In this document: one piece after another, positions 1 through 40,213 of the stretch
Layout: each line of letters starts with the position of its first letter
Position numbering within the stretch: position 1 is the stretch's first letter
From: Candidatus Zhuqueibacterota bacterium
Lineage (GTDB): Bacteria; Zhuqueibacterota; Zhuqueibacteria; Oceanimicrobiales; Oceanimicrobiaceae
Length of the DNA stretch: 40,213 bases
Direction of reading: 5' to 3'
Assembly: GCA_029262005.1 (NCBI GenBank)
Contig: JAJDAG010000039.1
Location: 1 to 40,213, forward strand
Program-made: the position numbers and the translations under genes
Notes under the pieces: model-generated
Seen by the model: only the letters and a program-made list of their open reading frames with translations
Database searches by the model: none
What the model was told of the DNA's origin: nothing

Positions 1-107
1 GAAAATAATGTAGCTTTTTCGCGGCGCTTCCAGTCGCCCTACGGGTTCCCTCCATTATCCACAAAAACTGGGTAAACTTAGGGAAAAATAATTGTCGCTG
101 GAGGGAA
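1..107. other. Left-edge sequence after the giant cytochrome stop
   Basis: These bases follow the TAA of the large cytochrome gene. On the minus strand the +1 frame relative to the cytochrome is open from about position 130 through the window edge, but its translation is not recognisable as a continuation of the C-terminal domain. Because that domain stops abruptly, this stretch may lie beyond a frameshift, insertion or assembly junction. I cannot assign it a function. Confidence 0.3.
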
Positions 108-3100
108 TTATAATTGACTTTGATCACTCTGACCTGCGGAATGGCTAACAGCAACGATCGTCCGTGAATTATCGAGATCAGTCAAGACAAAATCAGAGGG
201 TTGTAAAGCACCACTTTGTCCAGTGTTTGAATACGTTTCTTCGGAAAAAGTCACCCCCAGCTGGTTGCTGCCAAGACCCCCTTCGGCGAGGCTAATAAAC
301 GGCCCACTTTGTTTGTCTGCAGATTCGAAATACGAAGCATTTTTAGTAATATTCCAGATAATAGCTTCATCAATTTTACCAACAAAACCATTCTGCCAGG
401 TAAATCCGCCGATAGAGAATTCGGAGGCACACCACTGTCCATTATAACAGATGCTCTCGTTCCAGGGGCTATTTTCAGAATAGGCATAAATTGAATTTTC
501 TCCTCCGCCTGGCTGCATAGTGTTTCCGGAAGAACTGCTCGTCGTAACGTCCTCACCATTGACATAGATTCTGATCCGCCCGATAGAAGGATCAGACGAA
601 CTTCTGCCAGGGCCGTTTTTATCGAAAGTAACAGCCACGTGTGTCCAGGTGTTCAATGGAATTGCCACTGAACTGTAGGCGCCGCGAGTTCCACTCGCAC
701 CTCCCTGAGAGTTGCCATTGTTATCTATTTGTGCATTAAAAGTTAGCCGCAAGGCTCCGTCGATTTTTGACAGGGTTAACGCGTATCCGCCATCATTATA
801 ACCGACATGTTTGGTAAAGATGCTGTATTCGTTATTGCTCGCGTCAGTGGGATAAACCCAGGATTCGAGTGTAGCGTTAAACTTTATTTCAGTGTATTTC
901 CAGGTGCCGTGTTTACCCTCATCTGTTGACCAATAACTGTTTCTGGTCCCCACCTGTACCGTTTGGTTGCCGTTAAGCTGGATTGCTTGCCCGAATTTAC
1001 CTGATGTAAAGGAACCTGCTGCGCCATCAAACCATTTGCCGTGCATTCTCCACGTGCCAGAGTCATTGAAGTTTCCGTTGAGTTTTAGGTATAACACACG
1101 ATCAAAGTCAAAGCCTCTCGTCGCACCTGTACCGGTTTGGTTTGACATGCGGTGAATGGTGTTAGTGCCTGTATTGCCCATCCGGCTGGAAACATGACAA
1201 CTGGCATTGCCGCATGACATGCCAGCATGCCAATCGCTATAATAATAGTGGCAATTGTTACACATAGTGTTCCAGATAATTGTGCCGGTTCCAGAATTTG
1301 GATTGGAGCGGATCATTGAGCTCACTCCTGATCCGTGCGCTTCATGACAATCGGTACAAGACAGTGCAAAGTTGGCGCCGGCAATCCGTTCTTCATGATT
1401 GTATGGTTTTCTCGACCAGAGTTGATCACCTCTTCCCCGGATGATAACCGGCCACCAATCATTCGGATCCGAAGAAGTGCGATCATCACCATTCCACCCT
1501 CTACCCTTACCGGCTGAGTACCAATCGGGAGGGGTGCCACCACCGTTCGGTGAGTTAGCAGAGCCAAGACCGTGTGGATCACTGTCAAAACCAATATTGC
1601 CGTGTGAGCCTGGTTGTACACCTGGGTCAGGCATCGGGGTATGGCAGTCATTACAGAAAGTCACATAGTCTGGTAGTTGGCTTCCGGAGAAAATATCTCC
1701 ATTTGGTGTCTTGTATTTTCCGCCATAGTCATCCATCTTTTCACCAGACTGATCACCCCAGAGCGTTGTACCCATTGCCCTGGGATTATTGGTGGGATCA
1801 CTGAAATCGGGTCTGGTCACAGGTGATTTGTTCTGATTGGCCTCCCAGTATTGGCCTGAGGCGATGTGAGGATTGTGGCAGGTTGTACATTCAAGAGTAA
1901 AGGAGTCAGAACCAATTGTGAAACTTCCTCCGAGATCATGTTTGTTTGCGGAGCTAAATCCGAAAGCCTGTTCGATGTCATCAGCTAATCCACTACCTGA
2001 TATCGCATTATTGGGGACCTTGCCTTCGGTGTGGCAGTTGAAACAGAAATTACCCAGAGATTGCGCCGAAGGTGCATTGAGAATCTTTATATTACTAGAG
2101 CCATGGCCAGTCGCATGACAGCCGAAGCTCTGGCCATCGCCCATGCAACTGAGCGGCGTGCCGTAGTCGCCACCGAGTTTGTGGGCGGCATTATTCCACA
2201 AACCTGCGTCGACAAACGGTGGGGTAATGCCATCGGTAAATGGAATATCTCCATCGCCGTCATGGCAGTTCAGGCAGAACGGTACTAGTTTGTTAGCTTC
2301 AGACTGGTCGTCCATCGGCCGGTTTGTTAATTCATAAACTGTTTGTGGTGTATCTCTGTCGAAAAGCCGCACCCGGCCCTGCATATGCTTGGTCATTTCA
2401 TGGCAAACACGGCAATCCGCCTTGTTAAATGCAACGTTTTGTAAATGGTGGCTGGTGTCGTTAAATTCAGCAGCAATAGCCCGGCGCCCACCAGGGGGAA
2501 TATTGTCACCGTTATCTTGTGGTTGATTGTGGCATTGATCACACGGCGGCGACAGGAAATTATCTTTGTGTTGGTGACAAGAAGTGCATTTCTGGCCGGG
2601 CTGGTGTTGATGATAGCCAGTGCTGTTGTTCCTGTGGTATGCCGTCTGGGTGTGACAAACTTCGCAGATGCCATCATAAGTAGAGTTACCATCAGCAAAG
2701 GAATTTGGACCGGTTTTAGATAAAAATACAACTGACTTATTGCCGCTGTTTGGAGTCGAAACTCCTTCCTTGACCAGAAAAATATTTGTACGATTTGGGT
2801 CATGTGGCTGGTGACATTTTCGGCAACCCATGCCTTTATGTTCACCGAATGTATGGCAAGATTTGCACAATGTGCTGTCATTGGCTGCCCGCAGAATATA
2901 ACCGTCGCCAGCGCCGCTGTTGGCGCCGCCCGAGTCCGCGTAGTGGGGTTGGTGGCAAGTAGTGCACTCGACGTTATTCGGATCCAACAGAGGCAGATTA
3001 AGATTTAGCGGGGGATTAAAATACAGCGAGTCCGCAAACGGATACGGGATGCCCACCGGGTGGCTGCCCTTGTTGGCTGTGGAGGTTTTATAACTACCGA

Positions 3101-3626
3101 CATCGCGTATAGAGTGACAGTCTTTACAAAGGCCATTTTGATAATTAGACTTCCTGAGGAAAGGTGAAAATGTTTGATCGTGTTGATTGTGACAAGTGGA
3201 ACAAGCGATGTTGCCGTTATGTAACCGTCGAAGCATTTCAGGGTCTGTGGGTATGTTGCCGCCATGTGTTGGATTGATGGCAGGAACATCCCAGGCATGT
3301 GATGTTCCTGAAATACCAGGTACTGCACGGTTGGCATTGCTGAAGGGCTTATTACTCGCCACTCCCGCCGGGTTATGACAACTCATGCACAGGTTTGCAT
3401 TACCCTCTACACTGGTTAACTGCGTGTCGGGGCTCTTGTGGAGAATGTGACAGGAACTGCAATCGATACCATTGCCCCAGTGCGGGCCATCTACTGTAGG
3501 GATGGCAGTGTCTTTGCCTAATCCGGAAAAGGAATGAATAGGTACTTTGTTTTGGGCTGCAAGGCTGAGCGGGTAAGTCACTGTCAGCGCTGTTACAAGA
3601 TATATGGAGAATAAGTTTGGTGTCAT
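108..3626 (-). CDS. Giant secreted multiheme c-type cytochrome with LamG-like domain
   Basis: About 1172 residues from the chosen ATG at 3626. The open frame extends 22 codons further up, but at 3626 the protein begins with a clean Sec signal (MTPNLFSIYLVTALTV, then LAAQ), with AGAGG just upstream. I count 17 CxxCH motifs plus a CX4CH (CGNASCH) and a possible CX8CH (CMGDGQSFGCH), so up to 19 hemes, spread over roughly the first 840 residues. Many motifs are followed by xPH or sit in pairs, as in doubled-CxxCH cytochromes. The C-terminal third is a LamG/concanavalin-like beta sandwich (ESWVYP, WTHVAVTF, IRIYVNGE, GKIDEAIIWN). The last about 45 residues (GVTFSE...DFVLTD) begin another beta domain that ends early. 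It is the last gene of a minus-strand run with VWA, NHL and tetraheme genes. Probable role: extracellular or surface electron transfer with glycan or surface binding. The heme count is direct; the role is inferred. Confidence 0.9.
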   Translation of the reverse strand: MTPNLFSIYLVTALTVTYPLSLAAQNKVPIHSFSGLGKDTAIPTVDGPHWGNGIDCSSCHILHKSPDTQLTSVEGNANLCMSCHNPAGVASNKPFSNANRAVPGISGTSHAWDVPAINPTHGGNIPTDPEMLRRLHNGNIACSTCHNQHDQTFSPFLRKSNYQNGLCKDCHSIRDVGSYKTSTANKGSHPVGIPYPFADSLYFNPPLNLNLPLLDPNNVECTTCHQPHYADSGGANSGAGDGYILRAANDSTLCKSCHTFGEHKGMGCRKCHQPHDPNRTNIFLVKEGVSTPNSGNKSVVFLSKTGPNSFADGNSTYDGICEVCHTQTAYHRNNSTGYHQHQPGQKCTSCHQHKDNFLSPPCDQCHNQPQDNGDNIPPGGRRAIAAEFNDTSHHLQNVAFNKADCRVCHEMTKHMQGRVRLFDRDTPQTVYELTNRPMDDQSEANKLVPFCLNCHDGDGDIPFTDGITPPFVDAGLWNNAAHKLGGDYGTPLSCMGDGQSFGCHATGHGSSNIKILNAPSAQSLGNFCFNCHTEGKVPNNAISGSGLADDIEQAFGFSSANKHDLGGSFTIGSDSFTLECTTCHNPHIASGQYWEANQNKSPVTRPDFSDPTNNPRAMGTTLWGDQSGEKMDDYGGKYKTPNGDIFSGSQLPDYVTFCNDCHTPMPDPGVQPGSHGNIGFDSDPHGLGSANSPNGGGTPPDWYSAGKGRGWNGDDRTSSDPNDWWPVIIRGRGDQLWSRKPYNHEERIAGANFALSCTDCHEAHGSGVSSMIRSNPNSGTGTIIWNTMCNNCHYYYSDWHAGMSCGNASCHVSSRMGNTGTNTIHRMSNQTGTGATRGFDFDRVLYLKLNGNFNDSGTWRMHGKWFDGAAGSFTSGKFGQAIQLNGNQTVQVGTRNSYWSTDEGKHGTWKYTEIKFNATLESWVYPTDASNNEYSIFTKHVGYNDGGYALTLSKIDGALRLTFNAQIDNNGNSQGGASGTRGAYSSVAIPLNTWTHVAVTFDKNGPGRSSSDPSIGRIRIYVNGEDVTTSSSSGNTMQPGGGENSIYAYSENSPWNESICYNGQWCASEFSIGGFTWQNGFVGKIDEAIIWNITKNASYFESADKQSGPFISLAEGGLGSNQLGVTFSEETYSNTGQSGALQPSDFVLTDLDNSRTIVAVSHSAGQSDQSQL

Positions 3627-3794
3627 AATCCTCTTTTGCTTTCCTCCACGCCGTGAATTAGTGCCCACCCGGATAGTCAATAATCCCGTCATTTCGGTAT
3701 TGTTTTAGGCCGTAATCTCACAATTTGAGCATGGAGCCCGATAAACCATTCGGGGCTGGCATACTATGGCGATTTCGGATGGACACAAATTGGT

Positions 3795-5732
3795 CTATCT
3801 CAGCAACAAAAGTCTTCTAGTCTGTGTAAATCCCGAAACCGTTAAACGATAAAAATAAATGCCACTTGGGGTCATTTCCCCTTTATCATCTTGTGCATTC
3901 CAAACCACTGATTTGAATCCTGCCAGTTGCTCAGCATTTATTAATGTTTTTACCCGTTGGCCGAGGATATTCAAAATATCGAGCTTTACCAAGGTTGCTG
4001 CCGGCAAAGTATAACCGATTGTTGTTTCAGGATTGAAAGGATTCGGATAATTCTGCAAAAGTTCAAATCGAGATGGAATTGTAATTACGAATAAAAGTCC
4101 GGGCCCAAAAGCCTGCTGCCCGTTTATGTTAGTGATTGTAACATCGTGAAAGCCGGGCTCCGCATCTTGTCCTATTGCAATATCTACCGTGAGCTTGTTT
4201 GCGCTTCTTATTGAGAAAGAGAGAATTGTGATGCCGCTGCCGCTGAATGCTATCTGCGCTCCCTGGAAAAAATTGGCCCCATTTATCACAAGGCTCAGAG
4301 TTTCTCCCTGGCGCACGCTATCGGGTGTAACAGCTACGACAGCAGGTGCAGTAGAGCTGTTGGCGTAGGTCGCAATTGAACTCTCCCGCATAAATTTTCC
4401 ACTTTTTTCGGCAACGCCGAAAGCACGGATGGTAAAAGTGTAGCTGCCGTCATTTACCGTATTGGTGAAATAGTTGGCATAAACCCCATCATTTGCAGCG
4501 CCATCACTATGCAAGCCGTCGTCAAACAGAGTCATCGTTGAATAATTCTGCCCTATTTTTCTGATGTCCAAGGTTGCCGCATTTTCTCTGGAAGATAAAA
4601 TTTGATAAGATGCGCTTTGGTACGCACTGGTGCTGCTCGCCGGAATTCTTGCATCTGCCGTGATGGTGGCAAACCGTACCGGCTCTTTGTTTTCCGTTAA
4701 TACGGCGGTCACTAAAATGGGCTGTCCGGCCTTATATTCACTCTTGTCAAGAAAAGTTTCGATCTCCAAATCGGAGTAAACTTGTACAACCACGGAATAT
4801 GGTTCAGGGCCGGGAATATCTACTCCGGAAACTTTTAAAGTCCATTGGCCGGCCCGTGGCGCAGCAACCGAGTAAAAATCGAAGGAGGAGCCCTCAGTAT
4901 AATTTATTTCAGGATAAGCCAACGCAACTTGCGGATCGATCAAAGTGCTATCCGGAGCGGTCAGTGCCAAATCTATATCACCCTGATGGAAAACGAGAGA
5001 AAATGTGGCAACCGAAATCAACGAATCAAGTGTTACCGAATAAAAATGGGTTTCACCCGGGAGGAGCGTGCCTGAGAATAGCGATAGTACTTGTTGTCCG
5101 GTTATCCGGCCACGAAGGAGCACATAAATATGTTGCAGTTCATCGGCTGTTGGAGTAAAAAAATAACTGCCGCCGGTGGCAACAGCAATTTTGTTAAGTA
5201 ATGCACCATCGACATCATACCCCAGTCCGACCGTATAAACATCCGTTTCCGGCCTGATTCCCGGAAGAATATCCGGAACATAAGGATGGACATTTTCCCG
5301 CCCATCACTCAACAGCAACATCGCCTGGAGCTGTTCTACATCGCGTTTATTTAATTCACTCTGTCCACGTTGTAAGCCACTGCCAATTGAAGTCGAGCCG
5401 CCCGGCCTAATAGAGTCGATGGCTGTTTGTGCCGCAGATTTTATTTCCTCGGATAGAATTGTTTCCAATGCAAAGTCTGTCTGCGCCGAATCACTGAAGC
5501 TGACTACAGCGATAACATCGCCTGTTTGCATGAAAGCAACAAATGTATTGGCTGCTATTTTTGCATTTACAATTTTGTTGTCACCGTCCATACTTCCGGA
5601 ACGATCAATGACCAATACCGCGTGGAGCCCGTCCTCAAAATCGCCTTGTTGGCCAGTAAGAGAAACCGGACCGGTAACAAGAAGTAAGAAGCAGAAATAT
5701 TTTGATAAATGATGCAACGATTGCATTCTCAT
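3795..5732 (-). CDS. Secreted VWA-domain protein with IPT/TIG and NYPNPFNP C-terminal tail
   Basis: A 645-residue exported protein. The N-terminus has a signal peptide (to about residue 27). A von Willebrand A domain follows at about 35-210, with an intact MIDAS motif (DRSGSMDG, a GSTSIGSG loop and LLLSDGREN). Beta domains come next, including one with YKAGQPILVTAVL, then an IPT/TIG-like domain at about 460-550 (PDSVRQGETLSLVINGANF). The last 92 residues are a FlgD-like or type IX-type tail starting FELLQNYPNPFNP and ending in basic and leucine-rich residues. Such tails usually direct outer-membrane export and surface attachment. A GGGGGAG sequence lies about 15 nt before the ATG; a second ATG two codons in is equally possible. 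It sits between the NHL gene (84-nt gap) and the giant cytochrome (168-nt gap). Probable role: surface adhesion or a scaffold for the cytochromes. No ligand can be named. Confidence 0.88.
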   Translation of the reverse strand: MRMQSLHHLSKYFCFLLLVTGPVSLTGQQGDFEDGLHAVLVIDRSGSMDGDNKIVNAKIAANTFVAFMQTGDVIAVVSFSDSAQTDFALETILSEEIKSAAQTAIDSIRPGGSTSIGSGLQRGQSELNKRDVEQLQAMLLLSDGRENVHPYVPDILPGIRPETDVYTVGLGYDVDGALLNKIAVATGGSYFFTPTADELQHIYVLLRGRITGQQVLSLFSGTLLPGETHFYSVTLDSLISVATFSLVFHQGDIDLALTAPDSTLIDPQVALAYPEINYTEGSSFDFYSVAAPRAGQWTLKVSGVDIPGPEPYSVVVQVYSDLEIETFLDKSEYKAGQPILVTAVLTENKEPVRFATITADARIPASSTSAYQSASYQILSSRENAATLDIRKIGQNYSTMTLFDDGLHSDGAANDGVYANYFTNTVNDGSYTFTIRAFGVAEKSGKFMRESSIATYANSSTAPAVVAVTPDSVRQGETLSLVINGANFFQGAQIAFSGSGITILSFSIRSANKLTVDIAIGQDAEPGFHDVTITNINGQQAFGPGLLFVITIPSRFELLQNYPNPFNPETTIGYTLPAATLVKLDILNILGQRVKTLINAEQLAGFKSVVWNAQDDKGEMTPSGIYFYRLTVSGFTQTRRLLLLR

Positions 5733-5816
5733 GTTATTTATCTTGCTCCCCCAGAATGTAATGTGAACAAAGAAATTGGAAATAGATAAAATTGTGCGTT
5801 TATTGCTTTACAGGAC

Positions 5817-7070
5817 CTATTTGAGCAACAGCATGCGCCGCACTGCCACAAAATCGTCTGAGCGAATCTCGTATAGATAGATACCGCTGGCCACCGGCTC
5901 TCCCCGATGGTTTGTGCCATCCCAATAAACAGAGCTACCGGCGGATGAGTAATTGCCGCGCTCCCGTTCACCGAGGTCGAATCTGCGTATGAGTTGCCCG
6001 ATCTGATTATATATATTAATAACTATACTGTGGTTTTCAGCCAGCACAAACGGAATCCACGTGCCCGGATTGAATGGGTTTGGGTAGTTCTGCAACAGTT
6101 CGCTTCTCGTGGGTGGTGTTGTAATTTCGGTTACGGCACTGTCGCCTCGAATCTCTCCCAAGTCGTAAATCTCAAGGCTACCGGTATTCATTGAGGTGAC
6201 CCAAAGACAATTACGGGAGTCGATGGCCACATCCATAGGAGCCTGAAACTGCCCGGGCTCGGAGCCAAAATTTCCCACGGTTGCCAGAAATTTGCCTTTT
6301 TCATCCAACACAGCAATATGCCCCTGGTAGGTATCCGCCACGTAGATGTTCCCCCATCGGTCAACTGCTGCTCCCTGGATTCGGGCAATCTGGTCTGATT
6401 CAATCCCATAATCACCAAAACTCTCGAGCCATTGCCCCTGTTTATCGAAGGCGTGAATCATCTTATTCTCACCTTCACTAGCGCTCAAACTCAAGCCGCC
6501 ATGTTCAGTAACTAAAATCCGTTGATTTTTTTTATCGTAAACAATGCCGGTGGGAAATATCAAGACATCATCGCCAAATGATGCCAGGTAACGGTTTTGC
6601 GCGTCAAAGATAGAAACGGATTTCTTTTTGCCGTCCACAACATAAAGGCGCTTTTCGTCGTCAATGGTCGCGTATGTTGGCAGTTGAAAACCGCTGTCAA
6701 TAACCGCAATGTTATTACCGGCCCCATCAAAAAGCTGAAGCTCACCACTGATACGATCACCAACATACAAGTAGCCATGAGTATTGACGGCAACTGCCAG
6801 TGGTGAACTGCCAGCTTCAAACTCACCCAGGAATTTTCCGGTTGTGTCATACCTGCAAATTCTGCCACGGATTGCATCTGTGACATAAGCAATATCCTGA
6901 TCATCAATAGCAATACGCAGAGGACTTTTCAGTCCTTCTGTAATACGAGAAATGAATGTTACTTCTATCACGCCGCCCTGATCTATAGCCAAAACACTGG
7001 CCTTCGGCATTAATAAGAAGGTTGCCAATACCATCAACAGTAAGGTGGCTCTATATTTGTTCTGTCGCAT
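5817..7070 (-). CDS. Secreted NHL-repeat beta-propeller with NYPNPFNP C-terminal tail
   Basis: 417 residues. An N-terminal hydrophobic signal (LLLMVLATFLLMPKASVLA) precedes a six-bladed NHL-type propeller over about residues 35-310, with repeats such as HGYLYVGD, KRLYVVDG and GNIYVADTYQGHIAVLDEKG. The last 95 residues are a FlgD-like or type IX-type sorting tail (SELLQNYPNPFNPG to RRMLLLK). The start ATG lacks a strong Shine-Dalgarno sequence. NHL propellers mediate protein-protein or ligand contacts, and similar proteins are frequent in multiheme cytochrome clusters, where their exact role is unsettled. The gene lies 74 nt behind the tetraheme cytochrome and is probably transcribed with it from the minus-strand sigma54-type promoter at 7891-7906. 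A second, lipoprotein-type NHL propeller is encoded on the other arm of the locus at 11448. Confidence 0.88.
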   Translation of the reverse strand: MRQNKYRATLLLMVLATFLLMPKASVLAIDQGGVIEVTFISRITEGLKSPLRIAIDDQDIAYVTDAIRGRICRYDTTGKFLGEFEAGSSPLAVAVNTHGYLYVGDRISGELQLFDGAGNNIAVIDSGFQLPTYATIDDEKRLYVVDGKKKSVSIFDAQNRYLASFGDDVLIFPTGIVYDKKNQRILVTEHGGLSLSASEGENKMIHAFDKQGQWLESFGDYGIESDQIARIQGAAVDRWGNIYVADTYQGHIAVLDEKGKFLATVGNFGSEPGQFQAPMDVAIDSRNCLWVTSMNTGSLEIYDLGEIRGDSAVTEITTPPTRSELLQNYPNPFNPGTWIPFVLAENHSIVINIYNQIGQLIRRFDLGERERGNYSSAGSSVYWDGTNHRGEPVASGIYLYEIRSDDFVAVRRMLLLK

Positions 7071-7115
7071 GGGGTTTGCTGGTAAAATTCAAATTCTTTG
7101 AAAATAATTAAGACA

Positions 7116-7130
7116 CATCCGGTGCGGATG
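7116..7130 (-). terminator. Short stem-loop after the tetraheme cytochrome, possible attenuator
   Basis: CATCCG-gtg-CGGATG forms a 6-bp stem with a 3-base loop, 15 nt past the cytochrome stop. On the minus strand it is followed by TGTCTTAATTATTTTC, which is T-rich but not a clean T run. It could partly stop transcripts or stabilise the 3' end of the cytochrome message, so that the first gene is made in excess over the downstream NHL and VWA genes. Confidence 0.35.
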
Positions 7131-7144
7131 GATTCTAATTTATA

Positions 7145-7723
7145 TTATTCAGGTTTAGCGGCTGTATCTTTGTCAGGTTTTAGATGAGCTATTTTGGCAA
7201 GCCTCTCTTTAAAGTTAAACTCCTTGAAGGTTGGGCTCTTTTCGTTGTGGCACTCTCTGCAATTCTCTTCTTTCGGTATAACCAAACCAACCGAAGTCCG
7301 GTCAATTTTGCCGGCAACGATGCCCTTCTTGACTTTTTTAGACTTGTATTTTGATCCGGGACCATGGCATGATTCACAACCTACGCCATCTTCAATTTTG
7401 TATTTTTTGCCCAAACGAGCGGCCTCGACATGATAGGCCGTAACATGACATTGAATACACTCGTCGGACTGCTGGGCATTGGCGATGCCTTTTTTTTGGG
7501 CGATTGCTTTCGCTTTTTCCGACGCTAGAGTTGCATAAGCCTGTGCATGCTTGGATTTCTGCCAGATTTTGTAAGCCGCACCAGATTTTTTTGATGTATG
7601 ACAGACTTTGCAGCCGTCGGCGCCAACATAATTAAGCGCCTCGTCTTTATCCTCTTTCGCAAAAACAGGAAATGTTAAAGCAAAGACAAGAACCACTGTC
7701 AAAAATCGTGTAAATGTTATCAT
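7145..7723 (-). CDS. Periplasmic tetraheme cytochrome c (cytochrome c554-like family)
   Basis: 192 residues with a Sec signal (MITFTRFLTVVLVFALTFPVFA) and four CxxCH motifs: CKVCH, CIQCH, CESCH (followed by HGPGS) and CRECH. The first motif sits in YVGADGCKVCHTSKKSG followed by YKIWQKSKHAQA. That W-x-x-SKHA pattern is typical of the cytochrome c554-like multiheme family. The C-terminus is lysine-rich. AAGGAGG lies 9 nt before the ATG, a strong ribosome binding site. It is the first gene after the minus-strand sigma54-type promoter at 7891-7906, giving a 5' leader of about 157 nt. Likely role: soluble periplasmic electron shuttle linking inner-membrane donors to the outer-membrane cytochromes of the locus. 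Heme number is direct; the shuttle role is inferred. Confidence 0.92.
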   Translation of the reverse strand: MITFTRFLTVVLVFALTFPVFAKEDKDEALNYVGADGCKVCHTSKKSGAAYKIWQKSKHAQAYATLASEKAKAIAQKKGIANAQQSDECIQCHVTAYHVEAARLGKKYKIEDGVGCESCHGPGSKYKSKKVKKGIVAGKIDRTSVGLVIPKEENCRECHNEKSPTFKEFNFKERLAKIAHLKPDKDTAAKPE

Positions 7724-7854
7724 TCAATTTTTCCTCCTTAATTTTAACGATAAATGTATACAAATTCACAATTAGAGACGGGCAATTACTATACCTAAAT
7801 ATGCAATATTAAAATTCTGCAAAAAGTTATAGGCTAATTCACTTATAGTATTGT

Positions 7855-7870
7855 TATTATTGAAATAATA
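7855..7870. repeat. AT-rich palindrome in the cytochrome 5' leader
   Basis: TATTATT-GA-AATAATA, seven-base arms. It lies about 10 nt downstream of the predicted transcription start of the minus-strand promoter, inside the long untranslated leader of the tetraheme cytochrome. It may be an RNA hairpin or a bending site; no family was recognised. Confidence 0.3.
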
Positions 7871-7890
7871 TTAAAAAGCAGATTGAAACC

Positions 7891-7906
7891 TGCAACCCGG
7901 GAGCCA
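7891..7906 (-). promoter_or_regulatory. Sigma54-type promoter for the tetraheme cytochrome operon
   Basis: On the minus strand the sequence reads TGGCTCCCGGGTTGCA, against the sigma54 consensus TGGCAC-N5-TTGCA: one mismatch in the -24 box, a perfect -12 box and exact GG-N10-GC spacing. The predicted start is near 7880, 157 nt before the cytochrome ATG. The shared operator at 7945-7960 is centred about 72 bp upstream of that start, a normal position for a sigma54 activator. Confidence 0.7.
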
Positions 7907-7944
7907 TAAACAACCCTGCAATCGGCTTTCCACTCTGTTAAAAG

Positions 7945-7960
7945 TGTGTCATATCACACA
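7945..7960. promoter_or_regulatory. Operator-like inverted repeat between divergent sigma54 promoters
   Basis: TGTGTCATATCACACA is a perfect TGTGT-N6-ACACA inverted repeat. With the following AAT it matches 16 of 18 bases of each arm of the 55-bp palindrome at 11195-11249. It sits between the minus promoter at 7891-7906 and the plus promoter at 8033-8048, so one bound dimer could activate both. Likely binder: the sigma54 response regulator encoded at 9662. A CRP/FNR-family protein would recognise a similar TGTG-N8-CACA layout and is the main alternative. Confidence 0.65.
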
Positions 7961-8032
7961 ATAGGGGAGAGAATTGATTCAGGAACACCAAGAAATTTTC
8001 TTTGCATCAATACGAAAATGATATCTCAATTT

Positions 8033-8048
8033 AGGCACAACAATTGCT
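8033..8048 (+). promoter_or_regulatory. Sigma54-type promoter for the kinase-regulator pair
   Basis: AGGCACAACAATTGCT has the GG-N10-GC layout and both conserved boxes (GGCAC and TTGCT), with the first T of the -24 box replaced by A. The predicted start is near 8059, 27 nt before the kinase ATG. The operator at 7945-7960 is about 107 bp upstream, implying autoregulation. A TATAAT at 8048-8053 could instead be a sigma70 -10 box, but no good -35 box lies 17 bp before it. Confidence 0.6.
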
Positions 8049-8085
8049 ATAATTAATCATTCTCTTTCCCCTTGCAGGGTTTATC

Positions 8086-9561
8086 ATGTTTTTTCATAAG
8101 CTTCGCACACGGATGATTGCTCACATTGTTTGGATCGTGGTAATTGTTACCGCTGTGAATTCATATTTTGTATACAGTGCGCATCAGCTATCTACTCAGC
8201 GTCACTTGCAACATGATGCATTGATTGCAACCGAAATTGTGGAAAACACATTGCTGGCGGTCATGAAACGTAAACAACCAGGCACACTTGAGGAGTTGCT
8301 GCCTGAAATGACCAAAATGCACCATATCAAAACAATTCGCATTTTACGGCCGGATGGTAGGATTTCCTTTTCTTCGAGTGCCAATGAAAAGGGCCAATTC
8401 CTCAAATTAAATGATTTAGACAAATTCATTGCCAATTCTTCTCAAACACGTAGTTTTCGAGTATCAGAAGGCAGTACCACTACTTTCAGCAAGTGGCGTA
8501 AAATCACTAACCGGCAACTTTGCCATGAATGCCACGTCAAGTCGCAGAAATTCAACGGTGTTATATGTGTAGAAACATCTGAAGACATAACCCTGAGTTC
8601 TTTCAACCCGGGATATTTGCTGCCTGGGGGAATTGCCCTGGGTGTAATAATGCTCCTGTCCCTGGCAACTATAGCACTTTTTTTTCGGGCGGTGGACCGG
8701 CCGGTGCAAAAGTTAGAATCTGCCATAAGCGCAATTAAGCGCGGTGACTTTTCTATACGGTTGCCAGAGCTTGGCCACAACGAATTCGGATACCTGGGGC
8801 ACGAAATGAACACAATGGCTGAGAAGCTACAACGATCAAGAAGCCGTTTGCTCGCCAATCATAATCGGGAATTGCTGCAGGCAGAGTCACATGCAAAAAT
8901 TGGTGAAATGGCAGCAGGCCTGGCACATGAAATCAAAAACCCTATTTCTGGAATTGTTTTCGCAGTAAATTCAATCCTGCGGGATACCAACCACAGTGAC
9001 AACCGGCGGGAAATCTTCGAAGAAATTGTTAAGCAAGCAAACAAAATTGAGTATAACCTCGAAGCGTTGCTCACTTTCGCACGACAAATCAGGCTGGACC
9101 GCCAGCCCACTGATATCAATAGCATTGTTGAAAGAGTTCTGTTGTTTATTCGTCAGCAACCGGATATGAAGTTGATCAAGGCTGATTGTGATTTGGATTT
9201 GAACCTGCCTAAAATAAATGTAGATTCAAGACAAATGGAACAGGTATTGCTAAACCTGGTTATAAATGCTGTACAAGCGATGCCGAGTGGCGGACAATTG
9301 TGTTTGAAAACACTTTTTGTCAAGGAAAGCGGCAAAGTGCAGATATGGGTTCAAGATACCGGGTATGGCATCCAGCCAAAACTGAGAGATAAAGTGTTCG
9401 AACCATATTACACGACTAAAAAGAAAGGCACCGGATTGGGCCTCACCTTGAGTAAAGAAATTGTAATGCGCCACAACGGCCGCCTTTATTTTGAGTGTTT
9501 ACCTGGGAATGGCACGGTTTTTATTATTGACTTGCCGGTCAATGGCCAGGGGATATTGTAG
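8086..9561 (+). CDS. Sensor histidine kinase with periplasmic c-type heme motif
   Basis: 491 residues. TM1 at about 11-31, an extracytoplasmic sensor region at 32-177 and TM2 at about 178-200. Then a HAMP domain (RPVQKLESAISAIKRGDFS, 205-255), HisKA with the phospho-acceptor H281 in HEIKNP, and a HATPase domain with N390/N394, DTGYG (424-428) and GTGLGL (448-453). The sensor region holds one CxxCH motif, CHECH at 146-150, about 28 residues before TM2 and on the periplasmic side where c-type heme is attached. It is therefore probably a heme-based redox or gas sensor. The cognate regulator is the sigma54 activator encoded 100 nt downstream. The neighbours are cytochrome operons, so the likely output is cytochrome expression. 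The kinase domains are certain; heme attachment is inferred from the motif and topology. Confidence 0.93.
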   Translation: MFFHKLRTRMIAHIVWIVVIVTAVNSYFVYSAHQLSTQRHLQHDALIATEIVENTLLAVMKRKQPGTLEELLPEMTKMHHIKTIRILRPDGRISFSSSANEKGQFLKLNDLDKFIANSSQTRSFRVSEGSTTTFSKWRKITNRQLCHECHVKSQKFNGVICVETSEDITLSSFNPGYLLPGGIALGVIMLLSLATIALFFRAVDRPVQKLESAISAIKRGDFSIRLPELGHNEFGYLGHEMNTMAEKLQRSRSRLLANHNRELLQAESHAKIGEMAAGLAHEIKNPISGIVFAVNSILRDTNHSDNRREIFEEIVKQANKIEYNLEALLTFARQIRLDRQPTDINSIVERVLLFIRQQPDMKLIKADCDLDLNLPKINVDSRQMEQVLLNLVINAVQAMPSGGQLCLKTLFVKESGKVQIWVQDTGYGIQPKLRDKVFEPYYTTKKKGTGLGLTLSKEIVMRHNGRLYFECLPGNGTVFIIDLPVNGQGIL

Positions 9562-9589
9562 TTTGCAAACGTAAAACGTACCCACCGTT

Positions 9590-9615
9590 CCGTTTTTCAA
9601 AATGTTGTAAAACGG
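9590..9615 (+). other. Stem-loop between kinase and regulator genes
   Basis: CCGTTTT and AAAACGG form a 7-bp stem with a 12-base loop in the 100-nt gap. A 10-base palindrome, GTTTGCAAAC, lies just before it at 9561-9570. There is no T run, so it is more likely an mRNA processing or stability element than a terminator. Confidence 0.3.
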
Positions 9616-9661
9616 GAAGAGTGCGGTTGCCATTTCATTATACATTGTTAGCGGGAACAAG

Positions 9662-11035
9662 ATGAAAAACTACAAAATCCTGCTAGTCGAAGACGATAAA
9701 CTCATAGCATGGTCTCTTTCTCGTGATCTGAAATGCGCTGGCTGTGACGTTAATGTTTCTGTTGATGGTGAAAGCGCCCTGGATGCCTTTCGTGACTTCT
9801 GCCCTGATGTTGTTCTGCTCGATTTGAAACTACCCGGAATTAACGGTCTGAAAGTTCTGCGAACCCTGAAAAAAGAATCACAGAATTCTATCATTATTAT
9901 GATGACTGCATTCGCAACAGTTGAGACAGCAGTTCAAGCTGTCAAATTGGGAGCGACCGATTTTATTAAAAAGCCATTTTCTTATGATGAGCTAAAAATT
10001 ATCTTAAAGAGGGCGCTCGAGAGCCACCGATTAAGCCGTGAGGTAGCGGAAATGCGTCACCATCTTAAGCAAAAACACGGCATAGTCAATCTGGTTGGCG
10101 AATCCCCTAAAATACAACAAGTATATGCATTCATTAGAAAAATTTCTCAAAGCGATGCAACGACAATCCTCATTTATGGAGAAAGTGGTACCGGGAAAGA
10201 CCTGGTCGCGAAAGCGATTCACTATGAAAGCAAACGATTTCAATATCCATTTATGGCTTTGAATTGTGGCGCGTTACCCGATACACTTGTGGAGAGTGAA
10301 ATATTCGGCCATGAGAAAGGAGCATTTACAGATGCAAAAACCGCAAAGAAAGGATTATTTGAGCTCGCAGATAAAGGCACAGTGCTATTAGATGAAATTG
10401 GTGATGCTTCTCCTTCTCTTCAAGTCAAGCTCTTACGGTTTATCGAGGATAGAACTTTCAAACATATTGGCGGCACCCGGGACATCGACGTAAACGTTCG
10501 AGTTATTGCGGCGACCAATAGAGATCTCAAAGATTTAGTCAAAGAGGGTCACTTTCGCGAAGATCTCTATTATCGGTTAAAAGTAATTCCCGTCGATCTC
10601 CCGCCTTTACGAGAACGTCCATCAGACATCCTGGTCCTGACAAAGTACTTTGTTGATCATTTCAATATTGAGTTCAATAAGCATGTGACGGGCATTTCTG
10701 AGAAAGTCCTGGACATTCTGACGAATTATAATTGGCCGGGAAATGTGCGTGAATTGCGGAATGTCCTCGAACGGGTAATGATTCTGGAAAGTGAAGAAGA
10801 GATTCTACCCGAGCACCTACCGCTGGAAATTACCCTTAAGCATGAACCATCATCGTTTCTTCCAGAAAATTTTCAACTGCCCTCTACTGGAACATCGCTA
10901 TATGGCGTTGAAAAATCATTGCTTGAAAAAGTCCTTGCATACACGCAGGGCAACCAGTCAAAAGGGGCAAGATTACTACGAATATCCCGCCATACACTGC
11001 GCTATAAAATGAAAAAATATAAACTGCTGGACTAG
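9662..11035 (+). CDS. NtrC-type sigma54-dependent response regulator
   Basis: 457 residues in the classical three-domain order. The receiver domain (1-120) has acidic DD at 11-12, phospho-acceptor D54 in VVLLDLKLPG, and the conserved K in FIKKPF. The AAA+ domain (about 143-385) has Walker A GESGTGKD at 173-180, Walker B VLLDEIGD at 241-248 and arginine-finger region sequences (REDLYYRL, PLRERPSD). The sigma54 contact loop is GAFTDA at 220-225 instead of the usual GAFTGA. The C-terminus is a Fis-type helix-turn-helix (GARLLRISRHTLRYKMKKY). GGGAA precedes the ATG. It is co-transcribed with the heme-motif kinase. The three sigma54-type promoters and repeated operator in this window are its most likely targets. 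The family is certain; the target sites are inferred. Confidence 0.95.
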   Translation: MKNYKILLVEDDKLIAWSLSRDLKCAGCDVNVSVDGESALDAFRDFCPDVVLLDLKLPGINGLKVLRTLKKESQNSIIIMMTAFATVETAVQAVKLGATDFIKKPFSYDELKIILKRALESHRLSREVAEMRHHLKQKHGIVNLVGESPKIQQVYAFIRKISQSDATTILIYGESGTGKDLVAKAIHYESKRFQYPFMALNCGALPDTLVESEIFGHEKGAFTDAKTAKKGLFELADKGTVLLDEIGDASPSLQVKLLRFIEDRTFKHIGGTRDIDVNVRVIAATNRDLKDLVKEGHFREDLYYRLKVIPVDLPPLRERPSDILVLTKYFVDHFNIEFNKHVTGISEKVLDILTNYNWPGNVRELRNVLERVMILESEEEILPEHLPLEITLKHEPSSFLPENFQLPSTGTSLYGVEKSLLEKVLAYTQGNQSKGARLLRISRHTLRYKMKKYKLLD

Positions 11036-11194
11036 TTAGCGCAACCGATGTGAGGCTTTCAAAAAGGTCACCTACAATCGCCTTTTTTGAACTCAATAGT
11101 TCGATTTTGTTGCCGCGAAGGATATCTGTTGTTTAGATCGAAATCGCGTTAACTTATCTTTATTTTTCGCTGTCGGAAGCAATCACTTCCTTTT
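11036..11194. other. Intergenic region downstream of the regulator
   Basis: The gene-free stretch from 11036 to 11447 holds the hairpin at 11058-11091, the 55-bp palindrome at 11195-11249 and the sigma54-type promoter at 11377-11392, each listed separately. I see nothing else in the rest of it. Confidence 0.5.
11058..11091 (+). terminator. Probable intrinsic terminator of the two-component operon
   Basis: TTCAAAAAGG pairs with CCTTTTTTGAA (one bulged T) around a 13-base loop, 23 nt after the regulator stop codon. The six Ts are partly inside the stem, so the U-tract is formed by the stem arm. This is common for A/T-flanked terminators, which can then act in both directions. Confidence 0.5.
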
Positions 11195-11249
11195 CAGGCC
11201 AACTGTGCTATATCACACAATCATTGTGTGATATAGCACAGTTGGCCTG
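11195..11249. promoter_or_regulatory. Perfect 55-bp palindrome, probable enhancer of the NHL-cytochrome operon
   Basis: Two 27-base arms are exact reverse complements around the single base at 11222. Each arm contains the 16-mer TGTGCTATATCACACA (11204-11219, mirrored at 11225-11240), which with the adjoining AAT matches the element at 7945-7960 at 16 of 18 positions. The centre lies about 181 bp upstream of the predicted sigma54 start at about 11403, a typical enhancer distance. As RNA it would be a very long hairpin, but no T run follows it. An inverted-repeat mobile remnant is a less likely alternative. Confidence 0.7.
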
Positions 11250-11376
11250 TTGCCATAAGACCAAAACTTACCTGATGTCTCAGAACCAACCTTTTTTTAC
11301 TACTGATTATACAGGACTTAGCCAATTTAGTAGATTTGATTCACGATCTACCAAGTTAAAATAGGATGAAAAACTC

Positions 11377-11392
11377 TGGCATTATCGTTGCG
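11377..11392 (+). promoter_or_regulatory. Sigma54-type promoter for the NHL lipoprotein-cytochrome operon
   Basis: TGGCATTATCGTTGCG has a -24 box TGGCAT, a -12 box TTGCG and exact GG-N10-GC spacing. The predicted start near 11403 excludes the upstream start codon at 11388 and supports translation from the ATG at 11448. The palindrome at 11195-11249 would be the activator site. Confidence 0.7.
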
Positions 11393-11447
11393 TTCCAGAT
11401 TTGTGTTCCTTGAATTTATGCAGCTATTCAAAAAGGTTTGGTTATCA

Positions 11448-12593
11448 ATGAATATTCGTAACTATTTTCATAATAATTTCAAAATTATATTAGGTGTCAC
11501 CGTTGTTTTGTTGAGCCTGGTCGCCTGTGGTGGCACTCGCCAAGGCGCCATCAATAGTGACAAGCAAGATCTAATTTGGCCTCTCCCGCCAGAACCACCC
11601 AGAATTCGGTATGAGAAAAGTGTTCACTCCGAATTAGATGTCGGCAGAGAGCGGTCGCTGTCCAGACGCATTTATGAAATGATTTTTGGCCGGGCGCCTC
11701 TTCGTGCACTAAAAAAACCGACAGCTGTTCATACCGATAACTCCGGGCGCGTGCTTGTGGCGGACACAGGTTGGCGCAAAGTCCTGGTTTTTGATTTCGA
11801 CAATAAAAGCCTGGATGTCCTTGGCAAATCGGGCTCAGGCCGCTTGCTAAATCCGCTGGGTGTAACCACGGACCCAACCGGCAGAATTTACGTGACCGAT
11901 GCTGGTGGCAGCCGGGTGATGATTTATGATTCCGAAGGCAAATATTTATTTGCATTTGGCGGTAAAGAGGAATTTGTACGGCCTTCGGGAATAGCTGTCA
12001 ACCTGGAGGGAAAAAAGATCTATGTAGTAGATACCTGGGCTCACCAGATAAAGGTGTTCGACTGCAATTCAAGAAAACATCTTTTTAGCATCGGAAAAAA
12101 AGGCAAAAAAACCAATGAGTTAAATGAGGGTGTATTAGACCAGGCCTGGAACAGAGGAAGCGAAGAGGGTGAATTTCGTTTCCCGACACAAATCGCCATT
12201 GGCCCCGATGGAAAACTCTACATTGTCGATACGCTTAACTTCCGTGTACAAATTTTTTCCGGTACAGGTGAGTTTATTAACTCATTCGGCGAAGTTGGAA
12301 ATTTTCCGGGTACATTTTACCGACCAAAGGGAATTGCACTTGACAGCGATGGCAACATTTATGTTTCTGATGCAGCATTCAGCAACATCCAAATATTTAC
12401 TCCGGATGGTAAGCTTCTTCTTCATTTCGGCTCTTTTGGCTCCGGCCTTGCAGACTTGCGATTGCCTGCCGGCCTATATATCAATCCACAGGACCAGATG
12501 TTTGTTGTTGATCAATTTAACAACAGGATTAAGGTCTATCAGTACCTGGGCGGCAAGCCCGGCGAACTTTTAACAGAAAAAGAAAGAAGGTGA
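11448..12593 (+). CDS. NHL-repeat beta-propeller lipoprotein of the cytochrome conduit
   Basis: 381 residues from the ATG at 11448. An in-frame start at 11388 falls inside the promoter, and the ATG at 11418 has no ribosome site. AAAGG lies 11 nt before 11448. The N-terminus is a lipoprotein signal with lipobox LVAC, giving lipidated Cys27. The phrase LIWPLPPEPPRIRYEKS follows; such a proline-rich linker is typical of NHL lipoproteins near multiheme cytochrome genes. About six NHL blades cover residues 85-370 (VLVADTGWRKVLVFDFD, IYVTDAGGSRVMIYDSEGK, LYIVDTLNFRVQIFS, IYVSDAAFSNIQIFTPDGK, FVVDQFNNRIKVYQ). It is the first gene of the plus-strand operon, 4 nt before the next cytochrome. Likely role: a lipid-anchored assembly or contact factor for the outer-membrane electron conduit. 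The fold is clear, the role inferred. Confidence 0.9.
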   Translation: MNIRNYFHNNFKIILGVTVVLLSLVACGGTRQGAINSDKQDLIWPLPPEPPRIRYEKSVHSELDVGRERSLSRRIYEMIFGRAPLRALKKPTAVHTDNSGRVLVADTGWRKVLVFDFDNKSLDVLGKSGSGRLLNPLGVTTDPTGRIYVTDAGGSRVMIYDSEGKYLFAFGGKEEFVRPSGIAVNLEGKKIYVVDTWAHQIKVFDCNSRKHLFSIGKKGKKTNELNEGVLDQAWNRGSEEGEFRFPTQIAIGPDGKLYIVDTLNFRVQIFSGTGEFINSFGEVGNFPGTFYRPKGIALDSDGNIYVSDAAFSNIQIFTPDGKLLLHFGSFGSGLADLRLPAGLYINPQDQMFVVDQFNNRIKVYQYLGGKPGELLTEKERR

Positions 12594-12597
12594 TCAC

Positions 12598-13305
12598 ATG
12601 ATGAAATGGACATTTGTCGTTTGTACTTTAGTACTCATGGTATGCCTGGCAGGAGTATCGGATACCTATGCCCAATTTGGTAATAAGGTATCAGATACGC
12701 CGCACAACCTGCAAAAGGCGACAACTTCCGGCATGACCTTAGCCGATTATGGTGAAATCTGTGTATATTGCCATACACCCCACAACAACAACATCAACAT
12801 AGAAGCACCGTTGTGGAACCGCGATGAACCAACCGGGCCGTATAATATGTACAACAGCCCAACCCTCGATATGACCATCGCGAATACGGCAGAGAATGTG
12901 TCGCTGGCCTGCTTATCGTGCCACGACAACACGATAGCGCTTGATCAGATAATAAACCGACCAAGCAGCCAACTTGGCACCAATCCGTCGGGACAAACCA
13001 TTGAGACCTGTGCGACTACTTGCCACGTTGGCGCCAATCCGGTTGGCGGCATCAATTTCCAAGGCACTAATCTCGGTACGGACCTGCAAAATGATCATCC
13101 GATTTCGATCGTTTACGATCCAAGCAAAGACCCCAATTTCCTTCCAGCCTCAAATGGAAAAGTTGGAAATTTACCATTGTACGGATCAAACGCAGATCGT
13201 GTGGAGTGTGCTTCCTGCCACAATCCGCATGACAACTCGAACCGACCGTTTTTGCGGATGTCGAATGCAAACAGTGCTTTGTGTCTCACGTGTCATGATA
13301 TATAG
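12598..13305 (+). CDS. Periplasmic pentaheme-type cytochrome c
   Basis: 235 residues with a Sec signal (to about residue 26, DTYAQ). Motifs in order are CVYCH (followed by TPHNN), CLSCH, CATTCH (a CX3CH variant), CASCH (followed by NPHD) and CLTCH three residues from the C-terminus. That gives four canonical sites plus one atypical site. The pairs CxxCHxPH and CLxCHD are characteristic of doubled-CxxCH cytochromes. AAGAAGG lies 7 nt before the ATG at 12598; the adjacent ATG at 12601 is an alternative. It is translationally close to the NHL lipoprotein (4-nt gap) and followed by a strong terminator at 13394. It probably carries electrons across the periplasm to the porin-cytochrome complex. 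Heme binding at CX3CH needs experimental confirmation. Confidence 0.92.
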   Translation: MMKWTFVVCTLVLMVCLAGVSDTYAQFGNKVSDTPHNLQKATTSGMTLADYGEICVYCHTPHNNNINIEAPLWNRDEPTGPYNMYNSPTLDMTIANTAENVSLACLSCHDNTIALDQIINRPSSQLGTNPSGQTIETCATTCHVGANPVGGINFQGTNLGTDLQNDHPISIVYDPSKDPNFLPASNGKVGNLPLYGSNADRVECASCHNPHDNSNRPFLRMSNANSALCLTCHDI

Positions 13306-13393
13306 CAATTGCATTGTTTTGTTAAAATCAGCAATGCCAAATGTTGCGGCAAACAATTTATAGTAGAGCAAACGGTTGGAGCTGAAGAAGCGA

Positions 13394-13422
13394 GGGGGTG
13401 CGATTCATCCACCCCCTTTTTT
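13394..13422 (+). terminator. Intrinsic terminator after the pentaheme cytochrome
   Basis: GGGGGTG (13394-13400) pairs with CACCCCC (13410-13416) over a 9-base loop, followed directly by TTTTTT and ATTTT. It is a textbook rho-independent terminator. No promoter with recognisable boxes is evident before the next gene, so it may act as an attenuator that lets a fraction of transcripts continue into the PPIase gene. Confidence 0.85.
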
Positions 13423-13444
13423 ATTTTAAATCAGGAAAAAACTA

Positions 13445-14440
13445 GTGTTGAAATTCATCAAATATTTTCGAATCGTCCTTATATTGGCATTACCAACAGG
13501 GTTGGTAATGGCTTCAGAAGATGCGGTTGCCGGTAACGGCAATGAAGTAGCTGCTACGGTAAACGGCGTTGAAATCGTTGTACATTCATTAAAGGCAGAG
13601 ATCAACAGAAGACTGCCATATTCAACTTATCACTCCCGGGTCACGCCTGAAAAAATGCAACAAATACGCAGTCAGAGTTTACAAAAACTCATTGAAGATG
13701 AGCTGTTTTTCCAGGAAGCAGAACGACACAAGCTGGATGTTAATCTCATTGAAGTAAATCAGCGAATCGATATGATGAAAAACGGCCACGCAACAGAAGA
13801 GGAATTTCAAAAAGCATTAGCCAAAGCCGGCCTGAATGCACTTTCGTTGATGGCGCGGGTAAAACGGCTACTGTTGATTCAAAAAATTCAGCAAGTACAA
13901 ATTCTTGAAACAGTAACCGTAACGGATGAAACTCTCAGAGAGTATTTTCAGAAGAACATGAATAAGTTTATTATGCCTGAAAGATTTCAGACCCGGCATA
14001 TTCTCATTTCTGTGTTTCCGGGGGCAATGGCAGCCGGTTGGGAAGAAGGCCTGAGTAAAGCGGAACAGACGTGCAAACGTATCGCTGGCGGAACAGGTTT
14101 TGCCATGTTAGCCAGGGAATTATCAGCAGACTCAACCAGCCGCGAAAATGGTGGCGATATAGGCTGGATTCACAAAGGTCAGTTGCTTCCCCAATTGGAG
14201 GAGGCTTTACATTCGATGCGGATAGGTGAAATCAGCAAACCGGTTCGCTCAATTTATGGTTTCCATATTCTCAAGTTGGAAGGCAAGCAAAAAGAAAAAC
14301 AACTCACATTCGATGAAATAAATCAGGCAGAACTAAAAAAAAGGATCACCAAACAAAAAATAGAAAAACGAAGACAGGAGTTTCTTGGACAACTAAAATC
14401 CCAGGCACAAATTCGTATTTTGAAACTTCAGGGGGTGTGA
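13445..14440 (+). CDS. Periplasmic parvulin-type peptidyl-prolyl isomerase (PpiC/SurA-like)
   Basis: 331 residues starting at GTG 13445 (TTG 13448 is an alternative; AGG lies about 10 nt before). The N-terminus is an export signal (LILALPTGLVMASE). A SurA-N-like helical chaperone region covers about 35-170, including VAATVNGVEI and RSQSLQKLIEDELFFQEA. A PpiC rotamase domain lies at about 178-275 (RHILISVFPG, FAMLARELSADSTS, GGDIGWIHKGQLLP, PVRSIYGFHILKLEG). Enzymes of this type fold outer-membrane and periplasmic proteins. Parvulins recur inside multiheme cytochrome and porin clusters, and here the gene lies between two cytochrome genes and ahead of the beta-barrel, so its clients are probably these. 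A 10-bp perfect hairpin with a 3-base loop lies in the signal-peptide codons (13488-13510). Confidence 0.9.
   Translation: MLKFIKYFRIVLILALPTGLVMASEDAVAGNGNEVAATVNGVEIVVHSLKAEINRRLPYSTYHSRVTPEKMQQIRSQSLQKLIEDELFFQEAERHKLDVNLIEVNQRIDMMKNGHATEEEFQKALAKAGLNALSLMARVKRLLLIQKIQQVQILETVTVTDETLREYFQKNMNKFIMPERFQTRHILISVFPGAMAAGWEEGLSKAEQTCKRIAGGTGFAMLARELSADSTSRENGGDIGWIHKGQLLPQLEEALHSMRIGEISKPVRSIYGFHILKLEGKQKEKQLTFDEINQAELKKRITKQKIEKRRQEFLGQLKSQAQIRILKLQGV
13488..13510 (+). other. Perfect hairpin inside the PPIase signal-peptide codons
   Basis: CATTACCAAC and GTTGGTAATG are exact complements with the loop AGG. It encodes part of LALPTGLVMA. A stem this tight 40 nt into the coding region could slow ribosomes at the export signal or reflect chance. 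Confidence 0.4.
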
Positions 14441-14686
14441 AATAGTAACCTGGGCCTTTTTACCTAATTATTCAGGTGTGAAAAGCTTCGGAGTGCGATA
14501 CTTTAGTTTTGCTTTGTTCAATGAAAGTCGCAACCCAAACTCGGCTGAGTAACTCTCTATCTGTGGTTGCTCATCTTTTTACACCGCTTTGATTGTGTTA
14601 ATTTCGGTGCAAATGTCTTTTTAATAGTACGAATCGCAGCTATATAATTTTGCCAACCAGGCCATGGTTGCAAACAACAAGAAGTT

Positions 14687-15421
14687 ATGAGTTTGAACAG
14701 GAAAAAGTTGCTCACATGCCAAAAATCGGCAACACAAATGTTTTTAATATTATTCGCAGGCGCACTGATGTTTGGCTGCAGCAGGACTGCACGCCACCGG
14801 GTATTGACCTTTTTTTTTGACGAAGTGCCTTCGATGGATAGCGCTAAGTATTCAGTCCGGGCCGACTCTTTGGCTATACCTGCCCTAACGGCAGAAATCC
14901 ATTCGGACAGTTTGCTAGTTGCTAACAGCACATGGTTTTTTCATCCACTTCTTAATAAAAAAGAGTGTATGTCCTGTCATGATATTACCGCATCATTTCG
15001 ACTCTTCCAGGAACCGGAAAACCTTTGCGTGAATTGCCATAATCAGGCAAAAGCGGCTGTCGTTCATGCACCGGTGGAAGAAGGTGCTTGTGGGGAATGT
15101 CATGCTCCACATGGGTCAAAAAACGCACACATGTTGATAGAAACAGGAGCTGAGCTATGCTTTCAATGCCATGACGATGAAGAGGTTAAGCCAGTTGCAG
15201 CTTCTTCCCTCCACACACCGGTGGCAAGTGGAGATTGCATTGAATGCCACAACCCGCATGGTTCGGAGAACCCACAAATGTTGCTGGCTGTAGCAGATGA
15301 ACTTTGCTTTAAGTGCCACAATAAGGAAAAAATTAAAACCTCTGAGACACATACAGATATTGGGGAAACCAAATGCGATGAGTGTCACAATCCTCACACG
15401 GGGATTATTAGGGTTTTCTGA
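14687..15421 (+). CDS. Seven-heme lipoprotein cytochrome c, doubled-CxxCH type
   Basis: 244 residues. A lipoprotein signal ends in ALMFGC, giving a lipidated Cys near residue 31. After a heme-free linker of about 65 residues come seven CxxCH motifs: CMSCH, CVNCH, CGECH, CFQCH, CIECH, CFKCH and CDECH. Those three with xPHG or NPHT after the motif alternate with ELCFxCH, the repeat pattern of doubled-CxxCH domains. AAGAAG precedes the ATG. It lies between the PPIase and the beta-barrel genes. Lipid anchoring plus multiple hemes next to a barrel is the arrangement of the periplasmic or outer cytochrome in porin-cytochrome conduits. Whether it faces the periplasm or the outside cannot be told from sequence. 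The 246-nt gap before it shows no convincing promoter. Confidence 0.92.
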   Translation: MSLNRKKLLTCQKSATQMFLILFAGALMFGCSRTARHRVLTFFFDEVPSMDSAKYSVRADSLAIPALTAEIHSDSLLVANSTWFFHPLLNKKECMSCHDITASFRLFQEPENLCVNCHNQAKAAVVHAPVEEGACGECHAPHGSKNAHMLIETGAELCFQCHDDEEVKPVAASSLHTPVASGDCIECHNPHGSENPQMLLAVADELCFKCHNKEKIKTSETHTDIGETKCDECHNPHTGIIRVF

Positions 15422-15435
15422 GGAGAGGGAATTGA

Positions 15436-15525
15436 ATGGCATCAATCGAAAATTTGCTTAGCATGTTTGCGAATGATGATGTTGAATTAAAGGCTTATGA
15501 TTTACTGTTTTCGATTATAACGTAG
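15436..15525 (+). CDS. Small ORF between cytochrome and barrel genes, 29 residues
   Basis: The ATG at 15436 is preceded by AGGAGAGGG with ideal spacing, the best ribosome site in this operon. The frame runs 29 codons to TAG: MASIENLLSMFANDDVEL, then KAYDLLFSIIT. There is no signal peptide. The sequence is amphipathic and resembles one or two HEAT-like helices, but no family was recognised. It may be a real small protein or a leader that couples translation to the barrel gene 24 nt downstream, whose own ribosome site is weak. Confidence 0.4.
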   Translation: MASIENLLSMFANDDVELKAYDLLFSIIT

Positions 15526-15549
15526 CGATTTACGAGATGTGGACAAATC

Positions 15550-17517
15550 ATGACCGGACCGGCTGTAAAATATAATTGTCTGGTTTTGTTGATTCTGGTT
15601 GCTTTGTTGTCAATATATGACACTTTGCCAGCGCAGGAAGTCGGACTGTTTCGTCTTAGAAGGTGGGGTGGGTCGTTGCGATTTAGGTGGCAAACAGAAA
15701 ATCGATTCGCGCCCGATCTAACGCGTGAAAAGACCTATAACGGTGCGTTCAATCTCCACAATAATGGCTATATCATTAATCCGAATTTATTATACTTCCA
15801 ATGGAGCGGTGATGTCGGTTTATACCTCACACGATTTGTTACACAGGAAATTAATAGAAATACAAAAGGGCGATTGTTAAGCCAAAATTTCCTGGCTTCG
15901 TTATTCAAATCGGGCAAGTATCCACTGACATTTCTCTGGGATCGTAATATCAATGTCATCGATATGGAACAAGGCGGACGCAACAACTATGATATCAACA
16001 ATCTCCAGGTCGTTGTCGAAACCCGTGACTGGTCAACGCCATCTCGGTTGCAAATTGCGTCGCGGGATTTGTGGGAAGTTTGGGATCGGGCAGGCTTCAG
16101 AACAGAACGCAATCAACTGCGGCGCACAATTAATTATACCGGCCGCCGTGGTGCAGATGAGTACAACCTTGATCTCGATTATGATTTTCTGAATATTAAA
16201 GATCGGATTCGCGCGAAATGGAGTTATTCCAAACACACTGCCAATGTTCGCTATATCCGCCCGTTTGGAAAAGACGACCTGAATCAATTTAACAGCAGAC
16301 TTAGCCTGTTTATCCGCAATGGATTAAGCGATTACAAAAATGCCGGCATTAACAATTCAATTCAACTGCATCACAAGTATCATCTTTCTAGCAGGTACCA
16401 CCACTCATTGATGATTACCCGAACTTTGGGCAGTACCTTTATGCAAAACACTGCCTATGCCTCGGCGAGTCATCGACTCTTTTCCAGTTTAAATACCAGC
16501 CTGAGCACTGGCGGCTCCTACAGCAATTTGCGCGGAGGCAACACGTACACCTACTCGCTAAGCAGTAGCGTCAATTACAATAAAAAAATACCGCTTTCAG
16601 GCCGTTTGCAACTCGGCTTCACCCGCGGTTACTCAATCAACAATATCGAAACCAATAACACCGAGCATATAATTGTTCATGAACGACAGGCCTTTGTTGG
16701 CGGTTTCCATGTTATGTTGAATGAACGGGATATTATTACGTCATCAATAATAGTATTTGATGAACAAGGCAAGATGATCTTCGAAGAAGGTGAGAACAAA
16801 GATTACATTTTGACCGTGGTTGGCGATCGAGTGGAACTTTTTCGCACTCCCTTTGGCAGAATAGCGGAAAACGCCGTTATTTTGGTTGACTACAGATTCA
16901 ACACCCTGCCTACCATGCGCTACAAAACCAATTCACAAGTGATCTCTGCCGGTGTCAGTTTTGGCTGGTTGTCGCTGACCTACAATATTAATCGTCATAT
17001 TCAAGATCTTGTGAAAGGAGATCCCGCCGGCATCAATAAGTTGCAGGACATGCAAGCAAAGGCAGCACTGGCCAGGATAACCTTGCGAAGAGACAATGCC
17101 GGCATGTCTGTTTATGCCAGGCACAAGTTGTACCATTCACGAAACCTGGATTTCAAATCGATAGATACTCAATTCTCATTTTTTGTAAAGCCGTTTTACA
17201 GCCTTTCAATTTCAAATAAACTATCGTATTCATTACTTGATCACCAACTTGAGCTTCTGAAGGTAAGTGTTTACTCTCTACGATCGGAACTCGGGTGGCG
17301 TCCTTCACGCTCTTTTATGTTGCGCGGATATGGCAAATACCGTCTCCGAAAAGAAAGTGCAAAAACGGATGAACAAAATATCGAATACGGGGCCAGCCTG
17401 CAACGTTACTGGCGAGTACTGACGTTGCAATTACGATATGAAAAACGGATTTGGGATTTTTTTTTCCGAACCATCAAAGAGCAGCGATTTACCCTTGAAG
17501 TTGTGCGAGCTTTCTAA
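15550..17517 (+). CDS. Outer-membrane beta-barrel, putative porin of the electron conduit
   Basis: 655 residues with a signal peptide (LVLLILVALLSIYDTLPAQE). The mature protein has no hydrophobic helices but dense alternating amphipathic strands rich in Y, R, S and N (for example YNLDLDYDFLNIKDRIRAKW, SYSNLRGGNTYTYSLSSSV, SLSISNKLSYSLLDHQLE). It ends in FTLEVVRAF, a terminal aromatic as in many outer-membrane barrels. Length and strand density would allow a barrel of 20 or more strands. No NYPNPFNP tail or CxxCH is present. Its position at the end of the lipoprotein, cytochrome and PPIase series points to the porin part of a porin-cytochrome conduit. Barrel topology is inferred from composition; no named porin family was recognised. 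Confidence 0.8.
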   Translation: MTGPAVKYNCLVLLILVALLSIYDTLPAQEVGLFRLRRWGGSLRFRWQTENRFAPDLTREKTYNGAFNLHNNGYIINPNLLYFQWSGDVGLYLTRFVTQEINRNTKGRLLSQNFLASLFKSGKYPLTFLWDRNINVIDMEQGGRNNYDINNLQVVVETRDWSTPSRLQIASRDLWEVWDRAGFRTERNQLRRTINYTGRRGADEYNLDLDYDFLNIKDRIRAKWSYSKHTANVRYIRPFGKDDLNQFNSRLSLFIRNGLSDYKNAGINNSIQLHHKYHLSSRYHHSLMITRTLGSTFMQNTAYASASHRLFSSLNTSLSTGGSYSNLRGGNTYTYSLSSSVNYNKKIPLSGRLQLGFTRGYSINNIETNNTEHIIVHERQAFVGGFHVMLNERDIITSSIIVFDEQGKMIFEEGENKDYILTVVGDRVELFRTPFGRIAENAVILVDYRFNTLPTMRYKTNSQVISAGVSFGWLSLTYNINRHIQDLVKGDPAGINKLQDMQAKAALARITLRRDNAGMSVYARHKLYHSRNLDFKSIDTQFSFFVKPFYSLSISNKLSYSLLDHQLELLKVSVYSLRSELGWRPSRSFMLRGYGKYRLRKESAKTDEQNIEYGASLQRYWRVLTLQLRYEKRIWDFFFRTIKEQRFTLEVVRAF

Positions 17518-17880
17518 TGTTGTTATTCCCAAGCCGGTTCGCCCCTGAGGAAAACTAGCAATCGGGAGCAAAGAAACTTAAAGCGCAGGCAAATCCTTTA
17601 GGACAAGACTTTGGAATCAAATAGAACATTTCAAATCACATTATCCAACGGCGCAAGGGAGTACAGACTTCGCTAACCAAACTTCGATACATAAATTTGT
17701 AAGTATTACGTTTACAATGAAATCGGCCATAAGTTTTCACTGCGTTTTGTAATTCTCAGTCAATCTTACAGGTAGCTTCAGCCCCAGAAGCTGCAGCAGG
17801 ATTCGTTGATGTTTATCTGATTTAGCAACCCATTGGAGTTTGATTTCAACCGCATTTTTGCTGATAGGCCACACAATCAC
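17518..17880. other. Gene-poor region between the barrel and DUF4097 genes
   Basis: No convincing gene was found. On the minus strand, the frame of the DUF4097 gene stays open for 62 codons beyond its TAA (17737-17925) with a protein-like composition (for example VIVWPISKNAVEIKLQW). It has no start with a ribosome site and may be a decayed 3' end of another gene. Confidence 0.4.
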
Positions 17881-17917
17881 CCGGAGCGAACCGCAATCTG
17901 ATTCGCTCCGGATTTTT
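17881..17917 (+). terminator. Intrinsic terminator, plus orientation
   Basis: CCGGAGCGAA (17881-17890) pairs perfectly with TTCGCTCCGG (17902-17911) across an 11-base loop and is followed by ATTTTTG. It lies 364 nt after the barrel gene and just beyond the stop of the convergent DUF4097 gene. The T run is on the plus side; on the minus side it could still protect the 3' end of the DUF4097 message. Confidence 0.7.
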
Positions 17918-17925
17918 GTTCTGCT

Positions 17926-18753
17926 TTACTTCCGCCTTCTAATGAAAATCTTCCCGTTATAGGTGGAAAAGTGATACTCTGGTCCGCCTTTACCAATTTT
18001 GCCATAAAGTGCACTTTCGATTTCCAACCGGAATTTTCCTCCCTCTTTGCGGCTGTCCTCTTTGGTCACTTTACTGCGCTCTTCGAGGTTAATTTCGAAG
18101 TCGGTGTAGATTTCGCCGTGCTCGGTTTTCAGTTTTAAATCAGCATTAACCAAGTCTGGGAAAGTGATATCCACATCGCCGTTAAACGAAACAAACGACA
18201 TGGGTTTATCAGGACTGATCTTGTTAAAAATGACTGTCACATCGCCATTGGTGGTATTTGACAGCACCGCACCCGAAATGTTAAGCGCTTTGATTTCACC
18301 GTTCACATTGTTGAGTTCCAGTTCTCCCTGGATATTTTCCACGTAAATGTCACCGCTATTAACCGTGCTTAGTTGCAGCGATGTTTTTAGAGGAACTTGC
18401 AGAACAAGGTCGATTGTTCGAGCATGCGAGTCAGTGCTTATGTTCATCCGGTTGTTTTGTTCCTCAACAGACAGGCCGGTGGAAACTACGTTCAGGCGCA
18501 TCATCCCTTTGGAGTTGCGCCGGGAGCGTTTATCGATCCGTTTGGCCCGGCTTTTTGCCTCGATGATGACTTCTTTGCCGTCATAGCCTTTAATGGTAAT
18601 GGAGCCGTGCACCAGGCCTGCTTCCAGAAAACCCGGCCGGTCGGGATCGCTGAAAGGTACGGAAATTTTATCCCCGGCGCTTGTCTGTGCAAATAGTAAC
18701 TTGCACGCGAGCAAGACCAAAATTAGTGTTGAGTTGCTGTATTTCATTTTCAT
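17926..18753 (-). CDS. Exported DUF4097-family (putative adhesin-like) protein, paralogue 1
   Basis: 275 residues. A signal peptide (LILVLLACKLLFAQ) precedes a right-handed repetitive beta region with DUF4097 features: HGSITIKGYDGKEVIIEAKS, STVNSGDIYVENIQGELELN, NVNGEIKALNISG, TTNGDVTVIF, SFNGDVDITFPDL and TYNGKIFIRR. These GD/GE-I-x-V rungs suggest a beta-solenoid. It starts 5 nt after its upstream paralogue and belongs to the sigma and anti-sigma operon. The biochemical role of the family is not established; members are often linked to cell-envelope stress sigma or sensor genes. The shared operon suggests that the ECF sigma factor controls it. Confidence 0.85.
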   Translation of the reverse strand: MKMKYSNSTLILVLLACKLLFAQTSAGDKISVPFSDPDRPGFLEAGLVHGSITIKGYDGKEVIIEAKSRAKRIDKRSRRNSKGMMRLNVVSTGLSVEEQNNRMNISTDSHARTIDLVLQVPLKTSLQLSTVNSGDIYVENIQGELELNNVNGEIKALNISGAVLSNTTNGDVTVIFNKISPDKPMSFVSFNGDVDITFPDLVNADLKLKTEHGEIYTDFEINLEERSKVTKEDSRKEGGKFRLEIESALYGKIGKGGPEYHFSTYNGKIFIRRRK

Positions 18754-18758
18754 TCACC

Positions 18759-19610
18759 TCATTTTTTTGCAATATAAATATCACCGTTAAAGCCATCGAA
18801 CTCAATTTCAGGTCCGCCGTTTCCTACGCGTGCGCCAAAGGCTTTATCACTTTTATAGACATATTTTCCGCGCTTGCGTTTCTGCGTGGCCGGGCGTGAC
18901 TTGAGGTGGCTCACATCAAAGTCCGTAAAGACATCGCCGTTAAAGGTTTTAATCCGAAAGTCTGCCGACAGCTCAGGCAGGAAAGTCACATTTATTTCAC
19001 CATTGAGGGAGCCGAAAGAGCAATCTGCCTGTGGGTTTTTGGCGAAGCTAACTGTGACGTCGCCGTTAAGCGCATAAATTCTCCCAGACCCGGAAATGTG
19101 AGCCGCTTCAATGCCGCCGTTGGTATTGTCGATTTCGAAATTGCCGCGTGTCTGTTTGACTTTGATTTCCCCGTCATTGATGGTTTTCAGAATCAGATCA
19201 ACATCGAACGGAACTTTGATAACAAAATCGTAGGTCACATCATAACCATAATAGCGCCAACCACGATGATTGATAGAGCCATCGGATTTGCGGTAAGGGG
19301 TATCAACATACAAAACAATGGCATCTCCCTGCTCCCGAATATCCAGCTTAATCCTTGTTTTTGCCTCATCAAGCTTGGTCGCGGAGCGGGCGGAAATTGT
19401 CTTGCGCACCTTCAACTTAACCTTGTCACCAGAATGGCCCATGACTTCAATCGAGCCATTGATGTTGTCCACAACCAGTTGCCGCGATTTACTTGTGCTG
19501 CCAAACGACAGCGTTTTTTCAATGATTTCAGTTGCATCTTTGGCTTCAACCGCTTTTAGCAGGAAAGCGGCCAGTAGAGCAAGTGTGGCGATTACGTATT
19601 TTTTGTTCAT
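18759..19610 (-). CDS. Exported DUF4097-family protein, paralogue 2
   Basis: 283 residues with a signal peptide (YVIATLALLAAFLLKAVEA). The same solenoid-like repeats are present: NINGSIEVMGHSGDKVKLKV, TINDGEIKVKQTRGNFEIDN, NTNGGIEAAHISGSG, ALNGDVTVSF, SLNGEINVTFLP, TFNGDVFTDFD and FDGFNGDIYIAKK. AAAGGAGC lies just before the ATG. It overlaps no neighbour but is 5 nt from paralogue 1 and 126 nt from the anti-sigma gene, so all four genes are probably one operon. The pair likely arose by tandem duplication and may form a two-component envelope structure. Function unknown. Confidence 0.85.
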   Translation of the reverse strand: MNKKYVIATLALLAAFLLKAVEAKDATEIIEKTLSFGSTSKSRQLVVDNINGSIEVMGHSGDKVKLKVRKTISARSATKLDEAKTRIKLDIREQGDAIVLYVDTPYRKSDGSINHRGWRYYGYDVTYDFVIKVPFDVDLILKTINDGEIKVKQTRGNFEIDNTNGGIEAAHISGSGRIYALNGDVTVSFAKNPQADCSFGSLNGEINVTFLPELSADFRIKTFNGDVFTDFDVSHLKSRPATQKRKRGKYVYKSDKAFGARVGNGGPEIEFDGFNGDIYIAKK

Positions 19611-19736
19611 AGCAGCTCCTTTGATGTTCAGGGTACCTTTTTCCGATTTGGCCTGTTTGCAGTGACAGGAAACGCAGATGAGATGTATGGTAAAACAATC
19701 ACTTTTGGCCGGTTTATCGGACTCTCTTCACGCTGT

Positions 19737-20549
19737 TTACCGCAACTGTTCAATCGCTCGTCCCGCCCGGTTGCGTATGGCCTGATCCAGGGCTTTGTTC
19801 TTATTCAAATCGTTAAGTACATTGACTGAACGCTTCTCCGCACGCGCAACCATGAGCTCAATGAGCGCCATTTGCAGCAAAGGAGAAGTTTGCCGTTTGA
19901 GAGACTCAAGCGTCCCCCGCTGAATCAACTCGCTCTCGTAAAACAACGAAACGGCATCGACGGCAGCCAGCCGGACATTTAGATTTGGATCGTAATCGAG
20001 CGTATTTAGCAACGCTTGCAGGGTTTTATCATTTGGCCGGTTTACATCATAACTGTAGCTGATACCGCGCAAACGTTCGCTGGGGGATTGACTTTGCAGA
20101 AGGGATGTCGCCACCATCTGCCGCAAGCCGTAGACTTCATTTCGCAAAAGTCCAATATCACCGTTGCCACCGGGGTTAGCCATTAAATATCCGGTTACAA
20201 GGCCGGCAAAAAGTAACGCTATTGAGAATGTGAATTGCCGGACCGGCTGCCCAGGCCACCAGCGTTGCAGCCAGTCATTGAAGATATCCCGCAAACGCAC
20301 CTGTTTCCGTGCCTGACTTTGACCCGCTTTGTAGGCCTCAAGCATGGTTATGAAGCGCAAGGTTACGGCCTCGCCGGGCTCCTCATCCGGCAATTTATCC
20401 AACTTTTGCCAGACCTTTTGCAGCTCTTCGATTTCGTCCTGATGAGACGAAGCCGCCAACCGTCTTTCAAACTCGGCTTTTTCTTGTTCGGAAAGATCCC
20501 CTTTCAAGTAATCCGGCAGTCGTTTAAGCAGGTCGTCTTTCTTTTTCAT
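19737..20549 (-). CDS. Membrane anti-sigma factor with HEAT-like C-terminal domain
   Basis: 270 residues. The N-terminal about 75 residues (LLKRLPDYLKGDLSEQEKAEFERRL...) match the cytoplasmic anti-sigma form without the zinc ligands HxxxCxxC. One TM helix lies at about 106-123 (FTFSIALLFAGLVTGYLMA). The periplasmic part (about 160-270) is all-helical and HEAT-repeat-like: LLNTLDYDPNLNVRLAAVDAV, LLQMALIELMVARAEK, DQAIRNRAGRAIEQL. Its ATG overlaps the sigma factor TGA as ATGA, the usual sigma and anti-sigma coupling. It probably holds the ECF sigma factor until an envelope signal reaches the HEAT-like domain. No protease site can be read from the sequence. Confidence 0.85.
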   Translation of the reverse strand: MKKKDDLLKRLPDYLKGDLSEQEKAEFERRLAASSHQDEIEELQKVWQKLDKLPDEEPGEAVTLRFITMLEAYKAGQSQARKQVRLRDIFNDWLQRWWPGQPVRQFTFSIALLFAGLVTGYLMANPGGNGDIGLLRNEVYGLRQMVATSLLQSQSPSERLRGISYSYDVNRPNDKTLQALLNTLDYDPNLNVRLAAVDAVSLFYESELIQRGTLESLKRQTSPLLQMALIELMVARAEKRSVNVLNDLNKNKALDQAIRNRAGRAIEQLR

Positions 20550-21097
20550 ATTACTTCTCCTGATAACTCAAAAAAGATATCACGCAGCCTTTTTATGGCA
20601 CGGTGCACACGTGCTTTGACAGTGCCCTCCGGGCAGCCGAGCAGGCCCGCGATCTCTTTGTATTTCATGTTTTCGAACCGGCTGAGCAAAAGTACTTCCC
20701 TGTCATCCTCCTGTAATCTTGCCAGCGCCGTGTGCAGAAGTTTCGTTGCCTCTTTCTCCTCGAAGCCTTCCCGCGGATTAAGATCGTGGCTCGCGAGCTC
20801 GTTTGCGTCATCACCGGAGGATTCAATTTTTCGCTTACGAAAGTAGTCGATGCGTGCGTTTCGTGCAATTTTGAAAATCCACACGTTGAACAGGCTGTCA
20901 CCGCGGTAAGTCTGCCGGTATTTGAGAATTCGGAAAAATACATCCTGAACCAGATCCTCACTCACATCAATCCGGCCTGTCATTCGCAGAAAGAAGTTAT
21001 ACAGCATTTTGTGATACCGTTCGAACAGCAAACTTAGCTTGTCAAGATCGCCGTCACGCACGAGAAACATCAACTCTTTGTCAGAAAGCGTCCTCAA
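20546..21097 (-). CDS. ECF-type RNA polymerase sigma factor
   Basis: 183 residues from TTG at 21097, chosen because LSDKELMFLVRDGDLDKLSLLFERYH is a typical ECF N-terminus; ATG at 21070 would remove part of it. Region 2 has DVSEDLVQDVFFRILKYR and FNVWIFKIARNARIDYFRKRK, which recognise -10 DNA. Region 4 has LQEDDREVLLLSRFENMKYK and EIAGLLGCPEGTVKARVHRA, the -35 helix-turn-helix. It is coupled to the membrane anti-sigma gene by a 4-base overlap. Expected role: an envelope-responsive regulator of its own operon, including the two DUF4097 genes. Confidence 0.95.
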   Translation of the reverse strand: MRTLSDKELMFLVRDGDLDKLSLLFERYHKMLYNFFLRMTGRIDVSEDLVQDVFFRILKYRQTYRGDSLFNVWIFKIARNARIDYFRKRKIESSGDDANELASHDLNPREGFEEKEATKLLHTALARLQEDDREVLLLSRFENMKYKEIAGLLGCPEGTVKARVHRAIKRLRDIFFELSGEVI

Positions 21098-21291
21098 CCG
21101 ATTTGTGCCTCGAAGTAAGTCATGACATTAATACACACTTTGATTAGCAAAAAAGGTTACTACAAAACCCGCAGTTTCTTTGAAGAAAAGCCTTTGGCGT
21201 ACAAAATGCAATTAAACTAGTCTGAAATTTGACTGTGGGATTAGAAAATGAAAACAGGTAATCGAGCGCGGAACAAATTCTCACTGAGGGG

Positions 21292-21332
21292 GCCGCCGCC
21301 CCGTGGGATAGTTTATCCAACAGGGCGGCGGC
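21292..21332. other. GC-rich hairpin between the M28 peptidase and sigma genes
   Basis: GCCGCCGCCC (21292-21301) and GGGCGGCGGC (21323-21332) are exact complements. The loop contains a second stem (GGATA and TATCC), and flanking G5 and C5 runs can pair beyond a 5-base bulge. No T run follows on either strand, so a rho-independent terminator is not supported. It may be a 3' end stabiliser for the peptidase mRNA. Confidence 0.45.
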
Positions 21333-21354
21333 AAATTCCCCCACTAGCAGATAT

Positions 21355-23667
21355 TCAGAATTTAGCCGTGGTCTGGAGATTATGCAGTATCAGCGTGTCT
21401 TTTGCCACAACCGTGGTGCGATAAGACACATCGGCCAGCTCGGCGGTTACGTCAATTGGCATCGGCATATCGAGGTAGGTTGCAGTAACTTCGCGAATCA
21501 GTTTTGTGCCGGACGGTAAAATCAATCTTGCCTGAAGCTGTAAAGTATCTGCCGGTTCGGCGCTCCAGGTGAAGGCGGCTTGGCCGTTTTTATGTACAAA
21601 CCCCTGTTCCGATAATATCTCCGTAATACCCAGGCTGTCTGTTTGCAGCTTGACAACAGTTTTATACCATGGTTTGTTGGTCGTCAGCAGCCAATTTACA
21701 TTTAATGTATCTTGCTCACCGCTTGCGAGGGTTTCGCTGCCGGTCACTTTAAACCAATTTGCCTGAAATGAAATGGGGATATCATGTTTGTGTATGTCTG
21801 CGTCAAGGGTCTCGGAGAGGGAGTCTGAAACGATTTTCACATTGTGAAAATATTCGTTTCCAATGATTTCCAGACTGCTTTCATTGGTGCGCAGGTTATA
21901 TTTGGCTGTGGCGTGAATGCCGGCGCGCCAGATATCATTATATGCCGGTAAAGAATACAGATACCCACCGTAGCCGAAAATGGCAAGAACAACCAGCATG
22001 CCGAACACCGGGCCTCGTGTTTTTATAAAAAGATACTTCAGTGCCTTAACTTGCGTTGCCAGGTAAGAATAAAAATATATGAGCGGCAAGTACCAGAGCA
22101 GTAGAACCACTGTCAACACTGCACTGTATATGAAAGCGCTGAATGCTGAATTTATCACAAATCCGGAGCCGGCTGAAGAACGCGCAATCATGGGAAAAAC
22201 ATCTGTAAACATCAACTTAAACATGGGGATGGGCGCGAGCATACCAGCGATTGTTTTTATTAAACGGTTCGGTGTAATAATGGCCAGAGAGATCAGAAGC
22301 AATGGCAGTGCCAGGTGAAACGCCACTCTGAAACTTGCGATAGCAAGAAGCAAGGTGAAAGTAAACACAATCACCAGGGCTCGTTTTGAATAGACATAAG
22401 GGTCCGGACTGTATCGCCATTTTCGTGTTAAGTGCATGGCTACCCATAACCCGGCAATGGCCCATAATGCCGCAAACCTCATGTATTCATTAATGTGCGC
22501 CAGCCAGGGATAGCGCAAGCCTTTTAAGACTTGGATACCGGTTTCGCCAAGCTGGGTGAATATCGCGATGACAAGCATAAGTAGAACAATTTTCACTCCG
22601 GAAAAGCGAACCCGCTCAGTCTTGGGGATTTGCAACCGGCGCGTTCGTGCGTGTATAAATGCCCATATACTCAGTAGGAGAGCGAATATAACGGTGCCGG
22701 TTACGAGCTGAGAAGGGACATAAAAACGAGCGCCGAAAACAGGCCACAGCATGTAGTTGCCGATGCGTTGTGCCGGTATGCCGTGTTCCTGGTACTTGTG
22801 CAGCATGCCGTTCACCAGTTTGCCGCTGCGAGCCAGCATGGATTTGTCAACAAATTCAAATCTATCCCGCGGTGTATGAATTGCAGATGCATTTATGCCG
22901 GCGGTAAAGTCGATGGCCGGAATGCCTTTTTCAAGAAACGGCGCATGGTCGGAACTGGCGGCATCCAGCAAACTGTTCAGAGCAAAGAAATAGGACGGGT
23001 ATTGCAGGGTGGCGGTGCCGGTGGCGCGATCGATTGCAAAAGCATCTTCCACCAGCCATTTTGGCGCCTGAATGTCTTTTGTTTCGAGAAATGGAACAAG
23101 GTTTTCAGTGCTTGCCGCCATATCGATTTCCAGCATGAGAGCAACTTTGTCCATACCTTGAAAGTGATCAACAAAGTATGTTGAGCCCATCAACCCCTGT
23201 TCTTCACCACCGAATGCAGCGAAAACCAATGTGTAGTGCCGTGGCAATTGGCCCCAGATTCGGGCTATTTCAATAGCGCAGGCTGTGCCGGAAGCATCGT
23301 CGTTTGCGCCGGGGATTTCCGGTCCCGAAGAATCTATATGGCCGCCAATGACAATAGACGAGTCGGTTTCACCTTTAAAGATGCCGACAGCGATGCCGCT
23401 GCTGGTATTGATTACTTTTCGAGGCGTTTTTGCCAGGGAAAATGGCAGCACATAAGCCGAATCCGCGCCGTATGCTTTAAACTTATCCACTGCCCATTTC
23501 AACGCGGTTTGCTCGTTTGCCGAACCCATTGGCCGCGGACCGATGGTGACACTTAAGTGCCGGGTGTAGGCATAAGCGCTGTCCGCGCTGAAATGAGAGC
23601 CTTGCGCCACCAGTAAATTGGGCAGCAAAACGGCGATGCACAGTAATGCTTTTATTAATAACTGCAT
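21355..23667 (-). CDS. Membrane-anchored M28-family zinc aminopeptidase
   Basis: 770 residues from the ATG at 23667, which has GGAGGG at optimal distance and starts a signal sequence (MQLLIKALLCIAVLLPNLLVAQ). The open frame extends 12 codons further up. The M28 domain (about 25-300) shows the co-catalytic zinc motifs: VIGGHIDSSG (His110), GANDDASG (bridging Asp123), FAAFGGEEQG (catalytic and metal Glu155/156), EIDMAAS (Asp182) and SSDHAPF (His). About eight hydrophobic helices follow (for example VTGTVIFALLLSIWAFI, GVKIVLLMLVIAIF, ALVIVFTFTLLLAIASF, FGMLVVLAIFGYGGYL), then a C-terminal beta-rich extracytoplasmic domain. This is the layout of ER-type Fxna-like M28 membrane proteases. Likely role: peptide trimming at the cell envelope. 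Substrate unknown. Confidence 0.92.
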   Translation of the reverse strand: MQLLIKALLCIAVLLPNLLVAQGSHFSADSAYAYTRHLSVTIGPRPMGSANEQTALKWAVDKFKAYGADSAYVLPFSLAKTPRKVINTSSGIAVGIFKGETDSSIVIGGHIDSSGPEIPGANDDASGTACAIEIARIWGQLPRHYTLVFAAFGGEEQGLMGSTYFVDHFQGMDKVALMLEIDMAASTENLVPFLETKDIQAPKWLVEDAFAIDRATGTATLQYPSYFFALNSLLDAASSDHAPFLEKGIPAIDFTAGINASAIHTPRDRFEFVDKSMLARSGKLVNGMLHKYQEHGIPAQRIGNYMLWPVFGARFYVPSQLVTGTVIFALLLSIWAFIHARTRRLQIPKTERVRFSGVKIVLLMLVIAIFTQLGETGIQVLKGLRYPWLAHINEYMRFAALWAIAGLWVAMHLTRKWRYSPDPYVYSKRALVIVFTFTLLLAIASFRVAFHLALPLLLISLAIITPNRLIKTIAGMLAPIPMFKLMFTDVFPMIARSSAGSGFVINSAFSAFIYSAVLTVVLLLWYLPLIYFYSYLATQVKALKYLFIKTRGPVFGMLVVLAIFGYGGYLYSLPAYNDIWRAGIHATAKYNLRTNESSLEIIGNEYFHNVKIVSDSLSETLDADIHKHDIPISFQANWFKVTGSETLASGEQDTLNVNWLLTTNKPWYKTVVKLQTDSLGITEILSEQGFVHKNGQAAFTWSAEPADTLQLQARLILPSGTKLIREVTATYLDMPMPIDVTAELADVSYRTTVVAKDTLILHNLQTTAKF

Positions 23668-24258
23668 GGTTTTCCCTCCGACAGGATAAAGAATTATTGT
23701 CAATTATGCGTCACGATAAGTATTGGCCACGGGTGAAACACAGGTTTTTACTGACCTGAATTGTGCATTAAAAGGCTTAACGCAGAGTTGCAGAGAACGC
23801 TGCGTTTCGCAGTGAAAAATATTAACCAGTCGATGGATTCAATTACACAATAATTCACTCTTTGTTTCTCTGCATGCTCTGCAATGCTGCGTTTGTAATT
23901 ACTTTTTCAAGCTATAAGGGAACGTCTGATCTCTACTTTTCTTTAGGGCAGAGCCCAAAATGACCTCAGTTCTCTCGTTATAATTTTAAGCTGATTCTCT
24001 TGATGTTCTCATCCGTGCGAATCAGTGGTTTTTAGCTTGTCCCCAAATTCTGGTTTGGCAACAAGGGGAAACGATACACAGCAATTCAAAAATAGGTTAC
24101 GAAAAGGGCAAAGTCAAGTTCTGTGTTTCGTGATAAAGCAATATTGCACTGTTTTCTGCGCTCGCCTTGGACTTGCAGTCTCTGTGCGCATTGCGCTATC
24201 CGGCCTTTGCTATGAACCCATTTGGCCTGTTATGCGGTTGGGCTAACACTCATGCCGT
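23668..24258. other. Gene-poor region with decayed repeat-like sequence
   Basis: No credible CDS was found; a 73-codon open frame at 24025-24246 has no ribosome site or protein-like composition. It contains the imperfect inverted repeat at 23779-23893 and a phrase ATCCGTGCGAATCAGTGG (24010-24027) that resembles low-complexity intergenic repeats seen in many environmental genomes. It looks like decayed repetitive DNA. Confidence 0.5.
23779..23893. repeat. Imperfect inverted repeat, small MITE-like element
   Basis: AACGCAGAGTTGCAGAGAA at the left and TTCTCTGCATGCTCTGCAAT followed by GCTGCGTT at the right are largely complementary, enclosing about 70 bp. CGCAGAG words recur inside it. It has no ORF. 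It resembles small non-autonomous repeats, but target-site duplications are not evident. Confidence 0.45.
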
Positions 24259-24326
24259 GACTTGTTTGTTGCAAGTCAATCATAAGATTGTAATCTTTAT
24301 GCAGATGCTGCAGAAAACATCTGCAT
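24259..24326. repeat. Three consecutive perfect small palindromes
   Basis: GACTTG-n7-CAAGTC (24259-24277), AAGATT-gt-AATCTT (24284-24297) and ATGCAGATG-n10-CATCTGCAT (24299-24326) follow one another within 68 bp. The last would be a 9-bp stem 15 nt beyond the stop of the small minus-strand gene at 24342. They may form a structured RNA or terminator array; no family was recognised. Confidence 0.45.
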
Positions 24327-24341
24327 GGGTGAAGAAATACT

Positions 24342-24515
24342 TTAAACATCCCAATATTCGCGTCTATGGGTTTTGTGCAGCATGACATCAACGTTTAATA
24401 TCCGCCGGGCAATAGAATCAGGTAACCCAGGGAGCACAATCTCATTAATGTTTTTTCCAGGATTCGCTTTCACTCGTTCATACAACCGGTTTGACTTCAA
24501 AAGATGATTTTTCAC
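24342..24515 (-). CDS. Possible small protein, 57 residues
   Basis: Reading from GTG at 24515, the product contains KNHLLKSNRLYERVKANPGK, NINEIVLPGLPDSIARR and ILNVDVMLHKTHRREYWDV. The composition is convincingly protein-like, with helices that resemble a winged-helix N-terminus (NPGKNINEI, then IARRIL). The frame is open further upstream to 24686, but those residues look non-coding. The ribosome site (AGGG about 12 nt away) is weak. It lies antisense to the region in front of the metalloprotease gene and ends just before a hairpin. It may be a fragment of a former regulator. Confidence 0.35.
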   Translation of the reverse strand: MKNHLLKSNRLYERVKANPGKNINEIVLPGLPDSIARRILNVDVMLHKTHRREYWDV

Positions 24516-24727
24516 CTTTGACGTTACCCTGTTTTTTTGTATCATTGGAACTAAGTTTAGGAACATGGAAGAATTGTTGTAACAGTGCGTGCATGAACTT
24601 TGGGGCAGCTCGCCTTGAAAATAAGGCACTGTCGTCAGGGCAATTAAGCAAGGAGCGACATTTGAAAAATCACTTATATAAACCATTGAACTTAAATAGA
24701 TTTATGAGTTTGTTGACAGCAAGAAGG

Positions 24728-26521
24728 ATGATAATATCTGTGAGAACGAATTTGTGTTTAGTTTACATCTTTGTAGTTCTAACAAGCGCCGCCATCGCAC
24801 AACCGCAAAGGATGCTGGAACAGGAGGGGATCAGCTCTCAACAAAAAGACAATATTTTTTTCCAGGCGCTTTCGGTGCTGCCCGTTGAAGACATTCCTGA
24901 AAAATACCGGCAAGAAGCTATGTCTGCTCACTCCGAAAAATGCCGGACAATTGCGATTGCTGCGGCACGGCGTTTTCTCCCGGCAATGGATAATGAGCAG
25001 CAGTCTGCATTGCAGCGCGTTTTTGAGCGTCCCGACAATCTGCCGGAGGCGTACACACGCCAGGGTGGAGATTTCAAGTTGCATTATACTGTTGTTGGCC
25101 CCGATTCTGTTGCGACATTGGACCAGAACCAAAACGGCACGCCTGATTTTGTTGAGGATGTGGCGCTTGCATTTGAGAATTCTTTAGCAGTTGCAACCGG
25201 GCAACTCAACTACCAGTTGCCGCCCGGGGACAATGGCATTGATGGCCCTGAGTATGATGTTTATGTCCACAATCTGGGGCGTGGTATTTACGGCTATACG
25301 GTACCTGAAGACAACATAACCGGTACGCTAGCGGATGATAAGACCAGCTATATTCAAATTGATAATGATTTCGACGTTGGCTTTTTTACCAAGGGCCTGG
25401 CAGGCGCCCAGGTAACGGCCGCACACGAGTTGCTGCATGCCATTCAGTTTGGCTACCGCGACGCCAAGTTCTTAAACGAGTATTTTTATTATGAACTTTG
25501 CTCAAGCTGGATCGAAGATGTCATTTATGATGAAATAAATGACTACTATGCCTCAGTGCCTGGCTATTTAAAAAGAACAGATAATCCGATCAACCAATAT
25601 GACCCGCGGACTTCGTTCAATTACGGCGCTGCAATCTGGAATCACTTTCTGGTAGAGCGCTTCAATGATGTGGACGTGGTGCGCCAAAGCTGGGTTCGCA
25701 TGCTTGCCGGCGATTTTGTTGTGGACGCAATTGTGGCATCGATTGAAAATATGGGCGTGAACTTCGAAGACGCCTTTGCTGAATTTGCGCTTTGGAACTA
25801 TTTTACCGGCAATCGCGCTGATGCGGCCAGTTATTATGAGGAAGGCCAACATTTTGCGCAATTGCCTTTTGTGGTCAACGCAATCATCAATTCTGATACA
25901 ACGGTAGTCGACTCAATTCGGACATTGGCCGCCAAATATTATCTATTCACAACCACCAACGCGGGTAATTATCGTTTTTCCGGATTGCTTTCCGGAGATT
26001 TTCCCGGACGGTTTGCGGTGGTTGCAACGCCAAACAGTGGTTCAAGCTCAGCAGTTGTTCTGAATTCGGGCCAGGGATTAGAATTGGGCTTTCTGCCGTC
26101 TTTGAGTCAGATCGTCGTAATTCCCGTCAATGTTGGAACGTTGAGCGGTGCCGATCCGGACAAATTGACTGGTACGTACAATGATTTCAGTTTTGATTTG
26201 TTGCAAGTTGAGCCGAACGATGGTGGGGAAAGAGGCATTGTTGGCATTTACCCCAGCCCGTTTATCATGGGCCGCCACACGGGTCTGACGGTTGAGTTCT
26301 TACCGGCGCCCACCCAGCAGGTTGAAGTACGGATTCTCTCTTCCGGAGGTCGCGTGATTCGAACTGAGGTTTTTCCAGCCGGTGTTGCTGCAAGTGCCGC
26401 AAGTTTCAGTTGGGACGGGACCGATGAGCATTCGACGCGGGTTGCTTCAGGCGTCTATATTGTCGAGCTTCGCCAGGGTGATTTTATTCAATTTCAGAAA
26501 TTGGCAGTAATTCGTGAGTAA
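24728..26521 (+). CDS. Secreted HELLH metalloprotease, MXAN_6640-like, with C-terminal sorting tail
   Basis: About 597 residues. The open frame begins at 24491, but its first 70 codons look non-coding. Starts at ATG 24704, ATG 24728 (AGAAGG adjoining) or GTG 24740 all keep the signal peptide (NLCLVYIFVVLTSAAIAQ). The zinc motif HELLHAIQFGY lies at about 233-243 with downstream acidic residues (NEYFYYELCSSWIED) as candidate third ligand. Upstream motifs GDFKLHYTVVG and DQNQNGTPDFVEDVALAFE match the MXAN_6640-type putative metalloprotease family. The C-terminal about 90 residues form a FlgD-like tail (GIYPSPFIMGR, then SFSWDGTDEHSTRVASGVY), implying export to the cell surface. It acts outside the cell, probably on proteins. 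The start codon is the uncertain part. Confidence 0.88.
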   Translation: MIISVRTNLCLVYIFVVLTSAAIAQPQRMLEQEGISSQQKDNIFFQALSVLPVEDIPEKYRQEAMSAHSEKCRTIAIAAARRFLPAMDNEQQSALQRVFERPDNLPEAYTRQGGDFKLHYTVVGPDSVATLDQNQNGTPDFVEDVALAFENSLAVATGQLNYQLPPGDNGIDGPEYDVYVHNLGRGIYGYTVPEDNITGTLADDKTSYIQIDNDFDVGFFTKGLAGAQVTAAHELLHAIQFGYRDAKFLNEYFYYELCSSWIEDVIYDEINDYYASVPGYLKRTDNPINQYDPRTSFNYGAAIWNHFLVERFNDVDVVRQSWVRMLAGDFVVDAIVASIENMGVNFEDAFAEFALWNYFTGNRADAASYYEEGQHFAQLPFVVNAIINSDTTVVDSIRTLAAKYYLFTTTNAGNYRFSGLLSGDFPGRFAVVATPNSGSSSAVVLNSGQGLELGFLPSLSQIVVIPVNVGTLSGADPDKLTGTYNDFSFDLLQVEPNDGGERGIVGIYPSPFIMGRHTGLTVEFLPAPTQQVEVRILSSGGRVIRTEVFPAGVAASAASFSWDGTDEHSTRVASGVYIVELRQGDFIQFQKLAVIRE

Positions 26522-26543
26522 ATATGGGTTTACGATTTCACTA

Positions 26544-26572
26544 TTGACTTTAAATCAGAATTTTCTTATAGT
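26544..26572 (+). promoter_or_regulatory. Sigma70-type promoter for the HU gene
   Basis: TTGACT (26544-26549), a 17-base spacer and TATAGT (26567-26572), each one base from consensus. The predicted start is near 26579, about 69 nt before the HU start codon, and the position right after the protease stop supports independent expression of the DNA-binding protein. Confidence 0.7.
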
Positions 26573-26647
26573 ATCAGGTTTAACGTGAAGGCATATTGAA
26601 AACAAACTCGCGTGATCGTTCAATTTTGAAATCCGGGAGAATTTGCT

Positions 26648-26938
26648 TTGACTAAAGCAGAAATTATTAATATTGTGGCCGAAGGAACCGGCTTGACCAA
26701 GGTGGAAACATCAGCAGTGGTTGACGGCGTTTTAGCCACAATTGGCTATGCGCTACAGACGGGTGATTCCGTTACCTTGCGGGGGTTTGGCAGCTTCCGG
26801 ACGGTCCATAGAAATGAGCGAGTATCACGTAATCCAAAAACCGGAAAAGTAATGCATGTTCCTGAACGGACGGCCCCGGTTTTTAAGGCGTCATCCGAAT
26901 TGAAAAAACTTGTAAATCATAAGACAACCGTAGAATAA
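26648..26938 (+). CDS. HU/IHF-family DNA-binding protein
   Basis: 96 residues from TTG 26648, preceded by GGGAGA at 8 nt. The full HU fold is present: MTKAEIINIVAEGTGLTKVE, then VTLRGFGSFRTVHRNERVSR and NPKTGKVMHVPERTAPVFKA, the beta-arm with the DNA-intercalating proline segment RNPKTG. It bends and compacts DNA and could also serve as the bending factor at sigma54 promoters elsewhere in the genome. Its gene is followed after 15 nt by a tiny ribosomal-type gene and then a strong terminator, so the two form a bicistron. Confidence 0.95.
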   Translation: MTKAEIINIVAEGTGLTKVETSAVVDGVLATIGYALQTGDSVTLRGFGSFRTVHRNERVSRNPKTGKVMHVPERTAPVFKASSELKKLVNHKTTVE

Positions 26939-26953
26939 CTAGGAGGTGAAAAC

Positions 26954-27049
26954 TTGCCCAGCGGTAAGAAGAGAAAAAGGCACAAGATTGCCACGCATAA
27001 GAGAAAGAAGAGACTTAGAAAGAATCGCCACAAGAAGAAACGGCCGTAG
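26954..27049 (+). CDS. Small basic ribosomal-type protein, AURKAIP1/COX24-like
   Basis: A 31-residue product from TTG 26954, preceded by a perfect AGGAGGTG at 5-6 nt. It reads MPSGKKRKRHKIATHKRKKR followed by LRKNRHKKKRP. The pattern KKRKRHK-x-x-THKRKKRLRKNRHKKK is the AURKAIP1/COX24-type domain, found as a very small 30S-associated ribosomal protein in Bacteroidota and relatives. It contains 20 Lys or Arg residues and no hydrophobic core. Gene finders commonly miss it because of its size and TTG start. It lies 15 nt behind the HU gene and before the terminator at 27081. Confidence 0.85.
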   Translation: MPSGKKRKRHKIATHKRKKRLRKNRHKKKRP

Positions 27050-27080
27050 CGAAATCTTTTGTGTTGTGTAAACCCCTCCT

Positions 27081-27132
27081 TGCCTGGATAGAGTCGCCGC
27101 GAAAGTTGGCGCGTCTGTCCAGGCATTATTTT
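27081..27132 (+). terminator. Strong intrinsic terminator after the HU operon
   Basis: TGCCTGGATAGA (27081-27092) pairs with TCTGTCCAGGCA (27114-27125) in 12 bp with one G-U pair. An inner CGCC/GGCG stem sits in the loop, and TTATTTT follows. Confidence 0.85.
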
Positions 27133-27424
27133 ACTTTCCCAGACCCTCATTTTTTAGAGAGTTGAAATTTAAATTCTGCGCGATGAGGGAATGCGTGAAA
27201 GATTTATAATAAAGGGGTCGTTGCATTGTTCCTAAACATAGCGATTCATTGGCTGTGTTCGTCTATGTTTTTTTAGGCTATTAAATTATGCTGACGGTTT
27301 TACCGGATGATAGGATGTGCTGGTTACATGCTTGCATACACCGGAATCATAAATCTGTCCGAATTTGGCGGTTTAGAGTATAGCAATTCCTCGATATTAT
27401 TAAATCAATCCCGCAGATCAGCCC
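27133..27424. other. Region upstream of xseA with a weak terminator-like hairpin
   Basis: At 27234-27270 AAACATAG pairs with CTATGTTT around a 21-base loop, followed by TTTT. It is AT-rich and only moderately stable. A TTTATAATAA at 27203-27212 could be a -10 box but has no clear -35 partner. No gene was recognised in this stretch. Confidence 0.3.
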
Positions 27425-28648
27425 ATGACTCAACTTGATTTCGAAGACCTGCTTGCCGTTGAAAAATATCAGAGCGTCGGCAAACTTACCAGGGAGATAA
27501 AAACAATTCTCGAGGGAGCATTGCCCGGCGTTTTGGTGGAAGGTGAGATTTCTAACTTCACGCATCACTCCAGCGGTCACATGTACTTTTCTTTAAAGGA
27601 TGAATCCGCTCAAATCTCCTGCACCATGTGGCGGGGTAACAACCTGAAATTGCTGTTTATGCCCGCCGCCGGCATGAAAGTGCGCGTCAAAGCACGGCTA
27701 TCGGTTTATGAGAAACGGGGCAATTATCAACTCGATGTCTGGCAGATGCAACCAGCCGGTATTGGTACATTGCAACTTGCTTTCGAAGAGCTGAAACGTA
27801 AACTGCAGGAGGAAGGCCTGTTCGCCGATGAACACAAGCAACCTTTGCCTGTTTACCCTGAAAGCATCGGCATTGTAACATCGCCCACAGGCGCCGCCAT
27901 TCGTGATCTCAAAAGCGTGCTGGTAAGACGCTGGCCTGCGGCAAAAATGATCTTGAAACCTGTTCGGGTGCAAGGCGAGGGCGCCGCGAAAGAAATTGCC
28001 CAGGCAATCGATGAGTTCAACGATTATGGCAAAGTGGATGTTCTGCTGGTTTCTCGTGGCGGTGGCTCGATTGAGGATCTCTGGCCATTTAATGAGGAAA
28101 TAGTTGCTCGCGCGATTTTCCGTTCTCACATTCCGGTGGTTTCCGCAGTTGGCCATGAAATCGATTTCACCATCAGCGATTTTGTCGCCGATTTCAGGGC
28201 GCCAACGCCATCAGCCGCAGCCGAACTCGTGGTTCCAAACAGAGATGAAATAGCTGCGCAATTGCAATTCTTCTCAGAAACGATGCGTGGTGTCCTGCTG
28301 GAACGATGCAAATATCTGCAGGAGAAACTTCGCTCGATTGTACGCAGTTACGCGTTTGGCCAGCCCATCGATCAAGTGCGTCAAGCAAGCCAGCGGCTGG
28401 ATGACTTGCGTCGTCAGCTTGAGCAGTTTCCAATTCACACACTCGCCTTATATCGTGAAAAAGTTGATGGTTTGAAAAAGCGTTTGACGCTGCTCGAACA
28501 AAGCAATGTGTTGAAGCGGGGCTACAGCATTTGCCATTCCGGCAACAAACTTGTCACTGCAGCGGCGCAGCTTAACCCTGAAGACAAGATTACTGTTGAG
28601 TTTGACCGGGGCCGTGTTGAAGCTGAAGTAGAGGAAGTAATTCTTTAA
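27425..28648 (+). CDS. xseA: Exodeoxyribonuclease VII large subunit
   Basis: 407 residues. The N-terminal OB-fold (VGKLTREIKTILEGALPGVL, VEGEISNFTHHSSGHMYFSL, KDESAQISCTMWRG) is followed by the catalytic domain with SIGIVTSPTGAAIRDL, VDVLLVSRGGGSIEDLWPFN, FRSHIPVVSAVGHEIDFTIS and DFVADFRAPTPSAAAELV, all hallmarks of XseA. A coiled-coil arm and the C-terminal VLKRGYSI segment complete a normal-length protein. With XseB it degrades single-stranded DNA in mismatch repair and recombination. The start ATG lacks a clear ribosome site. xseB follows after 45 nt; NAD kinase and mutS lie downstream on the same strand. Confidence 0.97.
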   Translation: MTQLDFEDLLAVEKYQSVGKLTREIKTILEGALPGVLVEGEISNFTHHSSGHMYFSLKDESAQISCTMWRGNNLKLLFMPAAGMKVRVKARLSVYEKRGNYQLDVWQMQPAGIGTLQLAFEELKRKLQEEGLFADEHKQPLPVYPESIGIVTSPTGAAIRDLKSVLVRRWPAAKMILKPVRVQGEGAAKEIAQAIDEFNDYGKVDVLLVSRGGGSIEDLWPFNEEIVARAIFRSHIPVVSAVGHEIDFTISDFVADFRAPTPSAAAELVVPNRDEIAAQLQFFSETMRGVLLERCKYLQEKLRSIVRSYAFGQPIDQVRQASQRLDDLRRQLEQFPIHTLALYREKVDGLKKRLTLLEQSNVLKRGYSICHSGNKLVTAAAQLNPEDKITVEFDRGRVEAEVEEVIL

Positions 28649-28693
28649 CAATAGATTCTTGCATTTACCAACCTTAAGTATTATTCTAAAGCC

Positions 28694-28915
28694 ATGGCAA
28701 AACCAAAGAATTTTGAAGAAGCAATGCAGCGCCTGGAGGCGATCGTGTCAGAATTGGAAGAAGGTAACCTGCCCCTTGAAAAATCTTTACAGAAGTATAA
28801 GGAAGGAGTAGAGCTGACCCGGTTCTGTGGCGCGAAGCTGGGTGAGGCAGAGAAAGAAATTAAGGAACTGGTCAAAACCGACAAGGGATTTTCCTTGCGC
28901 GACACTGACATCTAA
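28694..28915 (+). CDS. xseB: Exodeoxyribonuclease VII small subunit
   Basis: 73 residues, the usual length. Sequence features are NFEEAMQRLEAIVSELEEGN and LPLEKSLQKYKEGVELTRFC, the two-helix coiled coil of XseB that wraps on the XseA arm. It lies 45 nt behind xseA, as in many genomes. No strong Shine-Dalgarno sequence is visible before the ATG. Confidence 0.96.
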   Translation: MAKPKNFEEAMQRLEAIVSELEEGNLPLEKSLQKYKEGVELTRFCGAKLGEAEKEIKELVKTDKGFSLRDTDI

Positions 28916-29004
28916 CAGCCTCACTTTTCCTGTTTTTGAAATTTCTTGAGTTCAATCTGTGCTACCAAAAGCACACTTGATGAAACGCGAGAAACAAAGG
29001 TCCT

Positions 29005-29904
29005 ATGAAAATTGCCCTCGTTGCAAATATCGAGAAAGAAGAGGTTCAACAAATTGTCCCGGATTTAGTGGACAAGCTGCACGAGCGCAGGGTTGATTTT
29101 TGCATTGAACAGCAGTTGGCCCAGCTTCTGGAAATAGATTCTTCACAATGCTCTGTTTCGGCGTATAAAGAGATTTGCGCAAGCTGCGACCTGGTTATTT
29201 CGTTTGGGGGAGATGGTACCATTCTGTCCACAGCCCGCGAAATTGGCACTGCTGCAATCCCGATTCTCGGTGTTAAAATTGGCGGTATGGGGTTTCTGGC
29301 GGAACTGACGCCGGATGAGTTGCTCGACAACCTTGATGGTATTTTACAAAAACAGTTTGATGTTGTTGAACGGATGCTTCTGCAGGTTGAGTTCGATGAT
29401 GAGGAAACACCACTTTATGCGTTAAATGATATTGTTCTCGACAAAGGTGCAGTTTCCCGAATTAATCGAATAAAAATTTTCGTAGATGATGAATTCCTGA
29501 ACACGTATATTGGCGATGGGTTGATCGTTTCTACGCCAACCGGCTCTACAGCCTACTCGCTCGCAGCCGGTGGGCCGATCCTCTTGCCGACAATGCAAGC
29601 AATCATCGTCAACCCCATCAATCCGCATACACTTGGAGCGCGCCCCGTGGTGATTCCGGCCAGCAAACAACTTCGGGTTGAAGTTGAGCTGGCGGCGCAA
29701 AAGGTGCTTTTGAGCGCGGATGGGCAAGTTACCAGGGAGTTGAGCCCTGGCAACTCTGCCGTAATCCGCCGCGGCGACTACAGTGTGCGCCTGGTGTCTT
29801 TTGGCAAACGCAGTTTTTTTGATGTGCTTCGGGCCAAATTAAACTGGGGTGATGACGTTCGTAAGGGTAGTGGGGAGCCCAGCCATTCAGCAGATTCGCT
29901 TTAG
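29005..29904 (+). CDS. nadK: NAD kinase
   Basis: 299 residues. It contains the NAD kinase signature GGDGT at 68-72 (DLVISFGGDGTILSTA), the phrase PILGVKIGGMGFLAEL, the second motif ALNDIVLDKG (D where E is more common in NE/D), and the glycine-rich GDGLIVSTPTGSTAYSLAAG near 170-190. It phosphorylates NAD to NADP, using ATP or polyphosphate. It lies between xseB (89-nt gap) and mutS (34-nt gap), so may be co-transcribed with the repair genes. The C-terminal tail (DDVRKGSGEPSHSADSL) is longer than usual and probably disordered. Confidence 0.96.
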   Translation: MKIALVANIEKEEVQQIVPDLVDKLHERRVDFCIEQQLAQLLEIDSSQCSVSAYKEICASCDLVISFGGDGTILSTAREIGTAAIPILGVKIGGMGFLAELTPDELLDNLDGILQKQFDVVERMLLQVEFDDEETPLYALNDIVLDKGAVSRINRIKIFVDDEFLNTYIGDGLIVSTPTGSTAYSLAAGGPILLPTMQAIIVNPINPHTLGARPVVIPASKQLRVEVELAAQKVLLSADGQVTRELSPGNSAVIRRGDYSVRLVSFGKRSFFDVLRAKLNWGDDVRKGSGEPSHSADSL

Positions 29905-29938
29905 CATGGTTTAGCAGACAGAAAAAGTAACGAGGAAC

Positions 29939-32566
29939 ATGGCAAAAAGCGATAAGAAAACACCGATGATGGAACAGTACCTGGCGATAAAAGCAAAACA
30001 CCAGGATGCAGTGCTTTTCTTTCGGTTGGGCGACTTTTATGAGATGTTTTTTGAGGATGCGAAGATCGCCTCGGAGGTGCTTGGGCTGACCTTGACGGCA
30101 CGCGGGCACGGCAAAACAGAAAAAGTACCTCTTGCCGGCTTTCCTTATCACAGTCTCGATACCTATCTCACCCGCATGATCAAAGCCGGGCACAGGGTGG
30201 CGATTTGTGAACAGGTTGAAGATCCTAAGAAAGCCATAACCGTTGTCAAACGCGATGTTACGGAAGTTGTCAGTCCGGGCACGGTGTTCGCAGAAGACCT
30301 GCTCGATAGTAAACGAAACAATTTTTTGGCCGGCGCCTACTTTATCGGTGAGCTGTGTGGTATGGCTCTGGTGGATATTTCTACCGGGGAATTCACTGTC
30401 AAAGAGTTGCCTTTACAGGAGTTTGTTGAGGAGCTCAGCAAATCCGCACCAGCCGAACTGCTCATATCCGAGGAACAGGCCGAGTTTATCCAGAAGCAGA
30501 TTTTGCAGGTGGACAAGACGTTTGTTACCCAGCGCGAGGATTGGGTTTTCTCCCGTGATTATGGCTATGAAACCTTGATAAAACATTTTGACACGCTTTC
30601 GCTTAAAGGTTTTGGGTGTGAGGATTTAACCGTTGGAATTTGTGCGGCCGGAGCTGTTATTCATTTTTTGAAAGAAGTACAAAAATATCAACTGGTACAT
30701 ATCAGCCAAATTCAACGCCGATCCAGCAATGAGTATGTTAGTCTTGATATGGACACCCGGCGCAATCTGGAACTGCTCAAGTCCATGCGGGGTGGTGGCA
30801 GCGAAGGCACCCTCATTTCAGTGATCGACAAGACACGCACGCCCATGGGGGGCAGGCGGCTGGTGCAGTGGATGCTGAATCCACTCGTAGATTCAAATCA
30901 AATTCGTGCCCGGCTCGATGCGGTTGAGGAATTGTTTGAATCAGGGAGCCTGTTAGCAGAACTGCGGCAAACGCTGAACGGTGTTGGCGACTTAGAGCGC
31001 ATCACATCAAAAATCGTTACAAACCGGGCCTCGGCGCGTGACCTGGTCGCCTTGAAGAAGTCGCTGCTCCTGATTCCTGAAATTGCGAAATTACTCGAGA
31101 AAAGTGAGGCGCGTGAGCTTACGAATATACTGAGTGAGCTAAACTTTCTTGAAAATCTGGTCGGTGAAATCGGCGCGGCTCTGGTAGACGAGCCGCCATT
31201 GGCTGTAACCGAAGGTGGCATCATCCGGCGCGGCTATAACGCCGATCTCGATGATTTGCGCGACACTGCCTATTCCGGCAAAGACTGGATTGCGCGTTTG
31301 CAAACACAGGAACGTGAACGCTCTGCGATTCCCTCCCTTAAAGTTAGTTATAATAAAGTATTTGGTTACTATATTGAAGTAACAAAAGCCAATCTTGCTA
31401 AAGTACCAGAGCACTATATTCGCAAACAAACACTGGTGAATGCAGAACGGTTCATCACGCCTGAATTGAAGGAATATGAAGAAAAGGTGCTTGGTGCTGA
31501 GGAAAAAATTGTTGATATTGAGTATGAGTTGTTTGATCAAATTCGGAAGAAAGCCGGCAGAGAAGCCAGGTCGATTCAACGGAATTCTCATTTAATCAGC
31601 CTCCTGGATTGTTTGGCAGGTTTCTCGCAATTGGCCATTGAAAATCGCTACACACGTCCCGATATTAATGATGGCACCAAGCTTGAGATTCAGGAGGGAC
31701 GGCATCCGGTGGTGGAAAAACTGTTGCCATACGGAGAACAATTTATTCCGAACGACACGCACATAGACACCGCAAACGACCAGGTGCTCATTTTGACGGG
31801 TCCGAATATGGCAGGCAAGTCGACTTTTTTACGCCAGGTTGGTTTGATTGTGCTTTTGGCACAGATGGGCAGTTTTGTGCCGGCGAAGAGAACAGCAATT
31901 GGTGTGGTTGATAAAATATTCACCAGAGTCGGCGCCTCGGATAATCTCGCTGGGGGTGAGAGTACATTTTTGGTTGAAATGAATGAAACGGCAAACATTT
32001 TGAACAATGCGACACCGCGCAGCCTGGTCTTACTGGATGAAATAGGCCGGGGCACCAGCACTTTTGATGGTCTTTCCATCGCATGGTCTGTGGCTGAGTA
32101 TCTGCACAACACAGCAAACGTGGCTGCTAAGAGCATTTTCGCAACGCATTATCACGAATTGACGGAACTCGCGTTGATTTTGCCACGTGTGAAAAACTAC
32201 AATGTTGTAGTGAAAGAGTGGGGCGAGAAGGTTGTTTTTCTCAGGAAGATAGCAGAAGGCGCTTGTGATCACAGTTATGGGATTCAGGTAGCCAAGCTGG
32301 CAGGTTTGCCGGAAACAGTCATTCGTCGCGCTCAGGAAATTCTCACCAATCTTGAGGCGAACGAACTGACGGCTAACAAGCTGCCGAAATTGGCGGTCGG
32401 TTCAAACAGTGGTGAAAAATCAAATCGTGGACAACTTGATATTTTTGAAAAGCAGGAGTCTGTTTTGCGGGATGCCCTGAGCAAGTTGGACATTGAGCAG
32501 ATGACACCTCTGGATGCCTTGATGAAGCTTAATGACCTTCGGGGAATGGTCAAAAATCCAACGTAA
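29939..32566 (+). CDS. mutS: DNA mismatch repair protein MutS
   Basis: 875 residues, full length. The mismatch-recognition domain contains the conserved FYEMF motif (RLGDFYEMFFEDA) at about 31-37. Connector, lever and clamp domains follow. The ATPase has Walker A GPNMAGKS at 621-628, ESTFLVEMNETANIL, Walker B LVLLDEIGRGTST and FATHYHELTEL. The C-terminus includes a short dimerisation tail (MTPLDALMKLNDLRG). A GAGGAA lies 5 nt before the ATG. It recognises base mismatches and recruits MutL. It is a MutS1-type protein, given the intact FxE motif. Confidence 0.98.
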   Translation: MAKSDKKTPMMEQYLAIKAKHQDAVLFFRLGDFYEMFFEDAKIASEVLGLTLTARGHGKTEKVPLAGFPYHSLDTYLTRMIKAGHRVAICEQVEDPKKAITVVKRDVTEVVSPGTVFAEDLLDSKRNNFLAGAYFIGELCGMALVDISTGEFTVKELPLQEFVEELSKSAPAELLISEEQAEFIQKQILQVDKTFVTQREDWVFSRDYGYETLIKHFDTLSLKGFGCEDLTVGICAAGAVIHFLKEVQKYQLVHISQIQRRSSNEYVSLDMDTRRNLELLKSMRGGGSEGTLISVIDKTRTPMGGRRLVQWMLNPLVDSNQIRARLDAVEELFESGSLLAELRQTLNGVGDLERITSKIVTNRASARDLVALKKSLLLIPEIAKLLEKSEARELTNILSELNFLENLVGEIGAALVDEPPLAVTEGGIIRRGYNADLDDLRDTAYSGKDWIARLQTQERERSAIPSLKVSYNKVFGYYIEVTKANLAKVPEHYIRKQTLVNAERFITPELKEYEEKVLGAEEKIVDIEYELFDQIRKKAGREARSIQRNSHLISLLDCLAGFSQLAIENRYTRPDINDGTKLEIQEGRHPVVEKLLPYGEQFIPNDTHIDTANDQVLILTGPNMAGKSTFLRQVGLIVLLAQMGSFVPAKRTAIGVVDKIFTRVGASDNLAGGESTFLVEMNETANILNNATPRSLVLLDEIGRGTSTFDGLSIAWSVAEYLHNTANVAAKSIFATHYHELTELALILPRVKNYNVVVKEWGEKVVFLRKIAEGACDHSYGIQVAKLAGLPETVIRRAQEILTNLEANELTANKLPKLAVGSNSGEKSNRGQLDIFEKQESVLRDALSKLDIEQMTPLDALMKLNDLRGMVKNPT

Positions 32567-32661
32567 GTTTGAATCAAAGTAAATGATCAAAATTACAAGG
32601 CAATGCTGGAATAGAGTCACATAGTATAGTGGTTTAGAAAGTATTACATTTGGAGTGCATA

Positions 32662-33744
32662 ATGCAACAAGTTGTTCGCAGGGCCCTGTTCTTTTTGCTT
32701 GTCTCAATCCTGCTCGCCCCAATGAATGCAATCGGCGGTGAATTGGTTGGCGCCAAATATGCCGGGGAATTTCTTGGGCTTGGTGCCGGCGGCCGGTCTT
32801 TAGGGATGGGAGGCGCCTATGTCGCGGTTGCCAATGATGTGAGTTCCGGCTACTGGAATCCAGCGGGTCTTTCTCACTTGGATTACCCACAGTTCCTGCT
32901 TATGCATTCACGCCAATTTGGCGGTTCGGTCAATTATGATTTTGCCGGCGTAGGCTTTCCGGTGGGTAGGAGAAATAGTCTCGGTCTGACCATTCTTCGG
33001 GTTGGTGTTGACGATATTATTCGTACACAATTACGCAATCCTGACAAAGAGCTGGGTGAGCTTTATGTGGATGAAAATGGACAGTTGGTGCGCAACACAC
33101 CCATTGACAAAGACTTGCAACCTCGTTTCAATAGCGCTGATTATGGCTTTTTACTCACTTATGCCAAGCGCGTTTCTGCAACGTTCTCCTACGGCGGTAA
33201 TGTGAAGTTAATCTACCGCAATATCGGCGACAATTCGGCCTGGGGCGTTGGTTTCGATTTAGGCGTTCTCCTCAATCTCACTGAAAGGTTAAAGCTTGGG
33301 CTGAATTTACAAGACGTGACCAGTACGCTTGTGGCATGGGATACGGGTCGCCGTGAATTGATTCGCCCAGCATTGCGCGCCGGCTTAACTTACCCTGTTG
33401 TGCTCAGTGCCTTTGGTGGCCGAATTCAACCGGCAGTAGATTTCATCTTTCGTTTTGAAAATCGCCAAACGGCGAATTTGTTTGATGTTGGCCCGGCCAG
33501 TGTTGATATGCGCGTTGGCTGGGAGTACATGTACGGCGATATTTTTTCGCTGCGCATGGGCTTTGCCGATCTGGGGCAACCGGACGCACAACTAAGTCTC
33601 GGCAAATTTAGCGCCGGCATTGGCTTGAACCTGCCGAAACTTCGTGTTGATTATGCCTACCTTGGTCACGAAGAGTTGGGCAACACCCACAGAATTTCAG
33701 CCCGCCTGACCTTGGAAGAGCCCAAATTTCTTCGTAAACTTTGA
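32662..33744 (+). CDS. PorV/PorQ-family outer-membrane barrel protein
   Basis: 360 residues from the ATG at 32662, which has GGAG at 6 nt; an upstream TTG at 32650 is in frame. A signal peptide precedes the family signature GEFLGLGAGGRSLGMGGAYV followed by AVANDVSSGYWNPAGLS. The rest is a predicted beta-barrel of the FadL/OmpP1 type (for example NSLGLTILRVGVDDI, SYGGNVKLIYRNIG, LKLGLNLQDVTS), ending in ISARLTLEEPKFLRKL. PorV and PorQ act as shuttle or attachment components of type IX secretion. Presence here fits the NYPNPFNP tails at 3795, 5817 and 24728. The actual export machine is not in this window. Confidence 0.88.
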   Translation: MQQVVRRALFFLLVSILLAPMNAIGGELVGAKYAGEFLGLGAGGRSLGMGGAYVAVANDVSSGYWNPAGLSHLDYPQFLLMHSRQFGGSVNYDFAGVGFPVGRRNSLGLTILRVGVDDIIRTQLRNPDKELGELYVDENGQLVRNTPIDKDLQPRFNSADYGFLLTYAKRVSATFSYGGNVKLIYRNIGDNSAWGVGFDLGVLLNLTERLKLGLNLQDVTSTLVAWDTGRRELIRPALRAGLTYPVVLSAFGGRIQPAVDFIFRFENRQTANLFDVGPASVDMRVGWEYMYGDIFSLRMGFADLGQPDAQLSLGKFSAGIGLNLPKLRVDYAYLGHEELGNTHRISARLTLEEPKFLRKL

Positions 33745-33888
33745 CACCTGCCAGGTCAATCCGTTCACTCTGCTGTTCGCTGATTATCCATGTTGCTCAA
33801 TATTTCTTGCCGGGGTGCACGCTCAGACGCAAGCACGTTAAAGCAATTATTTGACAACAGGTTCGTTGTAAAATTCTACAAAATTCAT

Positions 33889-33917
33889 TTGACAAGCATA
33901 AAAATATATTGTATAAT
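33889..33917 (+). promoter_or_regulatory. Consensus sigma70 promoter of the yicC-gmk-rpoZ operon
   Basis: TTGACA (33889-33894), exactly 17 bases, then TATAAT (33912-33917): both boxes are perfect. The predicted start is near 33924, about 95 nt before yicC. A second TTGACA at 33851 has no good -10 partner. It would drive the tight five-gene group to 37770. Confidence 0.85.
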
Positions 33918-34018
33918 GTAAGTCACTCGAATATTTTAACTTAATCGTTGTTTTTTTCGGTGTTTTTTGCTGATTTTTGCAGCAAATTTGTTGTTTTAAG
34001 GAGCATGTGGACTCAATC

Positions 34019-34897
34019 ATGATATCAAGTATGACCGGATTTGGGCGCGGGGAAGTAAATGGAAACGAGTACATGGTTTCTGTTGAAATACGTTCGCTTA
34101 ATCACAGATTCCTGGATGTAGAAATTCGTTTACCAAAAAATCTGCAAAGCTTTGATACGGATGTCCGTGAATTGATTAATCGCAATCTTTCTCGTGGGCG
34201 CGTAAGCGTTGCAGTAACTGTGAGGGGCGGGGAAATTTCTTCCGGAAGTTTAACCATCGACAAGCCGCTTGCGATGAATTATCTTCGACTTCTTGAAGGG
34301 CTGAAGCAGGATCTGAATTTGAATGGGCCGATTCAACTTGAGCAATTGCTTGCCCTCCCTGATATATTTTTATTTGAAAGTAACGATGAATCGAAAAGTG
34401 AAATATTGAAGGCGTTGAAAAAATCGGTTAATTTGGCTCTGGAAGATCTTAAAGGGATGCGGTTGCGGGAAGGTGAAGAACTTTGCAAGGACCTTGCGGC
34501 ACGTATCGCTTCCATTGATATTCTGATAACAAATATTGAAAAGTGCTCAAAAGATAATGCGGCCGAAATATTCACAAAACTAAAAAATCGTGTTGCCGAA
34601 ATTGCCAACATGGAAAGCCTGAACGAGGGACGCCTTGAAGCAGAAGTAGCTATTTTGGCCGAGAAAGCTGATGTCACGGAAGAGTGCATTCGCTTCAAAA
34701 GTCACAACACAATGTTTATGGAGCTGTTGGATAAACCCAGCTCAGAGGGGCGCAAGCTGAACTTTCTTTTGCAAGAGATGCATCGTGAGGCCAACACTAT
34801 TGGCGCCAAGGTCAATGATGCTGAGGTTGCACATTGGGTTGTAGAGGTTAAGGAGGAAGTTGAGAAGCTAAGGGAACAGATTCAGAACATTGAGTAG
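34019..34897 (+). CDS. yicC: YicC-family endoribonuclease-like protein
   Basis: 292 residues from the ATG at 34019, chosen because MISSMTGFGRGEV is the typical family N-terminus. AAGGAG at 33998 is 15 nt away, and a GTG at 34007 (3 nt from it) is an alternative. Family motifs: VEIRSLNHRFLDVEIRLP, LSRGRVSVAV, and C-terminal DVTEECIRFKSHNTMFMELL followed by GRKLNFLLQEMHREANTIGA and KVNDAE. YicC proteins have been linked to RNA turnover. It overlaps gmk by 8 bases, a translational coupling commonly found for this pair. Confidence 0.95.
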   Translation: MISSMTGFGRGEVNGNEYMVSVEIRSLNHRFLDVEIRLPKNLQSFDTDVRELINRNLSRGRVSVAVTVRGGEISSGSLTIDKPLAMNYLRLLEGLKQDLNLNGPIQLEQLLALPDIFLFESNDESKSEILKALKKSVNLALEDLKGMRLREGEELCKDLAARIASIDILITNIEKCSKDNAAEIFTKLKNRVAEIANMESLNEGRLEAEVAILAEKADVTEECIRFKSHNTMFMELLDKPSSEGRKLNFLLQEMHREANTIGAKVNDAEVAHWVVEVKEEVEKLREQIQNIE

Positions 34898-35477
34898 CTG
34901 GATAAAAAATACTGGCCTGCTGGTTGTTATTTCTGCGCCCTCCGGTGGTGGCAAAACAACAATTTTGAGACGAGTTTTTGAGCAGGGTAATGCTGATTTC
35001 CAATATTCAATTTCGGTTACTACTCGGCCGCAGCGTTCCGGTGAGGTAGATGGAAAGGATTATTACTTTCTGAGTTTGGCTGAATTTACCAAGCAGCGCG
35101 CACAGGGTGATTTTGTGGAGTGGGCCGAAGTGCATGGGCATTACTACGCAACCCCTAAAACTCCGATTCGCAAGTGGATTGACGATGGAAAGGTTGTATT
35201 TTGTGATTTGGATGTTGACGGTGGGTTGACCGTTAAAAAGGAATTTGGCGATGCAGCACTTTTGGTGTTTGTCAGGCCACCTTCTTTCGAGAGCCTCGTG
35301 GTTAGATTGAAGGGGCGCAATACCGAGAGCGACAAGCAAATTGAAAAAAGAATGCAGCGTTATCCTAAAGAAATGAAGAAGTCTGAACTTTATGATCATC
35401 TGGTGGTCAATGAGAATCTGGATGAGACGGTTCAGCAGGTTTTGCAAATAGTAAACGACGCAGTTGTATCAGGTTGA
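34890..35477 (+). CDS. gmk: Guanylate kinase
   Basis: 195 residues from TTG 34890 inside the yicC stop region (TTGAGTAG). The P-loop is SAPSGGGKTT at about 15-24, with G-G where GVG is usual. GMP-binding motifs follow: SVTTRPQRSGEVDGKDYYFL, FVEWAEVHGHYYATPK. The lid region LKGRNTESDKQIEKRMQR is also present. It converts GMP to GDP with ATP. The order yicC-gmk-rpoZ-coaBC is conserved widely, which supports both the start and the assignment. Confidence 0.97.
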   Translation: MSSWIKNTGLLVVISAPSGGGKTTILRRVFEQGNADFQYSISVTTRPQRSGEVDGKDYYFLSLAEFTKQRAQGDFVEWAEVHGHYYATPKTPIRKWIDDGKVVFCDLDVDGGLTVKKEFGDAALLVFVRPPSFESLVVRLKGRNTESDKQIEKRMQRYPKEMKKSELYDHLVVNENLDETVQQVLQIVNDAVVSG

Positions 35478-35492
35478 CAGGAGATTTAATTG

Positions 35493-35807
35493 ATGATTAA
35501 AACATTGTCCATTCGAACATTGGAAACAAAGGCAGAGAATCTATACGAAGCGGTTGTTGTGCTGGCCAGACGTGCTCGTCAAATCAATAGCGAGCAAAAG
35601 CAATATCGCGTCAAGAATAAGGGGTATGACGATGAATATGAATCGTATGGGAATGATGAGTTTGATGAGTTTGATGAGTTGGTAGAAGATGAAGATTATC
35701 AGGAGTTGCCCAAGCCTTCTATAGTTGCTCTTGATGAGTTCCTTGAAGATAAAGTCATTTATGAATATTTGCCTGAAGAAGATGCGAATGATGGCGAGAG
35801 GTCGTAG
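35493..35807 (+). CDS. rpoZ: RNA polymerase omega subunit-like protein
   Basis: 104 residues; ATG 35493 is chosen over TTG 35490, with AGGAG at 9 nt. The N-terminus LETKAENLYEAVVVLARRAR followed by QINSEQKQYR matches omega (the ALVAARRARQIN region). It is much more acidic than usual: after residue 45 a Glu/Asp-rich insertion includes DEFDEFDEL, encoded by three tandem GATGAGTTT-type 9-mers (35655-35681). The C-terminal phrase PSIVALDEFLEDKVIYEYLP is retained. Its location between gmk and coaBC supports the call. The acidic stretch could be lineage-specific. Confidence 0.85.
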   Translation: MIKTLSIRTLETKAENLYEAVVVLARRARQINSEQKQYRVKNKGYDDEYESYGNDEFDEFDELVEDEDYQELPKPSIVALDEFLEDKVIYEYLPEEDANDGERS

Positions 35808-35812
35808 CTGAC

Positions 35813-37045
35813 ATGTCGGCGCTGGTTGCTCAAAATGTGGCAATTGGTGTAACCGGGGGCATTGCTGCGTACAAAACCTGTACCCTCGTTCGTGAGTTGA
35901 AGAAATTAGGGGCCGATGTGCGAGTCGCTATCTCAGAGTCGACGCGAGAATTTGTCACTGACTTAACCTTTGCCACGCTGTCAGAGAACCCTGTTGTTAC
36001 ATCGCTTTTTTCCGGAAATGAAACCAGCGGCACGACTCATATAGAGATGGCTCGTTGGTGTAATATTTTTGTTGTTTGCCCGGCAACAGCACATTTTCTG
36101 GCCAGGGCTGCTGTCGGTATGGCCAATGATTTTATTACAACGACACTGCTGGCCACACGGGCAAAAGTTTTAATTTGCCCAGCCATGAATTCTGTCATGT
36201 GGGAAAAGCAGGTGGTGCAGGAAAATATTAAGAAACTGCAGCAGTTGGGTTATGAAATTGTTGAGCCTGAATGGGGTGCTTTGGCAACCAGTGATGAGGG
36301 CGAGGGTTGGGGCCGCCTGCCGGAAATCCAAAATATTGTGAGCCGGATTCAGCATTGCTTGCTGGCAACGGATGATTTTAAGGGGCAAAAGGTGATTGTT
36401 TCGGCCGGGCCCACAAGAGAGGCTATCGACCCGGTTCGGTTTTTAACAAATTACTCTACCGGGAAAATGGGTTTTGCGTTAGCAGAGGTCGCCAGACAAA
36501 GAGGTGCCGAAGTCGTCTTGATTACAGGGCCAAATCATTTAGACAAGCCTAATGGGGTTAAGTACTTAGAGATTGAATCTGCGGCAGAACTGCAAGCGGT
36601 AATCACCAATGAGTACGATGACTGTGATATTTTGCTTATGACTGCAGCCGTTTCGGATTATCGCCCTCGTGTGGTGCTAAAGCATAAGTTGAAAAAAAAA
36701 GCAGGAGAATTTCAGTTACAAATGGTGCGGAATGCAGATATTTTGGCTGAACTTGGTAAAAAAAAGACAGCCGAAGTTCATGTTGGATTTGCCCTGGAGA
36801 CCGAAAGCGGTATCGCAAATGCAACGAAGAAATTAAGCGCCAAAAATCTTGATTTTATTGTGCTGAATAATCCTTTGGAGCCGGGCGCTGCCTTTGCCGG
36901 CGACACCAATGTGGTTACCATTATTTCAAAAGATGGTTTGGTCGATACGCTTCCCAAAATGTCGAAGAAAGAGGTTGCGCATACAGTGCTTGACAGGGTG
37001 TTGCATGTTCTTGAAGCAGGTTCACAACCCCTGGCAGCAGGATGA
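35813..37045 (+). CDS. coaBC: Bifunctional phosphopantothenoylcysteine decarboxylase/synthetase
   Basis: 410 residues. The N-terminal flavoprotein domain has VAIGVTGGIAAYKTCTLVRE, the catalytic His in TTHIEMARW, the PANTA-like motif NIFVVCPATAHFLARAAVG, and CPAMNSVMW with the active-site Cys. The C-terminal CoaB domain has VIVSAGPTREAIDPVRFLTN followed by YSTGKMGFALAEVA, GAEVVLITGP and DILLMTAAVSDYRP. It makes 4'-phosphopantetheine from phosphopantothenate and cysteine, on the route to coenzyme A. It starts 5 nt after rpoZ and overlaps the next gene by 4 bases (ATGA). Confidence 0.97.
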   Translation: MSALVAQNVAIGVTGGIAAYKTCTLVRELKKLGADVRVAISESTREFVTDLTFATLSENPVVTSLFSGNETSGTTHIEMARWCNIFVVCPATAHFLARAAVGMANDFITTTLLATRAKVLICPAMNSVMWEKQVVQENIKKLQQLGYEIVEPEWGALATSDEGEGWGRLPEIQNIVSRIQHCLLATDDFKGQKVIVSAGPTREAIDPVRFLTNYSTGKMGFALAEVARQRGAEVVLITGPNHLDKPNGVKYLEIESAAELQAVITNEYDDCDILLMTAAVSDYRPRVVLKHKLKKKAGEFQLQMVRNADILAELGKKKTAEVHVGFALETESGIANATKKLSAKNLDFIVLNNPLEPGAAFAGDTNVVTIISKDGLVDTLPKMSKKEVAHTVLDRVLHVLEAGSQPLAAG

Positions 37046-37770
37046 TTATGACTGCGACCATGGAAAGAGCCGAACTTGTAGAGCGCTATTTGCTTCAACA
37101 AGCGGAATTGTATGGGGATGATTTTTATGTTACCGCTACAAATGATTTGCAAATGGTAGATTCTTCTGATTCCATAGCGGTTGCCCCTAAGTTGGCCAAG
37201 TTCACGTTTGAGGAGTTGTCGCAGAAGGTTGCTGTCTGTAAGAAGTGTGCACTTGGCGAATCAAGAACACAAGCAATATTTGGTAGTGGTAATCCTGACG
37301 CCCGTTTGCTGTGTGTAGGCGAGGCTCCGGATTATGAAGATGACAAAAGCGGACAACCATTTTCTGGTGCTGCGGGAGAATTGCTCGATAAGATTCTTGT
37401 CGCCATTGGTTTTGTACGCAAGGAAATATATTTGACTCACGCCATCAAGTGTAGACCAGGTGGTAGTCACGCACCCAATGACAAGGAAATGACAAGTTGC
37501 CTGCCCTACCTGGAGCAGCAAATAGAATTGATTCAGCCTAAACTAATTCTTGCGTTAGGTAGCTTTGCTGCGCAAGCATTATTAGGGAAGTGTCAATCCA
37601 TTGAATCGTATCGCAATGCTCCGCACACTTTTGGCAAGGGCATTCAGGTGGTTGTGACTTATCATCCGGCAGACATGCTTCGCAACAACAGCTTAAAGCG
37701 GCCTGCGTGGCAAGACGTGCAGCGGTTGCGACAGTTATATGATAAAGTAGTAGGCGATAAAGCAGTATAG
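37042..37770 (+). CDS. Family 4/5-type uracil-DNA glycosylase with iron-sulfur cluster
   Basis: 242 residues, overlapping coaBC by ATGA. Four cysteines fit a 4Fe-4S site: Cys66 and Cys69 (VCKKCALGESRT), Cys137 (AIKCRPGGSH) and Cys153 (SCLPYL). The uracil-binding motif reads GEAPDYEDDKSGQPFSGAAG, with Asp replacing the Gly of the usual GEAPG. The second motif is VTYHPADMLRNNSLK. It removes uracil from deaminated DNA. The N-terminal about 55 residues are an extra segment before the core. Assignment to family 4 rests on the four-Cys layout. Confidence 0.9.
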   Translation: MIMTATMERAELVERYLLQQAELYGDDFYVTATNDLQMVDSSDSIAVAPKLAKFTFEELSQKVAVCKKCALGESRTQAIFGSGNPDARLLCVGEAPDYEDDKSGQPFSGAAGELLDKILVAIGFVRKEIYLTHAIKCRPGGSHAPNDKEMTSCLPYLEQQIELIQPKLILALGSFAAQALLGKCQSIESYRNAPHTFGKGIQVVVTYHPADMLRNNSLKRPAWQDVQRLRQLYDKVVGDKAV

Positions 37771-37906
37771 AAATTGTCAGGAAAATCATAGCACGCCAAG
37801 CCTTTTTTTGTAGATTGAAATTTCGCTGAATTGTGAAAAGCCTGAGTTGGCTGCGGGGTGCCTGTGTTTTATTAGTTTTTGTGTGAAATTAAGAAGTATC
37901 TGTTAA
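37771..37906. other. Intergenic region before dnaB
   Basis: 136 nt with no recognised feature. A run of seven Ts (37802-37808) follows no convincing stem. Confidence 0.4.
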
Positions 37907-39295
37907 ATGAACAAAAGACCCGCTATAAAAAAAGAGATGGTGACGGACCGGATGCCCCCTCAGGCTATTGAGGAGGAGAAGGCAGTACTCGGTTCTATGC
38001 TTATTGATAAAGAGGCCGTTAACAAGACGATAGAAATTCTTGACTCAAGTGCTTTTTATAAATCTCAACACCAGAGAATTTTTGAAGCTGCCGTTGTCTT
38101 GTATGAAAAAAATATTCAGGTTGATTATCTCACAATCACTGATCAGCTTGAAAAAATGGCTGTATTGGAAGAGGTTGGTGGAGATTACTATATCACCGAA
38201 TTAGCCAATGCTGTTCCTTCCGCTGCCAGTGTTGAATACTACGCCAATATTGTGCTGGAAAAAGCCCTGTTGCGTAAACTCATTGAAGTCTGTAACGGCA
38301 TCACGGCCAGTGCTTATTCAGCACAGGAGGATGCGGTTAGTCTTCTCGACGATGCCGAACGTCGAATTTTTACATTGTCTGAGAAGAAATTGAGACGCGG
38401 TTTTGTGCCGATTCACCCGATTCTAACCAAGACATTTGATGTTATCGATACCTATCACAATCAATCAGGTAGTGTAACGGGCGTAGCAACGGGTTTTGAC
38501 GAACTTGATAAGATGACTTCAGGCTTGCAGAATTCGGATCTGGTGATAATAGCCGGCAGGCCGTCAATGGGAAAAACGGCCTTTTGTTTAAATATAGCGC
38601 GCAATGCTGCCATTGACCATGGGGTGCCTGTTGGCATCTTTAGTCTGGAAATGTCAAACACACAATTGGCGATGCGGATGCTTTGTGCAGAGTCGAGAGT
38701 TGACGCGCACAAGGTGCGAACCGGTAAGCTGCCGGCGAGTGATTGGCCACGCTTGAGCATGAGTGTTGGGAAACTGGCAGAGGCCCCACTTTTTATAGAT
38801 GATTCAGCCGCGTTGACTGTGCTGGAAATTCGGGCGAAGGCTCGCAGGCTAAAAGCAGAACATGGACTCGGCATGCTGATAGTTGATTATTTACAATTAG
38901 CCAAAGGACCTGGTAGTTCAGAGAGTCGGCAAATTGAAATTTCAAGTATCTCACAGTCTCTTAAAGCGCTTGCGAAAGAACTTGAGCTTCCGGTGTTGGC
39001 GTTGTCGCAGTTATCGCGTGCTGTGGAACAACGAGGCGGCGATAAGCGCCCCATGCTATCGGACTTACGTGAGTCCGGCGCTATTGAACAGGATGCTGAT
39101 GTCGTAATGTTTATTTACAGGCCGGAAGTTTATGGGCCGGTTGAAGAAGAGGGTATTGCTGAGATTATTATCGCAAAGCAAAGAAACGGCCCGGTTGGCA
39201 CGGTTTCATTAAAGTTTCACAAAAACTTTGTTCTTTTTACCAGTTTGGAAAAGTTTCGCGAAGAGGATATGGTCGGTATGGACCAGCCATTCTAA
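37907..39295 (+). CDS. dnaB: Replicative DNA helicase DnaB
   Basis: 462 residues. The N-terminal collar domain (MPPQAIEEEKAVLGSMLIDK) and linker precede the RecA-like motor. Walker A is GRPSMGKT at 217-224, H1a is FSLEMSNTQLAMRML, Walker B is LGMLIVDYLQLAKG, and the DnaB-specific tail motifs are LALSQLSRAVEQRGGDKRPM, SDLRESGAIEQDADVVMFIY and EIIIAKQRNGPVGTVSLKFH. No intein interrupts the Walker motifs, a frequent insertion site. It unwinds the replication fork as a hexamer. Nothing unusual in length. Confidence 0.98.
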   Translation: MNKRPAIKKEMVTDRMPPQAIEEEKAVLGSMLIDKEAVNKTIEILDSSAFYKSQHQRIFEAAVVLYEKNIQVDYLTITDQLEKMAVLEEVGGDYYITELANAVPSAASVEYYANIVLEKALLRKLIEVCNGITASAYSAQEDAVSLLDDAERRIFTLSEKKLRRGFVPIHPILTKTFDVIDTYHNQSGSVTGVATGFDELDKMTSGLQNSDLVIIAGRPSMGKTAFCLNIARNAAIDHGVPVGIFSLEMSNTQLAMRMLCAESRVDAHKVRTGKLPASDWPRLSMSVGKLAEAPLFIDDSAALTVLEIRAKARRLKAEHGLGMLIVDYLQLAKGPGSSESRQIEISSISQSLKALAKELELPVLALSQLSRAVEQRGGDKRPMLSDLRESGAIEQDADVVMFIYRPEVYGPVEEEGIAEIIIAKQRNGPVGTVSLKFHKNFVLFTSLEKFREEDMVGMDQPF

Positions 39296-39300
39296 CAATT

Positions 39301-40213
39301 ATGGAGAATGGATACAGACAAGACTTTACTGAGCAACTCAAAACACACAAGAAATATGTGGCTTCTGCGAATATTGAGTTGCTTCAGCGCGCGTTTGATT
39401 ACAGCATTGAATCGCATAAAGATCAGTTGCGGAAATCTGGTGCGCCCTATTTTGAGCATTGCCTGGAGGTGGCGAGAATTCTCATTGAGATGAAGATGGA
39501 TTCACACACTGTTGCTGGTGGCTTGCTACATGATGTCGTTGAGGACACCGGCGTCTCTATCAAAGATGTTCAGGACGAATTTGGTAAGGAAGTCGCATTG
39601 TTAGTAGACGGCGTTACCAAAATCAGCGAGCTCAAATTTGATAGTGTTGAGCAGAGACAAGCCGAAAATTTCCGTAAAATGATCATCTCAATGGTAAAAG
39701 ATATTCGAGTGATATTGATTAAGTTCGCGGACAGGCTTCACAATATGAGAACACTGGAATTTCTTGCAGAGCGAAAGCAACGAAGAATTGCCATTGAAAC
39801 TCGCGATGTTTATGCGCCGCTTGCACACCGGCTGGGCATTGCCAAGATTAAGTGGGAGTTGGAAGATCTGATCCTGAAAACGCTTGAACCGGAGTCATAT
39901 TGGAATCTGGTCGGTAAGGTGGACAGCAAACGCGAAGAACGTGAAGCCATTATACAGAAGGTCACCCGACCTATCAAAAAAGAATTGCGACTGGTCAAGA
40001 TCAAGGCTAAGATTACTGGTCGACCGAAACACTTTTACAGTATCTATGGAAAAATGAGTCGCCTGCAATTGCCTTTTGACCAGATTTATGACTTGCTGGC
40101 AATTCGCATTGTTGTGGAAAAAGTGGAGGAATGTTATTTTGTCTTAGGCGTTGTACATAATTTATACACACCTGTGCACGACCGTTTCAAAGATTATATC
40201 GCAACCCCAAAGT
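39301..40213 (+). CDS. Bifunctional RelA/SpoT (p)ppGpp synthetase-hydrolase, 3' truncated by window
   Basis: 304 complete codons from ATG 39301 to the window end. The HD hydrolase domain is intact: His53 in PYFEHCLEVA, HD at 77-78 in GGLLHDVVEDTG, and D144 in KFADRLHNMRTL, so hydrolysis is expected. The synthetase domain starts at about residue 230 with KITGRPKHFYSIYGKMSR, DQIYDLLAIRIVV and DYIATPK, where the window stops. The gene is therefore a Rel/Spo-type long enzyme of which only the first part is visible. No ribosome site stands out before the ATG, 5 nt past dnaB. Confidence 0.95.
   Translation, partial: MENGYRQDFTEQLKTHKKYVASANIELLQRAFDYSIESHKDQLRKSGAPYFEHCLEVARILIEMKMDSHTVAGGLLHDVVEDTGVSIKDVQDEFGKEVALLVDGVTKISELKFDSVEQRQAENFRKMIISMVKDIRVILIKFADRLHNMRTLEFLAERKQRRIAIETRDVYAPLAHRLGIAKIKWELEDLILKTLEPESYWNLVGKVDSKREEREAIIQKVTRPIKKELRLVKIKAKITGRPKHFYSIYGKMSRLQLPFDQIYDLLAIRIVVEKVEECYFVLGVVHNLYTPVHDRFKDYIATPK

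Follow-up and report, generated by a model that had tools for sequence, protein, structure and literature searches.

We propose with good confidence that the perfect 55-bp palindrome at 11195–11249 of the window (the whole 40,213-nucleotide stretch of DNA analysed here) is a UAS through which the NtrC-family response regulator encoded at 9662–11035 would activate the neighbouring operon, and that the exact symmetry of this element most likely arose by template switching. The lineage is known here only from genome sequence, and the analysis offers it a testable control circuit for an operon that encodes an OmcE-like cytochrome, consisting of a sensor, a regulator, an operator and a promoter. 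In Geobacter, proteins of this type form extracellular conductive filaments.

Candidate operator sites within the palindrome

Direct reading of 11195–11249, a feature assigned to no strand, bore out the earlier description of a 55-bp palindrome with 27-base arms: it reads CAGGCCAACTGTGCTATATCACACAAT-C-ATTGTGTGATATAGCACAGTTGGCCTG, with 100% complementarity of the arms across 27 nt and a 1-nt centre. Across 440,213 bases sampled from this genome, a census of perfect palindromes whose arms reach 12 nt or more, with no more than 8 nt between them, gave only one other, and its arms are 14 nt long. The palindrome contains two 16-bp imperfect dyads that fit TGTGNNATATNNCACA, namely the candidate left operator site TGTGCTATATCACACA at 11204–11219 and the candidate right site TGTGTGATATAGCACA at 11225–11240, whose centres are 21 bp apart. 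A third candidate, TGTGTCATATCACACA, is found at 7945–7960 upstream of the histidine kinase gene, and this independent copy agrees with the proposal of the sequence-only reading that the palindrome is made of two copies of an operator. The kinase and regulator genes sit between this single site and the palindrome pair. Exact matches to TGTGNNATATNNCACA in the 5.77-Mb genome number three, all at this locus, and matches with one mismatch occur at 15 further places, as against 5 for a control pattern read backwards. Related genomes also have exact single sites elsewhere; as most of these fall within unrelated coding regions, they were set aside.

A perfect palindrome in a draft genome of 205 contigs might of course be an assembly artefact or a mobile repeat, the more so as palindromes of such length are otherwise missing from the 440-kb sample. 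However, a search of the genome with the 18-base half TGTGCTATATCACACAAT, allowing up to 3 mismatches, returned 7 matches: the two arms and the copy at 7945 account for three, and the other four, each with 3 mismatches, are scattered; the half is thus no dispersed repeat, and no further copy of the palindrome was found. The phage and plasmid collections gave no match to the palindrome, and a scan of viral contigs for its arm found nothing. The exact 18-mer is also present in one Clostridia contig (L008), a rate of one match per 257 Gb that is at chance level. The lack of further genomic copies and of phage or plasmid matches speaks against a mobile repeat, and an artefact would also have to account for both sites sitting at the site positions of the orthologs with the same 21-bp spacing. 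The chance that either explanation holds is close to negligible. The earlier reading had held that the same palindrome at many unrelated genomic sites would point away from an operator; the search for such copies was negative.

The regulator, its promoter and the neighbouring operon

The protein encoded at 9662–11035 (plus strand), the proposed binder of the sites, has the receiver, sigma54-activating AAA+ and Fis-type HTH domains of the NtrC family (PF00072, PF00158, PF02954), and it matches the structures of NtrC1, ZraR and NtrX. Its sigma54-contact loop reads GAFTDA, one residue from the canonical GAFTGA, and is invariant in nine aligned regulators. The gene before it (8086–9561, plus strand) encodes a histidine kinase with HAMP, HisKA and HATPase domains, the sensor region of which contains CHECH, a haem c motif of the CxxCH type. 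Since the CxxCH motif is invariant across six aligned orthologs, the kinase is likely to be a c-type haem sensor.

Within the class, orthologs of the regulator with 58–69% identity occur in six further genomes (G003, G021, G059, G002, G012 and G024), and the gene order of the locus is largely preserved among them; the operon version of G002 is divergent and rearranged. Each of the seven genomes found to have the regulator carries a site pair in the promoter that follows its gene. The two centres are 21 bp apart in six of them and 20 bp apart in G003, which has a poor left site, a spacing that agrees with the helical phasing of more than one dimer site. Summed over the genomes, the mismatches come to 11 at the 21-bp spacing and to 33 at the next best one, and in each of six genomes none of 500 shuffles was as good at 21 bp. 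The kinase gene is preceded by a site pair in both G012 and G024, and by a single site in some other genomes. When 63 class genomes were searched for pairs with no more than one mismatch, every such pair sat at the kinase–regulator–operon locus. Among 82 genomes of the phylum, exact pairs occur at the locus in G000, G021 and G059, while G033 and G058 have one before another gene. In the last two genomes the operon is present, in G033 together with the site pair, yet a search for orthologs of the regulator and the kinase found none. The contigs with their NHL and cytochrome genes (G033:C402, L131; G058:C32, L129) end at the expected place of the regulator gene, the former 50 bp beyond the site pair and the latter close to where the operon begins; the missing genes may therefore reflect a gap in the assembly.

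The target operon is preceded by a sigma54-like −24/−12 box, TGGCATTATCGTTGC, at 11377–11391 (plus strand), the position of which is conserved in seven genomes. The 181 bp that the sequence-only reading had placed between palindrome and sigma54 start could be reproduced by measuring from the centre of the palindrome (11222) to a predicted start that lies about 12 bp past the −12 element of this box. The right site is centred 144.5 bp before the −24 box, and this distance ranges from 137.5 to 159.5 bp across the seven genomes, which falls within the roughly 100–200 bp typical of enhancer sites upstream of −24/−12 promoters (PMC7264223). A possible second box, AGGCACAACAATTGC, with one mismatch, lies before the kinase gene at 8033–8047 (plus strand), and similar boxes are found in G003, G012, G024 and G002. 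Because single matches to the sigma54 box are no commoner than chance in the window (53 observed at one mismatch, 51.6 expected), it is only their conserved position that speaks for these boxes. A weak inverted repeat, TTCAAAAAGG...CCTTTTTTGAA, was also seen at 11058–11091, past the regulator gene; it is a possible terminator and is absent from the output of the terminator scan.

With pairs in seven of seven regulator genomes, 137–160 bp upstream of a sigma54-like box, the site pair looks like an enhancer bound by the adjacent NtrC-type regulator. The idea of two operators belonging to the adjacent sigma54 activator thus gained support from the pairs, from their near-constant distance to the box and from the sites before the kinase gene. 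The sites flank both the regulator's own operon and the neighbouring one, and the pairs go with the regulator orthologs. At a strict threshold, a site pair was present at none of 23 other NtrC-family loci and at 3 of 9 focal loci, and at a laxer threshold at 3 of 23 as against 7 of 9; the recognition helix of the control regulators is mostly SRSTLREK. In one genome, G035, two paralogs carry the recognition helix SRDxLRYK in place of the SRHxLRYK of the orthologs, and they are followed by pairs with the altered half-sites TGGG...CCCA at a spacing of 23 bp. This covariation of helix and half-site, seen in two paralogs of a single genome, and the co-occurrence of gene and sites are correlative evidence for the adjacent regulator as the binder. 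A comparable architecture with another site was noted in G059 (L101, G059:C178), where a different NtrC-family regulator gene is followed at 1501–1537 by a 21-bp-spaced pair of TGTAGAATATTCTACA; a sigma54-like box comes next, and then a gene resembling those for outer-membrane efflux proteins.

The ends of the sites, TGTG...CACA, resemble those of a CRP site, and a CRP/FNR-family regulator recognizing a TGTGA-N6-TCACA-like sequence could in principle take the place of the adjacent NtrC-type regulator. Nevertheless, the orthologous sites drift toward TGCGC-N6-GCGCA, unlike CRP sites. A global regulator has many sites across a genome, whereas three exact matches were found in 5.77 Mb, all at one locus, and the pairs are placed at the distance of a sigma54 enhancer. 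We consider binding by a CRP/FNR-family protein quite improbable.

The operon itself, on the plus strand, begins with an NHL-repeat propeller that is a probable lipoprotein (11448–12593), followed by an OmcE-like multihaem cytochrome c (12598–13305), a PpiC/SurA-like peptidyl-prolyl isomerase (13445–14440), a second multihaem cytochrome c with doubled CxxCH repeats (14687–15421) and a 655-aa protein (15550–17517). The last of these gave no family match and is a probable outer-membrane barrel, as judged by its sequence and neighbourhood only. Almost the whole of the first cytochrome matches PDB 7tfs (E=3e-28), which we take to be the Geobacter OmcE filament; four CxxCH motifs all align with 7tfs_A, and there is one extra CxxxCH. 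OmcE is a tetrahaem filament cytochrome (PMC12307469). Going by the sequences, the regulator probably turns on an operon with a nanowire-type cytochrome. Elsewhere in the window, the minus strand carries a divergent cluster of cytochrome genes, one of which (108–3692) encodes a 1194-aa protein rich in CxxCH motifs; its C-terminal region looks LamG-like by eye.

Origin of the mirror symmetry

The sequence-only reading had seen in the palindrome two operators locked face to face, and this is the part of it that found no support. When the orthologous promoters were compared, as that reading had proposed, both sites were found to be kept, but the exact mirror arms are found in this genome only. 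Over 27 positions, the window pair matches its own mirror at all 27 and the orthologous pairs at 8–17. Among the seven non-window pairs, tandem similarity is above mirror similarity in four, equal to it in one and below it in two. As the orthologous pairs lack mirror symmetry and in many cases look more tandem-like, the inverted perfection would be derived in this genome and not a conserved design. The symmetry also reaches flank bases outside the conserved positions. Its chance is about 2e-9 under a simple model that assumes independent positions and serves as a guide only, and together with the unconserved flanks it suggests a template switch. In quasi-palindrome template switching, an imperfect inverted repeat becomes perfect in one event (PMC7202029, PMC8794818). 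The perfect inverted repeat seen here would be the product of such a mutation. The symmetry is probably the private trace of a template-switch mutation in this lineage.

Two other accounts of the palindrome have to be weighed. The mirror arrangement might itself have been selected, for instance if face-to-face dimers bind with higher affinity or assemble in a geometry of their own, and a near-perfect mirror pair, AAACTGCGCCATTTGACACA-tttttc-TGTGTGAAATGGCGCAGTTT, common to G033 and G058 and placed before another gene, would fit such selection. This pair may however belong to a different regulator, and at the promoter studied here the orthologous pairs are unmirrored, with the flank bases of the window's symmetry lacking conservation; selection for symmetry is therefore unlikely at this promoter, while the pair of G033 and G058 hints that mirroring may sometimes be selected. 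That pair (L132, 5726–5763, G033:C374; L130, G058:C592) is identical in the two species and lies about 55 bp upstream of a gene for a Rieske-type ferredoxin, which is followed by an acyl-CoA dehydrogenase gene; no sigma54-like box was seen near it. The palindrome could also act as RNA, forming a hairpin between the regulator gene and the operon at which transcription is terminated or attenuated, and its RNA is indeed predicted to fold into a 26-bp stem of −47 kcal/mol (z −10.3). For all the strength of this predicted fold, neither a terminator nor a known RNA was found: the terminator scan gave no terminator-like site with a T run, and the Rfam search had no match. The palindrome moreover lies upstream of the predicted sigma54 start, and the orthologous pairs keep the sites without the symmetry and so without the hairpin. 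An RNA role has a very slim chance of being right. We return to the template-switch origin, a process that has likely left its trace, in the form of the perfect symmetry, within a working enhancer.

A proposed circuit and its relation to known systems

In the circuit that we infer, the haem-bearing kinase would phosphorylate the regulator upon a change of redox state or the binding of a ligand. One regulator dimer would bind each 16-bp imperfect dyad, and as the dyads are 21 bp, or two helical turns, apart, the two dimers would be placed on the same face of the DNA. From what is known of other activators, it is plausible that two dimers bound in this way favour oligomerisation of the activator, as the sequence-only reading had suggested. 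The bound dimers would assemble into an AAA+ ring and, through DNA looping, activate sigma54-RNA polymerase at 11377, from where the NHL, OmcE-like cytochrome, PpiC, cytochrome and barrel genes would be transcribed. Through the site at 7945–7960 the regulator may act on its own kinase–regulator operon. The site pair, at first quasi-palindromic, would have been made perfect by template switching in this lineage, and the symmetry would not be a conserved functional feature. A search code for the regulon in other genomes is provided by the site pair together with its spacing and with the apparent covariation of helix and half-site.

Enhancer pairs of NtrC-family activators are already known (compare PMC4894688 and PMC11077940). 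Judged from open papers, what appears to be new is the sequence of the present site and the way it is linked with an OmcE-like operon and a kinase bearing a haem motif. A much bolder claim, which we hold to be doubtful, is that a haem-sensing kinase and an NtrC-type regulator are dedicated to an OmcE-type nanowire operon by way of an undescribed paired operator that can be exactly mirrored with an assembly geometry of its own.

The closest parallels are the enhancers of GcsR and DctD. GcsR of Pseudomonas aeruginosa has three 18-bp tandem sites (PMC4894688), and the tandem DctD sites of Rhizobium are cited in PMC11077940. Like these, the present enhancer has several dyads of 16–18 bp, each for one dimer, upstream of a sigma54 promoter and with the activator gene nearby, as is often the case. 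Unlike them, it has the site sequence TGYGYNAWATNRCRCA, and it consists of two exact mirror-image sites where GcsR has three sites. A second parallel is offered by GSU2506 and GSU2507 of Geobacter sulfurreducens, which presumably adjoin omcST. They are listed together with GSU2505 as a sigma54-dependent regulator and a histidine kinase (PMC10599522). The likeness is one of description: the annotation of GSU2506 gives a PAS domain, where the regulator at 9662–11035 has a receiver domain, and the cytochrome at 12598–13305 resembles OmcE and not OmcS.
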